The notes beneath the pieces are model-generated. The model did not search any database. It was given only the letters and a program-made list of their open reading frames with translations, and was not told the DNA's origin. The translations under genes were made by a program, and so were the position numbers. This document shows positions 1 to 64,000 of a DNA stretch of 64,000 nt, piece by piece. Within the stretch, counting starts at the first letter, position 1; each line of letters starts with the position of its first letter. This DNA is from Pseudooceanicola batsensis HTCC2597 (GTDB lineage: Bacteria > Pseudomonadota > Alphaproteobacteria > Rhodobacterales > Rhodobacteraceae), in contig NZ_AAMO01000009.1 of the NCBI RefSeq assembly GCF_000152725.1, positions 1 through 64,000 on the forward strand, written 5' to 3'.

Positions 1-2
1 GC

Positions 3-743
3 AAGACCGACGAGGTCGTGAATTACGAGATCGGCAACACGCAGAGCGAGACGGTCCGCGAACCGGGCGAGATCCAGCGCATCTCGGTCGCGGTTCTGGT
101 GAACGGCATCTACAACATCCAGGACAACGGCGAAGTCGCCTATGAAGAGCGCAGCGAGGAAGAGCTTCAGCGGCTGAACCAGCTGGTGCAGGCCGCCATC
201 GGCTTCGACGAGCAGCGCGGCGACAGCGTCTCGGTCGACAGCCTGCGCTTCATGGACTACTCGATGGACGTGGGCGAGCCGGTGTCGACCAGCTTCGTGC
301 AGATCCTCAAGGACAACATGATGGCCATTCTGCGGGCGGTCTTCGCCCTGGCCGTGATCGCCGCGATCCTCGTGTTCGGGGTGCGGCCGCTGGTGGCGCG
401 CGCCCTGCCCGAAAGGACCGAGGGCGAGGACCAGTCCGATGTGCCGGCCCTGCCCGGCGGCGAGGCGCAGGCCGAGGGCGAACTCGCGGCCGACGGCGAC
501 CGCGCTCCCCAGGGTCTTCCTGCGCCGCAGCAGGCGCGGCCTCGGCGCGCCGGGTCGGGCGGCGCGGTCTCGGGCACCGTCCTCGAACCGATCAGCATGG
601 CGGGGCCGGATGACCTGGTGACGCTCGGTGCGGTGAACGGAGGCGTTCACAAGGGTTGGATCAATACCGTAAGCGGACTGGTCGAGCACCAGCCCGACGA
701 TTCACTGAAGGTCGTGAAGACCTGGCTGGCAGAGGGGTTGTAA
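3..743 (+). CDS. fliF: Flagellar MS-ring protein FliF, C-terminal part (5' end outside window)
   Basis: The gene is open at the left window edge; the frame runs in from position 3 and only the last ~247 codons are present. The visible part holds the end of the periplasmic ring-building region, one hydrophobic membrane segment (around positions 310-390, MMAILRAVFALAVIAAIL), an acidic and Pro/Ala-rich linker, and a short C-terminal tail ending VVKTWLAEGL, where FliF proteins bind FliG. FliF builds the inner-membrane MS ring on which the rotor and export gate assemble. fliH follows after 3 bases, so the genes are co-transcribed. Family assignment is firm; the true start is not visible. Confidence 0.93.
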   Translation, partial: KTDEVVNYEIGNTQSETVREPGEIQRISVAVLVNGIYNIQDNGEVAYEERSEEELQRLNQLVQAAIGFDEQRGDSVSVDSLRFMDYSMDVGEPVSTSFVQILKDNMMAILRAVFALAVIAAILVFGVRPLVARALPERTEGEDQSDVPALPGGEAQAEGELAADGDRAPQGLPAPQQARPRRAGSGGAVSGTVLEPISMAGPDDLVTLGAVNGGVHKGWINTVSGLVEHQPDDSLKVVKTWLAEGL

Positions 744-746
744 TCC

Positions 747-1409
747 ATGAGCTTTGTCTTTGACCGGGATTTCGACGAGGAAGCGGAATTCGAGAAACGC
801 AAGCGTATCCACGAGCAGCGGGCGATCTTCACGCCCGAGGACCTCGAGGAAGCGGTGCAGAAGGCGACGCAGGACGCCTACGAGGACGGTCGGCTTGCCG
901 GACGCGCCGAGGCCTCGGTCCAGCATGCGGAAACCAACGCCGCCCGCTCGGCCGACGCGCTTGTGGTGCTGGCCCCCCGCCTGCAGGAGATCCTGACCCA
1001 GGCGGACCAGCACAAGGCGGCGCTGGAGCATCAGCTGCTGGACTATATCCTGACGATCTTCCGACAGGTGGTGCCGCAGCTGATGGACGACACGGCGCTT
1101 CTGCGGACCGAGGCCGAAATCAAGCACGCGATCCGGATGGCCATCGGCGCCTCGTCGCTGCGCATCGTGGTCCCCGCGGACATCGCGGGCGATCTGACCG
1201 AAAGCATCGATCATCAGGTGCAGCAGGCCGGCTTCCACGGCCGTGTCCAGATCCAGACCGATCACCGGATGCAGCCCGGTGATACCAAGGTGGTCTGGGA
1301 TCACGGGATGCTGGACTTCAGCCTGAACGAGATTTGCGACCACATCCTGAAGGCGCTGAAGCAGGCCACCGACGACGCGCTGGCCCGCAGGAAAGCTGAA
1401 TTGGAGTAA
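747..1409 (+). CDS. fliH: Flagellar export regulator FliH-like protein
   Basis: A 220-residue acidic protein with a charged, coiled-coil-prone N-terminal half (FEKRKRIHEQ onward) and a more globular C-terminal half, the layout of FliH stators that bind the FliI ATPase and deliver it to the export gate. Sequence identity in this family is low, so the call rests on size, composition and position between fliF and fliN. An ATG start lies 3 bases after the fliF stop and fliN begins 3 bases after its stop, so translation is probably coupled. Its partner fliI lies far away at 38664-40016. Confidence 0.75.
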   Translation: MSFVFDRDFDEEAEFEKRKRIHEQRAIFTPEDLEEAVQKATQDAYEDGRLAGRAEASVQHAETNAARSADALVVLAPRLQEILTQADQHKAALEHQLLDYILTIFRQVVPQLMDDTALLRTEAEIKHAIRMAIGASSLRIVVPADIAGDLTESIDHQVQQAGFHGRVQIQTDHRMQPGDTKVVWDHGMLDFSLNEICDHILKALKQATDDALARRKAELE

Positions 1410-1412
1410 GCC

Positions 1413-1799
1413 TTGGCCGACGAACCCGAAGACAAGAAGCCGGACGAGACGGAGACCGCCCCCGAGCAGGCCGAACAGGCCGCTCCGGAGGCCGAGGAAA
1501 CCGTGATGGACGCGATGATGTCGTCCCGCGGGGACGGCAAGGACGGCTACAACATCGACGCGATGCTGAATGTCGGCCTGAACATCCAGATCGTCCTGGG
1601 CCGGACACGGATGCCGATTTCGCAGTTGCTCAAGCTGTCGCGCGGCTCGATCATCGAGCTCGACAAGAAGATCGGAGAGCCGGTGGACATCGTGATCAAC
1701 GACCGGCTGGTGGCGCGCGGCGACCTCGTCAAGCTGGACGAGGAACGGGTCGGTGTCTCGCTCATCGAGATCGTCAAAGACTACGTGTCGGAGAAATAG
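1413..1799 (+). CDS. fliN: Flagellar motor switch protein FliN
   Basis: A 128-residue protein starting at TTG, 3 bases after the fliH stop. The first ~45 residues are acidic and low-complexity (Glu/Asp/Ala/Pro). The rest is the SpoA fold of FliN, with the family core around residues 50-125 (LGRTRMPISQLLKLSRGSII, then a PVDIVINDRLVARGDLVKLD stretch). FliN forms the lower C-ring with FliM and helps dock FliH/FliI for export. No fliM is seen in the window; it may lie upstream of fliF. The TTG start is inferred from spacing and the family N-terminus. Confidence 0.93.
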   Translation: MADEPEDKKPDETETAPEQAEQAAPEAEETVMDAMMSSRGDGKDGYNIDAMLNVGLNIQIVLGRTRMPISQLLKLSRGSIIELDKKIGEPVDIVINDRLVARGDLVKLDEERVGVSLIEIVKDYVSEK

Positions 1800-1802
1800 A
1801 CG

Positions 1803-2636
1803 GTGCGGGCGGGGCTGACCGTCCGTCCGGCTGTCCCGGCGCTGCTCGCGCTCGGGCTGCTGTGGCATGGGGGCCCCGCCGTCGCGCAGGACGGCGGCAG
1901 CTTCCTGTCGTCCGTCACCGACGCGCTGAGCGACGCGGCCCCCGGCTCGGACGAACGGGCCACCCTGGCGGGCCGGCTGATCCAGCTGGTCGCGGCGATG
2001 ACGGTGCTGTCGATCGCGCCGGGGCTGCTGGTGATCATGACCTCGTTCACCCGCTTCGTGATCGTCTTCTCGATGCTGCGCTCGGCGCTCGGGCTGAACC
2101 AGACGCCGCCGAACATGGTGCTGTCCTCCATGGCGCTGTTCATGACCTTCTTCGTCATGCAGCCCGTGTTCGAGGACGCCTGGGAGATGGGGATCGACCC
2201 GCTGATCAACAACGTGATCACCGAGGAGCAGGCGCTGGAACGCACCGCCGAACCCTTCCGCACCTTCATGCTGGCCAACACGCGTGAAAAGGACCTGGCG
2301 CTGTTCCAGGACATCGCGGCCCGCTCGGCCGGACAGACGGGGGCGGACAATCTCCAGGTGGACGAGGACGGCCTGCCCTCGTGGCGCAGCCTCGTCCCGG
2401 CCTTCATGATCTCGGAACTGCGCCGCGCCTTCTCGATCGGGTTCCTGATCTACCTGCCTTTCGTGGCGATCGACCTGATCATCGCCTCGATCCTCATGTC
2501 GGCGGGCATGATGATGCTGCCGCCGGTGCTCATCTCGCTGCCGTTCAAAGTCATCTTCTTCGTCCTCATCGACGGCTGGTACATGCTGGCCGGCTCGCTG
2601 ATGGAAAGTTACCTGCCCGTCGCGGGCGGGGGTTAA
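1803..2636 (+). CDS. fliP: Flagellar type III export gate protein FliP
   Basis: A 277-residue membrane protein starting at GTG 3 bases after fliN. It has a cleavable signal peptide (hydrophobic residues ~8-28 ending in AVAQ), a large first membrane region (TVLSIAPGLLVIMTSFTRF), the long central loop, and the two C-terminal segments with the conserved MMLPPVLISLPFKVIFFVL run. FliP pentamers with FliQ and FliR form the core export channel in the MS ring. fliQ and fliR lie at 41282-45188, so the gate genes are split between two operons. FliO is not seen; it is often hard to recognise in this group. Confidence 0.96.
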   Translation: MRAGLTVRPAVPALLALGLLWHGGPAVAQDGGSFLSSVTDALSDAAPGSDERATLAGRLIQLVAAMTVLSIAPGLLVIMTSFTRFVIVFSMLRSALGLNQTPPNMVLSSMALFMTFFVMQPVFEDAWEMGIDPLINNVITEEQALERTAEPFRTFMLANTREKDLALFQDIAARSAGQTGADNLQVDEDGLPSWRSLVPAFMISELRRAFSIGFLIYLPFVAIDLIIASILMSAGMMMLPPVLISLPFKVIFFVLIDGWYMLAGSLMESYLPVAGGG

Positions 2637-2651
2637 GCAAAGGAAACCGCC

Positions 2652-3698
2652 ATGGCCGTCACCGAAGTTCAGCGCAAGCAGACCCAGGGCCGTCTCCCCT
2701 CCCGCCGGCCGCTCAAGGGGCCCGAGAAGGCCGCGATCCTGTTCCTGTGCCTGGGCGAGCAGCGCGGCTCGGCCCTGATGCAGAAGCTGTCGGACGACGA
2801 GATCCAGACCATGACCCGCGCGATGTCGAGCCTCGGCGTCATCGATGCCGAACAGGTCGAACAGGTGATGACGGATTTCGTCGAGGGCATCGCCAACGGC
2901 GGCGGCGTCGTCGGCTCGTTCAGCGTGGCCGAGGACATGCTGCGCGCCTTCCTGCCCGAGGAACAGGTCAACGGCATCCTCAAGGACATCCGCGGCCCGC
3001 TGATGGAAAAGGACCTCTGGGCGCGGTTCTCGCAGCTGTCCGAGAACGTCATCGCCAACTATCTCAAGAACGAGCACGAGCAGACCATCGCGGCCATCCT
3101 GTCGAACGTGAAGACGGATGTCTCTGCCCGGGTCCTGCCGTTGCTGGGCCAGGACAAGATGCAGAACGTGGTGGAACGGATGATCCGCATGGAGGCCGTG
3201 CCCCACCACATGATGAAGCAGATCGAGGAAACGCTCCAGACCGACATCATCAGCGCCCCGGCCCAGCCGACTGCGAATGAGATGCAGCAGAAGATGGCGG
3301 ACCTGTTCAACAAGCTGGACGTCGTTGCGTTTCAGGAACTCTCCGAGGCGCTGGAGCAGCGCATTCCCGAGACCTTCAGCGCGATCAAGGGCAAGATGTT
3401 CACCTTCGACGATCTCGCGAACCTCGAGGCGATGGACCTGGCCCGCGTCATGCGGGGCGCGCCGGGCAACGCCCTGCCGATCGCCCTGCGCGGTGCCAAG
3501 AAAGAGGTGCGCGACGTCTTCCTCGCCGCCCTGCCCGGCCGGTCGCGCGACATGCTCGAGGAAGAGATGAACACCATGGGCCCGGTTCGCGGTCGCGACG
3601 TCCGCGAGGCGCAGGCGGGGCTGGTCGACTATGCCAAGGAGCTGGCCGACGACGAGGTCATCGCCCTGCCGATGGCGGACGACGAGGAGTTCATCTGA
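2652..3698 (+). CDS. fliG: Flagellar motor switch protein FliG
   Basis: A 348-residue protein with three FliG domains: an N-terminal FliF-binding region (PEKAAILFLCLGEQRGSALM), a middle armadillo-like region, and the C-terminal torque domain with the conserved charged helix MFTFDDLANLEAMDLARVMR and the following AKKEVRDVFLAALPGRSRDM. FliG faces the MotA stator and transmits torque. ATG is preceded by an AAGGAAA Shine-Dalgarno and lies 15 bases after fliP. The gene ends tail-to-tail with the DUF1217 gene, 6 bases apart; the stop codons form a small inverted repeat (CTGAC-CCGC-GTCAG, 3695-3708) that may help bidirectional termination. Confidence 0.96.
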   Translation: MAVTEVQRKQTQGRLPSRRPLKGPEKAAILFLCLGEQRGSALMQKLSDDEIQTMTRAMSSLGVIDAEQVEQVMTDFVEGIANGGGVVGSFSVAEDMLRAFLPEEQVNGILKDIRGPLMEKDLWARFSQLSENVIANYLKNEHEQTIAAILSNVKTDVSARVLPLLGQDKMQNVVERMIRMEAVPHHMMKQIEETLQTDIISAPAQPTANEMQQKMADLFNKLDVVAFQELSEALEQRIPETFSAIKGKMFTFDDLANLEAMDLARVMRGAPGNALPIALRGAKKEVRDVFLAALPGRSRDMLEEEMNTMGPVRGRDVREAQAGLVDYAKELADDEVIALPMADDEEFI

Positions 3699-3704
3699 CC
3701 CGCG

Positions 3705-4529
3705 TCAGAAGTAGAACCGCGAGGCGGAATAGCTGACCGGGTCGATGTTCATCGTGATCTCGATGATCGAGGCGGCGGCGTTGCCGGAATTGCCGGTCAG
3801 CATCTGCAGCGCGCCGTTGCTCTGCGTCGAGGTGCCGCTCAGCGCGTCCGAAATGGCGACATATTTCCGCACCAGCTTGTCGACCACCTCGGGATCGCTC
3901 AGCGTGTCGAGGTCGATCTTGCTTTCCAGCAGTTCGGCCTGCTTGTCGATGTCGATGCCCGACATCTGCGACGGCAGCCCGAGCGCGGTCTGGAAGAACC
4001 GCGTCATCTGGTTGTCCTTGAGGATATCGAAGACCGAGTTGATGTCGCCGACCTTGTTGCGGAACTCGAGCGCGATCCCGACCGTCTCGTTCTGCTCTTC
4101 GGTGAAGTTGATGAACTGCCGTTCCACGTAACGGTCGACCATGCGGTTCTGCCAGGTGTTGAGGATCGTGTTCAGGTTCCCCTCCCCGTCCGTGCCGAAG
4201 CCGAGTTCGTTGTACATCTCGCGGAAGCGCGGATCCGTCAGCCGGTTCACCAGCGCGTCGTTCTCCTCGATGTTGCTCTTGAGAACCTTTTCGATCATCG
4301 CCTTGCCGAAGATCTGGTCCTCGAGATCGAAGGCGCGCATCACGAAGGCGTAGAGCTCCTGGTCCTCCAGCAGCTGATCCACGGTCTCCACGTCCTTGAT
4401 ATTCGCCTTGAAGTGCTCGATCGCGCGCTTGTGCTGCGCAGAGTTGCGAATGAGATCGAGTTGCGTGTCCCTGGTCTGCTCGACCAGTTTCAGGCCCGTG
4501 ATGGACGGGAGACCGGATGTGGGGATCAT
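3705..4529 (-). CDS. DUF1217-family flagellar-cluster protein
   Basis: A 274-residue protein resembling the DUF1217 family found in flagellar clusters of Rhodobacterales and rhizobia. It is mostly helical, with a patterned N-terminal part (residues ~10-120, FEKANIKDVE-like helices and DPRFREMYNELGFG) and an Ala/Ser-rich C-terminus; no catalytic motif or signal peptide is visible. I chose the ATG at 4529 because it overlaps the flbT stop as ATGA; the open frame continues upstream, but only as Arg/Pro-rich shadow of flbT. Its molecular role is unknown. Co-transcription with flbT and flaF suggests a part in filament or flagellin control. Confidence 0.8.
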   Translation of the reverse strand: MIPTSGLPSITGLKLVEQTRDTQLDLIRNSAQHKRAIEHFKANIKDVETVDQLLEDQELYAFVMRAFDLEDQIFGKAMIEKVLKSNIEENDALVNRLTDPRFREMYNELGFGTDGEGNLNTILNTWQNRMVDRYVERQFINFTEEQNETVGIALEFRNKVGDINSVFDILKDNQMTRFFQTALGLPSQMSGIDIDKQAELLESKIDLDTLSDPEVVDKLVRKYVAISDALSGTSTQSNGALQMLTGNSGNAAASIIEITMNIDPVSYSASRFYF

Positions 4530-5008
4530 CCTGCTTCTCGGCGGTACGCCGGCTCCTCTTCCTGGACGACGTGCTGGCCGTCGCGCTCCATTTCGTCGCG
4601 CAGGCTGGCGGGGCGCGGCACGTTCGCCCCGAGGATCTCGGCCTCGCGTTTCATCAGCGGACGCAGGGCGCGCAGGGCTTTGTAGAAATCGCCCTGGCTG
4701 ACGAAGTTCGCGGCCTCGAACACGCAATGCACGTTCGGCGGCCCGAATGCGGTGGCCAGCGCCGCCAGCTGCTGCTGGATCGGCTTGCGCAGCTTGTCCT
4801 GCAGGGCGGGATCCGTCAGCGCGGTCTGGACCAGGAAATAGGCCTGGTTCACCGGCGTCACGGCCGCCTTCTTGCTCAGCAGGTCCTGGCCGCGCACGAC
4901 GTCGGCCTTGGTCTCGATGACGATCGTCGACTTGCGGGTCGAGTTGCGGACCACGCATCCGTTGATGACGAGCCTCTCGAACGGTTTCAGTGTAAGTTGC
5001 AGCGCCAT
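4526..5008 (-). CDS. flbT: Flagellin translation regulator FlbT
   Basis: A 160-residue protein matching FlbT along its length: N-terminus LQLTLKPFERLVINGCVVRN, then KSTIVIETKADVVRG and a helical C-terminal half. In Caulobacter, FlbT represses flagellin synthesis by acting on the 5' untranslated region of fljK mRNA, opposed by FlaF. Here flbT lies directly downstream of flaF (3-base gap) and the four flagellin genes, all of which carry a conserved hairpin pair in their leaders (6417-6445, 7556-7585, 8677-8707, 9780-9810). It overlaps the DUF1217 start by 4 bases. Assignment is confident; the RNA target link is inference. Confidence 0.93.
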   Translation of the reverse strand: MALQLTLKPFERLVINGCVVRNSTRKSTIVIETKADVVRGQDLLSKKAAVTPVNQAYFLVQTALTDPALQDKLRKPIQQQLAALATAFGPPNVHCVFEAANFVSQGDFYKALRALRPLMKREAEILGANVPRPASLRDEMERDGQHVVQEEEPAYRREAG

Positions 5009-5011
5009 CCG

Positions 5012-5410
5012 TCAGCCCCTCGGTCCGGGTGAGTGGCCGGAGAGGCCGGAGATGAGGTTCTGGTTGATCTGGACCAGCACGCCCAGCCCGGCGCTGCCGC
5101 CAAGGCAGTTGGCCGTCTGGCGTTCCACGAACAGCGCCAGCGAGATTAGGCCGGCCTTCAGCTGAACCGGCAGACCGTTTTCGGGCTGGGAAAGATCGTG
5201 CTTGATCGTGGACCAGAGCTTGAGGTTCTCGGCCAGGTGCGACCGAAGCCCGCCGGCCAGGAGATCGGCCCTGTCCGCGCGCGAGGCGGCCTTGTCGAAG
5301 GGCGTTGATTTCTTTTCGAGTTCGCCCGTCACGCGAAGGAAGACCCTCCGTTCGATCTGTCGGGGGGACTCACTTTCTCGGATCGTGCGTTTGTACGCCG
5401 CGATGCTCAT
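5012..5410 (-). CDS. flaF: Flagellar biosynthesis regulator FlaF
   Basis: A 132-residue helical protein with the FlaF N-terminus (AAYKRTIRESESPRQIERRVF) and the conserved central LKLWSTIKHDLSQPENGLP. In Caulobacter, FlaF is required for flagellin synthesis and secretion and acts opposite to FlbT. Start at ATG 5410; flbT follows after 3 bases. The upstream 135-base gap to the first flagellin contains the hairpin at 5495-5523 and no gene. FlaF is also proposed to act as a flagellin chaperone in Alphaproteobacteria, and no FliS gene is visible here. Confidence 0.92.
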   Translation of the reverse strand: MSIAAYKRTIRESESPRQIERRVFLRVTGELEKKSTPFDKAASRADRADLLAGGLRSHLAENLKLWSTIKHDLSQPENGLPVQLKAGLISLALFVERQTANCLGGSAGLGVLVQINQNLISGLSGHSPGPRG

Positions 5411-5545
5411 CTTGACCTGTCCTCGTGTTCCGCTTTCTGCGGTTTTGATTGTGTGGTTCGTTTTGTGCCCCCGGTTGGGTCCGGGGTGGATTGTCGGAGG
5501 GCCGCGGCCAAAGCGCCCCTCCGCTTTTCATGATCGCTCGGCGCG
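5411..5545. other. Intergenic region flaF / flagellin 1
   Basis: 135 bases without a gene. It contains the hairpin listed at 5495-5523 and a second GC-rich inverted repeat (CCCCGG-TTGGGT-CCGGGG, about 5470-5489). No Shine-Dalgarno-led short frame was seen apart from the flaF leader, and no promoter could be placed with confidence. Confidence 0.5.
5495..5523 (-). terminator. Hairpin after flagellin 1
   Basis: Perfect 7-bp inverted repeat CGGAGGG...CCCTCCG with a 15-base loop, 23 bases downstream of the flagellin 1 stop. No T-run follows on the minus strand, so it may be a processing or stability hairpin, or a leaky terminator between flagellin 1 and flaF, rather than a classical intrinsic terminator. 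Confidence 0.5.
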
Positions 5546-6382
5546 TTACTGGAACAGGCTGAGGATGTTCTGCGGCGACGAGTTCGCGATGGAGAGCGAC
5601 TGCGTGGCCAGCTGCTGCTGCACCTGCTGCGCCTGAAGCCGTGCGGCCTCCTGTTCCATGTCGGCGTCGATCATCGACCCGATGCCGCTGTCGAGCTTGT
5701 CGGTCAACTCGGCCAGGAATTCCTTCTGGGTTTCGATGGACCGTTCGGCAATGCCGAGCGAGGTGGCGGCGGCCACGGCGGCCGAAAGCTGCGCTTCGGC
5801 TTGCTGCAGCACGGCGACCTGCGCCCCGGCCGAGTCGGCGGTGGTGACGTTGATGGCGTTCATGACAGAGGCGATGGCGCCCAGGTCCTGCTGCATGAAG
5901 GACATCGTCGTGGTGCTGATCGTGCCTCCGGCGGCGCGGCTGATCCCGGTGACCAGCGTCACGGTCGTGGCGGCGTTGACATAGTCGGTGCCGTTGAAGG
6001 TCGACTGCGCGATGGTCGTGGTCATACGGGCGACCAGTTCGTCCAGTTCCGCCTGGACGTCGGCGCGGACCTCTTCGGTGCCGCCCTGGGCAAAGGCGAC
6101 GCGTTCGACGAAATCATTCGCCAGTTCGACCAGCGTTTCGGCGCCGAGGCGCGCGGTCGAGACGGCGTTTTTCTGCAGAGTCAGGGTCTCGTCGATCGCC
6201 TTGAACATGCCGCTGTCGCCGGCCATCGTCTTGGAGATCGAGAAATAGGCTGCGTTGTCCTTGCCCGATGCGATCTTGAGACCGGTGGAAATACGCCCCT
6301 GCGTTTCCGTCAGGTCGTTGTTGATCTGACGCAAAGTGGACAGCGCGGTCATCGCGCTGTGGTTCGTGAGGATAGAAGACAT
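5546..6382 (-). CDS. Flagellin, paralogue 1
   Basis: A 278-residue flagellin with the two conserved terminal coiled-coil regions: N-terminal MSSILTNHSAMTALSTLRQI with the D0/D1 helices, and a C-terminal region ending NSSPQNILSLFQ. The middle is short and Thr/Ala-rich, so the outer variable domain is minimal, as usual for alphaproteobacterial flagellins. It is the most divergent of the four tandem copies (for example ...INNDLTETQ and LAELTDKLDSG) and the only one ending LFQ rather than LFR. Start ATG 6382 has a CGGAGC Shine-Dalgarno 8 bases upstream. It lies immediately upstream of flaF-flbT. Confidence 0.97.
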   Translation of the reverse strand: MSSILTNHSAMTALSTLRQINNDLTETQGRISTGLKIASGKDNAAYFSISKTMAGDSGMFKAIDETLTLQKNAVSTARLGAETLVELANDFVERVAFAQGGTEEVRADVQAELDELVARMTTTIAQSTFNGTDYVNAATTVTLVTGISRAAGGTISTTTMSFMQQDLGAIASVMNAINVTTADSAGAQVAVLQQAEAQLSAAVAAATSLGIAERSIETQKEFLAELTDKLDSGIGSMIDADMEQEAARLQAQQVQQQLATQSLSIANSSPQNILSLFQ

Positions 6383-6416
6383 CTCTTACTGCTCCGATTT
6401 ATTTTTATCGTGTCGC

Positions 6417-6445
6417 CGACTTCTGTCGAAAACGGGCCTGCCCGT
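6417..6445 (-). promoter_or_regulatory. Conserved two-hairpin leader element, flagellin 1 copy
   Basis: In the sense RNA, hairpin A (ACGGG-CAGG-CCCGU, 6445-6432) is followed by hairpin B (CGAC-AGAA-GUCG, 6428-6417), about 35 bases before the start codon. Hairpin A matches the copies at flagellins 3 and 4. Hairpin B differs from the other copies at two base pairs, both compensated (G-C to A-U, A-U to C-G). Candidate FlbT-responsive RNA element. Confidence 0.7.
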
Positions 6446-6642
6446 GCGCGCACCGTAACACCTCTGATTGTGAATGTGTAAGAGAATATTTGCACGTGCA
6501 GCGACTGTTGCACAGGCGTCACGCCCCGCACCCTTTCAGGGCAGGTGGCGCAGGTATATCAATAAGTGCAATTACGTCAGTGCAATAGCCCGGCAGACAC
6601 GGTGTGCGTCAGCAAAAGATCGGGGGTATGCAGTCGTGGTGA

Positions 6643-6662
6643 GGCCGCGTTCTGCCGCGGCC
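6643..6662 (-). terminator. Hairpin after flagellin 2
   Basis: Perfect 7-bp inverted repeat GGCCGCG-TTCTGC-CGCGGCC located 28 bases past the flagellin 2 stop. No T-run follows on the minus strand. It probably ends or stabilises the flagellin 2 transcript, in line with a hairpin after every flagellin gene here. Confidence 0.55.
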
Positions 6663-6689
6663 CCGATTGTTGACTAAGTGCTATTCCTG

Positions 6690-7526
6690 TTAGCGGAACA
6701 GACTGAGGATGTTCTGTGGTGCCGAATTCGCGATCGAGAGCGATTGCGTCGCCAGCTGCTGCTGGACCTGCAAGGCCTGAAGCCGCGCCGCCTCGTCCTC
6801 CATGTTGGCGTCCACCATCGAGCCGATGCCGCTGTCGAGCCGGTCGGTCAGTTCGCCGAGGAAGTCCTTCTGCGTCTCGATGGATTTCTCCGCGATACCC
6901 AGGGCCGTGGCCGAGGCGACGGCGGCGGAAAGCTGGTACTCGGCCGCCTGCAGCGCAGAGGCCTGTTGCGTGGCCGTGCCCGCAGAAGCGATCGAGACCG
7001 CATCGAGCGCGGACTGGATTGCGCCCAGATCCTGCTGCATGAAGGACATCGTGGTGGTCGAGATCGAGCCCGAAGAGGACCGGCTGATCCCGGTGACGAC
7101 CGTCACCGTGCTGTTCGCGTTGACGTAGTCGGCGCCGTTGAAGGTCGACTGCGCGATCGTGGTCGCCATGCGGGCGGCCAGTTCGTCAAGCTCGGCCTGA
7201 ACGTCGTTGCGGACTTCCTGGGTGCCGCCCTGCGCGAAGGCGACGCGCTCGACAAAGTCCTGGGCCAGGTCCACCAGGGTTTCGGCGCCGAGGCGCGCGG
7301 TCGAGACGGCGTTTTTCTGAAGTGTCAGGTTCTCGTCGATCGCTTTGAACATGCCGCTGTCGCCGGCCATCGTCTTGGAGATCGAGAAGTAGGCGGCGTT
7401 GTCCTTGCCCGAAGAGATATTCAGGCCCGTCGAGATCCGGCCTTGCGTGTCCGAAAGGTCGGAGTTGATCGAACGAAGGGTCGACAGGGCGGTCATCGCG
7501 CTGTGGTTTGTCAGGATGGAAGACAT
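6690..7526 (-). CDS. Flagellin, paralogue 2
   Basis: A 278-residue flagellin, the same length as its three tandem neighbours, with the shared N-terminal MSSILTNHSAMTALSTLRSI and C-terminal SIANSAPQNILSLFR. Differences from paralogues 3 and 4 cluster in the central region (residues ~170-200, VSIASAGTATQQASALQAA), where the surface-exposed part of the filament protein lies. ATG 7526 has CGGAGC as Shine-Dalgarno and its own leader hairpins and terminator, so it can be transcribed alone. Multiple flagellins usually co-assemble in alphaproteobacterial filaments; relative expression cannot be read here. Confidence 0.97.
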   Translation of the reverse strand: MSSILTNHSAMTALSTLRSINSDLSDTQGRISTGLNISSGKDNAAYFSISKTMAGDSGMFKAIDENLTLQKNAVSTARLGAETLVDLAQDFVERVAFAQGGTQEVRNDVQAELDELAARMATTIAQSTFNGADYVNANSTVTVVTGISRSSSGSISTTTMSFMQQDLGAIQSALDAVSIASAGTATQQASALQAAEYQLSAAVASATALGIAEKSIETQKDFLGELTDRLDSGIGSMVDANMEDEAARLQALQVQQQLATQSLSIANSAPQNILSLFR

Positions 7527-7555
7527 TGTCTGCTCCGATTATTCTTATCTATTTA

Positions 7556-7585
7556 TCGGATTTCTTCCGAACCCGGGCCTGCCCG
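7556..7585 (-). promoter_or_regulatory. Conserved two-hairpin leader element, flagellin 2 copy
   Basis: Sense RNA: hairpin A (CGGG-CAGG-CCCG, 7585-7574) then hairpin B (UCGGA-AGAAA-UCCGA, 7570-7556). The downstream arm UCCGA plus the following U is fully complementary to AUCGGA, which contains the Shine-Dalgarno CGGA at 7534-7537, so the arm could pair either within hairpin B or with the ribosome binding site. Confidence 0.72.
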
Positions 7586-7605
7586 TTGGGCCAGTAAACA
7601 AGGAC

Positions 7606-7613
7606 TTTCGGGC
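7606..7613 (-). promoter_or_regulatory. GCCCGAAA element upstream of flagellin 2
   Basis: GCCCGAAA on the minus strand, preceded by an AT-rich TTAATTTT, ends 20 bases before hairpin A. The same element with the same spacing precedes flagellin 3 (8728-8735). It loosely resembles a flagellar sigma-28 -10 box (GCCGATAA) but no matching -35 is clear. Confidence 0.35.
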
Positions 7614-7744
7614 AAAATTAAGAAACCGGTCACAAAGAGCGCACTTTATCGCGAGTTTTTTTCCGTGATTTGCCAAAAGGTTGTGTGGCGCTCGCGTGGA
7701 TCGGGGCGAAATGTGGCGGAAATGGGGCAAAGGATCGGCAAAAT

Positions 7745-7773
7745 CGGAAGGCCGCGACCAGGGCGGCCTTCCG
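7745..7773 (-). terminator. Intrinsic terminator after flagellin 3
   Basis: Perfect 11-bp inverted repeat (CGGAAGGCCGC, 7-base loop, GCGGCCTTCCG) followed on the minus strand by ATTTTG, starting 35 bases past the flagellin 3 stop. This is a convincing rho-independent terminator and supports separate transcription of flagellin 3. Confidence 0.82.
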
Positions 7774-7808
7774 AAGGTTCTCGGCCCTGGCGGGCTAGCC
7801 GAAGCGGA

Positions 7809-8645
7809 TCAACGGAACAGGCTCAGGATGTTCTGAGGGGCCGCATTCGCGATCGAGAGCGACTGCGTCGCCAGCTGTTGCTGGACCTGCAGGGCCTGAA
7901 GTCGCGCCGCCTCGTCCTCCATGTTGGCGTCGACCATCGACCCGATGCCGCTGTCGAGCCGGTCGGTCAGTTCGCCAAGGAAGTCCTTCTGCGTCTCGAT
8001 GCTTCTCTCGGCGATCCCGAGCGAGGTCGCCGCGGCCACGGCGGCCGACAGCTGCGCCTCGGCGGTCTGCAGCGCGGTCGCCTGCGCGCCGGCGGAATCC
8101 GCACCCGTCAGGTCGATCACGCTCAGCGCCGTCTGGATCGCGCCCAGGTCCTGCTGCATGAAGGACATCGTGGTGGTCGAGATCGAGCCCGAAGAGGACC
8201 GGCTGATCCCGGTGACGACTGTCACCGTGCTGTTCGCGTTGACATAGTCGGCACCGTTGAAGGTCGACTGCGCGATGGTGGTCGCCATGCGCGCGACCAG
8301 CTCGTCGAGCTCGGCCTGCACATCGACACGCACTTCTTCGGTGCCGCCCTGCGCGAAGGCGACGCGCTCGACGAAATCCTGGGCCAGGTCCACCAGGGTT
8401 TCGGCGCCGAGGCGCGCGGTCGAGACGGCGTTTTTCTGCAGCGTCAGCGTCTCGTCGATCGCCTTGAACATGCCGCTGTCGCCGGCCATCGTCTTGGAGA
8501 TCGAGAAATAGGCGGCGTTGTCCTTGCCCGATGCGATGCTCAGGCCGGTCGAGATCCGGTTCTGCGTGCTCGCAAGGTCGCCGTTGATTTGCCGCAGGGT
8601 GGACAGCGCCGTCATGGCGCTGTGATTGGTGAGAATGGAAGACAT
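7809..8645 (-). CDS. Flagellin, paralogue 3
   Basis: A 278-residue flagellin. The open frame extends farther upstream, but I start at ATG 8645: it gives MSSILTNHSAMTALSTLRQI, identical in position to the other copies, has CGGAGC at the same distance, and leaves the leader hairpins untranslated. Its central region (VIDLTGADSAGAQATALQTAEAQL) is shared almost exactly with paralogue 4, suggesting recent duplication or gene conversion between these two. C-terminus SIANAAPQNILSLFR. A strong terminator at 7745-7773 follows. Confidence 0.97.
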   Translation of the reverse strand: MSSILTNHSAMTALSTLRQINGDLASTQNRISTGLSIASGKDNAAYFSISKTMAGDSGMFKAIDETLTLQKNAVSTARLGAETLVDLAQDFVERVAFAQGGTEEVRVDVQAELDELVARMATTIAQSTFNGADYVNANSTVTVVTGISRSSSGSISTTTMSFMQQDLGAIQTALSVIDLTGADSAGAQATALQTAEAQLSAAVAAATSLGIAERSIETQKDFLGELTDRLDSGIGSMVDANMEDEAARLQALQVQQQLATQSLSIANAAPQNILSLFR

Positions 8646-8676
8646 GGTCTGCTCCGATATGTTTCTTATCGAGTCA

Positions 8677-8707
8677 TCGGATTTCTTCCGAAAACGGGCC
8701 TGCCCGT
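8677..8707 (-). promoter_or_regulatory. Conserved two-hairpin leader element, flagellin 3 copy
   Basis: Sense RNA: hairpin A (ACGGG-CAGG-CCCGU, 8707-8694) then hairpin B (UCGGA-AGAAA-UCCGA, 8691-8677). As in flagellin 2, UCCGAU can alternatively pair with AUCGGA overlapping the Shine-Dalgarno (8653-8656). Confidence 0.72.
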
Positions 8708-8727
8708 ACTGCAGAGTCTGCGCCCGG

Positions 8728-8735
8728 TTTCGGGC
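8728..8735 (-). promoter_or_regulatory. GCCCGAAA element upstream of flagellin 3
   Basis: GCCCGAAA preceded by TTATTTAT on the minus strand, 20 bases before hairpin A, the same arrangement as at flagellin 2 (7606-7613). Possible -10-like promoter element shared by two flagellin genes; not obvious at flagellins 1 and 4. Confidence 0.35.
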
Positions 8736-8864
8736 ATAAATAAGATAGCGAAACCACCCGAGACCGCGCGCAAGCTGCGCGGGATCCAAGCGTAAATTCA
8801 TATAGTTGAATTTTTTTGCCCGCCGAATTGCGGCAGAAATGTGGCGAATCAGCTTCAAAAGCAA

Positions 8865-8890
8865 AGGGGAGGCCGCGCGCGGCCTCCCCT
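8865..8890 (-). terminator. Intrinsic terminator after flagellin 4
   Basis: A perfect 26-base palindrome (13-base arms, AGGGGAGGCCGCG and its complement) ends 20 bases past the flagellin 4 stop and is followed on the minus strand by TTTGCTTTTG. The strong stem plus T-rich tail fit a rho-independent terminator. Confidence 0.8.
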
Positions 8891-8909
8891 CGTCATCCAG
8901 GTACCCGCC

Positions 8910-9746
8910 TCAGCGGAACAGGGACAGGATGTTCTGTGGCGCCGAGTTGGCGATGGAGAGTGACTGCGTCGCCAGCTGTTGCTGGACCTGCAAGGCCTGA
9001 AGCCGCGCCGCTTCGTCCTCCATGTTGGCGTCGACCATCGAGCCGATGCCGCTGTCCAGCCGGTCGGTCAGTTCGCCGAGGAAGTCCTTCTGCGTCTCGA
9101 TGCTCTTCTCGGCAATGCCGAGCGAGGTCGCCGCGGCCACGGCGGCCGACAGCTGCGCCTCGGCGGTCTGCAGCGCGGTCGCCTGCGCGCCAGCGGAATC
9201 CGCGCCCGTCAGGTCGATCACGCTCAGCGCCGTCTGGATCGCGCCCAGGTCCTGCTGTGCGAAGGACAGCGTCGTGGTCGTGATCGACCCCGAGGAGGAG
9301 CGGCTGATGCCGGTGACGACGGTCACGTTGGCGGTCGAGTTCACATAGTCGGCGCCGTTGAAGGTCGACTGGGAAATCGTGGTGGCCATCCGTGCGGTGA
9401 GTTCGTTGAGTTCCGCCTGAACGTCTGCGCGGACCTCTTCGGTTCCGCCCTGTGCAAAGGCGACGCGCTCGACAAAGTCGTTGGCCAGGTCGACCAGGGT
9501 CTCGGCGCCGAGGCGCGCGGTCGAGACGGCGTTCTGTTGCAGGGTCAGGTTCTCGTCGATCGCCTTGAACATGCCGGAGTCGCCGGACATCGTTTTCGAG
9601 ATCGAGAAATAGGCGGCATTGTCCTTGCCCGAAGAGATGTTCAGACCGGTCGAGATACGGCCCTGGGTGGCCGAAAGGTCAGAGTTGATCGAGCGCAGGG
9701 TGGACAGCGCGGTCATCGCGCTGTGGTTCGTCAGGATGGAGGACAT
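8910..9746 (-). CDS. Flagellin, paralogue 4
   Basis: A 278-residue flagellin, first of the tandem set in the direction of transcription. The open frame continues upstream, but ATG 9746 gives the shared MSSILTNHS start and a CGGAGC Shine-Dalgarno. Small differences mark it out: AGDSG is SGDSG, QKN is QQN, and MSFMQQ is LSFAQQ. The leader hairpins at 9780-9810 and terminator at 8865-8890 define a separate transcription unit. The region upstream overlaps the 3' end of the FlgN-like gene's intergenic space, so its promoter is compact. Confidence 0.97.
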   Translation of the reverse strand: MSSILTNHSAMTALSTLRSINSDLSATQGRISTGLNISSGKDNAAYFSISKTMSGDSGMFKAIDENLTLQQNAVSTARLGAETLVDLANDFVERVAFAQGGTEEVRADVQAELNELTARMATTISQSTFNGADYVNSTANVTVVTGISRSSSGSITTTTLSFAQQDLGAIQTALSVIDLTGADSAGAQATALQTAEAQLSAAVAAATSLGIAEKSIETQKDFLGELTDRLDSGIGSMVDANMEDEAARLQALQVQQQLATQSLSIANSAPQNILSLFR

Positions 9747-9779
9747 ATTCTGCTCCGCAGTTTTTTTGTTATCGCGTAA

Positions 9780-9810
9780 CCAGATTTCTTCCGGTGACGG
9801 GCCTGCCCGT
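9780..9810 (-). promoter_or_regulatory. Conserved two-hairpin leader element, flagellin 4 copy
   Basis: Sense RNA: hairpin A (ACGGG-CAGG-CCCGU, 9810-9797) then hairpin B (CCGGA-AGAAA-UCUGG, 9794-9780). The middle pair of hairpin B is G-U in the sense RNA but would be a C-A mismatch in the antisense strand, so the pairing is preserved only in flagellin mRNA. Confidence 0.72.
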
Positions 9811-9852
9811 GGGCTCAACTAAACGGCGAATTGGGGCGAGAATATGAAAAAT

Positions 9853-10254
9853 TCAGAGCGATTGGTCGAAATGTTGGGAGGACGAGACGTCGCGCGGGCG
9901 CTTTTCGCCGTCGGGCCCATAAGTGCCCGAAAGCGAATGACGGTCGCGGATCCGGTCGAGCTCGTCGATGATGGCTCCGGTGGCATCCGTCATTTTCTCA
10001 AGCAAAGCATGGTCTTGCGCGATCAGTTCGCGCAGTTCGGCAAGCTTCGTGCGCAGCTCGGCCGCCTGCGGATGGTCCACCAGAAGAGCCTGCGGCGTCG
10101 CGAATGCCTCTTCGACCTCGGCCAGAAGGGCGGTCTTTTGCGGATAGATCTCGGTCACTTCGCCAAGCCGGCCGCTGGTGATCGCGGCGATTTCGTCCCG
10201 CAGCAGCCGCGAGAGCCGCTCTACCACAGAGAGTGCCTGCGCCATCGAGGTCAT
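9853..10254 (-). CDS. flgN: FlgN-like flagellar chaperone (candidate)
   Basis: A 133-residue, almost wholly helical protein (VERLSRLLRDEIAAITSGRL, then LLAEVEEAF and LRELIAQDHALLEKM) with the size and heptad pattern of FlgN/FliT-type export chaperones. FlgN binds the hook-filament junction proteins FlgK and FlgL, whose genes lie nearby (12733-15240). The start ATG overlaps the flgJ stop as ATGA, so it is the last gene of the flgI-flgJ-flgN operon. Sequence conservation in this family is weak; the call rests on shape, length and position. Confidence 0.65.
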   Translation of the reverse strand: MTSMAQALSVVERLSRLLRDEIAAITSGRLGEVTEIYPQKTALLAEVEEAFATPQALLVDHPQAAELRTKLAELRELIAQDHALLEKMTDATGAIIDELDRIRDRHSLSGTYGPDGEKRPRDVSSSQHFDQSL

Positions 10255-10574
10255 GTCGCACCGCCTTTCGCGGTCATCGCGTCGCGGTAGGCGCCGATGC
10301 TCTGTTCCACGCTCTGCGCGATGCCGGTGGTGCCGCGCGCGGCCAGCTCGTCGGCATAGGCGCGGGCCAGGAAGCTGCGCCAGGTTTCCTCGGCAAAGCC
10401 GCCGGCCATGCTGCCGACCTCGACCGTCTTGAGCATCTCCTCCATGACCTGGGTCAGGAAGACCGACTCGAAATCCCGGCCCGCGGACTGGGCCGGGTCG
10501 GGCGCGCCGCCTTGCCGGGACATGTATGCCTGGCCCCGTGCCAGCGCGGTCATCGTCGTGCCGGAAATGTCCAT
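10251..10574 (-). CDS. flgJ: Rod-binding protein FlgJ, N-terminal domain type
   Basis: A 107-residue protein consisting only of the FlgJ rod-binding domain, with the typical FESVFLTQVMEEMLKTVEVG and FAEETWRSFLARAYADELA segments. Enteric FlgJ carries a second, peptidoglycan-hydrolase domain; here it is absent, and a separate lytic transglycosylase (41551-42327) very likely supplies the activity. It sits between flgI (12-base gap) and the FlgN-like gene (4-base overlap). The protein acts in the periplasm as a rod-assembly cap. Confidence 0.9.
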   Translation of the reverse strand: MDISGTTMTALARGQAYMSRQGGAPDPAQSAGRDFESVFLTQVMEEMLKTVEVGSMAGGFAEETWRSFLARAYADELAARGTTGIAQSVEQSIGAYRDAMTAKGGAT

Positions 10575-10586
10575 CCGTTTCCTCCC

Positions 10587-11693
10587 TCAGATGATTTCCA
10601 GATCGGCGTGCAGGGCCCCCGCGGCCTTGATCGCCTGAAGAATGGATATGGTCTGCGACGCCGTGACGCCGATGGCATTCAGCCCGTCGACCAGCCGCTG
10701 AAGGCTCACGTCGCCTTCGAGGATGGTGAAATGCGCCTCGGCCTCCTGCACCTCGACCTCGGTCTGGGGCACGACCACGGTGGTGCCGCCGATGGTGATC
10801 GGCTCGGGCTGGCTGACCTCGATATCCTCGCGGATCACGACCGTCAGCCCGCCCTGGCTGACCGCGACCTTGTCCACCCGGACATTCGCGCCGATCACGA
10901 TGGTGCCCGACCGCGCGTCGATCACCACCTTGGCCACGCTGTCGGGCTGAACCATCAGGTTCTCGACGGCCGCCATCATCTCGGGCGTGTCGCCCTTGTC
11001 GTTGCCCACGACCTCGATCGTGGTGCTGTCGAGAACCTGTGCCGTCCCCGGCCCCAGGGACTGGTTGATCTTGTCCGCCACGCGATGCGCGGTGGTCATG
11101 TCCGGCGTGCGCAGCGCGATCCGGAACGACCGCAGCGAAGCGAGGCGGAAGTCGATCTCGTTCTCGACCGTCGCGCCATTCTCGATCCGGGCGACGGTCG
11201 GCACGCCCTCGACGATCGAGGCATTCGCCCCCTGCGCCGCATATCCCGCCACGGCGATCGGCCCCTGCGCCACGGCATAGACCTCGCCATCCGCGCCGGA
11301 TAGCGGCGTCACGATCAGCGTCCCGCCGCGGAGGGACGATGCGTCGCCGAGGGAGGAAACCACGACATCAATCGTCGAACCGCGGCGGGCGAACGGCGGC
11401 AGCATGGAGGTCACCATGACCGCCGCCGTGTTCTGGGTGCGCATTTGGTCGTCCGAGAGGTTGCCCACCCCGAGACGTTCCAGCATGCCCTCGATGGATT
11501 TCTCGGTGAACGGGCTGTTGCGCAGCGTGTCGCCCGTGCCGTTCAGACCGACCACGAGGCCATAGCCGACTAGCTGGTTCTCGCGCACGCCCTCGAAACT
11601 GGCGATATCCTTGATCCGGACATCCGCCTGGGCGGCATCGATGGCCGGTGCGACGGCCAGCATCAGGGAAAGGACTGCTCTGAGAACCCGCAT
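10587..11693 (-). CDS. flgI: Flagellar P-ring protein FlgI
   Basis: A 368-residue periplasmic protein with a signal peptide (RVLRAVLSLMLAVAPAIDAA) and the FlgI core from VRIKDIASFEGVRENQLVGYGLVVGLNGTGD to the C-terminal VDGLNAIGVTASQTISILQAI. It forms the P-ring bushing in the peptidoglycan layer. I start at ATG 11693; an in-frame TTG at 11720 adds nine residues before the signal peptide and is less likely. First gene of the flgI-flgJ-flgN operon, divergent from ftcR across a 179-base region. Confidence 0.96.
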   Translation of the reverse strand: MRVLRAVLSLMLAVAPAIDAAQADVRIKDIASFEGVRENQLVGYGLVVGLNGTGDTLRNSPFTEKSIEGMLERLGVGNLSDDQMRTQNTAAVMVTSMLPPFARRGSTIDVVVSSLGDASSLRGGTLIVTPLSGADGEVYAVAQGPIAVAGYAAQGANASIVEGVPTVARIENGATVENEIDFRLASLRSFRIALRTPDMTTAHRVADKINQSLGPGTAQVLDSTTIEVVGNDKGDTPEMMAAVENLMVQPDSVAKVVIDARSGTIVIGANVRVDKVAVSQGGLTVVIREDIEVSQPEPITIGGTTVVVPQTEVEVQEAEAHFTILEGDVSLQRLVDGLNAIGVTASQTISILQAIKAAGALHADLEII

Positions 11694-11872
11694 GACCCAC
11701 GTTCTTCGTGTTTGTTGCAAGAATTATTGCCCCAATTGTGACATAAACACAAGAATAGATTGTAAACGGATCTTGCCTGTGGACGGATTTGCTTGACGCT
11801 CACATAACTGTGTTTCTATCATGTAAGAAAAACACAAGAGGCCGATCAAAATAACAAGGATCGGGGAGCAGT
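11694..11872. promoter_or_regulatory. Divergent promoter region flgI / ftcR
   Basis: A 179-base region, notably AT-rich for this DNA (repeated AACACAAGA-type runs at about 11747-11755 and 11829-11837). It must contain promoters for the flgI operon and for ftcR. The ftcR Shine-Dalgarno GGGGAG lies 6-11 bases before its ATG. The repeated AACACAAGA could be a regulator site, but no consensus was recognised. Confidence 0.45.
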
Positions 11873-12586
11873 ATGCATATTTATCTTTACGAGCCGCGCG
11901 CGGATCGTCTCAACGGACTCATGGTTGAACTCCGGTCGGCGCGGATGAAGCCGGTGCCCATCCAGGCCGCCTTCTTCCGCGGCGAGCTCGGGCTTCTCAA
12001 CCGGGGCGGGCACGAGGACCGGCCCTTCCTGCTGGCCGAGAACCCCGACCTGCTGGACCAGATCGCCGCGCTGCGCGCCGCCGGCTGCTCGAACCCGATC
12101 CTGGTGATGCGCGATTTCCGCAATTCGCGCGACACCGCCGCCGCGCTCGATGCGGGCGCCGACGACGACATCGTCATTCCGGTGAAGGCGGTCGAGCTGC
12201 GCTCGCGGATCAACTCGATCACCCGCCGCTCGCACGGCCATGCCGCCGAAAGCATCCAGGTCGGCGAGGTCACGGCCTTTTTCGACGGGCGCGATCCGGA
12301 GGTGTCGGGCGGCGTGGTCAAGCTGTCGCGGCGCGAACATGCGATCTTTCAGCAGCTGGTGCTGAATGCCGGTCGCGTAGTATCCAAGGGGGCGATCTAC
12401 GACGCGGTTTACGGCATGGCCGAGGATCAGCCCTTCGACAAGGTGATCGACGTCTACATCTGCAAGATCCGCAAGAAGATCGACCAGGCCTCGGCGTCCG
12501 GTCACAACTATATCGAGACGGTGCACGGCCGGGGCTACAAGTTCTCCGCCGCCCCCGAGATCCTCAAACGCGCCGGGGGCATGTAA
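11873..12586 (+). CDS. ftcR: FtcR-like flagellar response regulator (OmpR/CtrA type)
   Basis: A 237-residue OmpR-family regulator with a receiver-like N-terminal domain (residues ~1-115) and a winged-helix DNA-binding domain (~125-225, KLSRREHAIFQQLVLNAGRV, then KVIDVYICKIRKKI and TVHGRGYKF). It resembles FtcR, the flagellar class regulator of Brucella and relatives. The receiver looks degenerate: the beta-3 region reads RPFLLAENPDLLDQI, without the usual phospho-Asp followed by a Pro three or four residues on. No histidine kinase gene is adjacent. It is probably a master regulator of this cluster; a more distant CtrA-like role is possible. Confidence 0.8.
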   Translation: MHIYLYEPRADRLNGLMVELRSARMKPVPIQAAFFRGELGLLNRGGHEDRPFLLAENPDLLDQIAALRAAGCSNPILVMRDFRNSRDTAAALDAGADDDIVIPVKAVELRSRINSITRRSHGHAAESIQVGEVTAFFDGRDPEVSGGVVKLSRREHAIFQQLVLNAGRVVSKGAIYDAVYGMAEDQPFDKVIDVYICKIRKKIDQASASGHNYIETVHGRGYKFSAAPEILKRAGGM

Positions 12587-12613
12587 GCCCGCCGCAGGTC
12601 GCCCGCGCCGGCG

Positions 12614-12693
12614 TCATCCTCGGGCCCCGCCCGGGGGTCTCGTGCCGTCCGCGCGCCCCGTGAACGAAGACCCGACCCCGGGTGCGAGGATGA
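12614..12693. terminator. Long inverted repeat between converging ftcR and flgL
   Basis: TCATCCTCG (12614-12622) pairs with CGAGGATGA (12685-12693), and inside it CCCGGGGGTCT pairs imperfectly with AGACCCGACCCCGGG. The repeat lies in the 146-base gap where ftcR (+) and flgL (-) converge, fitting a bidirectional terminator, although no clear T-run is present. Confidence 0.55.
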
Positions 12694-12732
12694 TATTCCG
12701 CGGGAGGGGCGACATCACCGCCGCCCCCTGTA

Positions 12733-13815
12733 TCAGCGCATGAAGTTGACGAAGGACAGCTGCGACAGCCGCGCCGTCACGGCATAGCTGGCCTGAAGCT
12801 GGGTCTGCGTCGACGTCAGCCGCGAGGCCGCCTCGAAGGGATCAACCGACTCCAGTTCGCTGATGTGCAGGGTCAGGACCTCGCGCTTGGCGTGCAGCCG
12901 GTCGTTGGAATCCTCGACCAGTTTCTGCATGCTGCCCGTCCGTGCCTCGGCGTTCAGCACGCCCGTCACCCCGGCGCCGAGCGCGGCCGCCGCCTCGCCC
13001 ACCCAGGCCTCGTAGGCGCCGTCGTCCGTGATCGTCGCCGGATCGCCCGCGGCCAGCATGGCCAGCCCGCGCATCATGTCGCGGAATCCCCTGTCGTTCG
13101 CCTGGACGCCATAGCCGATGTCCAGGTTCTCGTCGATCGACGCCGCCAGGCGGGGGTTTGCATTGCCCAGCCCGTCCTCGAGCGGGGTGCCGTTGAAGAA
13201 CGTCGCCTCGTACCCCCAGGCAGGGTTCGCGGGCGTGCCGTTGAAGACCGCGTCGATCTCGGCCAGCTTGGCGTTCGCGTCCGCCGCATCGGTGATCCCG
13301 CCGCCGACGATGGTCGACATCACGTCCGAGGCGCTGAGCCCGGTGGCCGCGTCCCTCTCCGCCCAGCTGTTCATCGCGGTCCGGTCGCTGTCGACGCCGC
13401 CGAACAGCGCCTTGCCGTTGTAGCTCGCGTTCATGAACGAGACGATGGAGTCATAGGCGTCCTGCGCGAGGTCCTTGAGGTAGAGCTGCCGGGACGAGGT
13501 CGGATCGGTGTTCGAAATCGTCATCGTCAGCACGTCCTGCGCCGCGTCGCGCACATTGCCGAGCGCGGTGGCCATGAGATCGAGCCGGTTCTGCAGCAGG
13601 GTGTTGGATTCGATCCGCCCCTCGGTCCGCTCATAGACGGCGCGGGTGTTCATCGCCTCGACCGCCCGGGTACCAAGCGCGGAAAACGGGTCGGCATGGC
13701 GCCCGGTCGCGACCTCTTCCTCGGCGATCATCATCAGCCGGGTCATGTCGGTCGTTGTGCGCTGCCGGGTCAGCAGGCTCTGCAGGGACGAAACGGTCTG
13801 GACGTAAGAGATCAT
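12733..13815 (-). CDS. flgL: Hook-filament junction protein FlgL (HAP3)
   Basis: A 360-residue flagellin-like protein with the HAP3 N-terminal helix (SSLQSLLTRQRTTTDMTRLM) and a C-terminal coiled coil ending LTSTQTQLQASYAVTARLSQLSFVNFMR. It joins FlgK to the filament. Transcribed after flgK with a 12-base gap, as the last gene of the flgE-flgK-flgL set. A strong inverted repeat follows. No cysteine or enzymatic motif; length is normal for the family. Confidence 0.93.
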   Translation of the reverse strand: MISYVQTVSSLQSLLTRQRTTTDMTRLMMIAEEEVATGRHADPFSALGTRAVEAMNTRAVYERTEGRIESNTLLQNRLDLMATALGNVRDAAQDVLTMTISNTDPTSSRQLYLKDLAQDAYDSIVSFMNASYNGKALFGGVDSDRTAMNSWAERDAATGLSASDVMSTIVGGGITDAADANAKLAEIDAVFNGTPANPAWGYEATFFNGTPLEDGLGNANPRLAASIDENLDIGYGVQANDRGFRDMMRGLAMLAAGDPATITDDGAYEAWVGEAAAALGAGVTGVLNAEARTGSMQKLVEDSNDRLHAKREVLTLHISELESVDPFEAASRLTSTQTQLQASYAVTARLSQLSFVNFMR

Positions 13816-13827
13816 GGGTCAGCCCCC

Positions 13828-15240
13828 TCAGAACATGTTCAGCAGCGTGTCGATCATCTCGGACGCGACACGCAGGGCCTGGGAGTTTGCGTTGTAGGAT
13901 TGCTCGATCAGCGACAGGTTCTGCAATTCGGTGTCGATGTTGACGCCGCGGGCGTTCAGGCGCGCCGCGCGATAGGTCTCGGAACTGGCAATCAGCGAAT
14001 TCAGGTTGCTCTCGGCATCGACCCGCCGCGCCTGCTGTTGCGAGATGGCGCCGGTGGTAAAGTCCATGATCGTGCCGGTGGCCCCCTGCCCCGCCGCCGG
14101 ATCGAAGGCGACCTGCGTGTCGAAGAAATCGAGGAAGGCCAGGACCTGCGTGTTGTCCGAGGCGGCGCCGGTCGTCACGGCCCCGATCCCGTCGCGCAGC
14201 AGGGACAGGTCGCCGCCCCGGAAAGGATCGATCGCATCGTTCACGGCGATCCGTCCGGCCAGCCCCGGCGTCACCGGTGAGCCGAGCGCCATGCCGCCGT
14301 TGGTAAATAGCCCCGCCTGCCCCGGAGCGAGCGAGGTGTCGGCATCCTCGAACCCCTGGATCAGACCCCGGGCGATCTCGTCCAGTTCCAGCCGCTGCTG
14401 CGGCACGACGTCGTTGAGCAGTGTGACGTAGCCCGACAACGACCCCTGTTCGGCGCCGCGCCGGCCGGCCACGCCCGGCGTCACGTCCTGGTCGCCGGAA
14501 TAGAGCGTGCCGGTCGGCCGGTCGAAACTGAATTCGTTCACATGCCCCGCGACCACCAGCGACTGCCCGCCCGCGGCGTGAACATTCGCCCGGCCGTCGG
14601 TGTCGTAGGACACCTGGATCTGGACGATGTTCGCCAGCTTGTCGAGCTCGGCCGCGCGCCGGTCCTCGAGCGCGGCATAGGTTTCGGTGCCCTGCTCCGT
14701 CTTGCCGATATCCGCATTGATCCGGGCGAGTTCGCGGAGCGCCTCATTCGCCGCCGAGATGTCGTTGCCGATGCCGTTGACCGCCGTGGTCTCGACCGTG
14801 TTCAGGGCCGAGTTCGCGCTGCGGATCGCCCCGGTCAGCGCCTTGGCCGAGAGGTAGACCTCCTGCTGCAGGCTCGCATCGCCGGGATCGTTCGACAGCA
14901 GTCCGAGGTCGTTCTGGAACGCCGAGAGCAGGTTCGGAATGCTCGTTTCGGTATCCAGCTCGCCCAGCTCCGCGCCATAGACGCCCAGCGTCGTGGCCAT
15001 GGCGTCCTGTTTCGCGGCAAAGGACATTTCGGTGCGATAGAGCGCGTCCATCGCCGTATCCATCGCGCGCGCGACGCCGATCACCCGGACGCCGCCGCCG
15101 AGCGCCTCGGTCACTTCCAGGCTGCGGTGCGAATAGTTTTCGTCCTGGGCGTGCGCGATGTTGGTCGAGACCAGCTGCGCCCGCTGGGAATTCGCCTGCA
15201 GGCCCGACCGGCTGGCGAGAATGGCGGTAAGAATGCTCAT
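13828..15240 (-). CDS. flgK: Hook-filament junction protein FlgK (HAP1)
   Basis: A 470-residue protein with the rod/hook-family N-terminus (ILASRSGLQANSQRAQLVSTNIAHAQDENYS) and a FlgK C-terminus (NTELQNLSLIEQSYNANSQALRVASEMIDTLLNMF, shown here in part). It caps the hook and anchors FlgL and the filament. In the region where many family members have NIANA the motif is NIAHA. The 62-base gap from flgE holds the Shine-Dalgarno and no obvious promoter, so it is probably read through from flgE. Confidence 0.95.
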   Translation of the reverse strand: MSILTAILASRSGLQANSQRAQLVSTNIAHAQDENYSHRSLEVTEALGGGVRVIGVARAMDTAMDALYRTEMSFAAKQDAMATTLGVYGAELGELDTETSIPNLLSAFQNDLGLLSNDPGDASLQQEVYLSAKALTGAIRSANSALNTVETTAVNGIGNDISAANEALRELARINADIGKTEQGTETYAALEDRRAAELDKLANIVQIQVSYDTDGRANVHAAGGQSLVVAGHVNEFSFDRPTGTLYSGDQDVTPGVAGRRGAEQGSLSGYVTLLNDVVPQQRLELDEIARGLIQGFEDADTSLAPGQAGLFTNGGMALGSPVTPGLAGRIAVNDAIDPFRGGDLSLLRDGIGAVTTGAASDNTQVLAFLDFFDTQVAFDPAAGQGATGTIMDFTTGAISQQQARRVDAESNLNSLIASSETYRAARLNARGVNIDTELQNLSLIEQSYNANSQALRVASEMIDTLLNMF

Positions 15241-15302
15241 AGACCTTATCCTTCTGGATGTGGTCCGCCGCGCCCGTTTCTACAGGCGCGGCGATATCGT
15301 CA

Positions 15303-16613
15303 TCAGCGCTTCAGACGGACCGTTTCGTCCAGCATCTCGTCAGCCGTGGTGATGATCTTGGCATTGGACGAGAAGGCGCGCTGCTTCTGGATCAGTTCGG
15401 TCAGTTCCTCGGCGATATCCACGTTCGAGCTTTCGACCGAGCCGCCCGTGATCTCGCCCGCCGTGCCGGAGCCGGCCATCGAAAGCGTGAACGAGCCCGA
15501 GGCCTCGCTCACCAGGAAGGTGGCGTTGTCGGCGGTCATCAGCCCGTTCGGGTTGGGCACGGTCGCCAGCGGGATCTGGTACAGCGCCCGGCGCATGCCG
15601 TTGTCGAAGATGCCGTAGACCACGCCGTCGTTGCTGATCTCGGCCCGCGCGAGCGATCCGGACTGCGTGCCGTCGGCATTGCCGACCAGCGGGACATAGT
15701 CGCCCGAGAACTGGCTGAGGCCGCCGAAGGTGTTGGGCGCGCCCATGTCCACGGTGATGGTCTGCGGCGTGGTGCCGTTGTTCACCGTCACGGTCGCGAC
15801 GCCGGTGGAGGTGTCGAAGCTGAAGGCCGCCGGCGCGGTGGCCGTGCTGGTCACGGCGGAAAAACCCGAGGGCGTGCCGGCCAACGGGCCGCTGTCGTTG
15901 AAGGTGGCCGTCAGGCTGCCGTAGCTCGCGCCGCTCGAGTCGGTGACCTCGAGCTGCCATTCGTTCGCGGTCGACGAGGGCTGCCACGAGAACTGGAGCC
16001 GTTCCGCCGCACCGAGCGGGGTGAAATACTCGATGGACGAGATGAACGGGTCGCCCGGCGTGGCCAGCCCGGTTTCCTGCGAGGGCAGGTTGCCGGTCAG
16101 CGTCATTTCCGAGGTCGGGTTGCCGGCGATCGACATCTCGGCGATCCGCACGGTCTGCAGGCCCGAGAACTGGTTGCGGTCGATCACGCCGAGCGATCCG
16201 GACTCGTCGTAGGGAAAGCCCGCCAGGTACATGCCCGAGGCATTCCGCAGATAGCCTTCGCTGTCGGGCTGGAAGTCGCCGGCCCGGGTCATGAAATGCT
16301 CGGGCTCGCCCGTGCCTTCGTTGATGTTCCGTGTCACCGCGAAGAACCCGTTGCCGCTGATCGCCAGGTTGGTCGCGGCGCCCGTGGTCAGCGGGGTGCC
16401 GTCCTGGGTGTTCTGGTGCACGACCTCTGCCCGCACGCCCGAGGCCGAGACCGTGCCCGTCGGGATGGTCGCGCCGCTGGTCAGCATCTGCGCAAAGCTG
16501 CGGCGGAAGCCATAGGTGTCGGAATTGGCGATGTTATAGGAGATGCGCGCCACGGCCTTGGAGTTGGCCATAAGTCCGCTGACCCCAGACATCATTGCCT
16601 GTGAAATGCTCAT
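15303..16613 (-). CDS. flgE: Flagellar hook protein FlgE
   Basis: A 436-residue protein with the hook/rod N-terminal signature (MMSGVSGLMANSKAVARISY followed by NIANSDTYGFRR) and the matching C-terminal helix (SSNVDIAEELTELIQKQRAF, SNAKIITTADEM). The middle is Thr/Ser/Gly-rich beta structure. FlgE polymerises into the hook under control of FlgD and FliK (22688-24707). First flagellar structural gene downstream of the TPR protein; a 136-base upstream gap with a hairpin (16671-16689) and an AT-rich stretch suggests it has its own promoter. Confidence 0.96.
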   Translation of the reverse strand: MSISQAMMSGVSGLMANSKAVARISYNIANSDTYGFRRSFAQMLTSGATIPTGTVSASGVRAEVVHQNTQDGTPLTTGAATNLAISGNGFFAVTRNINEGTGEPEHFMTRAGDFQPDSEGYLRNASGMYLAGFPYDESGSLGVIDRNQFSGLQTVRIAEMSIAGNPTSEMTLTGNLPSQETGLATPGDPFISSIEYFTPLGAAERLQFSWQPSSTANEWQLEVTDSSGASYGSLTATFNDSGPLAGTPSGFSAVTSTATAPAAFSFDTSTGVATVTVNNGTTPQTITVDMGAPNTFGGLSQFSGDYVPLVGNADGTQSGSLARAEISNDGVVYGIFDNGMRRALYQIPLATVPNPNGLMTADNATFLVSEASGSFTLSMAGSGTAGEITGGSVESSNVDIAEELTELIQKQRAFSSNAKIITTADEMLDETVRLKR

Positions 16614-16670
16614 TATACTGCCCCCGAGCTTTTTATATTGGGTATGGTTTTACTCGGCACATCATATAGG

Positions 16671-16689
16671 CGGGCCAGTTTTCGGCCCG
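16671..16689 (-). terminator. Hairpin between TPR gene and flgE
   Basis: Perfect inverted repeat CGGGCC-7-GGCCCG in the flgE upstream region. In the minus-strand sense it reads GAAAACT in the loop. It could terminate the TPR-protein transcript or sit in the flgE leader; no T-run follows, so the role is unsettled. Confidence 0.4.
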
Positions 16690-16749
16690 GTTAAAGAATT
16701 GGGAATTTCGCGAGGCGTGGCACCCGGGCCGGCCGGCGGGGAAGCGGCC

Positions 16750-18657
16750 TCAGTTCGTTCCGGGCTGGACCGTGCCGAGGTTTTCCAGCGTGCGCGAGGC
16801 GCTTTCCATCCGCTCGCGTGCCGTGTCCTGACGCAGCGGCCAGAGCTCGGCGGCCGGATCCACCAGCCCCTCGGCGATGGCGCTCCACTGCGGAATGCCG
16901 GTGAGTTCGGGGAATTCCCGCGACAGCGCCAGCGTCGTGGTCAGGTCGTCGTTGCGGTAGGACGACAGCAAGAGCCGGATCGCGTCCTCGAACGGAAGCT
17001 CCTGCCCAGTCTCGTCCCATATCGTCTGGAAGGTCGCCTGCGCGTCGGCCCAGTCCTCGCGGTCGAAATAGGCGTTGGCCTTGAGACGGAGAAAGGGAAT
17101 GTCGGGCGCCGAGACCGAGGTTTCCAGCAGCGCACCGGTCTGGCCCGTGTCGGCATAGAGCTGCGCCAGCAGTTGCGAGCGGCGGTCCTCCAGCTCTGCC
17201 GTGCCCGAGGCCAGCGGTTCGCGGAGCGCGGCAAGCGCCTCTTCGTACTGCCCGCCCAGTTCGAGGCTCTCGGCCTGTTTCAGGCGCAGCTCGTCCAGGC
17301 GCCGGTCGCTGACGTCGCTCAGGCCGAGATCCCGCCCCACGGCCAGATGATCGTGCACCGCCTCGTATTCCTGCGCCGCCACGAGCGTCGAGCCCACGTC
17401 GAGGAACCGGTCGGCGAAACGTTCCGCCTGCACGTCGAACCCGGCCTGAAAGCGGAAGTCGGGCGCGATGCGGCGATGCGCCTGAAGAAAGGCCGACAGG
17501 GGCAGATCGCCGCTCGCCCCCTCTTCGTAGATCTCGGCGATCAGCGCGCGGGCCTTCTGGCGCGCCAGCGCCGCCGCCGGGTCGCGGGGAAAGCGGTCGA
17601 GGATGGCGCCGTAGGTATGCACCGCCGCCACCCGGTCGCCGTCCGCCCGGTCCAGCGCGGCAAGGTCGCTCAGCACCGACAGGGCATAGGCGTCGCCGCG
17701 CCAGAGATGGGTTTCGCGTTGCAGCAGCTCGCGCGCTTCGGGAATGCCGATCAGGTCGTGCCGCAGACCGAGGGCCACGATCGCCGTCCGCGCCCGGTGG
17801 CCGTGGACGTCGTGTTGCTCTCCCGCCAGGCGATAGCTGTCGAAGGCCGCCAGGATGTCGCCCCCGGCCTCGGCCGCACGGCCCAGCAGATAGCGAAACG
17901 CGCTGCTCTCGCGCAACGCGGGGTGCTTGCGGAACTCCAGCGCGAAATCCCGCGCGACCTGCCACTGCTCGGTGGCGATTGCGGCCTCGAGCAGACCCGG
18001 CAGGATCACCGCCGCATAGCCCGCGGGCAGCCGCTCCAGCCTATCGCGGACCAGCGGCAGGTAATCCGCCGCCGCCTCGAACCGGTTGTTGCGCACCGAT
18101 TGCAATGCGAGGAAGACCTGCTGGTCCGGCCAGCTGCGATAATCCGGCCCCAGCATCCTCTGCGCGCGGTCGCTCAGCGGCCGGTCGCGCGGATCGATCA
18201 GCCCGAGCGCCAGTTCCAGCGCCGCGCGCCGCAGCTCCTGCGTTTCCGAGAGGTTGCCGCGGTCCAGCCCCTCGAGCACGGAAAGCCCCTCGGGGCCGAA
18301 GCCATGACGATAATTCAGCCGCGCCATCGCCAGAAGCGTATCGGCGGTCTCGCCGCTCATCCCCCATTGCGCGCTGGCCTTGCCGAGCGACCGGGCCAGG
18401 GCGTTCTGGATCGCCCGCCTCTCTTCGATGAAGGGTCTGTCGGTGCCCGGCACCTGATAGAGCATCTGCGCGGTGGTCTTCCAGGCCTCGGCCACGTCCT
18501 GCGGCAGGTCCGGCCGGGGCGGCTCGGACATCTGCCGCCCGGGCGCCGGCGCCTGTTCTTCCGCCGGCACCGTGCCATGCGGATCGGTTTCCGGAATCGC
18601 CGGTCCGCCAAGAACAACGCCGATCAGGCAAAAGGATATGCAAAGATAGCTGCGCAA
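16750..18657 (-). CDS. Predicted periplasmic TPR-type protein upstream of flgE (MotC-like position)
   Basis: A 635-residue protein with a signal-peptide-like start (YLCISFCLIGVVLGGPAI), a Pro-rich linker (residues ~25-50), then helical repeats throughout with TPR character (for example AIATEQWQVARDFALEFRKH, LLGRAAEAGGDILAAFDSYRLAG and AYFDREDWADAQATFQTIWDE, each listed within its repeat). In rhizobia the gene order is motB-motC-fliK-flgE, where MotC is a periplasmic motility protein; this gene occupies a similar place before flgE. I cannot show homology to MotC. Export to the periplasm and a motor- or assembly-related scaffold role are inferences. It is divergent from flgF. Confidence 0.7.
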   Translation of the reverse strand: MRSYLCISFCLIGVVLGGPAIPETDPHGTVPAEEQAPAPGRQMSEPPRPDLPQDVAEAWKTTAQMLYQVPGTDRPFIEERRAIQNALARSLGKASAQWGMSGETADTLLAMARLNYRHGFGPEGLSVLEGLDRGNLSETQELRRAALELALGLIDPRDRPLSDRAQRMLGPDYRSWPDQQVFLALQSVRNNRFEAAADYLPLVRDRLERLPAGYAAVILPGLLEAAIATEQWQVARDFALEFRKHPALRESSAFRYLLGRAAEAGGDILAAFDSYRLAGEQHDVHGHRARTAIVALGLRHDLIGIPEARELLQRETHLWRGDAYALSVLSDLAALDRADGDRVAAVHTYGAILDRFPRDPAAALARQKARALIAEIYEEGASGDLPLSAFLQAHRRIAPDFRFQAGFDVQAERFADRFLDVGSTLVAAQEYEAVHDHLAVGRDLGLSDVSDRRLDELRLKQAESLELGGQYEEALAALREPLASGTAELEDRRSQLLAQLYADTGQTGALLETSVSAPDIPFLRLKANAYFDREDWADAQATFQTIWDETGQELPFEDAIRLLLSSYRNDDLTTTLALSREFPELTGIPQWSAIAEGLVDPAAELWPLRQDTARERMESASRTLENLGTVQPGTN

Positions 18658-18773
18658 TTCTTGACTTCAGTTCATGGAGGTGGTTCTATCTATCCAAGAA
18701 AAACGCTGTCATCGCAAGAAAAGAAAAAGGATAGACAGCAAATCAGGTTGGGACCGGGCAGAGGATCTCCGCA
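18658..18773. promoter_or_regulatory. Divergent promoter region TPR gene / flgF
   Basis: A 116-base AT-richer region. TCTATCC (about 18687) and GGATAGA (about 18729) form a 7-base inverted repeat separated by 35 bases, a possible regulator or looping site. Runs of A-rich sequence lie between them. Promoters of both flanking genes must be here, but boxes were not assigned. Confidence 0.45.
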
Positions 18774-19526
18774 ATGGACAACACCACGTATGTGGCATTG
18801 TCGCTGGCCCGCGCGATGAAGCGCGATCTGGACGTGACGGCGAACAACATCGCCAACGCCAATACCGCCGGCTTCAAGGCCGAGCGGATCATCTTTGCCA
18901 GCTACCTGCATCAGGACGAGGGCCAGAGGGTCGGCGAGGGCACGAATTTCGTGGTCGATCAGGGATCCTATCTCGACAAGACGCAGGGTGCGATGACCCG
19001 CACCGACAACCCGCTGGACCTCGCGATCAAGGGCGAGGCCTTTCTCAGCTACCGGATGCCCGGGGGCCAGACCGCCTATGGCCGCGACGGTCAGCTGGCG
19101 CTCGACCGCGACGGGTATCTGGTGACGCTCAGCGGCGCCCGGGTCCTGGACGAGGGCGGCGGCGACATCGCCATCCCGCCCGGTGCCGGCAAGATCCTGA
19201 TCTCGCCCGACGGCACGATCGCCTCGGATGAAACCGGCGTGCTGGGGCGCGTCGGCCTCTTCGATCTGCCGGACGTGCAATCCTACATACGCCTCGGCAA
19301 CTCGATGCTCGTTCCGCCCGAGGGCCGCGAGGGCCAGGCGACTGCCGCCGAGGGCTCCGAGATCCTTCAGGGGCAGATCGAACTCAGCAACGTCTCGCCC
19401 GTGGCCGAGGTCACGCGGCTGATGATGATCCAGAAGGCCTATGACCGGGCCACCAAACTCATGAGCACCGAGGACGAGCTGCGCAAGGACATGCTCCGCC
19501 GTCTCGGTTCTGCGGCAATCGGATAG
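18774..19526 (+). CDS. flgF: Flagellar proximal rod protein FlgF
   Basis: A 250-residue rod protein with the family N-terminus (LARAMKRDLDVTANNIANAN, TAGFKAERI) and C-terminal helix (IELSNVSPVAEVTRLMMIQK). The pair FlgF-FlgG differs in length and details: this shorter upstream copy lacks the LxxAxTGM start of FlgG and is taken as FlgF. flgG follows after 12 bases. It builds the proximal rod with FlgB and FlgC, which are encoded at 40107-40934. Confidence 0.94.
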   Translation: MDNTTYVALSLARAMKRDLDVTANNIANANTAGFKAERIIFASYLHQDEGQRVGEGTNFVVDQGSYLDKTQGAMTRTDNPLDLAIKGEAFLSYRMPGGQTAYGRDGQLALDRDGYLVTLSGARVLDEGGGDIAIPPGAGKILISPDGTIASDETGVLGRVGLFDLPDVQSYIRLGNSMLVPPEGREGQATAAEGSEILQGQIELSNVSPVAEVTRLMMIQKAYDRATKLMSTEDELRKDMLRRLGSAAIG

Positions 19527-19538
19527 GAGTGACCTGAC

Positions 19539-20324
19539 ATGAAAGCCCTTGGCATCGCCGCGACCGGCATGATGGCGCAGCAGACCAACGTCGACGTGAT
19601 CTCGAACAACATCGCCAACGCCTCGACCACCGGGTTCAAGTCGGCGCGCGCCTCGTTCCAGGACCTGCTCTACGAGAACATCGAACGCGAGGGAGCCCCG
19701 ACCTCGGATCAGGGCACCTACCTGCCCGTCGGCATCGACGTCGGCCTCGGCGTGCGCACCGCCGGCACCGTGCGGCTGAACACCCAGGGCGGGCTGACCC
19801 AGACCGAGAACCAGACCGACCTCGCGATCGAGGGGCGGGGCTATTTCGTCGTCAACATGCCCGACGGCAACGCGGCCTACACCCGCGACGGCAGCCTGCG
19901 GCTGAACGCCGAGGGACAGATCGTGACCCAGCAGGGCTACGAGGTGAACCCCGGCATCGTGGTGCCGCAGGACACCACCCGGGTCGAGATCGGCGAGACG
20001 GGCATCGTCTCGGCCTATGTCGGCAACGACGCGATCCCGGTCGAGATCGGGCAGCTGACGCTGGCCACCTTCATCAACGACGCCGGGATGCGGCCGCTCG
20101 GCAACAACCTCCTGGCGGCGACTGTCGCCAGCGGAGACCCGACCCAGGCCAACCCCGGCGATCCGGCGGTCGGCATCCTGCGGCAGGGCTATCTCGAAAC
20201 CTCCAACGTCAACATCATCCAGCAGATCACCGACCTGATCTCGGCCCAGCGGGCCTACGAGATGAACTCCAAATCCATCGAGACCGCCGACCAGATGATG
20301 TCCACCGCCAACCAAATCCGGTAA
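19539..20324 (+). CDS. flgG: Flagellar distal rod protein FlgG
   Basis: A 261-residue protein, the standard FlgG length, starting MKALGIAATGMMAQQTNVDV with NIANASTTGFKSARASFQDL and ending with the conserved NVNIIQQITDLISAQRAYEM, then SKSIETADQMMSTANQIR. FlgG forms the distal rod that crosses the P and L rings (FlgI, FlgH). Second gene of flgF-flgG-flgA-flgH, with a 15-base gap to flgA. Confidence 0.97.
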   Translation: MKALGIAATGMMAQQTNVDVISNNIANASTTGFKSARASFQDLLYENIEREGAPTSDQGTYLPVGIDVGLGVRTAGTVRLNTQGGLTQTENQTDLAIEGRGYFVVNMPDGNAAYTRDGSLRLNAEGQIVTQQGYEVNPGIVVPQDTTRVEIGETGIVSAYVGNDAIPVEIGQLTLATFINDAGMRPLGNNLLAATVASGDPTQANPGDPAVGILRQGYLETSNVNIIQQITDLISAQRAYEMNSKSIETADQMMSTANQIR

Positions 20325-20339
20325 GCCCAGGGTAAAGCC

Positions 20340-21008
20340 ATGAGAAGCTTTCTTTACTATACCGCCATCGCGATGATCGTCTTCGTCCTGCCCGGCGCGC
20401 TGCTGGCCGAGGATGTCAGGACGCTGATCGAGGAACGGGCGCGCGACCGCTACGGTCCGGAACTCCCCGAGAACGCGGGCTTTCACATCACCACCCCGGA
20501 CGGCGCCCCGGCCGAGGCGCTGATGCTTTCGGCCTTCTGGATGGACAAGTCGACCGGCCGCTACCTGGCCAACGCGGTGCTCGACGACAGCAACGTCGTC
20601 CGCCTCGAGGGGCTGGCCATCGCGACGCTCGACGTGCCGGTGCCGGTGGCGCGGATGCTGCCGGGCGAACGCATCGGCGAAGAGGACCTGGGCGCGGTCA
20701 AGCTTCCGCTCGCCCGGATCGGCGCCTTCACCGTCACCGACCCGGCCGATCTGGTCGGAATGCAGGTCAAGCGGCTGCTCACCCAGGGCCGCCCGGTGAT
20801 GACGCAATCCGTCATCAAGCCGCTCATCATCGACCGCGGCGACCGGATCTCGATCCGCTACGACGACGGTCTCCTGGCGCTCTCCGCGCCCGGTAAGGCG
20901 CTCGACGCCGCGCACAAGGGACAGGAGATCCGCATCGTCAACCTCGCCAGCAATACCTCCCTCACCGGCGTCGCCGTCGGCAGGGGCATCGTGGAGGTCA
21001 CCCGTTGA
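20340..21008 (+). CDS. flgA: P-ring assembly chaperone FlgA
   Basis: A 222-residue periplasmic protein with a signal peptide (FLYYTAIAMIVFVLPGALLA) and the C-terminal SAF-like domain (DVPVPVARMLPGERIGEEDL, then TQGRPVMTQSVIKPLIIDRG). FlgA assists FlgI polymerisation around the rod. It overlaps the next gene, flgH, by 4 bases, showing translational coupling. The family is divergent but the SAF region and context make the call solid. Confidence 0.92.
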   Translation: MRSFLYYTAIAMIVFVLPGALLAEDVRTLIEERARDRYGPELPENAGFHITTPDGAPAEALMLSAFWMDKSTGRYLANAVLDDSNVVRLEGLAIATLDVPVPVARMLPGERIGEEDLGAVKLPLARIGAFTVTDPADLVGMQVKRLLTQGRPVMTQSVIKPLIIDRGDRISIRYDDGLLALSAPGKALDAAHKGQEIRIVNLASNTSLTGVAVGRGIVEVTR

Positions 21009-21778
21009 AATCCCCCCGTACCGCGCAGGCGCTGCGCCTGACCATCTCGACCCTCGCCGTCGTCGCCGTGGCCGGCTGCGCCAGCGACCCGTTCGATCGG
21101 GATCCCAGGATCTCCGGTGTCGAGATGTCGCCGCATGTCATGCCCGAGGTCGCCCGCGTCCAGGTGCCCATGCCCCCGCCCGAGGTGCCCCGCACCCCGG
21201 AACGCGGCGAACAGTCTTCGCTCTGGCAGCGCGGCTCGGGCGGGTTCTTCGCCGATCAGCGCGCGACCAAGGTCGGCGACATCCTCACCATCACGATCGA
21301 GATCGACGATCAGGCGCAGCTGTCGAATTCCACCGACCGCGAACGCTCGGGCAACAGCGAATTCACCAAGCCGCAGTTCTTCGGCTATGCCAGCAAGCTG
21401 CACAAGATCCTGCCCGGCGTCGGCGCGGGCCAGGTGCCCGACCCGCTGGTGCAGTCCAGTTCCTCGACCACGGCCAGCGGCTCCGGCTCGATCGCGCGGA
21501 ACGAGACCATCAGTCTCAAGGTCGCGGCGCTGGTCGTCCAGATGCTGCCCAACGGCAACATGGTGGTCGCCGGACGGCAGGAGGTGAAGGTCAACGAAGA
21601 GCTGCGCGAACTGCGGGTCGCGGGGATCATCCGGCCCGAGGACATCGCCACGAACAACACCATCCCCTACGAGAAGATCGCCGAGGCGCGGATCACCTAT
21701 GGCGGCGAGGGCAGCCTTTCGCGGCAGCAGAGCCGCAGCTACGGCGAAGACATCGTGGACATAGTCTTGCCCTATTGA
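21005..21778 (+). CDS. flgH: Flagellar L-ring lipoprotein FlgH
   Basis: A 257-residue outer-membrane lipoprotein: the signal peptide ends in a lipobox (VAVAGC, Cys near residue 26), followed by the conserved SLWQRGSGGFFADQRATKVGD and DILTITIEIDDQAQLSNST and the C-terminal GEGSLSRQQSRSYGEDIVDI. It forms the L ring. Translation starts at TTG 21005, overlapping the flgA TGA. It is the last standard gene of the operon; the FliL-like gene follows after 87 bases. Confidence 0.95.
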   Translation: MKSPRTAQALRLTISTLAVVAVAGCASDPFDRDPRISGVEMSPHVMPEVARVQVPMPPPEVPRTPERGEQSSLWQRGSGGFFADQRATKVGDILTITIEIDDQAQLSNSTDRERSGNSEFTKPQFFGYASKLHKILPGVGAGQVPDPLVQSSSSTTASGSGSIARNETISLKVAALVVQMLPNGNMVVAGRQEVKVNEELRELRVAGIIRPEDIATNNTIPYEKIAEARITYGGEGSLSRQQSRSYGEDIVDIVLPY

Positions 21779-21865
21779 GTCCCATATTCGCCCCGATCCG
21801 GAAAAACTCTCGCCTTGATCGGAGGGCATATCGACGCCTGAGGCAAAGTCCATCCAGGTGTCGAG

Positions 21866-22687
21866 ATGAAGAAGTCGCATATCGTTCTGACGGTGCTCCC
21901 CCTGCTCTGCGCCCTTGGCGGCTTCGGCGCGGGCAAGCTCATGTCGGATGGACCCCATCCCGCCCATGCCGGCGCGCAGGACCTGCAAAATCCGCAGAGC
22001 CCCGCCGAAGAGGTTCTCCATTTCCTCGCCGAACAGGAGGGCCATGCAGCGCGGGCCCAAGACGACCGGCACAGCGCCTTCGACGCGCTCCGCCAGTTCG
22101 TGCCGGCATCGCTGACCTTCGACGACGCGGGAAGCCGGCCGGGTCCGGTCGATCTGCACCGGGTGGATCGCGACAAGCTTGCCGCCCATGCCGAGAAGCG
22201 CGCCCGGGAAGAGGTCATGGAACGCGCACGGCAGAAGGTCGAGCAGAGCCACACCGCCTATCCGGTCACGAAACGCCCCGCCCGGACGGCGCATCCCTCG
22301 CTCCTGCCGGTGAAGACCGAGGCCGAAATCCATGAGGGCGCGATCAAGAAGATCGCCGATACCGACGACCACGTCGTCCGGCTGGGGCGCCTGACGGTCC
22401 CGGTCTATTCGGCGCGCGCGATCAGCTATTTCGTCGCCGACTTCGGCGTCTCCGTCACCGATCTCGACCAGGCGAACCACTATTACGACGCCGAGAACGC
22501 CGCGCGCCTGCGCGACCAGATCGTCACCACGATGCACACCGTCGCCGAAACCCAGCTTCTGCGCGGATCACAGGTCGACAGCGCCAAGGTGGCCGAACGC
22601 GTCGCCCGCGACCTGCGCACGAACTTCTACGGCATCGAGGATTTCATCTTCCTGTCGCTCTACAAGACCGAAGTTCCGCGCGGCTGA
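21866..22687 (+). CDS. FliL-like periplasmic membrane-anchored protein
   Basis: A 273-residue protein with one N-terminal membrane anchor (HIVLTVLPLLCALGGFGAGKLM), a long charged linker (residues ~30-170), and a C-terminal domain that reads like FliL: VVRLGRLTVPVYSARAISYF, then RLRDQIVTTMHTVAETQLLR and VARDLRTNFYGIEDFIFLSL. FliL associates with stators around the basal body. It is longer than typical FliL (~150-180) because of the linker. Its stop codon directly abuts the flgD stop on the other strand. The domain call is by pattern only. Confidence 0.6.
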   Translation: MKKSHIVLTVLPLLCALGGFGAGKLMSDGPHPAHAGAQDLQNPQSPAEEVLHFLAEQEGHAARAQDDRHSAFDALRQFVPASLTFDDAGSRPGPVDLHRVDRDKLAAHAEKRAREEVMERARQKVEQSHTAYPVTKRPARTAHPSLLPVKTEAEIHEGAIKKIADTDDHVVRLGRLTVPVYSARAISYFVADFGVSVTDLDQANHYYDAENAARLRDQIVTTMHTVAETQLLRGSQVDSAKVAERVARDLRTNFYGIEDFIFLSLYKTEVPRG

Positions 22688-23353
22688 TCACTCCACCGCC
22701 GCCACCAGCGACGACAACGCGGTATTGCCGTTGCTTAGATGCAGCACGGACTCTCCGCCCGACAGGGTCAGCCGTTCGACCGTGGCGCGGGTGAAGGCCG
22801 AGGCCCCCAGCACGTTGCCCTCGGGGCCGGTGGCGATGATCTCGGCGGTATAGATGCCGTCGGCGACCGGCGTGCCTTCGGACCCGATCCCGTTCCAGTC
22901 GACGGAATGCAGCGTCTCGGCCCCGGTCTTCAGCCCCTCGATCTGCGCGACGGAATTGCCGGCGCTGTCGCGGATGATCGCCCGGACCTCGTTCGCGGTC
23001 GTCGCCAGCACGTATTCGAAGGTCCCCTTCCCTCCGATCAGGTCGAACAGGTCGCCGGGCACGCTCACCTCGCGCCCGATCAGCCCGAGATCCGAGGTCA
23101 GCCCCGCGTTGGCGAGCTGTCCCGAGATGGATTCCAGATGCGTGTTCGTCTGGATCGACTGTTCCACCTGGCTGAGCTGGGCCAGCTGCGACACGAAGGT
23201 CGAACTGTCCATCGGCTCCAGCGGATCCTGGTTGGTCAGCTGCGCCGTCAGAAGCTTGAGAAAACTCTGATAATCCGCCGACAGCTTGTTCGACGCGACG
23301 GTCGAGAGCGTCTGGCCGCTGGTGGCCGCGGCGGTTCCCGTGATGTCTACCAT
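22688..23353 (-). CDS. flgD: Hook-capping protein FlgD
   Basis: A 221-residue protein with the FlgD N-terminal region (LSADYQSFLKLLTAQLTNQD, PLEPMDSSTFVSQLAQLSQV) and a C-terminal FlgD Ig-like part (VDWNGIGSEGTPVADGIYTA). It caps the growing hook. It follows fliK by 10 bases in the sigma factor-fliK-flgD operon. Tail-to-tail with the FliL-like gene with no spacing; the two stops form TGATCA. Confidence 0.96.
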   Translation of the reverse strand: MVDITGTAAATSGQTLSTVASNKLSADYQSFLKLLTAQLTNQDPLEPMDSSTFVSQLAQLSQVEQSIQTNTHLESISGQLANAGLTSDLGLIGREVSVPGDLFDLIGGKGTFEYVLATTANEVRAIIRDSAGNSVAQIEGLKTGAETLHSVDWNGIGSEGTPVADGIYTAEIIATGPEGNVLGASAFTRATVERLTLSGGESVLHLSNGNTALSSLVAAVE

Positions 23354-23363
23354 TGCGACCTCC

Positions 23364-24707
23364 TCAGGTCAGGATGTTCAGGCGGCCGTCGCCGGCCGCG
23401 GGGGGGGCGGCGGCGATCTCTCCGCCCTCGTCGTCGTCTTCCGCGATGACCGGGCCGGTCACGGTGGACCCCAGGGGGTCCTGCCCGCCCGGGTTCCGCC
23501 TCTGGCCCAGGTCCTCGAAACTCATCGCGCCCTCCTCGACCGAGGTGCCGCCGTCGCGCAGCAGCCCCGCCAGCATCTCGCGGTCCGACCGCATCGCGTT
23601 CAGCACCGCCGGGTTCTCGGCCCGCAGCACGACGCGCAGCTTGCCGGCCTCGTCGGGCGCGATCTCGATCTCGATGCTGCCGAGGCCCGCAGGCGACAGT
23701 TCGATCCGGGTGGTGCCTTCGGCGAAACTGACGCCGCGGATCTGCCCCGCCAGGTTGCGCGCCAGCCCCTGCTGCGGGGTCGGCTGGGCGGTCGTCGGCG
23801 GTGGCGCTGTCTCGGCGACCGAGGCGATCAGCGGCGCGGCGGTCGGCTGGGGCGCCGAGAGGATCGCCTGCACCTCGGGCGGCAGGGTCCGGTCCGCCGG
23901 TGCTGCGACGGCCTGCGCCAGGATGATCCGCAGCGCATCCGGCAGGGGGGCCGCCTGCGGCAGCGCGGCCATGTCGGTCCGGGCGGTTCCGGGATCGGCG
24001 CTCAGCGCCTCCACGACGCCGGAGGCCGCGTTCGGAGCCCCCCCGGCCTTCCGCGCCGGAGCCGGCGCCGTGCCGTCCCGCGCCCCGTCCCCGATCACCG
24101 GCGTGACCGGCGCGGCAGGGGTGGGACCGGCCACGACCGGCACGCCCTGCCCCGCCGGCGCGGGCGCAGCGGGCGCCGCGCCACGACCTTCGGAAACCGT
24201 GCGACCGACCTCGGGTCGAACCGGTGCCGGTGCCGGTGCCGGTGCCGTGGCGACCTCGGCCGGACCGGTCCCGCGGGGCGTTCCCGTCACCAGTGTCTGC
24301 GCCGCCTGGATCAGCAGCGTATCCGCATCCTCCAGGGCCGGCGCCTCCAAGGGTGCCAGCACCTGCGCCAGGTCGGCCACCGTCACGCCCGCCTGCTGGA
24401 GCATCCCGTCCAGACGGGTCAGCATGGTGCGGGCCCAGTCGTTCAGCGCCTCGCCCGGCACGATCACACCGTCGGGAAAAACCTCTGACAGGCTCTCCTG
24501 CGCCTCGGCCCGGAACTTGCCCAGCAGCGCCGCCAGCTGCGTCACCTTGCCATCGGACGCCGCCGCCGGCGTCTCGGCCCCGGCGATCACCTGCGACAGC
24601 AGCGCGGCGAAACCCGGCCCGGCGCCCTCGGCCGCCGCCTGCTGGGACCCCCTGGCCTCGACGCCCTGCGCCTGCCCGAAACCACCGAAATTCAAGATAC
24701 CCAGCAT
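23364..24707 (-). CDS. fliK: Hook-length control protein FliK
   Basis: A 447-residue protein, mostly Ala/Pro/Thr-rich and low in order, with a conserved C-terminal hook-length domain (residues ~345-420: GQIRGVSFAEGTTRIELSPA followed by GLGSIEIEIAPDEAGKLRVV). FliK is a secreted molecular ruler that switches export specificity through FlhB. Start ATG 24707 overlaps the sigma-factor stop by one base (TGATG). A run of Ala-Pro repeats lies around residues 155-165. Weak overall conservation is normal for FliK. Confidence 0.9.
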   Translation of the reverse strand: MLGILNFGGFGQAQGVEARGSQQAAAEGAGPGFAALLSQVIAGAETPAAASDGKVTQLAALLGKFRAEAQESLSEVFPDGVIVPGEALNDWARTMLTRLDGMLQQAGVTVADLAQVLAPLEAPALEDADTLLIQAAQTLVTGTPRGTGPAEVATAPAPAPAPVRPEVGRTVSEGRGAAPAAPAPAGQGVPVVAGPTPAAPVTPVIGDGARDGTAPAPARKAGGAPNAASGVVEALSADPGTARTDMAALPQAAPLPDALRIILAQAVAAPADRTLPPEVQAILSAPQPTAAPLIASVAETAPPPTTAQPTPQQGLARNLAGQIRGVSFAEGTTRIELSPAGLGSIEIEIAPDEAGKLRVVLRAENPAVLNAMRSDREMLAGLLRDGGTSVEEGAMSFEDLGQRRNPGGQDPLGSTVTGPVIAEDDDEGGEIAAAPPAAGDGRLNILT

Positions 24708-25456
24708 CAGTTCAACATCGCCCTCTGGAAACCGTTGTCGAGGAGGAACCTCCTCAGCCGGGTCATGGCGCGGCGTTCCACCTGCCGCAGCCTGTCCCGG
24801 GTCATGTTCATCGCATCGGCCAGATCCTCGAGCGTCTCGGGCACGGCCTGAAGCCGCCGCCGCCGGATGATCTCGGCCTCCTGCGCGTTCAGACCCGACA
24901 TCGCCTTCGCGATCAGCCGCCGCTGCACATCGTGCAGCGACTCGGCCGCCGCCGTCTCTTCGGGCGTCAGGTCCGAGCTCACCAGCGCGTCCAGCAGGGA
25001 ATGGGTGCCGTCGCCGACCGGCGCGTCCAGCGCCACGATCCCCTGCATCGCCATGGTGATCACCGTGTTGTCCTCATCCGCCAGCCTGCCGCTGCGCATC
25101 TCGGTCACCGCGCGCGGCGGCACGTCGATCACCGACCGGATCCGCGCGGCCGCCGCCGAGACGCCGTTCATGACCCACCAGGCCGCATAGGTCGAAAAGC
25201 GGACATCCTGGCCGAGGTCGAAATTGTCCGCCGCGCGGATCAGCCCGATCACGCCCTCCGCGGCCAGATCCTCGAGATGCACCGGGTTGTCGGTCCAGCG
25301 CGCCGCCATCGACCACGCCTGCCGGGCATGGGACCGCAGCAAGAGGGTCAGCGCCTCGCGGTCGCCGTGATCCTGCCAGCGCCGGATCGCATTCCGTTCC
25401 TCGTCGATGTCCAGCAGCGGAATCTTTGCCGCCGCCTGGATACTGTTGGGCATCAT
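24707..25456 (-). CDS. Sigma-70 family RNA polymerase sigma factor, RpoH-like, in flagellar operon
   Basis: A 249-residue sigma factor. Region 2 is clear (DREALTLLLRSHARQAWSMA, then HLEDLAAEGVIGLIRAADNF and VRFSTYAAWWVMNGV), as is region 4.2 (ETLEDLADAMNMTRDRLRQV, ERRAMTRLRRF). It is closest in style to RpoH-type factors, but between regions 2 and 3 the RpoH-box-like run (QRKLFFNLR in RpoH) is absent. I start at ATG 25456 (MMPNS); a GTG at 25501 is open but lacks a good ribosome site. Its place before fliK-flgD suggests that it transcribes flagellar genes, a role usually taken by FliA. Function is inference. Confidence 0.85.
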   Translation of the reverse strand: MMPNSIQAAAKIPLLDIDEERNAIRRWQDHGDREALTLLLRSHARQAWSMAARWTDNPVHLEDLAAEGVIGLIRAADNFDLGQDVRFSTYAAWWVMNGVSAAAARIRSVIDVPPRAVTEMRSGRLADEDNTVITMAMQGIVALDAPVGDGTHSLLDALVSSDLTPEETAAAESLHDVQRRLIAKAMSGLNAQEAEIIRRRRLQAVPETLEDLADAMNMTRDRLRQVERRAMTRLRRFLLDNGFQRAMLN

Positions 25457-25509
25457 TTGGTGTGCCTGCTTTCCTGCCAAAAAGCATGGACAGGTAAGCA
25501 CAGAATGCG

Positions 25510-25525
25510 AATTCTTTGAAGAATT
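25510..25525 (-). promoter_or_regulatory. Palindrome upstream of sigma-factor gene
   Basis: AATTCTT-TG-AAGAATT, a perfect 7-2-7 palindrome within an AT-rich stretch between the unknown gene at 25553 and the sigma factor. It could be an operator for a sigma-factor promoter or a small terminator hairpin; the surrounding DNA is A/T-rich enough for a promoter. Confidence 0.4.
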
Positions 25526-25552
25526 GTTTGATTTAAAACAAGTTAAAAAGCG

Positions 25553-26311
25553 TCAGTTTCTTTGCGAATTGTTGGCCCGGACCCCCGGAATCCTTGTTGA
25601 CACACCGATTTCAGCGGAAACCACCTGCCCGACATGCTGCATCCAGTCGTCGAACCCGCGGGTGCCGCCCTGCGCGAGCATCAGACGCGCAGGGACGGCC
25701 TCGGCATCCGTGAGTGAAAAGCTGGCATCGAGAGCCCGCAGATACCTGAGCAATTCTGGCTGACGCAGAAAGTCGGGCCGGTCGAACAGCCCGCAGGTGT
25801 CGGCTCCGGCCTGGCGCGCACCGCACCAGTACGCGCCGAGCGAGGCCGCCAGCCCGAGACGGAATTCGCAGCCGTCCAGCCCGCTGTGCCGAAAGCCGCT
25901 GGCCTCGACCAGCTTGTCGTAGGAGGCGGCCATCGCGAACAGCGCGTCGGTCTCGCGGTCCATCGGGAACAGCCCGGTGCGCAGAAGGCCCAGGAGGATC
26001 TCGCCCAGGATCGTGCCGGCGTCGTACGAGACCGGCGCCGGCGACCCGGCATCCCGCAACACGACGAGCGCGCCATACGGCACGTCGAGCCCCAGTTCCT
26101 CGACCAGCACGTCGCCCAGCGGCAGTGCCGGCATCATCTCGGCATCGTCCATCAGAACCTCGACCGGCGCCCGCCCGGTCTCGGCCGTCAGAAGCACGTG
26201 GTGCACTGGTACAAGGGCCCGCAGCTGGCGCGACAGAGAGCCTGCTTCTCCGCCGCGCGCTGCCCGTATGCGCCCCATCCAGATGTCTTCCAATACTCTG
26301 TCTTGGCTCAT
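25553..26311 (-). CDS. Hypothetical protein between motB and sigma-factor gene
   Basis: A 252-residue soluble-looking protein that I do not recognise. It has no signal peptide or membrane segment, contains three cysteines, two of them in the run YWCGARQAGADTCGLF (residues ~165-180), and has mixed helix/strand composition with leucine-rich stretches (LGDVLVEELGLDVPYGALVV). Start at ATG 26311. It lies in the same direction as motB and the sigma gene, with 279 bases to motB and 96 bases to the sigma start. Co-location suggests a motility or regulation role, perhaps linked to the sigma factor, but nothing in the sequence proves it. Confidence 0.65.
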   Translation of the reverse strand: MSQDRVLEDIWMGRIRAARGGEAGSLSRQLRALVPVHHVLLTAETGRAPVEVLMDDAEMMPALPLGDVLVEELGLDVPYGALVVLRDAGSPAPVSYDAGTILGEILLGLLRTGLFPMDRETDALFAMAASYDKLVEASGFRHSGLDGCEFRLGLAASLGAYWCGARQAGADTCGLFDRPDFLRQPELLRYLRALDASFSLTDAEAVPARLMLAQGGTRGFDDWMQHVGQVVSAEIGVSTRIPGVRANNSQRN

Positions 26312-26590
26312 GCCACTGCCCCAATATCTTGTATTCTTAACCTACAGATAGGCGGGGTCAGAGAAAAGAAAACTAACGGCTCCGGGCAACAAAATGTGGG
26401 GATAACTTGACCCGCTTCGCCCATATTTGGCCCGTTTTTGGGTCAAGGGCGGATCACAAGCCGTTAAACCGCCTGTCACTTTCCCTTGCGCAACAGGCTG
26501 TGGAAAACGCCCCGTGCCGGATACGCAAATATGGCGCTTTTGGGGCTATATCAGCCGTGCCGAGGGGCCGACAGCCCCAAATCTGGTGGT
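26312..26590 (-). other. Intergenic region downstream of motB
   Basis: 279 bases with no convincing gene. It contains the hairpin at 26539-26581 and two similar AT/GC mosaic segments (CATATTTGGCCCGTTTTTGG near 26422 and a related AAATATGGCGCTTTTGGGG near 26527). A promoter for the downstream unknown gene is likely near 26330-26400, where the sequence is AT-richer. Confidence 0.4.
26539..26581 (-). terminator. Inverted repeat after motB
   Basis: TTTGGGGCT (26539-26547) pairs perfectly with AGCCCCAAA (26573-26581), enclosing a GC-rich loop, and begins 10 bases past the motB stop. Probable end of the mucR-motB transcript; no long T-run follows on the minus strand. Confidence 0.5.
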
Positions 26591-27610
26591 TCAGCGATTC
26601 GGCGCGTCCATATCCGGCGCCAATGGCGCGGGATAGGCGAGAAGGACGCCGATGCGCCGGTTCTCGGCCGCCTCCGGATCGTCGGCGTTCAGCGGATCGG
26701 TCGAGGCGAGCCCCGAGATCCGCTTGATCCGCGCGGGCGAGACGCCGGTGTCGATTAGCACCCGCCGCGTGGCATTTGCGCGGTCGGCCGACAGTTCCCA
26801 GTTCGAATAGCCCAGGTTGTTCACGAAGGGCACCGCGTCGGTATGGCCCGTGATGACGATGGCGTTCTGCATGTCGACGATGGATTCCCCGATGATGCGG
26901 ATCAGGTCGCGGGTGCGGCTGTCGACCCGGGCCGAGCCGCGGGCGAACATCGACCGGCCCTCCTTGTCCATGATCTGGACCAGCAGCCCCTCGGAGGTGC
27001 GGTCGAACCGCAGGTTCTCGCCCAGATCCTCGAGATCGACGCGCTCCTGGATGTGCCGGCGGATCTCCTCCTCCAGCCGCTCCATGTTCGCCTCTCGCTC
27101 CTTCACCTCGGCCTGGTACTGCTCTTCGAGCGCCTGCCGCTCCGCCGCCTGCTCGGCCGCGGATCCGTCCTCCTCGTCCTCGCCCTCGCCCATGGATTTC
27201 GGCTCCATCGTGCCGTCCTCCTTGGTCTCGTATTCGACGATGACATCCGTGGCCTCGTCGCGCAGGCGGCTGTCGAAGACGGCAAGCGGGTTCTCCTGTC
27301 CGAAACTGGGCAGGCGGGTGTTGCCGTCGGGCGTGTTCGACCCGCCCTGGTCCCCGTTCGGGGCGATGATCGTCCCGTCCAGCATCCCCTGCCCCTTGCC
27401 GCCGGCCTGCGACAGCGACGGGGTGAAATAGTCGGCCAGCCCGCGCAGCGCCTCTTCGTCCGAGGCCGCGAGGATCCACAACAGCAGGAAGAAGGCCATC
27501 ATGGCGGTCATGAAGTCGGCATAGGCCACCTTCCAGCCGCCGCCGTGGTGTCCGCCACCGCCTTCGCCCTCGATCTTCTTGATGATGATCGGTTGTTCGT
27601 TGCTCGCCAT
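26591..27610 (-). CDS. motB: Flagellar stator protein MotB
   Basis: A 339-residue protein with a short cytoplasmic start, one membrane helix (residues ~28-50, VAYADFMTAMMAFFLLLWIL) carrying the proton-binding Asp32, a long Glu-rich coiled linker (~130-185), and a C-terminal OmpA-like peptidoglycan-binding domain (VITGHTDAVPF, NWELSADRANATRRVL). The linker is longer than in enteric MotB. It forms the stator with MotA, whose gene is separate at 33137-34003. It follows mucR paralogue 1 by 26 bases, suggesting co-transcription. Confidence 0.96.
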   Translation of the reverse strand: MASNEQPIIIKKIEGEGGGGHHGGGWKVAYADFMTAMMAFFLLLWILAASDEEALRGLADYFTPSLSQAGGKGQGMLDGTIIAPNGDQGGSNTPDGNTRLPSFGQENPLAVFDSRLRDEATDVIVEYETKEDGTMEPKSMGEGEDEEDGSAAEQAAERQALEEQYQAEVKEREANMERLEEEIRRHIQERVDLEDLGENLRFDRTSEGLLVQIMDKEGRSMFARGSARVDSRTRDLIRIIGESIVDMQNAIVITGHTDAVPFVNNLGYSNWELSADRANATRRVLIDTGVSPARIKRISGLASTDPLNADDPEAAENRRIGVLLAYPAPLAPDMDAPNR

Positions 27611-27636
27611 CTGCCGTCCGCCTCAGCGCTGTCGGG

Positions 27637-28053
27637 TTACGCGTCGCTGTCCTGCCTGTGGACACCGCGGTCGTACTTGCCGAACCCCGCCTGCTTGGCG
27701 TGGCTGGCCTTCTTGCGGGAATAGTTGGGCGCGACCAGCGGAAAATCCGCCGGCAGGCCGAACATCGCGCGATACTCGGCCTCGGTCAGCCCGTGTTCCG
27801 CGCCCAGGTGCCGTTTCAGCATCTTGAAGCCGCGTCCGCAGCACAGGCAATAGACCTTGTCCTCGGTCACCGCCCGGTCCAGCGGCAGGGCCGGCACCGC
27901 GGTGCCCTGCGGCGCGGGGGTCCCGGTCTCTTCCCCCGCCTCGTCCATCAATCTGTTATAAAGCTCGACGATCGCGTCCGGTGTCGCATCCGGTCGCGAT
28001 GCGAAGGATGCGACGATCGTTGCGATCATGTCCTTCTTGGTCTGGTCTGCCAT
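27637..28053 (-). CDS. MucR/Ros family transcriptional regulator, paralogue 1
   Basis: A 138-residue regulator with an N-terminal helix (MADQTKKDMIATIVASFASR) and a C-terminal Ros/MucR zinc finger: Cys-X2-Cys in VYCLCCGRGFKMLKRHLGAE followed by His in RHL and His in AEHGL, then the family tail YRAMFGLPADFPLVAPNYS. All four zinc ligands look present, so it is the Ros-like type. MucR proteins silence AT-rich promoters and control motility and exopolysaccharide in Alphaproteobacteria. Start at ATG 28053. It lies just upstream of motB. Confidence 0.92.
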   Translation of the reverse strand: MADQTKKDMIATIVASFASRPDATPDAIVELYNRLMDEAGEETGTPAPQGTAVPALPLDRAVTEDKVYCLCCGRGFKMLKRHLGAEHGLTEAEYRAMFGLPADFPLVAPNYSRKKASHAKQAGFGKYDRGVHRQDSDA

Positions 28054-28134
28054 GCCTGTCCTCAATCACTGCCATGCGGAGCCCATTGCCCGGTCTTTTT
28101 GCCGGATCCGGCCCTCTTTGTCTGGTTGTCGTTC

Positions 28135-28452
28135 TTACCCATGGCGCTCTGCCTGTCGCGCGGCGGCTTTCCGGCGCAGGTAGTTCGCGGCGACCATGGG
28201 GTATTCCGGTGGCAGCCCCCATCTGTCCCGATACTCTTCCGGCGTCATGCGGAGCGTTTCCCGCAAGTGCCGGCGCAGCAGGACCTGGCGCGACCCCGTT
28301 TCCAGGCAGACAAGGAAATTCGGCGTCACGCTGTCTTCGATCCGCACCGCGGGGCGCAGGGCGATGCCCGGAGCACGGCGCATGCGCGACAGCACCGAGA
28401 GCCACGCCAGCAGCCCCCGCCTTTCCCGCAATGCATGTCGCCGGCTTCTCAT
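28135..28452 (-). CDS. MucR-like regulator, paralogue 2, degenerate zinc site
   Basis: A 105-residue MucR-like protein: FLVCLETGSRQVLLRRHLRE, then TPEEYRDRWGLPPEYPMVAA and NYLRRKAAARQ. Compared with the usual finger, the second metal ligand is Thr (CLET rather than CxxC or CxxD) and the last His is missing (RETLRM), so zinc binding is doubtful. The long N-terminal helix of paralogue 1 is replaced by a basic Arg-rich region (MRSRRHALRERRG). Start ATG 28452 has GGGGA 8 bases upstream; the TTG at 28464 is less likely. It could compete with or modulate paralogue 1. Confidence 0.85.
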   Translation of the reverse strand: MRSRRHALRERRGLLAWLSVLSRMRRAPGIALRPAVRIEDSVTPNFLVCLETGSRQVLLRRHLRETLRMTPEEYRDRWGLPPEYPMVAANYLRRKAAARQAERHG

Positions 28453-28570
28453 GACAGTCCCCAAACCACGCCTTCCCGCGCCTCCTGTTGAAGAACAGAT
28501 AGGCCGACAAGGTTAAAGACCGTTATAAATCCGTGGTGTTTCATGGTCCGGCAAGATCTGTTCCGTGCCG

Positions 28571-30430
28571 TCAAGGACACACGGCGTTTCGCATCATGGT
28601 CAGCGGCTCGTCCCAGACCCCCAGCCGGGTCTGGCGATAGAGCGAGAGATTCCCGTACCACGGATCGCGGTCGCCCGCGTCGCCCCAGTACCACATGCAT
28701 TCCGACCCGGTCGGGATCAGCACATGGGTATCGGGATGGCCGATCGCGCCGCAGGTATGGGCCGTGGTGTTGTCGATGGTCAGCACCCGGTCCATCGCCG
28801 CGACCTGCGCGAAGAAGGTGGCGAGGTCGGACATCTGGTCGACCTCGGGATCGTCCAGGATCGACACGCCGGGCCGGGCCCGCCGCGCGGCCTCGATCTC
28901 GGCCTTGCAGTCGCCGTATTGCAGGTTCACCACCAGCGCGCCGTCGGGCACGCAGGAGAGAATGTCCATCAGGCTGACCGAGCGCAGATGCCCCAGCATC
29001 GACCCCGAGGCCCAGGCCGCCCCGATGATCGGCCCGCCATCGGCCAAGCGTTCGTACTTGTCCCGCAGGTGCTGCATCCGGCCCGCGTCCGGCGTGACCC
29101 AGGACCCCTGATGGGCGGCGCGATTTCCGGCGTCGATATAGCGGGTCAGGTCGCCGATGTAGACAAGTTCGTTGGGCGCCAGCACCCGCGGCTCCGAGGT
29201 GAAGATCTTGCGGTCCAGCACCTCGACCCCCAGGCCATTGCCCTCCAGCGCCTTCACGAACCGCGCTTCCGTCGCCAGCGTCACGGGCGTTTTCGCGGTA
29301 TCCACCGGGCACAGCCGGAACAGCGACATCAGGGCAAGCTGGTCGCCCACCCCCTGCTCGCCGATCAGATAGAGCTGCGACAGGCCGCGCATGTTTTCGG
29401 GCGACGCGTTCTCGTAGGGGATGTAGCTGCGCTGCCGTGTCTCGAACCGGTCGGCGAAATAGGCCGGCCCGTCCTCGAAATTCCCGCCGCGCATCAGGAA
29501 GGCGCCGTAGGCCTTCGAGACCTTCAGCTTGGCGCCCGTCACGTGCATCCCCTCGAGATAGGCGTCCCCCGCCTCTTCGCCGCGGCCGATGTCCTGCAGG
29601 ATGTTGGCGACGATGCCGCGCAGTTCCGCATAGCGTTCCGCGCTGGTGAACTCATGCGCCTCGGCCAGGGCCAGCGCCTCTTCCGGCCGGTTCGAGATGC
29701 GCAGGATCAGCACCTTGTAGAGCAGGACGGAATCCTTGTCCTGCGTCGCCGGGTCGGCCATGAGCGCATTCGCCAGCTCGTCCGCCTGCTCCAGCCGGCG
29801 GCTGTAGATCAGCCCGCGCAGCCGGCCGATGCGATAGACCTCGGGCTCCGGATCGAGCCGCCAGGCCCGGTCCAGCCACACCGCCGCCTTCGCCGTCTCC
29901 TCGATGTCGGTCAACATGTCGGCCAGCTTCATGCAAAGCTCGGCATCCTCCAGCTTCTTCAGGACCGGGATGACGACATCCGTCGCGACCTGCACCCGGC
30001 CCATCTGGCGCATCAGCTCCATGTAGAGGTTGACCAGCCCCTTCTCGTCGGCCCCGGCCGCGAAGGCACGGGCGGCCACGCGCACCGCATCCTCGGGTTT
30101 GACCTGAAGCACCTGGGCCTTGGCCAGCCCGACCAGCGCCGAGGTCTCGTTCGGGGCGAAATCCAGTGCACGCTGAAAGAACGCCTCGGCCGTGTCGCCC
30201 TCGCGCTGCGCCAGTGCCGCGCCGCCCATGACGACCCAGGCATGGACCGACTTGGGATGGCTGCGGGTGATCGGATGGGCCAGCTGCACCGCCCGCATCA
30301 CGTCGTTCTGGCTCAGCGCCCGGTAGGCCTCGTGCAGATCGAGCGATTCCTCGCCCTTGATCCCGTAGATCTTCGAGGCCTTGGCGATCCGGGCGCGCCG
30401 GTCCTTTCGGGAAAGTGCGGTATCGGCCAT
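28571..30430 (-). CDS. TPR-repeat glycosyltransferase-like protein, candidate flagellin modifier
   Basis: A 619-residue protein with tetratricopeptide-like helical repeats in the N-terminal ~300 residues (AWVVMGGAALAQREGDTAEA and similar) and a C-terminal region with features of the GT-B glycosyltransferases fused to TPRs (LYLIGEQGVGDQLALMSLFR; VLTIDNTTAHTCGAIGHPDT; MWYWGDAGDRDPWYGNLSLY). The IDNTTAH run resembles the donor-site loop of heptosyltransferase or O-GlcNAc-type enzymes. Start ATG 30430, one base after the stop of the next upstream gene. Position in a motility cluster suggests flagellin glycosylation; the acceptor is not shown by sequence. Confidence 0.78.
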   Translation of the reverse strand: MADTALSRKDRRARIAKASKIYGIKGEESLDLHEAYRALSQNDVMRAVQLAHPITRSHPKSVHAWVVMGGAALAQREGDTAEAFFQRALDFAPNETSALVGLAKAQVLQVKPEDAVRVAARAFAAGADEKGLVNLYMELMRQMGRVQVATDVVIPVLKKLEDAELCMKLADMLTDIEETAKAAVWLDRAWRLDPEPEVYRIGRLRGLIYSRRLEQADELANALMADPATQDKDSVLLYKVLILRISNRPEEALALAEAHEFTSAERYAELRGIVANILQDIGRGEEAGDAYLEGMHVTGAKLKVSKAYGAFLMRGGNFEDGPAYFADRFETRQRSYIPYENASPENMRGLSQLYLIGEQGVGDQLALMSLFRLCPVDTAKTPVTLATEARFVKALEGNGLGVEVLDRKIFTSEPRVLAPNELVYIGDLTRYIDAGNRAAHQGSWVTPDAGRMQHLRDKYERLADGGPIIGAAWASGSMLGHLRSVSLMDILSCVPDGALVVNLQYGDCKAEIEAARRARPGVSILDDPEVDQMSDLATFFAQVAAMDRVLTIDNTTAHTCGAIGHPDTHVLIPTGSECMWYWGDAGDRDPWYGNLSLYRQTRLGVWDEPLTMMRNAVCP

Positions 30431-30431
30431 G

Positions 30432-31781
30432 TCACTCCTTGGGCACTGCGAAATAGTCGATGGTATGGACGTAAGGTGTCGAATCGACGATCCGGTAACC
30501 GGCGGCGCGGCACCATTTCTGGGCAAAGCCCAGCATGTTCTCGCGCAGCACCTCGACCCAGATCACCGGCCGGTCGCGCGCGATCAGGGCCTGCGCGCCT
30601 TCCAGCACGTCCAGCTCCATCCCCTCGGCGTCGATCTTGATGAAATCCACGGTCTCGTCCCCCAGAAGCTGGTCGAGCGTCCGCGTCTCGATCCCGCCCT
30701 CGGCATCCGCCACCAGACGGGTCGCGCCCAGGTTGTCGGCATTGTCGGTCTGGGTGCGGAAGGTGCCGCTGTCCTTGCCGGCGCCATAGCCCATGCCGCG
30801 CGTGTCGATGCGGGCGCGGATACCGTTGGCGTCGATGTTCTCGTTCAGGATGCTCAGCGCCTCGGGGTTCGGCTCGACCGGATAGATCCGCTCGGCCGCG
30901 AGGTGGCGCGCATACCAGACCACATGGTTGCCGATGTTGGCCCCCACTTCGACGATCCGGGGGTTCGGCGCCTTGATCAGCTTTTTCAGCTTGGACAGGC
31001 TGTCGGCTTCGAAGAATTCGCCGCGCAGGTGTGTCATCTGGATCAGGTCGTTGGGGTTGGTCACCCGCATCCGGGCGGGGCCATCCCCGGCCCCGCCATC
31101 CTCGACCTTCGCCCAGATCGGCACAGCCCTGAGCTGGTCGGCCCATTGCGCATTCGTCGCATTGTTCCAGTCCAGCCCCGTCGCGGCCCTCGGTCCCGTC
31201 GAGTGCTGCCCGCGCCGATTGACGAAGAAGATCTCCGGGCGCTTGCCACAGCGGCAATGTTCCCAGAGCTGACAGTAGAGCTTGTAGTCCTCGCCGGTAT
31301 CCATGGCCTCGTCGAAACCGAACCGGGCCACCGCCTCCGTCCGCATGAAGCCGCCGATCTGCACCGCGGAATAGGGCGGCACCGACAGGAAATCCTCGCG
31401 CGTGTCCAGCCGTTCCGCCTGGTCCTCGCGCAGGGCGGGCTCTCCGCCCTCGTCCAGCGTGCAGATCAGGCCCCAGACCACGTCAAGTCCGGGCTCGGCC
31501 GCGATCACCCGGCCGAAGGCCTCGAAGGCGTTCGGGGTCAGCAGGTCGTCCGCATCGAGAAAGAAGACCCAGTCCGACCCCGCCTCCTGCGCCATGCGGA
31601 CCGCCTCGTTTCGGCGGGCCGAGCGGCCATGGCGCCCCTCGGTGTCGTCCATCATCAGATGCTCGACCTCGGTGAAGGGCCCCATGTGATACGCCCTGGC
31701 CTGCGCGACCGACGGCGCGCAGCTGGTCCGGAACAAATCCATGTGGCCCGGACCGACCGGCGTGATGACCGTGCAGATCAT
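30432..31781 (-). CDS. Fused glycosyltransferase (GT2)-FkbM-type methyltransferase
   Basis: A 449-residue two-domain protein. Residues ~1-210 are a GT-A glycosyltransferase of the GT2 type with the DxD-like VFFLDADDLL and the downstream DTGEDYKLYCQLW. Residues ~255-449 are an FkbM-family SAM methyltransferase: IVEVGANIGNHVVWYARHLA, YPVEPNPEALSILNENI, and FIKIDAEGMELDVLEGAQAL. The fusion suggests transfer of a sugar that is then O-methylated. It overlaps the unknown membrane protein start by 4 bases and is followed by the TPR-glycosyltransferase, so the three form an operon. Flagellin as acceptor is inferred from context. Confidence 0.85.
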   Translation of the reverse strand: MICTVITPVGPGHMDLFRTSCAPSVAQARAYHMGPFTEVEHLMMDDTEGRHGRSARRNEAVRMAQEAGSDWVFFLDADDLLTPNAFEAFGRVIAAEPGLDVVWGLICTLDEGGEPALREDQAERLDTREDFLSVPPYSAVQIGGFMRTEAVARFGFDEAMDTGEDYKLYCQLWEHCRCGKRPEIFFVNRRGQHSTGPRAATGLDWNNATNAQWADQLRAVPIWAKVEDGGAGDGPARMRVTNPNDLIQMTHLRGEFFEADSLSKLKKLIKAPNPRIVEVGANIGNHVVWYARHLAAERIYPVEPNPEALSILNENIDANGIRARIDTRGMGYGAGKDSGTFRTQTDNADNLGATRLVADAEGGIETRTLDQLLGDETVDFIKIDAEGMELDVLEGAQALIARDRPVIWVEVLRENMLGFAQKWCRAAGYRIVDSTPYVHTIDYFAVPKE

Positions 31782-33004
31782 CGGCCGGCTTCCTCGCGCG
31801 CCATGGTGCCGATCAGGTCGAGCGGCGTGCCGATGAACCGCGTCACCTCCGGATCCGCCTGCCCCGCCGGCGCGCTGCTGCTGGCCCGCCAGTCGATGCC
31901 GATCGCCCGGCCGTCCTCCATGTAGGACAGGATCGCCCCCGTGGCGGCGCCGACCGCGACCAGGGCGAGCATCGCCGCGCGCAGCGGCGTGACCACCCGG
32001 CGCAGGACCGGACGGGGGGCCGGCTCGGACTTCTCCTCGACCACCAGCTCGGCACCCGGCGCGACGAAGATCCCGCGCGGGGTCAGCGTGACCTCGGCCT
32101 CGCGCGCGCCCTTCAGCCGCCGCGCCAGCGCGACCGGAAACCGTTCCACGGGGACGTCGATCACCGCGGCCTGACCCGGCCGCCAGTTGCCCAGCACCCC
32201 GCGCGGGATCATGAACCGGGCGAAATCGTCACGGAAACACAGGTCGGTCACGCGAATCGGTGCGGTGTTCACCGACAACCGCTCACGCGAGAGGATCAGC
32301 CGGATGGCGCCGTCCTGCTCTCCGATCTGGCCATCCACGATATGGCACTCGTCCAGCGCGGCCTCTGCCGCGGGCGCATAGCCCGGCGGGAACTGCGGCT
32401 CGGCCCGGGGCGCGGGCACCGGCTCCGGATCGGGCGCGACCGCACGGGCCAGGTTCCCCATGGTCAGCCGCAGGCGCGGACGGATCCCCGCGGGGCGGTC
32501 GGCGGCCGGCTTCGGCGCGGGGCGCACCGGCTCGGGCCGGGCCCGGTGGCGGAAGGTCGGGGTGATCACCTCGGCCGTCTCGCGCGCGGCCCCGGTTTCG
32601 GGTCGGGGCGCCGGCCGGGGCTTCATCGTGTCCGGGTTCAGACCCTGATCCTGCGCATAGCGATAGTTGATGGCATAGTCCTGCGCCGCCTCGGGCAGAT
32701 CAACGGCATCGGCCACGATCGACAGCATCTTCTGCTCTTCCGAGAACAGCACCTTGCGGGTCGGATAGCCGCGCATCTCGGGCACCACCATGAACTCGCC
32801 CAGCGACCGGCCGAAAAGCGCGGCGACCTTGCGCAGGACGCTGCGCCCCTCGCCCTGGTGATAGACCAGCACCTCGCAGCCGCCCGAGTCGTCGAGGCAC
32901 AGCACGACGTTCATGTCGTCCGGCCACTCGACGAACACGCCAGCCAGTTGTTCCGCTTCGAGGAAATACGCCAGCTTGTTCGCCAACCCGCCCATCTGCG
33001 CCAT
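31778..33004 (-). CDS. Hypothetical membrane-anchored protein in glycosylation operon
   Basis: A 408-residue protein not recognised. Parts: an N-terminal globular domain (residues ~1-115; ANKLAYFLEAEQLAGVFVEW, GGCEVLVYHQGEGRSVLRKV), a Pro/Arg-rich linker (~125-205), a second beta-rich domain (~215-330) with PilZ-like flavour (VIDVPVERFPVALARRLKGA) and one membrane helix near residue 350 (AAMLALVAVGAATGAILSYM), then a short tail. I start at 33004 because AGGGCGG precedes that ATG; the ATG at 33025 is in frame. It is the first gene of the operon with the two glycosylation enzymes. Anchoring or presentation of the modification machinery is a guess. Confidence 0.65.
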   Translation of the reverse strand: MAQMGGLANKLAYFLEAEQLAGVFVEWPDDMNVVLCLDDSGGCEVLVYHQGEGRSVLRKVAALFGRSLGEFMVVPEMRGYPTRKVLFSEEQKMLSIVADAVDLPEAAQDYAINYRYAQDQGLNPDTMKPRPAPRPETGAARETAEVITPTFRHRARPEPVRPAPKPAADRPAGIRPRLRLTMGNLARAVAPDPEPVPAPRAEPQFPPGYAPAAEAALDECHIVDGQIGEQDGAIRLILSRERLSVNTAPIRVTDLCFRDDFARFMIPRGVLGNWRPGQAAVIDVPVERFPVALARRLKGAREAEVTLTPRGIFVAPGAELVVEEKSEPAPRPVLRRVVTPLRAAMLALVAVGAATGAILSYMEDGRAIGIDWRASSSAPAGQADPEVTRFIGTPLDLIGTMAREEAGR

Positions 33005-33136
33005 CAAACCGCCCTGTCTGATCATGAAACAATCGCCAACTATTCTTGTTTATACTTGATCAGATGTCAATTATACATATGGTGTCTGGCAACAACCTAG
33101 AATAAATCGGCAGAGCAGCAGAATAGGTGACAACCG
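33005..33136. promoter_or_regulatory. Divergent promoter region membrane protein / motA
   Basis: About 130 bases between the glycosylation operon (-) and motA (+). The segment 33040-33085 is clearly AT-rich (TTGTTTATACTTGATCAG and TCAATTATACATATGG), unlike the rest of the window, and should hold promoters. The motA ribosome site is weak (ATAGGTGAC before ATG). Confidence 0.5.
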
Positions 33137-34003
33137 ATGACGATGTTCCTTGGACTGGCGATGGTGTTCGGCCTCGTCTTCGGCGGTTTCATGCTCTCCG
33201 GCGGCAAGATGGACATCGTGCTGCACGCCCTGCCCTTCGAAGGCATGATGATCGGCGGCGCGGCGCTCGGCTCCTTCGTGATCGCCAACTCCTTCACCGT
33301 GATCAAGGCGTCGGGCAAGGGCGTCGGCAAGGTCATCAAGGGCCCCAAGTGGAAGGCCAAGGATTACAACGACCTGCTCGCCCTGATGTACGAGCTGACG
33401 CGGCTCTACAAGGCCAAGGGCGTGCTGGCGCTGGATGACCACATCGAGAACCCCGAGGGGTCCGAGATCTTCGGCCGCTATCCCCGCATCCTCAAGGATC
33501 ACTTCGCCATCGACCTGATCCGCGACAGCTTCCGGATGCTGTCGATGCAGTTCGACGACAAGTACGCCACCGAGGACGTGATCAACCGCAAGATCAAGAA
33601 GCATCACCACGAAAGCCTCGAGGCCGCGCATGCGATCCAGACCATGGCCGACGGTCTGCCCGCCATCGGGATCGTCGCGGCCGTTCTGGGGGTGATCAAG
33701 ACCATGTCCTCGATCGACCAGCCCCCCGAGGTTCTGGGCGCGATGATCGGCGGCGCGCTCGTCGGGACCTTCCTCGGCGTGTTCCTGGCCTATTGCATGG
33801 TGCAGCCGATCTCGGGCCGTCTCACCCAGATCGAGGACGAGGACGGGGCCTTCTACCACGTGATCCGCGACATCTTTGTCGCGATGGTGTCGAACCAGCC
33901 GCCGAACATCTGCGTCGAGATCGGCCGCGGCAACATCCCCACCCGGATGCAGCCCGACTTCTATGAGGTCGAGGCGGCGCAGAAAGAACTCCCGGCTGCC
34001 TGA
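33137..34003 (+). CDS. motA: Flagellar stator protein MotA
   Basis: A 288-residue protein with four membrane segments: two near the N-terminus (residues ~3-20 and ~35-50), a cytoplasmic loop with charged residues that meet FliG (RDSFRMLSMQFDDKYATEDV), and two C-terminal helices (LPAIGIVAAVLGVIKTM with the conserved Pro175, then LGAMIGGALVGTFLGVFLAY). It forms the ion channel with MotB. Position upstream of two small genes, with start/stop overlaps, defines a motA operon ending right before the RepABC module. Confidence 0.96.
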   Translation: MTMFLGLAMVFGLVFGGFMLSGGKMDIVLHALPFEGMMIGGAALGSFVIANSFTVIKASGKGVGKVIKGPKWKAKDYNDLLALMYELTRLYKAKGVLALDDHIENPEGSEIFGRYPRILKDHFAIDLIRDSFRMLSMQFDDKYATEDVINRKIKKHHHESLEAAHAIQTMADGLPAIGIVAAVLGVIKTMSSIDQPPEVLGAMIGGALVGTFLGVFLAYCMVQPISGRLTQIEDEDGAFYHVIRDIFVAMVSNQPPNICVEIGRGNIPTRMQPDFYEVEAAQKELPAA

Positions 34004-34347
34004 TGCGTGTCGGGGTCTACCTGATGGCCGCCGCGACGGCCGTGACGCTTCCGGGCATCGTGGCCAACCAGATGGGCATGAGGATCGGCGATCTCAGCAT
34101 GTTCGAGGACGAGGCCGAGGAGGAACAGCCCGACGGGCCCGCCCCGCAACTTGTCATCTACGAGGACTCCGAGGCCGACCCCGCCGCCGAAGTCCCCGTG
34201 GACGAAGAGATGCTGCCCCGGCGCGTCAAGCGCACCGGCTCCTTCGTCGCCCTGCCCGATCCCGTGCTGGTCGCCATGCGCGACAGGATCCTGGCCGAGC
34301 GCGGTGAAGCCCCCGAACCGGAGCCCGAAAAAGGCGGGGGTCACTGA
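34003..34347 (+). CDS. Small exported-looking acidic protein in motA operon
   Basis: A 114-residue protein overlapping the motA stop (TGATG). It starts with a hydrophobic stretch (MRVGVYLMAAATAVTLPGIV) that could be a signal peptide or membrane anchor, then an Asp/Glu/Pro-rich body (EDEAEEEQPDGP) and a C-terminal helix (PDPVLVAMRDRILAERGE). I recognise no family. Tight coupling to motA suggests a stator or basal-body accessory, a possible MotE/MotK-like role, but without homology evidence. Confidence 0.65.
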   Translation: MRVGVYLMAAATAVTLPGIVANQMGMRIGDLSMFEDEAEEEQPDGPAPQLVIYEDSEADPAAEVPVDEEMLPRRVKRTGSFVALPDPVLVAMRDRILAERGEAPEPEPEKGGGH

Positions 34348-34763
34348 TGCCCGCCAAACGCCGCCGCGCGCTGTCCCTGATGGAGCGGATGTACGGGCTC
34401 GACATCGACCAGGTCACCCGCGACATGGCCGAGCTGCGCCGCCAGATGAAGACGCTCAAGGCCAACCGCGAAGACCTGCGCGAGCGCCTCACCCGCGAGC
34501 GGAACGTGACCAGCCGCGAGGCCCAGCCCTATGTCGCCTCCTTCGTCGACGCGGTGACGCGCCAGATGCGGCGGCTGGAGCACAAGATGCTGGAACTCGA
34601 ACCCGAACTGATCAAGCACGAGACCCGTCTGCGCGACCTCTACCAGCAGCAGAAGATCTATGAATCGGTCCGGCTGAAGGACCTTCGCGACGAACAGGCG
34701 GCCCGCCAGAAGCGCGAACAGGGCGAGCTCGAGGAACTCACGCTGCTGCGCTGGAACCGCTAG
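34347..34763 (+). CDS. Coiled-coil protein, FliJ-like candidate
   Basis: A 138-residue, strongly helical and charged protein (AELRRQMKTLKANREDLRER; VTRQMRRLEHKMLELEPELI; LRDLYQQQKIYESVRLKDLR). Length and end-to-end coiled coil fit FliJ, the export chaperone that sits in the FliI ring; no other fliJ is seen in the window. FliJ usually lies beside fliI, which is only 3.9 kb away but on the other strand past repABC. It overlaps the previous gene by one base (TGATG). Other coiled-coil motility accessories are possible. Confidence 0.55.
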   Translation: MPAKRRRALSLMERMYGLDIDQVTRDMAELRRQMKTLKANREDLRERLTRERNVTSREAQPYVASFVDAVTRQMRRLEHKMLELEPELIKHETRLRDLYQQQKIYESVRLKDLRDEQAARQKREQGELEELTLLRWNR

Positions 34764-34774
34764 GCGTGGCTTCA

Positions 34775-34793
34775 AGACACTATATAAGTGTCT
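34775..34793 (+). promoter_or_regulatory. Candidate RepA operator 1
   Basis: Perfect 7-5-7 inverted repeat AGACACT-ATATA-AGTGTCT upstream of repA. The half-site AAGACACTAT recurs at 34805-34814. RepABC operons are autoregulated by RepA (with RepB) binding palindromes near the repA promoter, so this is the best operator candidate. Confidence 0.55.
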
Positions 34794-34888
34794 AATTCCA
34801 CCGAAAGACACTATTCGTGGCAGATTCTGCTTGCCCGAATCCCAAAAAGCCCGCATCTAATTACGCCAAGAAGCGTATAAAACGGCAA

Positions 34889-34907
34889 AATCCGTAACAA
34901 ACGGATT
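34889..34907 (+). promoter_or_regulatory. Second 7-5-7 inverted repeat before repA
   Basis: AATCCGT-AACAA-ACGGATT, immediately upstream of the repA ribosome site (AGGGGC near 34912) and the GTG start at 34925. It could be a second operator or an RNA hairpin near the repA start. ACGG/CCGT half-sites also occur just upstream. Confidence 0.5.
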
Positions 34908-34924
34908 AGCAAAGGGGCAAAGCA

Positions 34925-36103
34925 GTGGCATACCGTCGCGAAAGGATCGACGAACTCATCGGCGACCATGCCGAAAAACTCTCGGAACGGCTGCAGCAGC
35001 ACCGGGCCCAGCTGTTTCCTCCGAACGCGCGCAAGGACATGCGCAAGTTCGCCGCCGGTGAGGTCGCGGGTCTGCTCGGCGTCAAGGACAGCTATCTGCG
35101 CAAGCTCCACCTCGACGGCAAGGCGCCCGAGGTCGAGATGCGCGGCAACGGCCGGCGCTATTACACCTCGGAAGACATCCAGGCGCTGCGGGTCCAGCTG
35201 GAACGCGGCGCCAAGGTCGAAGGCACCTACATGCCCGGCCGGCGCGAAGGCGACCACCTTCAGGTGATCACCGTCATCAACTTCAAGGGCGGATCGGGCA
35301 AGACCACCACCGCGGCCCACCTTGCACAGAAGGCCGCGCTGGACGGCTACCGCGTGCTGGCGATCGACCTCGATCCGCAGGCCTCGCTCTCGGCCCTGCA
35401 CGGGTTCCAGCCGGAATTCGACCTGCTGGACGGCGGCACGCTCTACGATGCGATCCGCTACGAAGAACCGGTGCCGCTGAGCGACGTGATCCAGAAGACC
35501 TATTTCACCAATCTCGACATCGTTCCCGGCAATCTCGACCTCATGGAGTTCGAGCACGAGACCCCCCGCGCCCTGGCCGAACGGTCGGCTAGCCTCTTCT
35601 TCACCCGTATCGGCGACAAGCTGGGCGAGGTCGAAGCCGATTACGACGTCGTCGTGATCGACTGCCCCCCGCAACTCGGGTTCCTGACGATGTCCGCCCT
35701 GTCCGCCGCCACCGCCGTTCTGGTCACCGTGCATCCCCAGATGCTCGACGTGATGTCGATGTGCCAGTTCCTGCTGATGACCTCGAACCTTCTCGGCGTG
35801 GTCAGCGAAGCGGGGGGAAACATGGACTACGACTGGTTGCGGTACGTCGTCACCCGGTACGAGCCCGGCGACGGGCCGCAGAACCAGATGGTCAGCTTCA
35901 TGCGGTCGATGTTCGGCGAACACGTGCTGAATCACACGGTTCTGAAATCGACCGCCATTTCGGATGCGGGGATCACGAAACAGACCCTCTACGAGGTCGA
36001 GAAAAGCCAGTTCACCCGGACGACCTATGACCGGGCCCGCGAAAGCCTGGATGCGGTGAACGGCGAGATCGAGGGCCTCATTCAACAGGCTTGGGGACGA
36101 TAG
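34925..36103 (+). CDS. repA: Plasmid partitioning protein RepA (ParA type)
   Basis: A 392-residue ParA-family ATPase with an N-terminal helix-turn-helix (residues ~42-92, AGEVAGLLGVKDSYLRKLHL and the following RYYTSEDIQALR), the deviant Walker A KGGSGKTTT (121-129), and the ParA signature DYDVVVIDCPPQLGFLTMSA. RepA with RepB segregates the replicon and represses the operon. Start GTG 34925 gives the standard N-terminus. repB follows after one base. Two inverted repeats upstream are probable operators. Confidence 0.96.
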   Translation: MAYRRERIDELIGDHAEKLSERLQQHRAQLFPPNARKDMRKFAAGEVAGLLGVKDSYLRKLHLDGKAPEVEMRGNGRRYYTSEDIQALRVQLERGAKVEGTYMPGRREGDHLQVITVINFKGGSGKTTTAAHLAQKAALDGYRVLAIDLDPQASLSALHGFQPEFDLLDGGTLYDAIRYEEPVPLSDVIQKTYFTNLDIVPGNLDLMEFEHETPRALAERSASLFFTRIGDKLGEVEADYDVVVIDCPPQLGFLTMSALSAATAVLVTVHPQMLDVMSMCQFLLMTSNLLGVVSEAGGNMDYDWLRYVVTRYEPGDGPQNQMVSFMRSMFGEHVLNHTVLKSTAISDAGITKQTLYEVEKSQFTRTTYDRARESLDAVNGEIEGLIQQAWGR

Positions 36104-36104
36104 G

Positions 36105-37082
36105 ATGGCACGCAAGGATCTGCTCAAGGGATTGATGGGGGATCCGCCCCCGAAAGACGACGACGCGGAAAAGTTGACAGCTGTCAACTTTGAGGCAGAG
36201 GAGGCCGCCTCCCCTGCCCGTCCGCGTTACTCCAAGGGCGCCATCGGTGCCGTCAGCCAGTCCATCGCCGAGCTGAAGAGCCGCGCGCTGATCGAGGTTC
36301 CCGCCGACATGATCGACCCGGGCGGGCTCGAGGACCGGCTCGACGAGGATCCGGCCGACATGGAGGCGCTGCAGAATTCGCTGAAGGAATACGGCCAGCA
36401 GGTGCCGGTCCTGCTGCGCCACGATCCGAACACCGAGGGGCGCTATCAGGTGGTCTATGGCCGCCGCCGCGTCGCCGCGCTCCGCGCGCTGCGGATGCCG
36501 GTCAAGGCGATGGTCCGAAACCTCAACGACCGTGACCTGATCGTGGCCCAGGGGCAGGAGAACTCGGCCCGGCGCGACCTCTCTTTCATCGAAAAGGCGA
36601 ATTTCGCACGGCAGATGCGCGACAACGGCTTTGACCGCAAGGTGATCTGCGACGCGCTGCATATCGACAAGACGGTGATCAGCCGGATGCTCGCCATCGC
36701 CGATGCCATGCCGTTCGAACTGATCCGCGCCATCGGCCCGGCCCCCTCGGTCGGGCGCGACCGGTGGAAGCTTCTGGCCGACCGCTACGAGAAACGGCGC
36801 ACCGCGGCCGAACTGGCCGGCGCGCTGAAACGCTCCAAAGACCTGCCCTCGGACCAGCGGTTCGAAGAGGCCCTGAAGGCCCTGACCGAGAAGAAGGAAA
36901 AGCCCAGGCCCGTCGAACGGACGTTCACCGGCCCCGACGAGACCCCCCTCGCCCGCGCGCGCACCAGCGGCCGCAAGACGGTGCTGACCTTCGACGCGAA
37001 GGAAACCGGCGGGTTCGAGGAATGGCTGATGGAAAACCTGAACGATCTTCACCGCGACTGGCTGAAGTCCCGCGGCGAATAA
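36105..37082 (+). CDS. repB: Plasmid partitioning protein RepB (ParB type)
   Basis: A 325-residue ParB-family protein with the ParB N-terminal nuclease-fold region (LKEYGQQVPVLLRHDPNTEG, YGRRRVAALRALRMPVKAMV), the arginine-containing AQGQENSARRDLSFIEKANF box, and a helix-turn-helix (VICDALHIDKTVISRMLAIA). It binds parS centromeres. Unusually, one parS palindrome lies within the gene (36173-36188) and is translated as EKLTAVNFE near residue 25, in the poorly conserved N-terminus. Co-transcribed with repA. Confidence 0.96.
   Translation: MARKDLLKGLMGDPPPKDDDAEKLTAVNFEAEEAASPARPRYSKGAIGAVSQSIAELKSRALIEVPADMIDPGGLEDRLDEDPADMEALQNSLKEYGQQVPVLLRHDPNTEGRYQVVYGRRRVAALRALRMPVKAMVRNLNDRDLIVAQGQENSARRDLSFIEKANFARQMRDNGFDRKVICDALHIDKTVISRMLAIADAMPFELIRAIGPAPSVGRDRWKLLADRYEKRRTAAELAGALKRSKDLPSDQRFEEALKALTEKKEKPRPVERTFTGPDETPLARARTSGRKTVLTFDAKETGGFEEWLMENLNDLHRDWLKSRGE
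36173..36188. repeat. parS centromere site 1, inside repB
   Basis: GTTGACAGCTGTCAAC, a perfect 16-bp palindrome (20 bp if the flanking AA/TT is included). It fits the GTTNNNNGCNNNNAAC pattern described for RepABC parS. One of five identical copies in the module and the only one in coding DNA. Confidence 0.88.
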
Positions 37083-37124
37083 CCCCGAAGCAGCAACCAA
37101 GGAGGCACGAGCAGAGGCAGATTC

Positions 37125-37178
37125 AAAAGAAAAGACCCCCCAGGACATATCATCCCGAGAGGCCTTGTTCGTTCTAGC
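37125..37178 (-). ncRNA. Counter-transcribed RNA of repABC (incompatibility RNA)
   Basis: About 54 nt on the strand opposite repC. The promoter is TTGACA-18-TAGATT (37185-37214). The 3' end is a strong terminator: a 12-bp stem GGCCUCUCGGGA / UCCUGGGGGGUC (37134-37164) with loop UGAUAUG, followed by UUUUCUUUU. Four of the stem pairs are G-U and would become A-C mismatches in the other strand, showing that the hairpin belongs to the minus-strand RNA. Such ctRNAs block RepC translation and set copy number and incompatibility in RepABC plasmids. The exact 5' end is inferred from the -10 position. Confidence 0.85.
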
Positions 37179-37184
37179 ACCTCG

Positions 37185-37214
37185 AATCTAGTCCCTCAGG
37201 TTGACAGCTGTCAA
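37185..37214 (-). promoter_or_regulatory. ctRNA promoter overlapping parS site 2
   Basis: Minus strand TTGACA (37209-37214), 18-base spacer, TAGATT (37185-37190). The -35 hexamer is part of parS site 2 (37200-37215), so RepB bound there could block or alter ctRNA synthesis. Confidence 0.75.
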
Positions 37215-37215
37215 C
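37200..37215. repeat. parS centromere site 2, in repB-repC gap
   Basis: GTTGACAGCTGTCAAC, identical to site 1, in the repB-repC intergenic region and overlapping the -35 box of the ctRNA promoter. Confidence 0.88.
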
Positions 37216-37263
37216 TCCGCCCAAGGCGGAGAACGGGAAAGATTTGCCTTCGTGAAGAAAAAA

Positions 37264-38409
37264 ATGAGGACAGTGACGACGACGCCCTTCGGGGCGCGGC
37301 CGGTGACGGCTTGCCTGGTGGATCACCACGCGCGCGGGCAAGGTCCCGCCCCGGTGTCCGAGGTCGACAAGTGGGAAGTTCTGAACGCCCTCTCGCTCTG
37401 CGGCCGCGACTACGGCTTGGGCGACCGCACGATCGGCGTGCTTCAGGTCCTTCTCAGCTTCCACCCGGACCGGGTGCTGCGGGACGGCCAGCCGCTGGTG
37501 GTCTTCGCCTCAAACCTTGCCATCTGCCAACGCGCCCACGGGATGCCGGAAAGCACCCTGCGCCGGCACATCGCCGCCCTGGTCGGGGCCGGCGTGATCC
37601 TCCGCCACGACAGCCCGAACGGCAAACGCTATGCCCGGCGCGGACAGGGCGGCCAGATCACCCGCGCCTTCGGCTTCGACCTGCGCCCTCTGCTTGTGAT
37701 GGCCCGCGAACTTGCCGAACGGGCCGCCGAGGAGCAGGCCAGACGCGACAGGTTGAAAACCCTGAGGGAAGAGGTCTCGCTGATGCTGCGCGACGCGGTC
37801 AAGCTGATCCTCTTTGCACAGGAGAGCGGCAGGGGCGGCCACTGGGATGCGCTGGACGACCGCGCCCAGCTCGCCCGGCGGTATCTCCGCCGCAAGCTGA
37901 GCGAAGACCAGCTGATCAGCATGCACGACGACATGACCGACCTGCTGGCCCAAATCCGGGCGCGGACCGGTGTGGACAACCCGGCGGAGAACGTCGTCGA
38001 AATCGCCCCGAAAACAGAGGAAATGAGCGGCAGCGCCGGCAAAAATGAGCGGCACTATCAGACATCAGAAAAAGAAGCTTCTGATAGAACTCCGCCGCCT
38101 CTCGGTCAGGTGCTCGACGCCTGCCCGGACGTGCTGCCCTATCTCGATCGCCGCATCACCGGGTGGAACGACTTCGTCCAGGCAATCTGCCGGGTCGCGC
38201 CGATGACGGGGATCGACGCCCGGACATGGGCCGAGGGCTGTCGCCACATGGGGTCCGAGAACGCGGCTGCGACCGTAGCGGGAATCGTGCAGAGAATAGG
38301 CCAGATTGCCAATCCCGGTGCCTATTTCCGGACGTTGGCGCGCAAGGCGGAGCAAGGGAACTATTCCCCCCATTCACTGCTCGGACCTCTCGAACGGCAG
38401 GCGGCGTGA
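37264..38409 (+). CDS. repC: Plasmid replication initiator RepC
   Basis: A 381-residue RepC initiator: N-terminal TTTPFGARPVTACLVDHHAR, then EVDKWEVLNALSLCGRDYGL, GMPESTLRRHIAALVGAGVI (winged helix), and the C-terminal conserved MGSENAAATVAGIVQRIGQI, NPGAYFRTLARKAEQGNYSP. Start ATG 37264 gives the family N-terminus; the frame is open to TTG 37201 but that overlaps parS site 2. The origin of RepABC plasmids lies inside repC; an A/T-rich inverted repeat at 38055-38087 is a candidate. Expression is limited by the ctRNA. Confidence 0.95.
   Translation: MRTVTTTPFGARPVTACLVDHHARGQGPAPVSEVDKWEVLNALSLCGRDYGLGDRTIGVLQVLLSFHPDRVLRDGQPLVVFASNLAICQRAHGMPESTLRRHIAALVGAGVILRHDSPNGKRYARRGQGGQITRAFGFDLRPLLVMARELAERAAEEQARRDRLKTLREEVSLMLRDAVKLILFAQESGRGGHWDALDDRAQLARRYLRRKLSEDQLISMHDDMTDLLAQIRARTGVDNPAENVVEIAPKTEEMSGSAGKNERHYQTSEKEASDRTPPPLGQVLDACPDVLPYLDRRITGWNDFVQAICRVAPMTGIDARTWAEGCRHMGSENAAATVAGIVQRIGQIANPGAYFRTLARKAEQGNYSPHSLLGPLERQAA
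38055..38087 (+). other. Candidate replication origin (oriV) within repC
   Basis: CTATCAGA...TCTGATAG, a perfect 8-base inverted repeat enclosing an A-rich stretch and a nested repeat ATCAGAA/TTCTGAT. It is the most A/T-rich spot in repC. RepABC origins map to A/T-rich DNA in the middle or second half of repC. Location is inferred; no RepC iterons were seen. Confidence 0.45.
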
Positions 38410-38413
38410 GAAA

Positions 38414-38429
38414 GTTGACAGCTGTCAAC
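38414..38429. repeat. parS centromere site 3
   Basis: GTTGACAGCTGTCAAC, 4 bases past the repC stop; first of three copies in the 254-base gap between repC and fliI. Confidence 0.88.
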
Positions 38430-38527
38430 TTTGCCGGATCTGCGGGCGAAATCCGCGACGGAACCACCAGCCTCGGAGTCCATGCTTCATCTGCCAATCA
38501 GGGCGACCGGCGGCGTGGAGGGGAAAA

Positions 38528-38543
38528 GTTGACAGCTGTCAAC
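38528..38543. repeat. parS centromere site 4
   Basis: GTTGACAGCTGTCAAC, identical to the other sites, 98 bases from site 3. Near-regular spacing of the three downstream copies (98 and 102 bases) suits cooperative RepB loading. Confidence 0.88.
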
Positions 38544-38645
38544 TTTCGCCGATGGGGGTGCAGGGGCGCCGTCTTCCTGGCGCAGACCCGGGCAAAAGAA
38601 ACGGCCAGGCCGATGATGCAGCCTGGCCGGTCACGCGGTTCAGAA

Positions 38646-38661
38646 GTTGACAGCTGTCAAC
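38646..38661. repeat. parS centromere site 5, at fliI stop
   Basis: GTTGACAGCTGTCAAC, only 2 bases past the end of fliI. It marks the precise junction between the RepABC module and the flagellar genes. The gap 38410-38663 contains these three sites and no gene. Confidence 0.88.
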
Positions 38662-38663
38662 TT

Positions 38664-40016
38664 TTACTCCTTGGGCGCTTCCACCTCGATCCCCGAATGG
38701 CCCAGAAGCTCGTAGAGCTTGGCGAAGGCCTGTTCCGAGGTCGTGCTTTCCGTCTTGCTCTGGGTAAGGAAGTTCTCGGCGGGACGGGCAAAGCGGACGG
38801 CGGCGTCGATCTCTTCGTCCGATCCTTCGCGATAGGCACCGATGCGGATCAGTTCCTCCATATCGGCATAGCGGGCGAGGGCGCGGCGCGCGGCCTTGAG
38901 AACCGCGTATTCGCCGGGGTTGTGGCAGTCGGGCAGCATCCGGGAAACCGATTTCTGAATGTTCACGGCCGGGAAACGGCCCTGTTCGGCAATGGCCCGA
39001 TCCAGCACGACGTGGCCGTCCATGATCCCCCGCGCGGCATCGGAAACGGGTTCGTTCATGTCGTCGCCATCGACCAGCACGGTGTAGAGCGCCGTGATGT
39101 CGCCCTTTTCACCGACCCCCGGCCCCGAGCGTTCCAGCAGCTGCGGCAGTTCGGAAAAGACCGTGGGGGGATAGCCCTTGGTGGTCGGCGGTTCGCCCCC
39201 GGCCAGCCCGATCTCGCGCTGCGCCATGGCAAACCGGGTGACGCTGTCGATCAGCAGCAGGACCTGAAGCCCCTGATCCCGGAAATATTCGGCCACGGCG
39301 GTCGCGGTCCAGGCGGCCTGCCGGCGCATCAGCGGCGGTTCGTCCCCGGTCGAGACCACGATGACCGACCGGTTCAGACCCTCGGCGCCCAGGTCCTTCT
39401 GGATGAAGTCCTGCACCTCGCGGCCGCGTTCGCCGACAAGGCCCACGACGATCACGTCCGCCTCGGCCCGGCGGGCCATCATCGACAGGAGAGAGGATTT
39501 TCCGACGCCCGAACCGGCGAAGATGCCCATGCGCTGCCCCTTGCAGAGCGGGGTGAAGACATCGAAGACGCGGACGCCGGTGTCGATCCGCTCGCCGACG
39601 CGGCGGCGGGCATAGGCGTTCGGGGGCGTGTTCTTGGGGGGGCAGGGGACGGGCCCCTCGTGCAGGCTGCCCAGCCCGTCGATCGGGTCGCCGAGCGCAT
39701 TCAGCACGCGACCGATCCAGCTGAGATCGGGGCGGATGCTTTCGCCGCTGGTCGAGATCTCGACCCGGTCCCCGATGGTGACGCCGTTCCAGTTTCCGAA
39801 AGGCAGGACCTGTGTCCCCTTTTCGTCGACCGAAACGACTTCGGCCAGGACGGGCCCCTTCTTTCCCTTGATGGTGCAGCGCTGGCCGATCCCCAGGGCC
39901 CGGTTCAGGCCGACGACGGTCAGGGTCAGCCCAACGATGGCGCTGACCTCACCGGCTATCCTTGCCCCTTCCGTGGTACGAGCAAGGGTAGAGAGCTGAG
40001 AGAATGCTGTCTTCAT
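38664..40016 (-). CDS. fliI: Flagellum-specific export ATPase FliI
   Basis: A 450-residue F1-beta-like ATPase with Walker A GSGVGKS (168-174), the catalytic-Glu region VGERGREVQDF, Walker B LLLIDSVTRFAMAQRE, and the FliI-type NCIYTL-equivalent GDITALYTVLVDGDDMNEPV. It powers or times export with FliH (747-1409). Transcribed away from flgB across a short AT-rich divergent region; its 3' end abuts parS site 5. Distinguished from virulence T3SS ATPases by the flagellar context. Confidence 0.95.
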   Translation of the reverse strand: MKTAFSQLSTLARTTEGARIAGEVSAIVGLTLTVVGLNRALGIGQRCTIKGKKGPVLAEVVSVDEKGTQVLPFGNWNGVTIGDRVEISTSGESIRPDLSWIGRVLNALGDPIDGLGSLHEGPVPCPPKNTPPNAYARRRVGERIDTGVRVFDVFTPLCKGQRMGIFAGSGVGKSSLLSMMARRAEADVIVVGLVGERGREVQDFIQKDLGAEGLNRSVIVVSTGDEPPLMRRQAAWTATAVAEYFRDQGLQVLLLIDSVTRFAMAQREIGLAGGEPPTTKGYPPTVFSELPQLLERSGPGVGEKGDITALYTVLVDGDDMNEPVSDAARGIMDGHVVLDRAIAEQGRFPAVNIQKSVSRMLPDCHNPGEYAVLKAARRALARYADMEELIRIGAYREGSDEEIDAAVRFARPAENFLTQSKTESTTSEQAFAKLYELLGHSGIEVEAPKE

Positions 40017-40106
40017 GTTAACTATCCATTGCTCTTGCGCTTTTATTCATGCTAATCTTAGTTTGGTTTTAGTATATCCTTGGGCGTTCGAAAAGGAAAT
40101 CTTGCT
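40017..40106. promoter_or_regulatory. Divergent promoter region fliI / flgB
   Basis: 90 bases, AT-rich (GCTAATCTTAGTTTGG, then TTTTAGTATATCC). GTTAAC adjoins the fliI start. It must contain the promoter of the large flgB-flhB operon. The ribosome site AAGGAAA at 40093-40099 lies 7 bases before the GTG at 40107. Confidence 0.5.
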
Positions 40107-40508
40107 GTGCGGTTGACGGACATGTCTTTCTTCGATCTGGCCTCGCGCCGGATGAACTGGCTCGGCGCGCGCCAGCAGGTGATCGCGCAGAACGTGGCGA
40201 ATTCGGACACGCCGGGCTACAAGGCGCGGGATGTCTCGAACTTTGCCGAGGTGCTGCGCGGGGCAGGGGGCGCCGGGGTGCGCACCACCGACTCTCGGCA
40301 TATCGGTGGGGTCGGCGGCGGCGCGATCGACGGGGTGAACATCCGCGAGGACGAAGGCGCGCACGAGGTCTCGCTCGACGGGAACAGCGTCGCGCTCGAG
40401 CAGCAGTCGATCAAGGCGGCCGAGATCTCCGAGAACTACCGGCTGGCGGCGCAGCTCTATCGCAAGGGTCACGAGATGCTGACCCTCGCGGTCACCGGTG
40501 TCAGGTAA
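40107..40508 (+). CDS. flgB: Flagellar proximal rod protein FlgB
   Basis: A 133-residue rod protein with the signature NWLGARQQVIAQNVANSDTP, GYKARDVSNFAEVLRG and a C-terminal helix (EISENYRLAAQLYRKGHEML). I start at GTG 40107 because AAGGAAA precedes it at good spacing; ATG 40122 (MSFFDL) is the alternative. First gene of flgB-flgC-fliE-fliQ-sltF-flhA-fliR-flhB. The rod is completed by FlgF, FlgG and FliE. Confidence 0.93.
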   Translation: MRLTDMSFFDLASRRMNWLGARQQVIAQNVANSDTPGYKARDVSNFAEVLRGAGGAGVRTTDSRHIGGVGGGAIDGVNIREDEGAHEVSLDGNSVALEQQSIKAAEISENYRLAAQLYRKGHEMLTLAVTGVR

Positions 40509-40523
40509 GGGCAGGGGGCTTTC

Positions 40524-40934
40524 ATGGATCCGTTGAAATCCATTCTCACCATTTCCGCCAGCGGGATGCTGGCCCAGGGCGAGCGGCTCAAGGTCGTGTC
40601 CGAGAACGTGGCCAACGCCTCGTCCACCGCGATGTCGCCGGGCGAGGACCCGTACCGCCGCAAGACCATCACCTTCGAGGAGTTGCTGGACAGCGAATCC
40701 GGCGTCTCGACGGTCGGGGTGTCGAGCATCGATCGCGACGACAGCGACTTTTCCCTCCGGTTCGAGCCGTCGCACCCGGCGGCGGACGAGCAGGGGTTCA
40801 TCAAGGTCTCGAACGTCTCGCCGATCATGGAGATGGCCAACATGCGCGAGGCGTCGCGCAGCTACGAGGCCAACATGAACCTGTTCGAGGCCGCGCGCCG
40901 GATGCGGTCGCAGGTCATAGATCTGCTGAAATAG
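40524..40934 (+). CDS. flgC: Flagellar proximal rod protein FlgC
   Basis: A 136-residue rod protein: ILTISASGMLAQGERLKVVS followed by ENVANASST, then PYRRKTITFEELLD and the C-terminal NVSPIMEMANMREASRSYEA. Normal length. A GC-rich Shine-Dalgarno (GGGCAGGGGG) lies upstream; flgB ends 15 bases before and fliE begins 10 bases after it. Confidence 0.95.
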   Translation: MDPLKSILTISASGMLAQGERLKVVSENVANASSTAMSPGEDPYRRKTITFEELLDSESGVSTVGVSSIDRDDSDFSLRFEPSHPAADEQGFIKVSNVSPIMEMANMREASRSYEANMNLFEAARRMRSQVIDLLK

Positions 40935-40944
40935 AGACTGAACC

Positions 40945-41271
40945 ATGGACAAGCTGATCACCACCGGCCTCGTCAACAGCGCCTACGGGTCGTCGAGCCG
41001 CCTGCAGGGCGGTCCCGGGCAATTGGCCGGCGCCGCCGGGGATGCGGACAAGGTGAACTTTGCCGAACTGGTGCGCGACGCCGCCCAGGGCAGCATGCAG
41101 ACCATCCGCGAGGCAGAGCAGGTCCAGCAGGCCGGCATGGTGGGCGAGAACGTGTCGGCCCAGCAGGTGGTCGAGGCCACGCTCGAGATGGAGACCACGC
41201 TGCGCCTGGCCGTCTCGGTCCGCGACCGGCTGGTCGAGGCCTATCAGCAGATCATGCAGATGCCCATCTAG
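40945..41271 (+). CDS. fliE: Flagellar hook-basal body adaptor FliE
   Basis: A 108-residue protein with the FliE core: VNFAELVRDAAQGSMQTIRE, AEQVQQAGMVGENVSAQQVV and the C-terminal ETTLRLAVSVRDRLVEAYQQ. FliE links the MS ring and export gate to the rod. Its gene sits between flgC and fliQ as is standard. No unusual features. Confidence 0.94.
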   Translation: MDKLITTGLVNSAYGSSSRLQGGPGQLAGAAGDADKVNFAELVRDAAQGSMQTIREAEQVQQAGMVGENVSAQQVVEATLEMETTLRLAVSVRDRLVEAYQQIMQMPI

Positions 41272-41281
41272 GCGGGGTGAC

Positions 41282-41551
41282 GTGACCGAAACGGACGCAT
41301 ACGAAATCCTGTCGGACACCTTCCTGACCGTCCTGATCGCCTCGTCCCCCATCCTGGGGGTCGCGCTGGTGGTCGGGCTGGTCATCGCGTTCTTCCAGGC
41401 GCTGACGCAGATCCAGGAGATGACGCTGACCTTCGTGCCCAAGATCGCCGCGATCTTCGTGGTGCTGCTGGTCGCGACGCCGCTGATCTATGCCACGGTC
41501 AAGAGCCTGTCGGATCAGGTGTTCGACCTGATCTCCAGCGGAACGGTCTGA
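41282..41551 (+). CDS. fliQ: Flagellar export gate protein FliQ
   Basis: An 89-residue protein with two membrane helices (TVLIASSPILGVALVVGLVI and IAAIFVVLLVATPLIYATVK) and the family motif FFQALTQIQEMTLTFVPKI between them. I start at GTG 41282, just after a GGGGTGA ribosome site; the longer open frame upstream is a shadow of fliE. Its TGA overlaps the next gene's ATG by one base. It forms the export channel with FliP and FliR. Confidence 0.95.
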   Translation: MTETDAYEILSDTFLTVLIASSPILGVALVVGLVIAFFQALTQIQEMTLTFVPKIAAIFVVLLVATPLIYATVKSLSDQVFDLISSGTV

Positions 41552-42327
41552 TGCGGGCGGCGCTGGCGGCGATCCTTCTGCTCTGGCCGGGGCAGTCGAT
41601 GGCCCAGTGGACCGGGTTCTACACCCCGTCCGAACCGGCGCAGGAGGCGCGGCCCCCGGCCGGGCCGACCGGCGCGAGCGGTCTCTGCGTAAGGGAAATC
41701 CTGCTGGCGCAGATGCGCTATCGCATCCCCGACAACCTGCTTCTGGGAATCGGCCTTCAGGAAAGCGGCCTCTACCGGGGCGGCGATCTGACCGTCTGGC
41801 CCTATGCCGCCAATGCCGAGGGACGCGGAAAGTATTTCGACAGCGAGGCCGAGGCCGTCGCCTGGGTCAATGCGCAGAAGGCGGCCGGCGTGAGCTCGAT
41901 CGACGTGGGCTGCATGCAGATCAACATGCACTGGCATCCGGATGCCTTCGACACGGTGGCCGACGGATTCAATCCGGCGCGCAACGTCGATTATGCCGCC
42001 GCCTACCTGACACGGCTCTATCGCGCCAAGGGCGACTGGAAAGAGGCGGCGGCCTCGTACCATTCGCGCACGGACGAGCTGGGGCAGGCGTATCTGGCCC
42101 GGCTGGAGCACAACGTGCAGGTGGCGAACGCGCGGTTCGACAAGTTCCGCGACATGGCCGGCGCCACCGACCGCGCGCCCCAAGGCGCCGAGGTCCGCCG
42201 GATGCCCACCTCTGGCGTCTTCTGGACCGCCGACCTGGGCGGGGGCACCGGCGGGGCAGGGGGGCGGAGCCTCTTCGGCCCCGGCGAGATCGCCCCGATC
42301 CTGCCCGACCTGAGCCGGGGGTCCTGA
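41551..42327 (+). CDS. sltF: Flagellar lytic transglycosylase, SltF-like
   Basis: A 258-residue exported protein: signal peptide AALAAILLLWPGQSMA, then an SLT lysozyme-like domain with the catalytic Glu in LLLGIGLQESGLYRGGDLTV, the SSIDVGCMQINMHWHPDAF motif and the YAAAYLTRLYRAKGDWKEA, ASYHS run. In Rhodobacter sphaeroides, SltF is the dedicated peptidoglycan hydrolase that opens the wall for the rod, working with an FlgJ lacking the enzymatic domain, exactly the situation here (10251-10574). It is translationally coupled to fliQ and lies 3 bases before flhA. Confidence 0.9.
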   Translation: MRAALAAILLLWPGQSMAQWTGFYTPSEPAQEARPPAGPTGASGLCVREILLAQMRYRIPDNLLLGIGLQESGLYRGGDLTVWPYAANAEGRGKYFDSEAEAVAWVNAQKAAGVSSIDVGCMQINMHWHPDAFDTVADGFNPARNVDYAAAYLTRLYRAKGDWKEAAASYHSRTDELGQAYLARLEHNVQVANARFDKFRDMAGATDRAPQGAEVRRMPTSGVFWTADLGGGTGGAGGRSLFGPGEIAPILPDLSRGS

Positions 42328-42330
42328 GGC

Positions 42331-44436
42331 ATGGCGAACAGCGAACTTGCCGGAACCAGTCGCCAGGGGCAGATGTTCGCCCTGGGTCTGAAGAACCGCG
42401 ACATCGCCTTTGCCGTCGGCGTGACGCTGGTGCTGGCGGTGCTGTTCATCCCGCTGCCGCCGATCATCCTGGATTTCGGGCTGGCGATCTCGCTCTCGCT
42501 GTCGGTGCTGATCCTGATGGTCGCGCTGTGGATTCCCAAGCCGCTCGATTTCAACTCGTTCCCGACGCTGCTGCTGGTGGTGACCATGTTGCGGCTGTCG
42601 CTGAACGTGGCCTCGACCCGGCTGATCCTGTCCGAGGGCCACACCGGCCCCGGCGCGGCGGGGGGCGTGATCGAGGGGTTCAGCCGGTTCATCGTCTCGG
42701 GCAACTTCGTCATCGGGATCGTGATCTTCGCGATCCTCGTGGTGATCAACTTTCTCGTCATCACCAAGGGTTCGACCCGCATCGCCGAGGTTTCGGCCCG
42801 GTTCAGTCTCGATTCCATGCCGGGCAAGCAGATGGCGATCGACGCCGACCTGGGCGCGGGCCTGATCGACGAACAGGAGGCCAAGACCCGCCGCAAGACG
42901 CTGGAAGACGAGAGCGGGTTCTTCGGGGCCATGGACGGTGCGTCGAAATTCGTGCGCGGCGATGCGGTGGCGGGGATCATCATCACCCTGATCAACGTGA
43001 TCGGCGGCATCCTGATCGGCGTCATGCAGTACGACCTCTCGGTGGCGGATGCGGCGAATTCCTATACCACGCTGACCATCGGCGACGGGCTGGTCACCCA
43101 GGTCCCCGCGCTGATCGTGTCGCTGGCCGCCGGCCTGATCGTCACCAAGGGCGGCACCGAGGGCGCGGCGAACGAGGCGGTTCTGGGCCAGCTCTCGCGC
43201 TTTCCCAAGGCGCTGTATATGGCCGCCGGCCTGCTGGCGGGGATGGGGCTGCTGCCGGGCTTTCCGACCATCGTCTTCTTTGCCCTTGGCGGGCTGATGG
43301 CCGGTCTGGGCTGGTACATCGGCCAGCAGGAGGAACGTCTGGCCGAAGACCGGCGCCGCGCCGAGATCGAGAAGGAGAGGGCAGGGGCCGCCGCCAAGGA
43401 AGAGACCGTGCAGTCCACCATGAAGCTGGACGACCTCCGGCTCGAGATGGGCGAGGCGCTGGTGCCGCTGATGTCCGCCGCCGACGCCGCGCTGCCGGGC
43501 AAGATCAAGTCGCTGCGCAACCTCTTTGCGCGCGAATTCGGCTTTGTCCTGCCTTCGGTCCGGATCACCGACGAACCCTCGCTGCCGATGAATTCCTACG
43601 CCGTGCTGGTGCAGGGGGTCGAGGTGGCGCGGGGCGAGGTGCGCCCCAACGGGATGATGGTGGTGAACCCCTCGGACAACCCGCTCCAGATGGCGGGCGA
43701 GGCGGCCAAGGACCCGACCTTCGGGCTCGACGCGCTGTGGATCCAGCCGCAGCAGGCCGGCGAGGCCGAGCGGCAGGGCTATACCGTGGTCGACCCCGAG
43801 AGCGTCATCACCACCCACCTGACCGAGGTGGTGAAGGAACACATGCCCGACCTGCTGACCTACGGCGCGACGCAGGGACTGATCGAGAACCTCGACCGCG
43901 ACTACCAGAAGCTGGTCGGCGAGATCGGGGGCACCTCGCCGGCGATCATGATCCAGCACGTGCTTCAGGGTCTGCTGGGCGAACGCGTCTCGGTCCGCAA
44001 CCTGCCCCTGATCGTCGAGGCCATCGCCGAGGCCAAGCGGACGACGTCGAACGTCACCGGCATCATCGAACACGTGCGCCGGCGTCTGTCCAACCAGATC
44101 TGCAAGTCGCTGACCGACGAGAGCGGCATGATCCCGGTGATCACCCTGTCGCAGAAATGGGACCAGGAGTTCGTCGACAGCATCCGCATGAACGGCGACG
44201 ACAAGACCCTGATCATGTCGCCGCAGCGCATCCAGGAATTCGTCCTAGACGCGCGCCGCACCATCCAGACCCACGCGGCCGAGGACCGCTGGCCCGCGAT
44301 CCTGGTGTCGCCGGATGCGCGCAGCTTTATCCGCAACATGCTGGAACGGGTCAGCCCGATGACGCAGGTGATCTCGCATAACGAGGTGCACCGGAACGCC
44401 AACCTGCGGACCCTGGCCACGATCGGGAGGGAGTGA
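42331..44436 (+). CDS. flhA: Flagellar export protein FlhA
   Basis: A 701-residue protein with eight or so membrane helices in the first ~340 residues, the FHIPEP-family cytoplasmic linker motif (STRIAEVSARFSLDSMPGKQ, MAIDADLGAGLIDEQEAKTR) and a large C-terminal cytoplasmic domain (VLVQGVEVARGEVRPNGMMV to QVISHNEVHRNANLRTLATI). It is the nonameric docking ring of the export gate. The stop overlaps the GTG/ATG start area of fliR. Length and motifs are typical. Confidence 0.97.
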   Translation: MANSELAGTSRQGQMFALGLKNRDIAFAVGVTLVLAVLFIPLPPIILDFGLAISLSLSVLILMVALWIPKPLDFNSFPTLLLVVTMLRLSLNVASTRLILSEGHTGPGAAGGVIEGFSRFIVSGNFVIGIVIFAILVVINFLVITKGSTRIAEVSARFSLDSMPGKQMAIDADLGAGLIDEQEAKTRRKTLEDESGFFGAMDGASKFVRGDAVAGIIITLINVIGGILIGVMQYDLSVADAANSYTTLTIGDGLVTQVPALIVSLAAGLIVTKGGTEGAANEAVLGQLSRFPKALYMAAGLLAGMGLLPGFPTIVFFALGGLMAGLGWYIGQQEERLAEDRRRAEIEKERAGAAAKEETVQSTMKLDDLRLEMGEALVPLMSAADAALPGKIKSLRNLFAREFGFVLPSVRITDEPSLPMNSYAVLVQGVEVARGEVRPNGMMVVNPSDNPLQMAGEAAKDPTFGLDALWIQPQQAGEAERQGYTVVDPESVITTHLTEVVKEHMPDLLTYGATQGLIENLDRDYQKLVGEIGGTSPAIMIQHVLQGLLGERVSVRNLPLIVEAIAEAKRTTSNVTGIIEHVRRRLSNQICKSLTDESGMIPVITLSQKWDQEFVDSIRMNGDDKTLIMSPQRIQEFVLDARRTIQTHAAEDRWPAILVSPDARSFIRNMLERVSPMTQVISHNEVHRNANLRTLATIGRE

Positions 44437-45188
44437 TGGATCTGGGCGCGCTTCTGACCGCCCAGTTCCTCGCGACGGCGCTGGTCTTCGGCCGTATCGG
44501 GGCGGCGATGATGTTCCTGCCGGGCTTCGGCGAAAGCTTTGTCTTCGTGCGTCACAGGCTGGCCGCGGCCGTTCTGCTGTCTCTGGTGATCACGCCGCTG
44601 GTGGCGCAGGGCCCGGTGCCCTCGTCTCCGACCGATCTGGTGCGCGCCATGGCCGTCGAGGTCACGCTCGGCATCTGGATCGGCCTCGCCGCCCGGGTGC
44701 TGCTGACGGCGATGCAGGTGGCGGGGGCGCAGATCGGCATGGTCTCGGGGTTGTCGAACGCCTTCGCCCCCGACATCGGGTCCTTCCAGGGCTCGACGCT
44801 GATCGCCACGGCGCTGCTGCTGGGGGCGGTGGCGGTGATCTTCGCCGCCGATATCCACCACCTGATCATCGAGGCGCTGATCGAAAGCTATTTCACCTTT
44901 CCCCCGGGCCTGCTGATGCCGGGAGATCTGGCGGAACAGATGGCCATGGCGGCGCAGACCGCGCTCCATATCGGCCTCTCCGTCGCCGCGCCCTTCTACG
45001 TCATGGGCGTTGTGCTGAATGTCGGGCTGGGCCTGACCAACCGGATGCTGCCCTCGCTCCCGGTGTTCTTCGTCGCCGCGCCGGTGCTGATTGCCGCGGG
45101 GCTGTTCGTTCTGGTTCTGGCCGTTCCGACGGCCATCCGGACCTTCATGACCCGCTTTGTCGAGTGGCTGGGTCTGCTGAGTTTCTGA
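44436..45188 (+). CDS. fliR: Flagellar export gate protein FliR
   Basis: A 250-residue membrane protein with about six hydrophobic segments, including the conserved RIGAAMMFLPGFGESFVFVR and AAPFYVMGVVLNVGLGLTNR, MLPSLPVFFVAAPVLIAAGL regions. It completes the FliPQR channel. I start at ATG 44436, which shares one base with the flhA TGA and has GGGAGGGAG upstream; GTG 44433 is in frame directly before it. flhB follows after 10 bases. Confidence 0.94.
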   Translation: MDLGALLTAQFLATALVFGRIGAAMMFLPGFGESFVFVRHRLAAAVLLSLVITPLVAQGPVPSSPTDLVRAMAVEVTLGIWIGLAARVLLTAMQVAGAQIGMVSGLSNAFAPDIGSFQGSTLIATALLLGAVAVIFAADIHHLIIEALIESYFTFPPGLLMPGDLAEQMAMAAQTALHIGLSVAAPFYVMGVVLNVGLGLTNRMLPSLPVFFVAAPVLIAAGLFVLVLAVPTAIRTFMTRFVEWLGLLSF

Positions 45189-45198
45189 GGGGGCGGGC

Positions 45199-46323
45199 AT
45201 GGCCGAGAACGAAGACCAGACGAACAAGACCGAGGAACCGACCCCGCGAAAGCTGCGACAGGCCCGCGAGAAGGGCGACGTTCCCTCATCCCGCGAAGTC
45301 GGCAACATGATGTCGGTGATGTCGCTGTTCCTGGTCGCGATCTTCTTCCTGCCGCAGCTGGGGCCGACGCTGGTCGGCACGCTGCGCCGGGTGTTCGAGA
45401 ACGCGGGGCAGGTCCGGATCGGAGAGGACGTGCAGGGCCTGCGCGACCTGGGCCAGGTGACGATGGAGCTGTCGGGCGGACTGGCCACGGTGCTGGCCCC
45501 CGTCGCCGCGACGATGCTGCTGGCCGCCGTCGCCGCCGTGCTGATCCAGGGCGAGGTCGTGGTGGCGGTCGACCGGATCACCCCGAAGCTGTCCAAGATC
45601 AATCCCATCCAGGGCTTCAAGAAGATCTTCTCGATCGACTCCTTCGTCGAGTTTCTCAAGAGCGTGGCCAAGGTTCTCGTCGTCGGCGGCATCTCGATCT
45701 ACATCGCCCAGATCGCCGTGCGCGGCATCTGGCAGACCGAGGGCGTGACCCCTGAATCGGTGCTGTCCTATATCGGGCGCTACGCGGCGCTCCTGCTGAT
45801 CACCGTGACCCTTCTGCTGACGGTGCTTTCTGTCGCCGACGTGATGTGGAAGCGGTTCCAGTGGATGAAGAAGCAGCGCATGTCGGTGCAGGAGATCCGC
45901 GACGAGCACAAGGAGATGGAGGGCGACCCGCTGATCCGTGCCAAGCGGGCCGAGCAGCGCCGCAAGCGTGCCCAGCAGCGCATCACCACCGCCGTGCCGC
46001 AGGCCACGGTCGTCCTGACCAACCCCACCCATTTCGCGGTCGCCCTGCGCTATGACAACGGCACCGACCAGGCGCCTGTCTGCGTCGCCAAGGGCGTCGA
46101 TTTGATGGCCGCGCAGGTGCGGAAGGTCGCCCGCGAGAACGAGGTGCCGGTGGTCGAGAACAAGCCCCTCGCCCGCGCGCTCTACGACGTGGCCGAGATC
46201 GACGAGGAGATCCCCTTCGAGCACTGGCAGGCGGTGGCCGAGATCATCGGCTACGTGATGGATCTCAAGCACAACCTGAACCGCCAGCCGCCCGCCGGGT
46301 CGTCCCTGCGGTGGTGGGACTGA
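45199..46323 (+). CDS. flhB: Flagellar export switch protein FlhB
   Basis: A 374-residue protein with the N-terminal EEPTPRKLRQAREKGDVPSS, four membrane helices, and a cytoplasmic domain carrying the self-cleavage site Asn-Pro-Thr-His in VVLTNPTHFAVALRYDNGTD. It switches export from hook to filament substrates with FliK. Last gene of the flgB-flhB operon and last flagellar gene in the window. GC-rich inverted repeats follow (46332-46360 and 46414-46442), marking the boundary with the catabolic island. Confidence 0.97.
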   Translation: MAENEDQTNKTEEPTPRKLRQAREKGDVPSSREVGNMMSVMSLFLVAIFFLPQLGPTLVGTLRRVFENAGQVRIGEDVQGLRDLGQVTMELSGGLATVLAPVAATMLLAAVAAVLIQGEVVVAVDRITPKLSKINPIQGFKKIFSIDSFVEFLKSVAKVLVVGGISIYIAQIAVRGIWQTEGVTPESVLSYIGRYAALLLITVTLLLTVLSVADVMWKRFQWMKKQRMSVQEIRDEHKEMEGDPLIRAKRAEQRRKRAQQRITTAVPQATVVLTNPTHFAVALRYDNGTDQAPVCVAKGVDLMAAQVRKVARENEVPVVENKPLARALYDVAEIDEEIPFEHWQAVAEIIGYVMDLKHNLNRQPPAGSSLRWWD

Positions 46324-46331
46324 CATGGACC

Positions 46332-46360
46332 GGGACCGCCGCGAGCGCGCGGCCGGTCCC
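46332..46360 (+). terminator. GC-rich hairpin after flhB
   Basis: GGGACC pairs with GGTCCC, with further inner pairing of CCGCG and CGCGG around an AGC loop (one bulge), 8 bases past the flhB stop. Very stable; no T-run follows. Probable end of the flagellar operon transcript. Confidence 0.55.
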
Positions 46361-46413
46361 TGCAGCGCAGACGGGGAGCGATGCCATCGGCGCAGTAGGG
46401 GCGCCGTGCCTCT

Positions 46414-46442
46414 CCGGACTGCGCCGGGCTCGCTCAGTCCGG
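46414..46442 (-). terminator. Inverted repeat overlapping hydrolase stop
   Basis: CCGGACTG-13-CAGTCCGG, a perfect 8-bp stem whose right arm includes the stop codon of the minus-strand hydrolase (46434-46436). It could terminate or protect the 3' end of the BVMO-hydrolase transcript. Confidence 0.5.
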
Positions 46443-47207
46443 CAGTCGCGTGGCGAGTATGTCCAGCACCGCCGCCTGGCATTCGATATGCGGCAAGTGT
46501 CCGCAATCGTCCAGGACATGCAGGGTGGAATGGGCTATCGCAGCCTTCCAGAGCGGGCCGTACCCGGTCGGCACGATGCGGTCCGTGTCGCCCCAGATGA
46601 TGGTTGTGGGAACGGTGATGGACGAGAGTTGTTCCGGGAAGTCCGGATTGTAGAACCCCCGTGCCCCCAGCCTTGCGACGGCCTTGCCGTTGCGTGCGCG
46701 CATGTCCATCTGCTCGGGGGTGAGCGGTTGAGACAGGACCATATCCGCGACGGCGGAAGAGGCGAAGACCGCGCGCATCAGTTCCTCGTAGGACATCGAC
46801 AGCATGTCGGGCAGGTCCAGCTGCGGCGTGTAGATGCCGGCCGGGCTGATCAAGGTGAGCGACCGCAGCAGGCTTTCGTCACGGACCGCGATCTCGCTGG
46901 CCAGCCATCCACCCAGCGAACTCCCGATGAGGTGGACCGGTCCTATTCCCTCCGTTCCGAGGAATTTCACGTAGAAGTCGGCGAGCTTGGCAATGGAATC
47001 CGCCCAGGAATAGCCATCGGACAAGCCGAAGCCGGGATGTTCGGTAGCGATGACATCGTGATCCTTCGCCAGAGCATCGGCGAAGGGCAGCCATCCTTGA
47101 TGGCCGGCGGCACCGTGCAGGAACAGGACCTGCGTACCCTCTCCGCCGCGCTGCATGCGCAACTCGGTGCCGTCGATGTCTACCTTGTGTTCCGCATTCT
47201 CAATCAT
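46434..47207 (-). CDS. Alpha/beta-fold hydrolase (probable esterase)
   Basis: A 257-residue alpha/beta hydrolase with oxyanion region LFLHGAAGHQG, nucleophile elbow GSSLGG (residues 95-100, Ser97), the acid in IIWGDTDRIVP and the base in DCGHLPHIE. The set is complete. It overlaps the upstream monooxygenase by 8 bases, so the two are co-translated. A BVMO plus hydrolase pair typically turns a ketone into an ester and cleaves it; in 4-hydroxyacetophenone degradation HapE works with such an esterase. A C-C hydrolase of meta-cleavage type is the alternative, as the folds look alike. Confidence 0.85.
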   Translation of the reverse strand: MIENAEHKVDIDGTELRMQRGGEGTQVLFLHGAAGHQGWLPFADALAKDHDVIATEHPGFGLSDGYSWADSIAKLADFYVKFLGTEGIGPVHLIGSSLGGWLASEIAVRDESLLRSLTLISPAGIYTPQLDLPDMLSMSYEELMRAVFASSAVADMVLSQPLTPEQMDMRARNGKAVARLGARGFYNPDFPEQLSSITVPTTIIWGDTDRIVPTGYGPLWKAAIAHSTLHVLDDCGHLPHIECQAAVLDILATRLPD

Positions 47208-49182
47208 CGCTGCTGCTCCTTTCCGCGCTCACGAGCTGCGATTGTTCGGGGGACTTCCGAGGGGTGAAAGTGTATTCTGCCGGGTCGAACCTTCGGGTCA
47301 GCGCCCAGTAGTCGACCAGTCGCCAGGGCGACGTGATCGTGACCCTGTTCTTGTCGTTCTTGTACCAGCTGTTCACCCCGGGATGCGACCAGACCATGTT
47401 CTTGCAGGCTTCGTCGACGCGGTCGTTGTAGCGATCGTGAACGTCCTGACGGACCTCAACAGAAGCTTGGTCCCGTTCGATCGTCTCGCGCATCGCCTGC
47501 AGGATGTACTTGACCTGGCATTCGATGTGGAAAATCGCGCTGCCGCCATGTGCCAAGCCGGTATTTGGCCCCAAGGTCATGAACAGGTTGGGAAAATTCG
47601 GAGCCGCTATGCCAAGGTAGGCGCGCGGGTCCTCTCCCGCCCATTGATCGGAAAGTTGGCGCTCGCCGCGCCCGGCGACCTCGAGCGGCCACAGGACCCG
47701 CGTGGCGTTGAAGCCGGTGGCCAGGATCAGGACATCGGCGGCGTGCGTCACGCCATCCGAGGTCTCGACACCCTCCGGCACCACCCGGCTGATCGCGGTG
47801 TCGATCAGATCCACATTGCCGCGCAACACCGTCTTGTACCAGTTGTTGTCGCGTAGCATCCGTTTGCCGTAGGGCGGATAGCTGGGCACGCATTTGCGGA
47901 TCAGTTCTTCGTCGCCGTTCAACTGCTCCTTGATGTAGTTGACCAGCATTTCCCGCATCGCGTGGTTTTCGCGGTTCAGAGAGATGTCGGGCTGGGGCCA
48001 GTCCGGATCCATCTTGAGGGTGCTGTGGAAGCCGTCGGAGGAGGCCCAGAACATCAGGAACCGCTGCCATTCCGCGAACAGCGGAACGTTGGCCAGCGCC
48101 CACATCTGCCCCTCGGAGACCGTCTTGTGGTAGAGGGGGTTGTACCCGGCCCAATGCGGCGACCTCTGGAAGATGCTGAGATGCCGGACCTTGCCGGCGA
48201 TGGCGGGTCCGGCCTGCATGCCGCTGGCCCCGGTGCCGATCATCGCCACACGCTTGCCGGCGAGCTCGACCTCGTGGTCCCACTCCGCGGTGTGAAACTT
48301 TGCGCCCCGGAAGTCGTCCAGCCCGGCGATATCGGGATAGGCCGGGCGATTCAGTATGCCGACCGCGGTGATGACGAACCGGCTATCGTGCAGGGAAGTT
48401 CTGCCATCCCTGTGGCGCAGGCGTGACTGCCAACGGGCCGAAGCCTCGTCCCAGGCCATGGATTCCACTTCGACCCCGAAGCGGATGTGATCGCGGATCC
48501 CGTAGTCACGCACCGTTTCGAGGATATAGTTCAGGATCTCGTCCCGTTTCGAGAAGTAGCGGGACCAGTCCGCCTTGGGCTTGAACGAGTAGGAATAGAT
48601 GTGGTTCGCGGTATCGACGCCGCAGTCCGGATAGTCGTTTTCCAGCCAGGTGCCGCCGATGTCGTCGTTCTTCTCGACGATTTCGTAGGGGATGCCGGCC
48701 TCCTGCAGGCGGACCGCGGCACAGATGCCGGACAGCCCCGCACCGATGACCAGGACCTTGTGGTCCTCCAGCCTCTGCTCGGAGGGTCGGGTCCGCCACT
48801 GCAGACGACGCGTGTCGGTCTCTGCAAGGCCCAGTTCTTCAACGACAAGAGGCTGGTATTCTTCGGGAACCTCCTGCCCGGTGGCCAAGGTCATCATCTC
48901 TTGCATGAGCGCACGCGGCGGTTCGCGCGGCGGGAAGTCCCCCGTGACGTCCAGATGCTGGAGGGTCTGGACCAGGCGGTCGATGATTTCTGCACGCAAC
49001 TCATCGGGCAGGGACTGCATGTAGTCCCAGGCTCCGTCGATATGAGGGGCCGCCTTTTCCAGCAGGCTCGTGTCGCCGCTGAGATGCGTGGTGACGAGCA
49101 GGGTCGTCAGGATCTCGGCTTCTGCCAATGCTGACCGGAGGGCCGCTTCGTCCTCGATGGATCTGGACGTCAGGTTCTTCAT
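47200..49182 (-). CDS. Baeyer-Villiger monooxygenase 1 (4-hydroxyacetophenone monooxygenase type)
   Basis: A 660-residue flavin monooxygenase. After an N-terminal ~135-residue helical extension typical of HAPMO-type enzymes come the FAD motif VIGAGLSG (147-152), GGTWLENDYPDCGVD (176-190), the BVMO fingerprint FRGAKFHTAEWD (291-302, His297 present) and the NADPH motif GTGASG (316-321). It should insert oxygen next to a carbonyl to make an ester or lactone. Start ATG 49182 has AGGGGG upstream; longer open frame beyond is non-coding. Coupled with the hydrolase. Substrate unknown. Confidence 0.92.
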   Translation of the reverse strand: MKNLTSRSIEDEAALRSALAEAEILTTLLVTTHLSGDTSLLEKAAPHIDGAWDYMQSLPDELRAEIIDRLVQTLQHLDVTGDFPPREPPRALMQEMMTLATGQEVPEEYQPLVVEELGLAETDTRRLQWRTRPSEQRLEDHKVLVIGAGLSGICAAVRLQEAGIPYEIVEKNDDIGGTWLENDYPDCGVDTANHIYSYSFKPKADWSRYFSKRDEILNYILETVRDYGIRDHIRFGVEVESMAWDEASARWQSRLRHRDGRTSLHDSRFVITAVGILNRPAYPDIAGLDDFRGAKFHTAEWDHEVELAGKRVAMIGTGASGMQAGPAIAGKVRHLSIFQRSPHWAGYNPLYHKTVSEGQMWALANVPLFAEWQRFLMFWASSDGFHSTLKMDPDWPQPDISLNRENHAMREMLVNYIKEQLNGDEELIRKCVPSYPPYGKRMLRDNNWYKTVLRGNVDLIDTAISRVVPEGVETSDGVTHAADVLILATGFNATRVLWPLEVAGRGERQLSDQWAGEDPRAYLGIAAPNFPNLFMTLGPNTGLAHGGSAIFHIECQVKYILQAMRETIERDQASVEVRQDVHDRYNDRVDEACKNMVWSHPGVNSWYKNDKNRVTITSPWRLVDYWALTRRFDPAEYTFTPRKSPEQSQLVSAERSSSDD

Positions 49183-49425
49183 AGGTACCCCCTGCCTGAG
49201 TGCTGTTGACCCTGCAGTTGGTACGGACGATCCGGCCGTGCCGGAACAGATCTCACGGCAATGGCGCCTATCTTGAAAATTGATGCCCCGGCCGTCCGGT
49301 TCAGACCTATCGGTGATACCCGCCATAAAAGGGTGGCGACTACCGCTGCACCGCGTGCCGGATAGAGTGCCCGGCAACAAGAGCTTTGCCGAACCGTTCA
49401 GGCATTGCGGGAGAGAGGGACGAAG
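49183..49425. promoter_or_regulatory. Divergent promoter region BVMO 1 / SDR 1
   Basis: 243 bases between the BVMO-hydrolase operon (-) and the SDR-transport operon (+). Contains CGCCA-TAAAAGGG-TGGCG (about 49331-49348), a 5-bp inverted repeat that may be an operator. An AT-rich patch TTGAAAATTGATG lies near 49273. No promoter was assigned with confidence. Confidence 0.45.
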
Positions 49426-50217
49426 ATGAACGACGGCAGTCTGTTCGACATCCGGGGTCAGAGCGCCGTGGTCACCGGAGCCGCCAACGGGATCGGCCGC
49501 GCCATGGCTGAGATCCTGCTGGCAAATGGCGCCGATGTCACGATGGTCGATATCGACGATGCCGTGGTCGCCCTGGCCCGGGAGCACGATGGGCGCTCGG
49601 GGAAGGCCAGGGGCGTGGTTGCCGATGTCACGGACACCGCGGAACTGGGCGAAGTGATGGCGCAGGCGCACGCCTGGCAGGGCAGACTGGACATCGTCTG
49701 CGCCAATGCGGGCAAGGGGTCCGGGGCCGGGCCCCTGCATCCGGCCGGAGAGCTGGCGGCGGTGTCGCCGGAGGAATGGTCGGGCATCGTCAATCTGAAC
49801 CTGACCAGCGTCTTCCACACCATCCAGCTTGCGGCGAAATACATGCGCCCGCAAAAGTCGGGCCGCATCATCGTCACCTCGTCGGTCGCCGGCCTGCGCG
49901 GCGAAACCATGGTAGGTTACGCCTATGCTGCGACCAAGGCGGCGACGGCAAATCTCGTGCGGCAATCCGCCGTGGAGTTGTCTCGGCACAACGTGTTGAT
50001 CAATGCCATCGCGCCGGGTCCGATCCGCACCGACATTGGCAACGGCCGCCTACGCGAAGCCGAGGTCGAGCGGGCCTTCGCGGCCCGTACTCCGCTCGGC
50101 CGGATAGGCGAGCCAGAAGAAATCAAGGGGGTGACCCTGCTGCTTGCGTCTGCAGCGTCCAGCTACATCACCGGAACGGTCATCCCGGTCGACGGCGGCT
50201 GCAACGCCTGCGGGTGA
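49426..50217 (+). CDS. Short-chain dehydrogenase/reductase 1
   Basis: A 263-residue classical SDR: cofactor motif TGAANGIG (residues 18-25), CANAG, catalytic Ser in TSSVAG and the YxxxK in YAYAATK, then C-terminal TGTVIPVDGG. Asp at the end of beta-2 (MVDIDD) favours NAD(H). I start at ATG 49426 because GAGAGGGA precedes it. First gene of a six-gene operon with SDR 2 and the LivGFHM-type transporter. Likely oxidises an alcohol to the ketone used by the BVMOs; direction and substrate are inferred. Confidence 0.92.
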   Translation: MNDGSLFDIRGQSAVVTGAANGIGRAMAEILLANGADVTMVDIDDAVVALAREHDGRSGKARGVVADVTDTAELGEVMAQAHAWQGRLDIVCANAGKGSGAGPLHPAGELAAVSPEEWSGIVNLNLTSVFHTIQLAAKYMRPQKSGRIIVTSSVAGLRGETMVGYAYAATKAATANLVRQSAVELSRHNVLINAIAPGPIRTDIGNGRLREAEVERAFAARTPLGRIGEPEEIKGVTLLLASAASSYITGTVIPVDGGCNACG

Positions 50218-50226
50218 GGGTGAATT

Positions 50227-51015
50227 GTGCGAATTGGCAGCGAGCGAGTAAACGTGAAACAACTTGAGAACAGGATCGCCATCGTCACCGGTGGAGCGCA
50301 GGGGATCGGACCGGTCACAGGGGCCCGTCTGGCAGCGGAAGGTGCGAAGATCGTGCTGGCCGACGTCGCCCCGTGCGAGAAGGCGGTCGAGGCCATCCGC
50401 GGCACCGGGGGGCAGGCGACATCCGTTCGCGTCGACGTGACCGATGCCGCGCAGGTCGCAGAGATGGTGGAGCATTGCCGCCGGACCTTCGGGGCTCCGG
50501 ATATCCTGATCAACAACGCCGCCCTTGCCAGCGCCCTGGATTTCAAGCCGATCGAGGCGATCTCGAGCGAGGAATGGGCGCGCGTTTTCGATGTGAACGT
50601 GCGGGGCGTGTTCGAGTGCACCAAGGCCGTGGCGCCGGCCATGCGCGAAGGCGGTTACGGCACTATCGTCAACATGGGATCGGGAACCTTCCTGAAAGGC
50701 ATGGCGGGGCTTCCACACTACGTGGCCTCGAAGGGCGCGGTCGTCGGAATGACCCGCGCCTTTGCGCGGGAACTGGGCTCGGACGGGATCCGGGTGAACT
50801 GCGTCTCTCCGGGGCTGGTCATGACCGAGGAAATGCGCGAACACGCGACCATGGGCTCCGAAGCCGTGGCCTCGGCGCAGATCGGGAGCAGGGCAATTCC
50901 ACGAGAACAGGTGCCAGAGGACCTGGCGGGGGCAATCGTGTTTCTGTGCACCGGAAACAGCGACTTCATCACCGGACAAACCCTCGTCGTCGACGGCGGA
51001 TCTTTCTTCCATTGA
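50227..51015 (+). CDS. Short-chain dehydrogenase/reductase 2
   Basis: A 262-residue SDR with TGGAQGIG, NNAA, catalytic Ser in NMGSGTF and YxxxK in HYVASK, and C-terminal GQTLVVDGGSFFH. LADVAP after beta-2 suggests NAD(H). Start GTG 50227 is chosen for the GAGGGTGA ribosome site; GTG 50254 is the alternative. Nine bases after SDR 1. Two adjacent SDRs of different sequence suggest successive oxidations or opposite stereochemistry on one substrate. Confidence 0.9.
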   Translation: MRIGSERVNVKQLENRIAIVTGGAQGIGPVTGARLAAEGAKIVLADVAPCEKAVEAIRGTGGQATSVRVDVTDAAQVAEMVEHCRRTFGAPDILINNAALASALDFKPIEAISSEEWARVFDVNVRGVFECTKAVAPAMREGGYGTIVNMGSGTFLKGMAGLPHYVASKGAVVGMTRAFARELGSDGIRVNCVSPGLVMTEEMREHATMGSEAVASAQIGSRAIPREQVPEDLAGAIVFLCTGNSDFITGQTLVVDGGSFFH

Positions 51016-51051
51016 TCTGTGCCCCCGCCAAAACCGAGAAGAAAAAACCAC

Positions 51052-51834
51052 ATGACTCATAGAAGCGAAACAGTCCTGGATGTGCAGGACGTACATGTCG
51101 AGTTCAGCGGCATCATCGCACTGGACGGCGTGTCATTCGGTATAGCGCAGGATGAGATCCTTGGTCTGATCGGCCCGAACGGGGCAGGGAAGACCACGCT
51201 CTTCAACTGCCTGAGCCGGCTGTATCACCCGTCGCGGGGCGACATCCTGCTGGGCGGGACGTCGATTCTGCAGTGGCCCGCCCACCAGATCGCCAGGGCG
51301 GGGATCGGGCGCACGTTCCAGAATGTCGCGCTGTTCGGCGATCTGACGGTGCGTGACAACATCAGCGTCGGGATGCACGCACTGACGCGCGGCAATCTGG
51401 TCAGCGACGCGCTGCGCCTGCCGATGTCGCGCCGGACCGAGGCCCGGATCAGGACCGAGACCGAGGAACTCGCCGAACTTCTGGAGATCGCGGACGTGCT
51501 TGAAGTGACGGCCGCCAATCTGCCCTTCGGCACCCAGAAACGGGTCGAACTGGCGCGTGCGCTGGCGTCGAAGCCTCGGATCCTGCTGATGGACGAACCG
51601 GCGGGGGGGCTGAACCAGGAAGAGGTCTTCCTGCTGGGAGAGCTCATGAAACGCGTTCGAACCGAGTTCAAGACCTCGATCTTGCTGGTCGAACATCACA
51701 TGGGGCTGGTGATGTCGATCGCGGATCATGTGGTGGCGCTGAATTTCGGCAAGAAGCTGGCCGAGGGCACGCCGGCAGAAATCCAGGCACACCCGCAGGT
51801 CATCGAAGCCTATCTGGGAGGCGGCGACGCATGA
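51052..51834 (+). CDS. Branched-chain amino acid-type ABC transporter ATPase (LivG type)
   Basis: A 260-residue ABC ATPase of the HAAT family: Walker A GPNGAGKTT, the LivG-type insertion after it, signature-like LPFGTQKRVELARALAS, Walker B ILLMDEPAGGLNQEE and the H-loop VEHHMG. The canonical LSGGQ is replaced by LPFGTQ, as common in LivG proteins. Start at ATG 51052 after GAGAAGAAAA; GTG 51019 is the upstream option. HAAT importers move amino acids but also urea, aromatic acids and other catabolic substrates. Confidence 0.9.
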   Translation: MTHRSETVLDVQDVHVEFSGIIALDGVSFGIAQDEILGLIGPNGAGKTTLFNCLSRLYHPSRGDILLGGTSILQWPAHQIARAGIGRTFQNVALFGDLTVRDNISVGMHALTRGNLVSDALRLPMSRRTEARIRTETEELAELLEIADVLEVTAANLPFGTQKRVELARALASKPRILLMDEPAGGLNQEEVFLLGELMKRVRTEFKTSILLVEHHMGLVMSIADHVVALNFGKKLAEGTPAEIQAHPQVIEAYLGGGDA

Positions 51835-52544
51835 GCGCATTTCTTGAAGCCAAAGACCTGGATGCCTTCTATGGCCAGGTTCAGGCTCTGCACGGGCTGT
51901 CGTTGTCGATGGAGCGAGGCACGATCACGACGCTCCTCGGCGCGAACGGCGCGGGCAAGACGACCACGTTGCGCGCCATCTGCAACATGATCCGCACCTC
52001 CGGCACGATCAGTCTGAACGGACAGCGGATTTCGGGTCGCAGCACCGAACGCATCGTCGAGATGGGGGTCGCTCATGTGCCTCAGGGCCGCGGGACTTTC
52101 ACCACGCTGTCGGTCGATGAAAATCTGAGGCTGGGTGCCATGACGCGCACCGATCATCGCGGTATCGAGGACGATATCGAAAAGATGTTCGCGCGGTTCC
52201 CGATCCTGAAGAAGCGGCGGTCCCAACAGGCCGGGACCCTTTCCGGGGGCGAACAGCAGATGCTTGCCGTCGCCCGCGCGCTCATGCTGCGGCCCCAGCT
52301 CATGTTGCTGGACGAGCCATCGTTCGGCCTTGCGCCGCTGGTGGTGCAGGAGTTGTTCGAGATCCTGGGCCAGGTCAATCGCGACGACGGGGTCAGCATT
52401 CTGGTCGTCGAACAGAACGCACAGCTGGCGTTGAAGATCGCCACGAAGGCATACGTGATCGCCAGCGGCAGGATCGCGATGTCGGGCGCGGCAGAGGAGA
52501 TCGCGCAGGATGACGAAGTGCGCAAATCCTATCTCGGTTATTGA
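51831..52544 (+). CDS. Branched-chain amino acid-type ABC transporter ATPase (LivF type)
   Basis: A 237-residue ABC ATPase with Walker A GANGAGKTT, signature LSGGEQQMLAVARALM, Walker B LMLLDEPSFGLAP and H-loop VEQNAQ, the LivF arrangement. It overlaps the LivG-type gene by 4 bases (ATGA). Pairs with it to energise the two permeases downstream. Classic length and motifs; substrate cannot be inferred from the ATPase. Confidence 0.92.
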   Translation: MSAFLEAKDLDAFYGQVQALHGLSLSMERGTITTLLGANGAGKTTTLRAICNMIRTSGTISLNGQRISGRSTERIVEMGVAHVPQGRGTFTTLSVDENLRLGAMTRTDHRGIEDDIEKMFARFPILKKRRSQQAGTLSGGEQQMLAVARALMLRPQLMLLDEPSFGLAPLVVQELFEILGQVNRDDGVSILVVEQNAQLALKIATKAYVIASGRIAMSGAAEEIAQDDEVRKSYLGY

Positions 52545-52556
52545 GGAGGCGAGGTC

Positions 52557-53435
52557 ATGGAACTTTTGATAGGCCAAACCCTGTCCGGACTGGCAAACGG
52601 TGCCATCTACGCCTGCATCGCCCTGGCGCTGGTGATGATCTACAAGACGATCGACCACCTCAATATCGCCCAGGGCGAAATGGCGATGATCTCGACATTC
52701 TTCGCCTGGCAGTTGATGGAGTGGGGCGTCCCTTACTGGCCCGCCTTCTTCCTCACGATCTTCGTTGCCTTCTGCGGGGGTGTCGCCATCGACCGGGTTC
52801 TGTTCCGACCGTTGGCCAAGGCCCCGGTGCTGACGCACCTGGCGGGTTTCGTAGCCCTTTTCATGATCCTGAACAGCGTGGCGGGGCTTGTCTGGGACTT
52901 CACCATCAAACCGTTTCCCTATCCCTTCGGCACGTCGCCGTTCCTGGGCAGCAGCCTGATCTCGACCCATCAGGCCGCGATGATCGGCATCTCGATGGTG
53001 CTGCTGTTCCTCCTGTACCTGTTCTTCCAGTTCACGCGGATCGGGCTGGCGATGCGGGCCGCCGCGACACTGCCTGAGTCCGCCCGGCTCGTCGGGATAA
53101 GGACGGGGCGGATGGTGTCTCTGGGCTGGGGCATGGCCAGTGCGATCGGAGCGGTGGCGGGCATGTTGATCGCCCCTGTCGTCTTTCTCGAACCCAACAT
53201 GATGGCGGGCATTCTCTTGTACGGCTTCGCCGCTGCGGTTCTGGGCGGTCTGAGCAGCCCGGCCGGCGCGGTCGCCGGCGGCCTTCTCGTGGGAGTGTTC
53301 GAGAACCTGGTCGGCACCTTCGTTCCCGGCGTCGGCCACGAGATCAAGCTGCCCCTCGCGCTGGCCTTGATCATCGCCGTGCTCGCGCTCAAACCGAATG
53401 GCCTGTTCGGCCGCAAGATTACGCAAAGGGTCTGA
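52557..53435 (+). CDS. Branched-chain amino acid-type ABC permease (LivH type)
   Basis: A 292-residue permease with about eight hydrophobic helices and the LivH signature (LSGLANGAIYACIALALVMI; KTIDHLNIAQGEMAM; AAATLPESARLVGIRTGRMV). It forms the translocation pore with the LivM-type protein. GGAGG lies just upstream; 12 bases after the LivF-type gene. Confidence 0.92.
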   Translation: MELLIGQTLSGLANGAIYACIALALVMIYKTIDHLNIAQGEMAMISTFFAWQLMEWGVPYWPAFFLTIFVAFCGGVAIDRVLFRPLAKAPVLTHLAGFVALFMILNSVAGLVWDFTIKPFPYPFGTSPFLGSSLISTHQAAMIGISMVLLFLLYLFFQFTRIGLAMRAAATLPESARLVGIRTGRMVSLGWGMASAIGAVAGMLIAPVVFLEPNMMAGILLYGFAAAVLGGLSSPAGAVAGGLLVGVFENLVGTFVPGVGHEIKLPLALALIIAVLALKPNGLFGRKITQRV

Positions 53436-54452
53436 ATGATGGATATCGGCAATACTTCCACCCGAACAGATCCGTCGGCCGCGATACCGGCGCGTCCGGG
53501 TATCGGAGCGCGTTTCAACGTCATCGTGACGATTGTCCTTTTGCTGGTCCTGGTGTTCGCTCCCGCGTTCGCCAAGAATTTCTTCGTGTTCCAGATGACG
53601 CTCTGGCTGATCTACGCCATCGCCATCCTGGCTCTCAACCTCTTGACCGGCTCGAGCGGACAGGTCTCGCTCGGCCACAGCGCCTTTTACGCGATCGGCG
53701 CCTATACGGCGGCGATCCTGTTGAACGAGACGGGCCTGAACTACGTCCTGACCCTTCCGGTCGCGGCGCTGTTCGGTTTCGTCGCGGGCTTTCTGTTCGG
53801 TTTCCCTGCCTTGCGCCTCACCGGCGTCGCCCTTGCCATGGCAACCTTTGCCTTGGCCGTGGCCACGCCCGCGATAATCAAGCTGCATGTCTTCGAAGAA
53901 TGGACGGGCGGTGTTCAGGGGCTCTTTGTCGACAAGCCCCGGGCCCCCTTCGGGTTGCCGATCTCGGATGACGCGTGGCTGTATTACCTGACACTGGCGG
54001 TCGGGGTGCTGGTCTTTCTGTTCGGACTGTCGCTTCTGAATTCGCGAACGGGCCGGGCCTGCCTGGCATTGCGGGACAACCCCATCGCGGCATCCGCCAT
54101 GGGTGTGAACGTCGCCCTCTACAAGACGCTCATCTTCGGCGTGAGCGCTGCGATTGCCAGCATCGCCGGTGCGCTCAGCGCGATTGCCATCCAGTTCGTG
54201 GCGGTAGACAGTTTCACATTCCACCTCGCCATCCTGCTTTTCGTGGGGATGGTCGTGGGCGGAATAGGCTGGCTCCCGGGGTCGCTGGTCGGGGCGGCAT
54301 TCGTCGTCTTCGTCCCCAATATCGCAGACGGTATATCGCAGGGGCTGTCGGGGGCGGTCTTCGGAGGACTGTTGCTATTGGTGATCTTCGTCCTTCCGAA
54401 CGGGGCCAAGCAGATAGCCACGTGGCTTTCCGCCCAGTTCGGGGCGAAGTGA
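53436..54452 (+). CDS. Branched-chain amino acid-type ABC permease (LivM type)
   Basis: A 338-residue permease with about nine membrane helices, the LivM core LNLLTGSSGQVSLGHSAFYA, IGAYTAAILL, and the RACLALRDNPIAASAMGVNV loop. The start ATG follows the LivH stop directly. It is the last gene of the operon. No periplasmic binding protein (LivK) gene is present before or after it in the window, so the operon is incomplete as an importer here. Confidence 0.92.
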   Translation: MMDIGNTSTRTDPSAAIPARPGIGARFNVIVTIVLLLVLVFAPAFAKNFFVFQMTLWLIYAIAILALNLLTGSSGQVSLGHSAFYAIGAYTAAILLNETGLNYVLTLPVAALFGFVAGFLFGFPALRLTGVALAMATFALAVATPAIIKLHVFEEWTGGVQGLFVDKPRAPFGLPISDDAWLYYLTLAVGVLVFLFGLSLLNSRTGRACLALRDNPIAASAMGVNVALYKTLIFGVSAAIASIAGALSAIAIQFVAVDSFTFHLAILLFVGMVVGGIGWLPGSLVGAAFVVFVPNIADGISQGLSGAVFGGLLLLVIFVLPNGAKQIATWLSAQFGAK

Positions 54453-54729
54453 CCTGCACCCGCCAGCCGCGGTTCATCCCACGGTCGCGCCGGGCGGGTT
54501 TTGCGGCCAAGAACGGTTACACCGCACACCCGGGGATGCTCCGGCCCCCGACTGGTCGAAGTCGAAACCGGCACTGTCGGAGGCGCGCGGTTTCGGTGTG
54601 AGTGAAACGGAACGCTGCCCGACCGACGGGGTCCGGCACGCACACGGATGGTCCGGAAGACGATGATGCTCAAGCGGCTTCAACGCGGCCCGAGCATCAT
54701 CGGCATCTGTCGCTCCCGGAAAAGCGGCT
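54453..54729. other. Intergenic region LivM-type permease / BVMO 2
   Basis: 277 bases between converging genes. Short open frames here are Arg/Pro-rich and lack ribosome sites. Small inverted repeats are present but none looks like a strong terminator. I see nothing else in it. Confidence 0.5.
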
Positions 54730-56400
54730 TCAGCTCGCCTCTTCTTCCGCAAGCTCGGCTTCGGCCTCTGGCGATGCTTCACTGTAGAAGTCAAAACCTT
54801 CGTAGCCGTTCTGGGCGACCAACTGGCAGTCCTCGGTGTACCGGCCGAGGCCTCCGGCATACATCGGGAAGGTTCGCGGCTTGCCGGGAATGTTGGTGCC
54901 CGTGTACCACGTGTTGGCTTTCGGCATGAGGGATCGGCTCGCCAGCAGGGCGATACGGTCCAGCCATTTGTTCTCTGCCTCTTCGGTGGCTTCGACCGTG
55001 TCGAATCCGTTCGCGTCCATGTAGTCCAGAAGGTCGTTGATCCAGTTGACGTTCTGTTCGTTCAGCAGGATGAAATTGGCCAGGGCAGAGGGGCCGTTCA
55101 CCGCGGCAGTGGTGAAGAGGTTCGGAAACCCCTGGATCGCCATGCCGAGATAGGACCGTGCGCCTTCGGCCCATTTCTCTTTCAGGCTCGCGCCCTGTTT
55201 TCCCTTGATGTCGATCGACAGGAGCGCTCCTGTCAACGCATCGAACCCCGTGGCCGCGATGATCACGTCGAGCTCGATCTCCTCGCCCGCCACGATCACG
55301 CCCCTGGGCGTGATCCGCTCGATCGGCGTGCTGAGGCAATCCACCAGGGTGACGTTGTCCTTGTTGAAGACCTCATAGTAGTTCGTGTCGAGGCATGGGC
55401 GGCGGGCAAAGATCGGCTCGGACTTCGGCTTGAGCTTTTCCGCCACGTCCGGGTCCTTCACGATCTCGCCGATCTTGCCGCGCACGAAATCCGCGACGAC
55501 GTCGTTCGCTTCCTTGTACAGGAGAAGATCGGAGAAGATTCCGAGCAGGTTGTGACCGGCCGTCTTCCAGGCCTCCTCGAGCATGGCGTTCCGCTCATCG
55601 ACCGGCACGCTGAACAGCGGGCGTGACGAAGCCGGTCGGGTGCCGCCGCTAAATGTCATGCGCGTCACCTCCCGCATGGCGGGGTAATGCTTCTTGATCT
55701 GCGCGACGTATTCCGGGTCCATCTTGGCATTGCGCATCGGGAGGGAAAAGCTGGGCGTGCGCTGGAACACATGGAGATGGCTCGCCTGGTGGGCGACCAC
55801 CGAGACGATCTGAACGCCGGACGATCCGGTGCCGATCACCCCTATGCGCTTCCCATCCAGTTCGACCTTCTCATGCGGCCACCGGGCGGAGAGGTACAAC
55901 TCTCCCTGGAAGTCGTCGGCGCCGGGAATATCGACGCCTTTCGGAACGGACAACGGACCGGTCGAGAGAATGCAGTACTTGGCGTCGTAGACGTCGCCCT
56001 GCTCGGTCTCGATACGCCACCGTCTCTTTGCGTCGTCATATTCCACCGAGCTTGCGCGGGTGTCGAACTTGATATCCCTGAACAGGTCGAGCTTGCGCGC
56101 GACATAGTTGGCGTATTCGAGGATCTCGCTTTGCGAGCAGAACCGCTCGGTCCAGGTCCATTCCTGCTGAATTTCATTCGAGAACGAGTAGCTGTAGTCG
56201 ATCGTCATGACGTCGCAGCGCGCGCCGGGATAGCGGTTCCAGTACCATGTGCCGCCGACGCCGCCCCCGGCCTCGATCGCCTGGGTCTTCAAGCCCCGCT
56301 CGCGCATCTTGTGCAGCGCGTACATGCCGCCAAAGCCGGCACCTACAACCAATACGTCGATCTTCTGAACCCTGCGTTCGTCGGCTTGCGTGGACGCCAT
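54730..56400 (-). CDS. Baeyer-Villiger monooxygenase 2 (cyclohexanone monooxygenase type), altered fingerprint
   Basis: A 556-residue type I BVMO without the long N-terminal extension of BVMO 1. It has VVGAGFGG (19-24), GGTWYWNRYPGARCD (49-63) and GTGSSG (190-195). The family fingerprint FxGxxxHxxxWP appears as FQGELYLSARWP (164-175), with Leu170 in place of the conserved His (codon CTC; one change from CAC). C-terminal Ala/Glu-rich tail. Start ATG 56400 has GGAGG upstream. It probably acts on an alicyclic or steroid-like ketone, but the His loss may alter or weaken oxygenation. Convergent with the transporter operon. Confidence 0.92.
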   Translation of the reverse strand: MASTQADERRVQKIDVLVVGAGFGGMYALHKMRERGLKTQAIEAGGGVGGTWYWNRYPGARCDVMTIDYSYSFSNEIQQEWTWTERFCSQSEILEYANYVARKLDLFRDIKFDTRASSVEYDDAKRRWRIETEQGDVYDAKYCILSTGPLSVPKGVDIPGADDFQGELYLSARWPHEKVELDGKRIGVIGTGSSGVQIVSVVAHQASHLHVFQRTPSFSLPMRNAKMDPEYVAQIKKHYPAMREVTRMTFSGGTRPASSRPLFSVPVDERNAMLEEAWKTAGHNLLGIFSDLLLYKEANDVVADFVRGKIGEIVKDPDVAEKLKPKSEPIFARRPCLDTNYYEVFNKDNVTLVDCLSTPIERITPRGVIVAGEEIELDVIIAATGFDALTGALLSIDIKGKQGASLKEKWAEGARSYLGMAIQGFPNLFTTAAVNGPSALANFILLNEQNVNWINDLLDYMDANGFDTVEATEEAENKWLDRIALLASRSLMPKANTWYTGTNIPGKPRTFPMYAGGLGRYTEDCQLVAQNGYEGFDFYSEASPEAEAELAEEEAS

Positions 56401-56532
56401 GGTCTTTCCTCCCTGAAATTCCGATGTTGTCCCAAGGCTATCCCCCGGCAGAGATCCGCGTCCACGAAGTTCCCCGGACCCGCCCGACATTCACATTTGA
56501 GAATTTCCGACGCAGGAGAACCCGGTGCGAAC

Positions 56533-57312
56533 CTAGAGTTCGATCTCGATCGGAAGGTCGAAGTCGTCGGTATCCCGCACGGACCTTGCGGCCGCTTTCA
56601 GCGTCAGGAGGTATTTCTCGGAGTTCTTCTTGAACCGGTCCGCGACGCCCCCGAGCGCCAGCGCCACAGGCTGGCCCTGGACCGTCGTGGGCAACAGCAC
56701 GGCCAGGGTCGCCCCGCCCTCCAGCGGGATATTCTCTGCCCAGGCGAAGCCGCGCTGGCGGACCTGATCGATCTTCTCCTGCACTTCCTTGACCTTCAGG
56801 CGCTCTGCCGGATGGCTGGTGGCGATGTTCGCGCGGCGCACGATGTTGTCGACCTTGTCCGCAGGCAGAGTGGACAAAAGCACCCATCCCGCGGCCGACC
56901 GGGTCAGCGGCCGCATCGTCCCCTCGTCGATGTGAAACCGCAGGGCGTGAATGGATTCCTTGGTCTTGAGGTACTGCATGTAGACGTCGTTCTTGACCGC
57001 CAGGAACACCCCTTCGCCGGTAGCCGCATGAACATCGTTCAACGCGTCCACGGCCTTGCCGGAACCGAAAAGCGCCTTCGGAACCCAGTCACCCAGGGCC
57101 GTCACCTTGGGGGTCGGAAAATACACCCGCTCGCGGCGATCGAAGTTCAGGTAGCCGAGGGTTACCAGTGTCTTGAGCAGCACCGTCGTGCTGGACTGCG
57201 GGTACCCGAGATCGCTTGCCAGCTCTGACATCGAGCGGGCTTGCTGCCCCAGCTTGAAGTACTCGAGCACCTCGAGCACCCGCGTCGCCGATTTCACCTG
57301 GGCCTTCGACAT
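56533..57312 (-). CDS. IclR-family transcriptional regulator
   Basis: A 259-residue IclR protein: N-terminal winged helix (ATRVLEVLEYFKLGQQARSM, LASDLGYPQSSTTVLLKTLV, LNFDRRERVYFPT) and the C-terminal effector domain (RPLTRSAAGWVLLSTLPADK; VQEKIDQVRQRGFAWAENIP). The recognition helix is PQSSTTVLLKTLV. It is divergent from SDR 3 with a palindrome TTCACAGCTGTGAA at 57327-57340 just upstream of its own start, a likely operator. Probable controller of this catabolic island, sensing a pathway intermediate. BVMO 2 follows in the same direction, 132 bases downstream. Confidence 0.92.
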   Translation of the reverse strand: MSKAQVKSATRVLEVLEYFKLGQQARSMSELASDLGYPQSSTTVLLKTLVTLGYLNFDRRERVYFPTPKVTALGDWVPKALFGSGKAVDALNDVHAATGEGVFLAVKNDVYMQYLKTKESIHALRFHIDEGTMRPLTRSAAGWVLLSTLPADKVDNIVRRANIATSHPAERLKVKEVQEKIDQVRQRGFAWAENIPLEGGATLAVLLPTTVQGQPVALALGGVADRFKKNSEKYLLTLKAAARSVRDTDDFDLPIEIEL

Positions 57313-57483
57313 CTTTCGCTCCGGACTTCACAGCTGTGAATGTTCACAGGATATATGCATTTTTCTCGCTGGCCATATCCCATGCATGCATTCTCGCGAC
57401 AAGCTGACGGGTCTTAGGAAGAGAACCCATTCCGGTCACGGGGTGGGACAGGAGGCGCCCGCCCGCTTCGGAGGAGGTACGAC
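57313..57483. promoter_or_regulatory. Divergent regulatory region iclR-type / SDR 3
   Basis: 171 bases. Palindrome TTCACAGCTGTGAA (57327-57340) with a repeated half TTCACAG at 57343-57349, and ATGCAT repeats (about 57355-57360 and 57381-57391) around an AT-rich patch. Likely IclR-type operator and promoters. The SDR 3 ribosome site GGAGGAGG lies at 57470-57477. Confidence 0.6.
57327..57340. promoter_or_regulatory. Candidate IclR operator
   Basis: Perfect 14-bp palindrome TTCACAGCTGTGAA, 15 bases upstream of the regulator start, with an extra half-site TTCACAG two bases away. Location fits autoregulation and control of the divergent catabolic operon. Confidence 0.6.
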
Positions 57484-58242
57484 ATGTCGAATAGATTGAA
57501 GGGGCGGGTGGCCCTCGTCACCGGCGGAGGCCGCGGCATCGGGCGCGCGATCTGTGACGCCTATGCCCGCGAAGGGGCGGCCGTCGGAATAATGGATTTG
57601 AAATCCGACGTGGCGCGGTCGGCAGCCGACGAGATCAATGGCGCAGGTGGCCGGGCGCTTGCCATCACCGGCAATGCGGGCCTGCGGTCTGACGTATTCC
57701 GCGCCGCGGACGAAACTCGGCAGGCGTTCGGCCCGGTCACGCTTCTCGTCAACAATGCCATGTGGAACCGGTACGGACCTCTCGAGGATCAGGACGAGCG
57801 CCTCGTCGACCGGATGATCGATGTGGGGTTCAAGTCGGTCATATGGGGCTACCAGGCTGTTGTGCCCCAGATGCGCGAGGCGCGTGGTGGGGCCATCGTG
57901 AATATCGCGTCGCCTTCGGCCGTTCTCGCGATGAAGAACGGTATCATGTACAGTTCCGTCAAGGCGGCCGTCGCTGCTGCGACCCGCTCCGGTGCAGCCG
58001 AGTACGGTGCCGACAACATCCGCGTGAACGCCATCGCTCCCGGTCCGACCCAGACCGAAGGAGCGAACATGGTGCTGAGCGAAGAGGCCTGGGACCGGCG
58101 GCGCGAACGGGTGCCGATCGGCCGGCTGGGCCAGCCTGAAGATTGCGCCAATGCCGCCGTTTTCCTTGCCTCGGATGAAGCGGCCTTCATCTCCGGCGAC
58201 ATGACGTTTGTCGATGGCGGGATCACCTACGCCTTTTCCTAG
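57484..58242 (+). CDS. Short-chain dehydrogenase/reductase 3
   Basis: A 252-residue SDR: TGGGRGIG, NNAM, catalytic Ser in NIASPSA, YxxxK in MYSSVK and a C-terminal GDMTFVDGGITYAFS. MDLKSD after beta-2 suggests NAD(H). GGAGGAGG ribosome site. First gene of the operon SDR 3, SMP-30 lactonase, acyl-CoA synthetase, SnoaL-like, flavin reductase, double SDR. Presumably an alcohol dehydrogenase in the same pathway. Confidence 0.92.
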   Translation: MSNRLKGRVALVTGGGRGIGRAICDAYAREGAAVGIMDLKSDVARSAADEINGAGGRALAITGNAGLRSDVFRAADETRQAFGPVTLLVNNAMWNRYGPLEDQDERLVDRMIDVGFKSVIWGYQAVVPQMREARGGAIVNIASPSAVLAMKNGIMYSSVKAAVAAATRSGAAEYGADNIRVNAIAPGPTQTEGANMVLSEEAWDRRRERVPIGRLGQPEDCANAAVFLASDEAAFISGDMTFVDGGITYAFS

Positions 58243-58350
58243 GCCGCGCGCAATTCCGCTGGGGCCAGGAGGGAGAAACGTGATCTGGACGGGTTGCGGC
58301 CGACTGTTGGAAAGTCGTCGCTCGAACGAAGTCACGAGAAGAACACCACC

Positions 58351-59238
58351 ATGACGACGCCGATAAGCAAAACCACTGTAAGCATCATTTCCCCGACACC
58401 CGACATGTTGGGGGAAAGCCCGGTCTGGGACGCCAGGCTCGGTCGGATATACTGGGTCGACAGCGTGCTGAAGATGATCCGCTACCACGACCTGACCACC
58501 GGCAAGTTCGGCGCGCTCGAAATGCCGTCCATGATCGGGTCCGTGGCGATGGCGCAGGACGGCCGCCTGGTTGCGGGGCTGGCCGACGGGATTTACCTCG
58601 TTGATCTGGAGACCGGCAGTTCCGCGCCACTCTTCCAACCGGAGGAGCCGGATGACCGGGTCCGTTTCAACGACGGGAAGGTGGATCCGCAGGGGCGGTT
58701 TCTCTGTGGCACCATGGGGCTGCGCGCCGAACCTCTGGGCGAGTTGTACAGGGTCGATGCCGATGGCAATGCCGAGGTGCTTGCCAATGGCATCCGTATC
58801 TCGAACTCGCTCTGCTTCAGTCCGGACGGCAAGACCATCTACTTCGCCGACAGCCTCGACCGGAAGGTTCGCGCCTATACCTACGACGACGACAGCGCCG
58901 CGCTCACCGAGCCGCGCATACACGTGGATACGGCCCCTTTCAGTTCGGCCCCGGATGGTGCCACGGTGGACAGCGATGGCTGTATCTGGGTCGCTCTGGT
59001 GCAGGCCGGGAAGATCGGACGGTTCACGCCGGAAGGCAAGCTCGACCTGTTGATCGAGTCGCCCTCGGACATGCCGACCTGCGTCGCCTTTGGCGGGCCA
59101 CTTCTCGACACGCTCTTCATCACCACGATCAAGGACTCCCAGTCCGGGCGCGCCCTCTCGCGTCATCCGCTGGCCGGGCACCTCTTCGCCATAGAAGGCC
59201 TGGGGTTCACCGGGCTGGAAGAGCCACGGTTTCAATGA
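58351..59238 (+). CDS. SMP-30/gluconolactonase family protein (probable lactonase)
   Basis: A 295-residue six-bladed beta-propeller of the SMP-30/regucalcin family: LGESPVWDARLGRIYWVDSV (with the metal-binding Glu), VRFNDGKVDPQGRFLCGTMG (Asn-Asp), NSLCFSPDGKTIYFADSLDR (Asn, Asp). These are the family's metal and catalytic residues. It most likely hydrolyses a lactone, a good partner for a BVMO that makes lactones. Start ATG 58351; the open frame upstream to 58294 lacks a ribosome site. 108 bases after SDR 3. Confidence 0.88.
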   Translation: MTTPISKTTVSIISPTPDMLGESPVWDARLGRIYWVDSVLKMIRYHDLTTGKFGALEMPSMIGSVAMAQDGRLVAGLADGIYLVDLETGSSAPLFQPEEPDDRVRFNDGKVDPQGRFLCGTMGLRAEPLGELYRVDADGNAEVLANGIRISNSLCFSPDGKTIYFADSLDRKVRAYTYDDDSAALTEPRIHVDTAPFSSAPDGATVDSDGCIWVALVQAGKIGRFTPEGKLDLLIESPSDMPTCVAFGGPLLDTLFITTIKDSQSGRALSRHPLAGHLFAIEGLGFTGLEEPRFQ

Positions 59239-59259
59239 TCTCAACGAAGGACCATCACC

Positions 59260-61365
59260 TTGACTGACACGTTTTCCGCCCTGGTTTCCCCGAAGAGCGT
59301 TGCGCTGGTCGGCGCGTCCGAAGACGTGGCCCGGATCGGGGGAAGGCCCCTCCGCTATCTCCGAGAGGCTGGCTTTGGCGGCTCGATCATGCCGGTCAAT
59401 CCGAAACGCGAAACGGTGCAGGGGCTGACCTGTCATCCGGACATCGCGAGCCTGCCCGAGGTGCCGGACACCGCCATTCTTGCCGTGCCCGCGCGCGCCA
59501 CGCTCGATACCGTGCATGCCTGCCTGGACAAGGGTGTGAAATCGGCGGTGATCTTTTCTGCCGGTTTCGCCGAGACAGGGGCGGACGGCCAACGTGTGCA
59601 GGAGGAAATCGCGAACGTGGCGCGTGAAGGCGGCTTGCGCCTGCTCGGGCCGAACTGCCTGGGGGTAATGAACCCGGCCAAGGGCTATTACGGGACGTTT
59701 TCGGTGGTTCTCGACAACGCGCTTCTGAACCCGGGCGTGGTCGGCATCGTCTCGCAAAGCGGCGCTTACGGCGCCCATATCGCCCACCTGGCGCGTGCTC
59801 GGAACATGGGCATCAGCCAGTGGATCACGACGGGGAACGAATGCGACGTCGATGTTTCCGAGGCGCTGGACTGGATGGTGCAGCAGCCCGAGACCCGCGT
59901 GGTCATGGCCTATGCCGAGGGCGTGCGCGACTACGAACGCTTCATCGACGCGCTGGAAAAGGCGCAATCCCTGGGCAAGGCCATCGTCTTCATGAAGACG
60001 GGTCGTTCATCGGCCGGAGCGGTCGCGGCCGCATCGCACACCGCCGCGCTGGCGGGGTCGGACAGCGTGTTCGACGCGGTCTTGCGGCAGTACGGAGCAC
60101 ACCGTGCCGCATCGACCGCCGAGCAGATCGATGTGGCCTATGCCTGCGCGACCGGCAACTATCCGACCGGCAACAAGGTGGGAATCTTCACCCTCTCCGG
60201 GGGCTTCGGAATCCAGCTCGCCGATGATGCGGAATCGGCGGGCCTGGACGTGGCGCCGATGCCGGACGATGCGCAGATCCGTCTCAAGGAAATGCTGCCC
60301 TATTCCGCGCCCCGGAACCCGGTCGACGCTACCGCCCAGGCCGTCAACGATCTCGACCTTCTCACCCGTTACGTGCGCGCGATGATGGCAGAGGGAGGAT
60401 ACGACCTGTTCGCCGGCATACTCGGCACCGCACCGACCTCGAAGACCTTCGCCGAGCCGCTCAAGAGGGCCTTTCTCGCCGCGATGGAAGGCCAGGAAGA
60501 CAAGCTCAGGGCGCTTACGATCACCGCCCCTGCCGACGTGGTGCGCACGTACGAGGACGACGGCTTTCTGGTATTCGAGGACGGAAAGTCGCTGGCCGGC
60601 GCCCTGTCCGCCTTGTGCCGGTTCGCAGAGGGGTTCGCACGGTTCAAGAGCCGCAAGGAGATCGCCCCCGCGGCGCGGCTGGACCTCGGGAAGGGACCGC
60701 TGAGCGAAGCCCGAGCCAAGGAAATTCTTTCGCGTGCCGGTCTGGATTTCCCGCCCGAGATCCTCGTGCCGGTCGGCGGTGACGTGGCCGGCGCGGCCGC
60801 GACGCTCGGGTATCCGGTCGTGTTGAAGGTCTGCTCGGCCGATATCGCCCACAAGACCGAAGTGGACGGTGTCGCGGTCAACATCCGGACGCCGGAAGAC
60901 GCGGTGCGCGCCGCGGAGAAGATCGAGAGGCGCGTGCGCGAAGAACGGCCTGACGCCCGGTTGGACGGCATCCTGGTCGCCCCCATGGTTGGCGACGGCG
61001 TGGAGATCATCGCCGGTGTGACGCATGATCCGGTTCTAGGGCCGGTCGTTCTTTTCGGGTTGGGCGGTGTCTTCGTCGAGGTGCTGAAGGATGTCACCTT
61101 CCGGGCCGCCCCGTTCGATATAGACGAGGCGCACCGCATGATCCGCGATATCCGAGGGTTCCCCATGCTCGAAGGTGTCCGCGGTGCGCCGCCCTGCGAC
61201 GTGGACGCTCTCGCCCGGATGCTGTCGGATCTGTCCCGCTTCGCCGCGGCGCATGCCGACCGGATCGAGAGCATCGACCTGAACCCGGTGAGGGTGATGC
61301 CCCAAGGCCAGGGCGTCATGCCGCTGGACGCTTTGATTATCCTGAAGGAGGAAGATTCGAGATGA
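59260..61365 (+). CDS. ADP-forming acyl-CoA synthetase
   Basis: A 701-residue NDP-forming acyl-CoA synthetase with the fused alpha-beta arrangement. N-terminal CoA-binding domain (PKSVALVGASEDVARIGGRP), a succinyl-CoA ligase-like middle (GIVSQSGAYGAHIAHLARAR; the catalytic-His region AAASHTAALAGSDSVFDAVL), and a C-terminal ATP-grasp (residues ~480-701; LGYPVVLKVCSADIAHKTEV; GILVAPMVGDGVEIIAGVTH). It activates a carboxylic acid with CoA. Starts at TTG 59260 with GAAGGA upstream. It probably feeds the ring-opened acid into beta-oxidation; the ADP-forming type can be reversible. Overlaps the next gene by 4 bases. Confidence 0.92.
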   Translation: MTDTFSALVSPKSVALVGASEDVARIGGRPLRYLREAGFGGSIMPVNPKRETVQGLTCHPDIASLPEVPDTAILAVPARATLDTVHACLDKGVKSAVIFSAGFAETGADGQRVQEEIANVAREGGLRLLGPNCLGVMNPAKGYYGTFSVVLDNALLNPGVVGIVSQSGAYGAHIAHLARARNMGISQWITTGNECDVDVSEALDWMVQQPETRVVMAYAEGVRDYERFIDALEKAQSLGKAIVFMKTGRSSAGAVAAASHTAALAGSDSVFDAVLRQYGAHRAASTAEQIDVAYACATGNYPTGNKVGIFTLSGGFGIQLADDAESAGLDVAPMPDDAQIRLKEMLPYSAPRNPVDATAQAVNDLDLLTRYVRAMMAEGGYDLFAGILGTAPTSKTFAEPLKRAFLAAMEGQEDKLRALTITAPADVVRTYEDDGFLVFEDGKSLAGALSALCRFAEGFARFKSRKEIAPAARLDLGKGPLSEARAKEILSRAGLDFPPEILVPVGGDVAGAAATLGYPVVLKVCSADIAHKTEVDGVAVNIRTPEDAVRAAEKIERRVREERPDARLDGILVAPMVGDGVEIIAGVTHDPVLGPVVLFGLGGVFVEVLKDVTFRAAPFDIDEAHRMIRDIRGFPMLEGVRGAPPCDVDALARMLSDLSRFAAAHADRIESIDLNPVRVMPQGQGVMPLDALIILKEEDSR

Positions 61366-61898
61366 CTGACGACACCCTTGCCGCTCAGGTGACGGAACTG
61401 ATGGACCGTGAAAAGATCCGGGACTGCATCTACCGCTATTGCCGCGGCATCGACCGCGCGGATGAAGAAACCCTGCGCTCGTCCTACTGGCCGGACGCCT
61501 ATGACAGCCACGGCACCTATGTCGGCGACATCGAGGGGTTCTACGACTGGGTCAAGTCGATCTGGAAGACCGGTCCACGCAATATTCATGCGGTCAGCAA
61601 CGTGCTGATCGACTTTCGTGGCCCCAACCATGCGGCGGTCGAGAGCTACTTCACCGCGCTGCAACGCGGCACCGGGCCCGACGGCGTGACGCGCCAGGTA
61701 CTGCTGGCCGGGCGCTACTGCGACCATTTCGAGAAACGTGGCGCGGAATGGCGTGTCCTCGAGCGCAAGGTCGTTTTCGACTGGGTCGAGCCCCAGACCC
61801 CGCCGGAGGGCGCGGAAGAGGAGCGGTTCGGCACCCGCCTCCCGGTCGGGGGCCCTGCACCAGACGATCCGATCTATCATATCAAGGCCGGTGGTTGA
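61362..61898 (+). CDS. SnoaL-like (NTF2-fold) protein
   Basis: A 178-residue protein with the SnoaL-like fold pattern: N-terminal helix LMDREKIRDCIYRYCRGIDR, ADEETLRSSYWPDAYDSHGT, then AVSNVLIDFRGPNHAAVESY, and a C-terminal beta sheet (WRVLERKVVFDWVE). The family includes isomerases, dehydratases, hydroxylating-dioxygenase small subunits and ketosteroid-isomerase-like proteins. An Asp-Arg-Ala-Asp run and YDSHG may frame an active site. Start overlaps the synthetase stop (ATGA). Its step in the pathway is unknown; dehydration or isomerisation is most plausible. Confidence 0.8.
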   Translation: MTDDTLAAQVTELMDREKIRDCIYRYCRGIDRADEETLRSSYWPDAYDSHGTYVGDIEGFYDWVKSIWKTGPRNIHAVSNVLIDFRGPNHAAVESYFTALQRGTGPDGVTRQVLLAGRYCDHFEKRGAEWRVLERKVVFDWVEPQTPPEGAEEERFGTRLPVGGPAPDDPIYHIKAGG

Positions 61899-61911
61899 TG
61901 TGGATCATCTC

Positions 61912-62421
61912 ATGCCCGGAGCGGAGCAGGACCAAGACGTCTTTCCCGTCGACGCGTACAAGTTCGCGATGCGCAAGGTGCCTTCACCCGTGGCCGTCAT
62001 TACCACCTGCGTCGACGGTGTGCGTTACGGCCTGACGGCGACCGCCGTATGCTCGGCCACCACGCAACCGCCCACGATCCTCGTCTGCGTCAACCAGGCA
62101 GCGGCGACCTGCTCGATCATTCGGGATGCCGGTATCTTCGCGGTGAATTTCCTTTCGGACATCCAGTCCGACATCGCACGGCTGTTCTCGACGCCGCGGC
62201 TGAGCGCCGAGAAGCGGTTTTCGAAGGGCCACTGGGGCCAGGCGAAGACCGGATCCCCCGTTCTGCGCGACACGGCTTCGAGCTTTGACTGTACCCTGGT
62301 CGAGGCCATTCCCCAGGGCCGCCACATGCTGTTCCTCGGCAGCGTCGTCGACGCCACGAGCAGCGCCGAAAGCGGCCTCTTGTACCGCGACGGATCCTTT
62401 CGTCGCCTCGCCACGGAGTAA
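61912..62421 (+). CDS. Flavin reductase-domain protein (HpaC type)
   Basis: A 169-residue flavin reductase: AYKFAMRKVPSPVAVITTCV, YGLTATAVCSATTQPPTILV, then FAVNFLSDIQSDIARLFS and the C-terminal FLGSVVDATSSAESGLLYRD, GSFRRL. It supplies reduced FMN or FAD to a two-component monooxygenase; no large-component gene of that kind is seen in the window, and the BVMOs are self-sufficient. It may therefore serve a partner encoded downstream. Start at ATG 61912; GTG 61900 and 61891 are upstream options that overlap the SnoaL-like gene. Confidence 0.85.
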   Translation: MPGAEQDQDVFPVDAYKFAMRKVPSPVAVITTCVDGVRYGLTATAVCSATTQPPTILVCVNQAAATCSIIRDAGIFAVNFLSDIQSDIARLFSTPRLSAEKRFSKGHWGQAKTGSPVLRDTASSFDCTLVEAIPQGRHMLFLGSVVDATSSAESGLLYRDGSFRRLATE

Positions 62422-62424
62422 CAG

Positions 62425-64000
62425 ATGGCCGAAGAAACCACCCCCCGGGTCGTGATCGTCACAGGCGCAGCGGGCGGCATCGGCCGTGCACTTCTGGCCG
62501 AATTCTCAGCTCGCGGCGATCGCTTGATTGCCGTGGACGTGCCGGGGAGCGACCTTGCTGACGCGCTTGCTTCGCTTGGTGCGCGACATCACGCGCTGGA
62601 ATGCGACCAGTCCGACGAGGCGCAGATCCTCGCCCTGTACAGGGAAATCGACGCTCTTACCGACCGTGTCGATGTGCTCGTGAACAACGCGGCCATCGGA
62701 CCGACGATGGCAGCGACGACGGCGACACCCCTCTCGGAGTTTCGCCATTCGATCCGGACCAATACCGTCGGACCCTTCGTCATGGCCCGCGAAGCCGCGC
62801 GCAGAATGCATGAAGGGGGCGTCGTCGTGAATACGGCCTCCCTTGCCGGCGTGCTGGGGAATCCTTGCCGGAATGCCTATGCGGCGTCGAAAGCCGCGCT
62901 CATTTCGCTCACGAAGTCGCTGGCCTGCGAATGGGCGGGCAGGGGGATCCGTGTGGTCGCAACCGCGCCGGGCTACGTGCGCACTCCGATGGTGGCGGCG
63001 CTGGAACAAGAGGGAAAGGCAGACATGGCGGCGGTGCGACGGCGCATCCCGATGGGCCGGCTTGGACGCCCCGACGAGATCGCGGCGGTCGCGGGCTTCC
63101 TCGCTTCCGGCGATGCGCGTTACATCACCGGCTCGGTGGTGGCCGCAGATGGGGGCTGGATGTCCTTCAACCAGCCCGGTCATGCCTTCCCCCACGTCGA
63201 GGGCACCCCGGAGGAAGAGCTCGGGCCAGGCTGTTTCAGTGATGCTCCGCGCGTTGTCGTCGTGACCGGGGCCGCCAACGGCCTCGGCAGGGCCATCGCC
63301 GCACGTTTCGTGGCGGGTGGCGATCACGTGGTGTATGCGGACAAGGACGCAAGCGGGATCGCAAAGTTGACCAGCGAGCTCGGCGGCGACCACACTGCGC
63401 TCGAGCTGGACGTGACCTCGGAAGCTTCGGTCGCGGCCGCCTTCGCGGCGATTGCGGAACGGTATGGTCACATCGACATACTGGTCAACAACGCGGCTAT
63501 CGCCGATGTCTTTCAGCCGGCGACGGAGCAGGACACCGCGGATCTCGAGCGGGTTCTGGACGTAAATCTGACGGGCGCCTTCGACTGTACCAAGGCGGCC
63601 GTCGGTTTGATGAAGGGCAGGCGGGGACGGATCATCAACCTCGGCTCCATCAACACCTTCCTTCCCTTCGCTCCACGCCACGCCTACGGCGCATCCAAGG
63701 CCAGTATCGATATCCTAACGCGATGCATGGCGGCGGAACTGGGGCCGCAGGGCATCCAGACCGCCACCATTGCGCCGGGCTACTGCCGGACGCCCGGCGT
63801 CGCGGCGCTCGAGCGTGAAGGGCGGATAGGAACCGACGCCATCCGGCGACGCATCCCGATGGGCGACATGGGTCGACCGGAAGACATCGCGGGGGCGGCC
63901 TGGTTCCTCGGCTCGCCGGGAGCGTCCTACATCAACGGCTCAATCCTCTACGTCGATGGCGGATGGACCTCGTTCGGCAATGCCGGCGACGCCAGCGAGC
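62425..64000 (+). CDS. Tandem double short-chain dehydrogenase (two fused SDR domains), 3' end outside window
   Basis: The frame stays open for 525 codons to the window edge. Domain 1 (residues ~8-250) has TGAAGGIG, NNAA, Ser in NTASLAG, YxxxK in YAASK and ADGGW. A linker of ~25 residues (rich in Pro/Glu/Gly) joins domain 2 (~275-525) with TGAANGLG, NNAA, Ser in LGSINTF, YxxxK in YGASK and VDGGW. Both domains keep complete catalytic sets, and the ends of each share GRxxRPxDI-like patterns, suggesting internal duplication. The fusion could carry out two oxidation steps. ATG 62425 follows the flavin reductase by 3 bases. The stop codon is not visible. Confidence 0.9.
   Translation, partial: MAEETTPRVVIVTGAAGGIGRALLAEFSARGDRLIAVDVPGSDLADALASLGARHHALECDQSDEAQILALYREIDALTDRVDVLVNNAAIGPTMAATTATPLSEFRHSIRTNTVGPFVMAREAARRMHEGGVVVNTASLAGVLGNPCRNAYAASKAALISLTKSLACEWAGRGIRVVATAPGYVRTPMVAALEQEGKADMAAVRRRIPMGRLGRPDEIAAVAGFLASGDARYITGSVVAADGGWMSFNQPGHAFPHVEGTPEEELGPGCFSDAPRVVVVTGAANGLGRAIAARFVAGGDHVVYADKDASGIAKLTSELGGDHTALELDVTSEASVAAAFAAIAERYGHIDILVNNAAIADVFQPATEQDTADLERVLDVNLTGAFDCTKAAVGLMKGRRGRIINLGSINTFLPFAPRHAYGASKASIDILTRCMAAELGPQGIQTATIAPGYCRTPGVAALEREGRIGTDAIRRRIPMGDMGRPEDIAGAAWFLGSPGASYINGSILYVDGGWTSFGNAGDASE

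Follow-up and report, generated by a model that had tools for sequence, protein, structure and literature searches.

Comparison of flagellin leaders identifies hairpin B as their conserved part, which in this type of flagellar cluster is seen almost exclusively before flagellins. Its short stem is free in sequence and would present a loop of AGAA or AGAAN some 40 nt upstream of the start codon. The explanation that best covers the evidence as a whole, and which we regard as somewhat probable, is that hairpin B is a predicted recognition hairpin for FlbT that controls flagellin mRNA. The RNA function and the FlbT link are supported by the covariation of the B stem, the conservation of its loop, its near-restriction to flagellin leaders and its association with FlbT-bearing genomes.

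Flagellin leaders in the window

The window is the whole 64-kb stretch of DNA analysed. On the sense strand, 4/4 of its flagellin leaders run from hairpin A through hairpin B to CGGAGCAG and the ATG (Table 1). This common layout, the stem and loop sequences of A and B in all four leaders and the G-U pair in hairpin B of flagellin 4 had been described in an earlier note on this DNA, and all were confirmed by reading the sense-strand leaders, as was the position of flbT adjoining the flagellin genes. No Rfam family reached its gathering score in the window (sbrA was seen once, below threshold), which rules out a known Rfam family as the identity of the leader element.

Table 1. Features of the flagellin leaders and neighbouring genes (positions in the window)
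Feature	Position	Strand	Sequence or family	Remark
FlbT, 160 aa	4526..5008	-	PF07378, E 5e-31	proposed reader of hairpin B
FlaF, 132 aa	5012..5410	-	PF07309	
AGAA hairpin, flaF leader	5430..5442	-	CCGC-AGAAA-GCGG	
Flagellin 1, 278 aa	5546..6382	-	PF00669 + PF00700	
Shine-Dalgarno region, flagellin 1	6389..6396	-	CGGAGCAG	
Hairpin C candidate, flagellin 1	6395..6410	-	CGAU...AUCG extending into CGGAG	weak, no shuffle control
Hairpin B, flagellin 1	6417..6428	-	CGAC-AGAA-GUCG	R2 match 6415-6445, E 5.9e-4
Hairpin A, flagellin 1	6432..6445	-	ACGGG-CAGG-CCCGU	
Flagellin 2, 278 aa	6690..7526	-	PF00669 + PF00700	
Shine-Dalgarno region, flagellin 2	7530..7537	-	CGGAGCAG	
Hairpin B, flagellin 2	7556..7570	-	UCGGA-AGAAA-UCCGA	R2 E 3.0e-6
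Hairpin A, flagellin 2	7574..7585	-	CGGG-CAGG-CCCG	without outer pair
Flagellin 3, 278 aa	7809..8645	-		
Shine-Dalgarno region, flagellin 3	8649..8656	-	CGGAGCAG	
Hairpin B, flagellin 3	8677..8691	-	UCGGA-AGAAA-UCCGA	R2 E 2.2e-7
Hairpin A, flagellin 3	8694..8707	-		
Flagellin 4, 278 aa	8910..9746	-		
Shine-Dalgarno region, flagellin 4	9750..9757	-	CGGAGCAG	
Hairpin B, flagellin 4	9779..9795	-	ACCGGA-AGAAA-UCUGGU	includes G-U pair; R2 E 2.2e-5
Hairpin A, flagellin 4	9797..9810	-		
Hairpin over flgK Shine-Dalgarno	15248..15259	-	AUCC-AGAA-GGAU	may be chance

The covariance model R2 combines hairpins A and B and has the leaders of flagellins 2-4, and not that of flagellin 1, among its rows. In the own genome it found the four flagellin leaders at E values of 2.2e-7 to 5.9e-4, the weakest being that of flagellin 1, outside the model, and the next listed place had an E value of 0.44 (150 scored among 5847 first-look candidates); the recurrence of A and B in the four leaders is therefore not due to chance. 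The search of relatives with such a model, which the earlier note had proposed, placed 18 of 19 matches at E < 0.01 directly upstream of flagellins in 22 same-genus genomes, and 9/9 matches below E 0.01 upstream of flagellins at the family level. R2 fails on one leader within the genus (G017:C8) and on 8/12 family-level flagellins outside the window's genome because hairpin A differs there.

Conservation of the two hairpins

Hairpin B is found in 39 of 45 distinct flagellin leaders, the window's four among them, mostly 36-46 nt upstream of the ATG, with varied stems and an AGAA(N) loop (AGAAA in 20, AGAA in 16 and AGAAU in 3). Its four loop-side pairs are standard in 155/156 cells in register and in 17 to 50 of 156 when slid, figures that hold partly by construction as the hairpins were picked by their loop and at least 3 pairs. 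The form GUC-AGAAN-G[AG]C occurs farther upstream in 15/21 longer or fla1-like flagellin leaders. Across 13 aligned rows, the B stem has 14 cells changed on both sides versus 5.4 in shuffles and a covariation score of 0.282 versus 0.096, neither of which was reached by any of 500 shuffles; these rows (alignment A8) are 13 of the 17 in alignment A7, all four tetraloop rows having been excluded because MAFFT misaligned rows with a B tetraloop, an exclusion that favours the pairing figures for B. The number of pairs changed on both sides (3, equalled by 141/500 shuffles) and of further pair types (5, equalled by 436/500) is not above chance.

The four inner pairs of hairpin A do not vary across the 13 rows, so that these rows give A no covariation support. 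Of the compensatory changes previously claimed for both stems, those in B stand, being changes on both sides, and those in A do not. Likewise, the proposed fixed two-stem element survives in part: B recurs widely, but the ACGGG form of A accompanies it in only 22/39 leaders, with other hairpins or nothing clear elsewhere, and on this comparison hairpin A is lineage-specific. The sequence CGGGCAGGCCCG has exactly 8 copies in the genome, 4 of them in these leaders. The earlier proposal that the element functions as RNA gains support from the both-side changes in B together with the conservation of its loop on the sense strand, as far as sequence comparison can tell.

AGAA hairpins are present in 8/24 flaF leaders and 2/18 flgK leaders, and in 1/120 leaders of six other flagellar genes, several of which sit within operons (flbT 0/30, flgL 0/18, flgE 0/18, flgN 0/20, flgJ 0/16, flgI 1/18). 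Elsewhere in the window there are five more AGAA hairpins with at least four Watson-Crick pairs.

An arm able to pair with the Shine-Dalgarno region was seen in 18/40 leaders (no shuffle control), including those of flagellins 1-3 and not that of flagellin 4. In flagellin 2 this role falls to the 3′ half of the B stem (UCCGAU, with AUCGGA at the Shine-Dalgarno region as partner), and the two pairings would thus compete. The idea that hairpin C or the 3′ half of B generally sequesters the Shine-Dalgarno region is weakened by the count of 18/40 and by the lack of such an arm in flagellin 4.

Genomes with FlbT and genomes with CsrA

The comparison across the class used 104 flagellin leaders from 57 genomes, the window's genome excluded; at least 63 genomes had a match. 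These leaders belong to a set of 162 retained from 235 flagellin starts after duplicates and starts with less than 60 nt upstream were dropped; flagellin ORFs without an ATG where one was expected did not enter the count at all. AGAA-loop hairpins occur in 12/29 FlbT-bearing genomes (shuffle mean 0.66, maximum 4), or 5/29 when at least four Watson-Crick pairs are required (shuffle mean 0.20), and in 2/19 CsrA-only and 1/9 other genomes; the contrast between FlbT and CsrA-only genomes has an uncorrected p of 0.026. AGGA loops are found in 9/19 CsrA-only genomes. Over the Shine-Dalgarno sequence, UCC-AGAAN-GGA is seen in 6/29 FlbT genomes and 0/28 others, and UCC-AAGUA-GGA in 7/19 CsrA-only genomes and 0/38 others. 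The link of hairpin B to FlbT, which rests on this genome content, is supported by these counts. The fetched leaders of 17/29 FlbT genomes have no AGAA hairpin, and with 12/29 the idea that all FlbT genomes follow an AGAA rule is rejected. Among hairpins of at least four pairs in FlbT genomes, the AAAA loop (9/29) is commoner than AGAA (5/29). Together, the missing AGAA and the commoner AAAA loop suggest that FlbT may accept a wider range of loops or be linked to them only indirectly.

FlbT and CsrA occur together in 1 of 114 genomes, and a PF02599 search of the own genome (assembly 92% complete) gave no csrA match at E 1e-5. Hairpins bound by CsrA carry GGA in the loop, in the form ANGGA. GGA is found neither in the B loops of the 39 leaders nor in the A loop (CAGG) of the window, and the loop sequence and the lack of a csrA match rule out reading the hairpins as CsrA sites.

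FlbT and its resemblance to CsrA

Residues 3-40 of FlbT look like a divergent relative of CsrA at the sequence level. With hhalign, FlbT 3-40 aligns to CsrA 2-45 at a score of 34.7, the best of 300 column shuffles giving 18.8 (probability 87-93, E 4e-6 to 4e-7 calculated for a single comparison), and single FlbT sequences (n = 37) score a median of 18.6 and a maximum of 25.8 against CsrA, with a top score of 19.6 for 400 control ORFs. Arg39, nearly invariant in the FlbT alignment, aligns with Arg44, which is invariant in the CsrA alignment and which we take to have an RNA-binding role. CsrA has a dimer fold with five strands, and the AlphaFold models of single FlbT chains have five strands in residues 3-39 and a helical C-terminal part. 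CsrA is absent among the listed fold matches of FlbT (the best 50 of 266 and best 50 of 230 from Foldseek, and those listed by VIA-align 2). Helical bundles dominate the listed Foldseek matches of the whole model, in which a FliS complex at rank 18 is not significant (E 2.3), and the best Z of the N-terminal model with Foldseek and VIA-align is 3.0. In Pfam, PF07378 was matched by 24/24 FlbT proteins and the CsrA model by none, and FlbT is accordingly not filed as CsrA; ten other families appear in one or two FlbT members at E 0.016 or worse. Sequence searches of the PDB with FlbT gave best E values of 1.1 and 0.046, to unrelated proteins.

It is possible, though we would sooner doubt than assert it, that FlbT is a re-targeted CsrA. 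The CsrA-FliW switch would then have been replaced by FlbT-FlaF in an ancestor of many Alphaproteobacteria, and the RNA-binding domain would have shifted its preference from GGA to ARAA loops. The flagellin leaders would have changed their loops accordingly but kept their layout, in which a distal hairpin lies some 40 nt upstream and a second one covers the Shine-Dalgarno sequence.

Proposed mechanism and alternatives

We propose that the N-terminal domain of FlbT most likely binds the loop of hairpin B, and that binding would control, up or down, the translation or decay of flagellin mRNA, tuned to flagellar assembly. The release step would be flagellin export aided by FlaF, as in the description of Caulobacter. 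The transcript may begin with hairpin A, which would then have a protective role.

A and B could also be mRNA-stability structures that need no dedicated protein, which we consider unlikely. Such a role would fit the promoter-like TTAA-N7-TTAA boxes found exactly 39 nt 5′ of A in four relatives (perfect) and in one more with one mismatch. It would also fit a hairpin whose first base is no more than 3 nt away from the predicted start in 14 of 45 leaders with a sigma54-like motif, the latter being weak because offsets of +3 to +15 score about equally (10-14). It does not readily account for an AGAA loop that is kept while the stems vary, for a prevailing loop that differs between FlbT and CsrA genomes, or for the near lack of AGAA hairpins before the six other flagellar genes, although several of these are internal to operons. 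That the AGAA loop is read by another factor linked to the FlbT lineage, such as FlaF or a small RNA, is quite unlikely in our estimate: the loop is tied to FlbT solely through genome content, and flaF is conserved and cotranscribed with flbT according to the part of PMC9812332 consulted, but FlbT is the factor reported at flagellin 5′ UTRs in the consulted parts of PMC4347634 and PMC3930126, and the CsrA-like segment is in FlbT.

That the conserved stretches are DNA-binding sites of a transcription factor close to the transcription start is improbable as an overall reading. Hairpin A is a DNA palindrome near the promoter region with inner pairs invariant in the aligned rows, and for A a DNA site is still conceivable. 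The half-sites of B, however, co-vary around a non-palindromic loop that stays on the sense strand, the B stem of flagellin 4 contains a G-U pair, and the same AGAA loop is found on unrelated stems in other families. As for a terminator or attenuator formed by hairpin A and U-rich bases, CCCGUUUU does follow A in flagellins 1 and 3, but the U run is missing in flagellins 2 (CCCGGGUUC) and 4 (CCCGUCACC) and the A stem has just 4-5 pairs; this reading is highly improbable, and an intrinsic terminator at A was rejected as the U run is not kept in all copies.

Relation to known systems

In Caulobacter crescentus, FlbT acts on the flagellin 5′ UTR (Anderson and Gober 2000, as cited in the consulted parts of PMC4347634 and PMC3930126), and a FljJ/FlaF model is given in PMC7591256, likewise consulted in part. 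The regulator family and the location of control in the flagellin 5′ leader are the same as proposed here. The portions of these sources at hand, however, give no recognition motif, and the table of a 2015 review lists FlbT without a recognition sequence and calls its mechanism unresolved (PMC4347634), whereas here an AGAA(N)-loop hairpin is defined by comparison. As for the sign of control, partial texts describe Brucella FlbT as an activator (PMC4347634), Phaeobacter inhibens as still motile after flbT insertion (PMC11974857), and flbT as picked up by an Agrobacterium motility screen (PMC9812332).

FlaF/FlbT has already been suggested as an analogue of CsrA-FliW, by analogy and not homology in the text seen of PMC4894983. 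Both systems have short conserved-loop hairpins 5′ of and over the flagellin Shine-Dalgarno sequence; they differ in that the motif is GGA there and an AGAA loop here, with no CsrA match and with a helical C-terminal part in FlbT. The open-licence PubMed Central literature, as far as its texts were consulted, yielded no statement of FlbT-CsrA homology, and nothing was found there that ties FlbT to a fljK stem, or on FlbT as RNA-binding in Alphaproteobacteria or CsrA-like flagellin control in Caulobacter.

Half of the fla2-type flagellar clusters of Rhodobacterales are on plasmids, according to the part of PMC11974857 consulted, which has no mention of "UTR", as against the leader hairpins described here. 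The 217.6 kb contig of the window resembles these clusters in having several flagellins, FlaF and FlbT, and the window's cluster is presumably of the fla2 type.

A post-transcriptional role of FlbT at flagellins has been cited since 2000, and the defined loop and likely CsrA ancestry make it directly testable. That ancestry would explain why FlbT and CsrA almost never co-occur, and the AGAA-loop rule could point to FlbT targets beyond the flagellins, flaF first.

Flagellin locus and leader layout

The minus strand of the window encodes four flagellins of 278 aa each beside FlaF and FlbT, the neighbourhood that the earlier note had claimed for FlbT; flagellin 4 is 82-91% identical to the other three. 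The two-hairpin layout proposed there was likewise read in the sense strand of all four leaders: hairpin A (ACGGG-CAGG-CCCGU, outer pair lost in flagellin 2), hairpin B (loop AGAA or AGAAA), a spacer, CGGAGCAG and the ATG. A PF00669 search of the assembly (4.44 Mb, 92% complete; its 217.6 kb contig starts with the 64 kb window) returned these four genes and one further place, inside a FlgL-like gene. Clusters of the fla2 type in Rhodobacterales are often plasmid-borne (PMC11974857), and the window layout fits this type, an assignment that is our own. The adjoining flagellar genes may be regulated by an OmpR-type regulator, whose best NCBIfam match is CtrA of Rhodobacterales (residue 61 onward; 120.7 bits, cut-off 350). 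Flagellin 4 has a GC palindrome at its end, most likely its terminator, which gave a sub-threshold Rfam match to sbrA (E 0.0021, 30 bits, gathering 45).

Features located in the window
Feature	Position	Strand	Remark
CCGC-AGAAA-GCGG hairpin	5430-5442	-	directly before flaF
GC palindrome, sbrA match	8859-8934	-	flagellin 4 end
OmpR-type regulator	11873-12586	+	beside flagellar genes
FlgL-like gene	12733-13815		further PF00669 place
AGAA hairpin, 4 Watson-Crick pairs	14120-14132	+	away from flagellin leaders
AUCC-AGAA-GGAU hairpin	15248-15259	-	over flgK Shine-Dalgarno sequence
AGAA hairpin, 4 Watson-Crick pairs	26656-26668	-	away from flagellin leaders
AGAA hairpin, 4 Watson-Crick pairs	49115-49128	-	away from flagellin leaders
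AGAA hairpin, 4 Watson-Crick pairs	56176-56189	+	away from flagellin leaders

Conservation of the hairpins in near relatives

Flagellins of this size contributed 45 distinct leaders, counting the window's four, and 39 of these leaders contain hairpin B, with its loop (AGAAA 20, AGAA 16, AGAAU 3) placed 36-46 nt before the ATG (58 once). The stems of hairpin B vary (CGAC/GUCG, CGGA/UCCG, CGUC/GACG, CAGUC/GACUG, UGUC/GACG, GGUCC/GGACC), and 155 of 156 cells pair in register versus 17-50 when slid, a figure that is partly by construction because the hairpins were picked by loop and at least 3 pairs. The six leaders lacking it come from three loci (L097-L099), and two of them carry GUC-AGAAU-G[AG]C some 90 nt upstream. 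In longer or fla1-like flagellin leaders, GUC-AGAAN-G[AG]C occurs in 15/21, beginning 78-99 nt upstream. The ACGGG form of hairpin A accompanies hairpin B in 22/39 leaders; the rest have other hairpins or nothing clear. The finding is larger than first stated: the supposed two-stem element breaks down into an AGAA hairpin of wide occurrence and a second, local hairpin, and its candidate regulator itself looks like a CsrA relative.

Pairing was assessed on an alignment of 13 distinct A+B stretches from the window and relatives, from which four tetraloop rows misaligned by MAFFT were left out, an omission that favours its pairing figures. Paired cells amount to 95.4% in register versus 18-51% when slid, cells changed on both sides number 14 versus 5.4 in shuffles, and the covariation score is 0.282 versus 0.096; none of 500 shuffles reached either of the last two values. 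Pairs with change on both sides (3) were equalled or exceeded by 141/500 shuffles and further pair types (5) by 436/500. Compensatory change is seen in helix B (loop-side pairs GC:6 UA:5 AU:2 and CG:7 AU:6; outer pair UA:10 CG:1) and not in hairpin A, whose four inner pairs are invariant in all rows.

A covariance model was built from this alignment, a check of the kind suggested earlier. Among 22 same-genus genomes (150 candidates scored per genome), 19 places had E < 0.01, 18 of them directly before flagellins and one at a contig edge (G017:C60); the next had E 0.245. The model recovers 18 of the 19 genus leaders of this flagellin type that were read (L030 included; the one on G017:C8 was missed), and three of the omitted tetraloop leaders, window flagellin 1 among them, still matched. 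A scan of 295 family genomes gave 9 places spread over 6 genomes, 4 of the places in the window's own genome; all 9 lie before flagellins, including a gene in G109 that falls below the protein-search threshold yet reads as a 329 aa flagellin. The model misses 8 of the 12 family flagellins found by protein search outside the window's genome, where hairpin A is different.

AGAA hairpins outside flagellin leaders

The rules were not quite alike: for flagellins the loop had to lie 25-70 nt upstream, with 3 pairs and G-U permitted, and for other genes the rule was 90 nt and 3 Watson-Crick pairs. Several of the control genes are internal to operons. The hairpin was found in 1/120 leaders of flbT, flgL, flgE, flgN, flgJ and flgI, in 8/24 of flaF and in 2/18 of flgK, the window's flaF and flgK included. 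Near relatives keep the CCGC..GCGG stem before flaF with loops AGAAU, ACAA or AUAA. The second flgK case (L209, in G012) has UUCC-AGAA-GGAA over the Shine-Dalgarno sequence and also GGUC-AGAAU-GACC; the flgK hairpin is absent in the other 16 relatives. Both strands of the whole window together hold 11 AGAA hairpins with at least 4 Watson-Crick pairs. The flagellin leaders account for four of them, the site before flaF and the flgK Shine-Dalgarno sequence for one each. The remaining five lie elsewhere, including one in a terminator-like stem before flgK.

Position relative to the transcript start

In four relatives a perfect TTAA-N7-TTAA box, the CtrA motif, lies exactly 39 nt before hairpin A; a one-mismatch box lies there in one more leader and 35 or 46 nt before it in two others. 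The other 15/22 leaders, including the window's four, have no box closer than two mismatches. Hairpin A may form the 5' end of the transcript, where it could be protective. Of 45 other-family leaders carrying a sigma54-like motif, 14 have a hairpin that starts no more than 3 nt from the predicted start; shifting that start by +3 to +15 yields 10-14, and the number drops (to 2-6) only with upstream shifts of -6 to -15, so the count indicates hairpins present in the leader, not tied to the start. Three sigma54-type flagellin leaders of FlbT genomes (L128, L129, L148) have GC stems with AAAAU loops beginning at most 1 nt from the predicted start.

Loops in FlbT and CsrA genomes

The class-wide set comprises 114 alphaproteobacterial genomes, almost all of them of different families: FlbT occurs in 38, CsrA in 23 and both in one (G385), versus 7.7 expected. 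A total of 104 flagellin leaders, taken from 57 genomes other than the window's own, were searched over the last 120 nt for C-G closed hairpins with at least 3 Watson-Crick pairs. AGAA loops occur in 12/29 FlbT genomes (200 shuffles: mean 0.66, max 4), 2/19 CsrA-only genomes and 1/9 with neither protein; AAAA loops occur in 9/29 FlbT genomes, either loop in 14/29 and neither in 15/29. AGGA loops show the opposite distribution (9/19 CsrA-only versus 1/29 FlbT genomes). Of all 256 tetraloops, AGAA is the commonest where FlbT is present and AGGA where it is absent. The contrasts (AGAA p 0.026 against CsrA-only genomes; AGGA p 0.0004) and the other counts carry no phylogeny correction. With at least 4 pairs the order in FlbT genomes is reversed (AAAA 9/29, AGAA 5/29; shuffle means 0.48 and 0.20), and AGGA is found in 8/19 CsrA-only genomes (shuffle mean 0.12). 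Two hairpins lie over the Shine-Dalgarno sequence: UCC-AGAAN-GGA in 6/29 FlbT genomes versus 0/28 others, and UCC-AAGUA-GGA in 7/19 CsrA-only genomes versus 0/38 others. Eight leaders read in CsrA-bearing Alphaproteobacteria (L104, L106, L112, L121, L122, L131, L132, L134) have AGGA or AGGU loop hairpins, and seven of them UCC-AAGUA-GGA over the Shine-Dalgarno sequence.

FlbT as the candidate partner

By sequence comparison FlbT looks like a CsrA relative. Profiles of 24 FlbT and 10 alphaproteobacterial CsrA sequences align the first 40 FlbT residues to the CsrA core with no rearrangement (full alignment, E 4e-6; first 48 columns, E 4e-7 and score 34.7), while controls score lower (300 column shuffles, max 18.8; FlbT C-terminal part, 12.2; reversed alignment, 11.1). 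The picture is less clear for FlbT sequences taken singly (n=37, median 18.6, max 25.8; top of 400 control ORFs, 19.6). The nearly invariant FlbT R39 aligns to CsrA R44, an RNA-contacting residue. AlphaFold models of FlbT have five strands, then helices; CsrA is a strand-swapped dimer, and it was not among the matches listed in fold and sequence searches with FlbT, in which folds were modelled as single chains.

The flagellin-leader finding is real, and we lean towards hairpin B being the recognition hairpin of FlbT in flagellin mRNA, with binding predicted through the CsrA-like N-terminal domain. FlbT is described as repressing in Caulobacter with flagellin as co-repressor (PMC7591256; PMC9812332) and as activating in Brucella (PMC4347634; PMC8781033), a Phaeobacter inhibens flbT insertion mutant is motile (PMC11974857), and a motility screen in Agrobacterium counted flbT among its hits (PMC9812332). 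An earlier paper already proposed that FlaF/FlbT is analogous to CsrA-FliW (PMC4894983). Our confidence in FlbT recognition, and in the further reading below, is slightly lowered, because shuffles reach two covariation measures and because of the 4-pair counts. More tentatively, FlbT may be a re-targeted CsrA: CsrA-FliW would have given way to FlbT-FlaF, with loops changing from GGA to ARAA in the FlbT-FlaF lineage and the leader layout kept.
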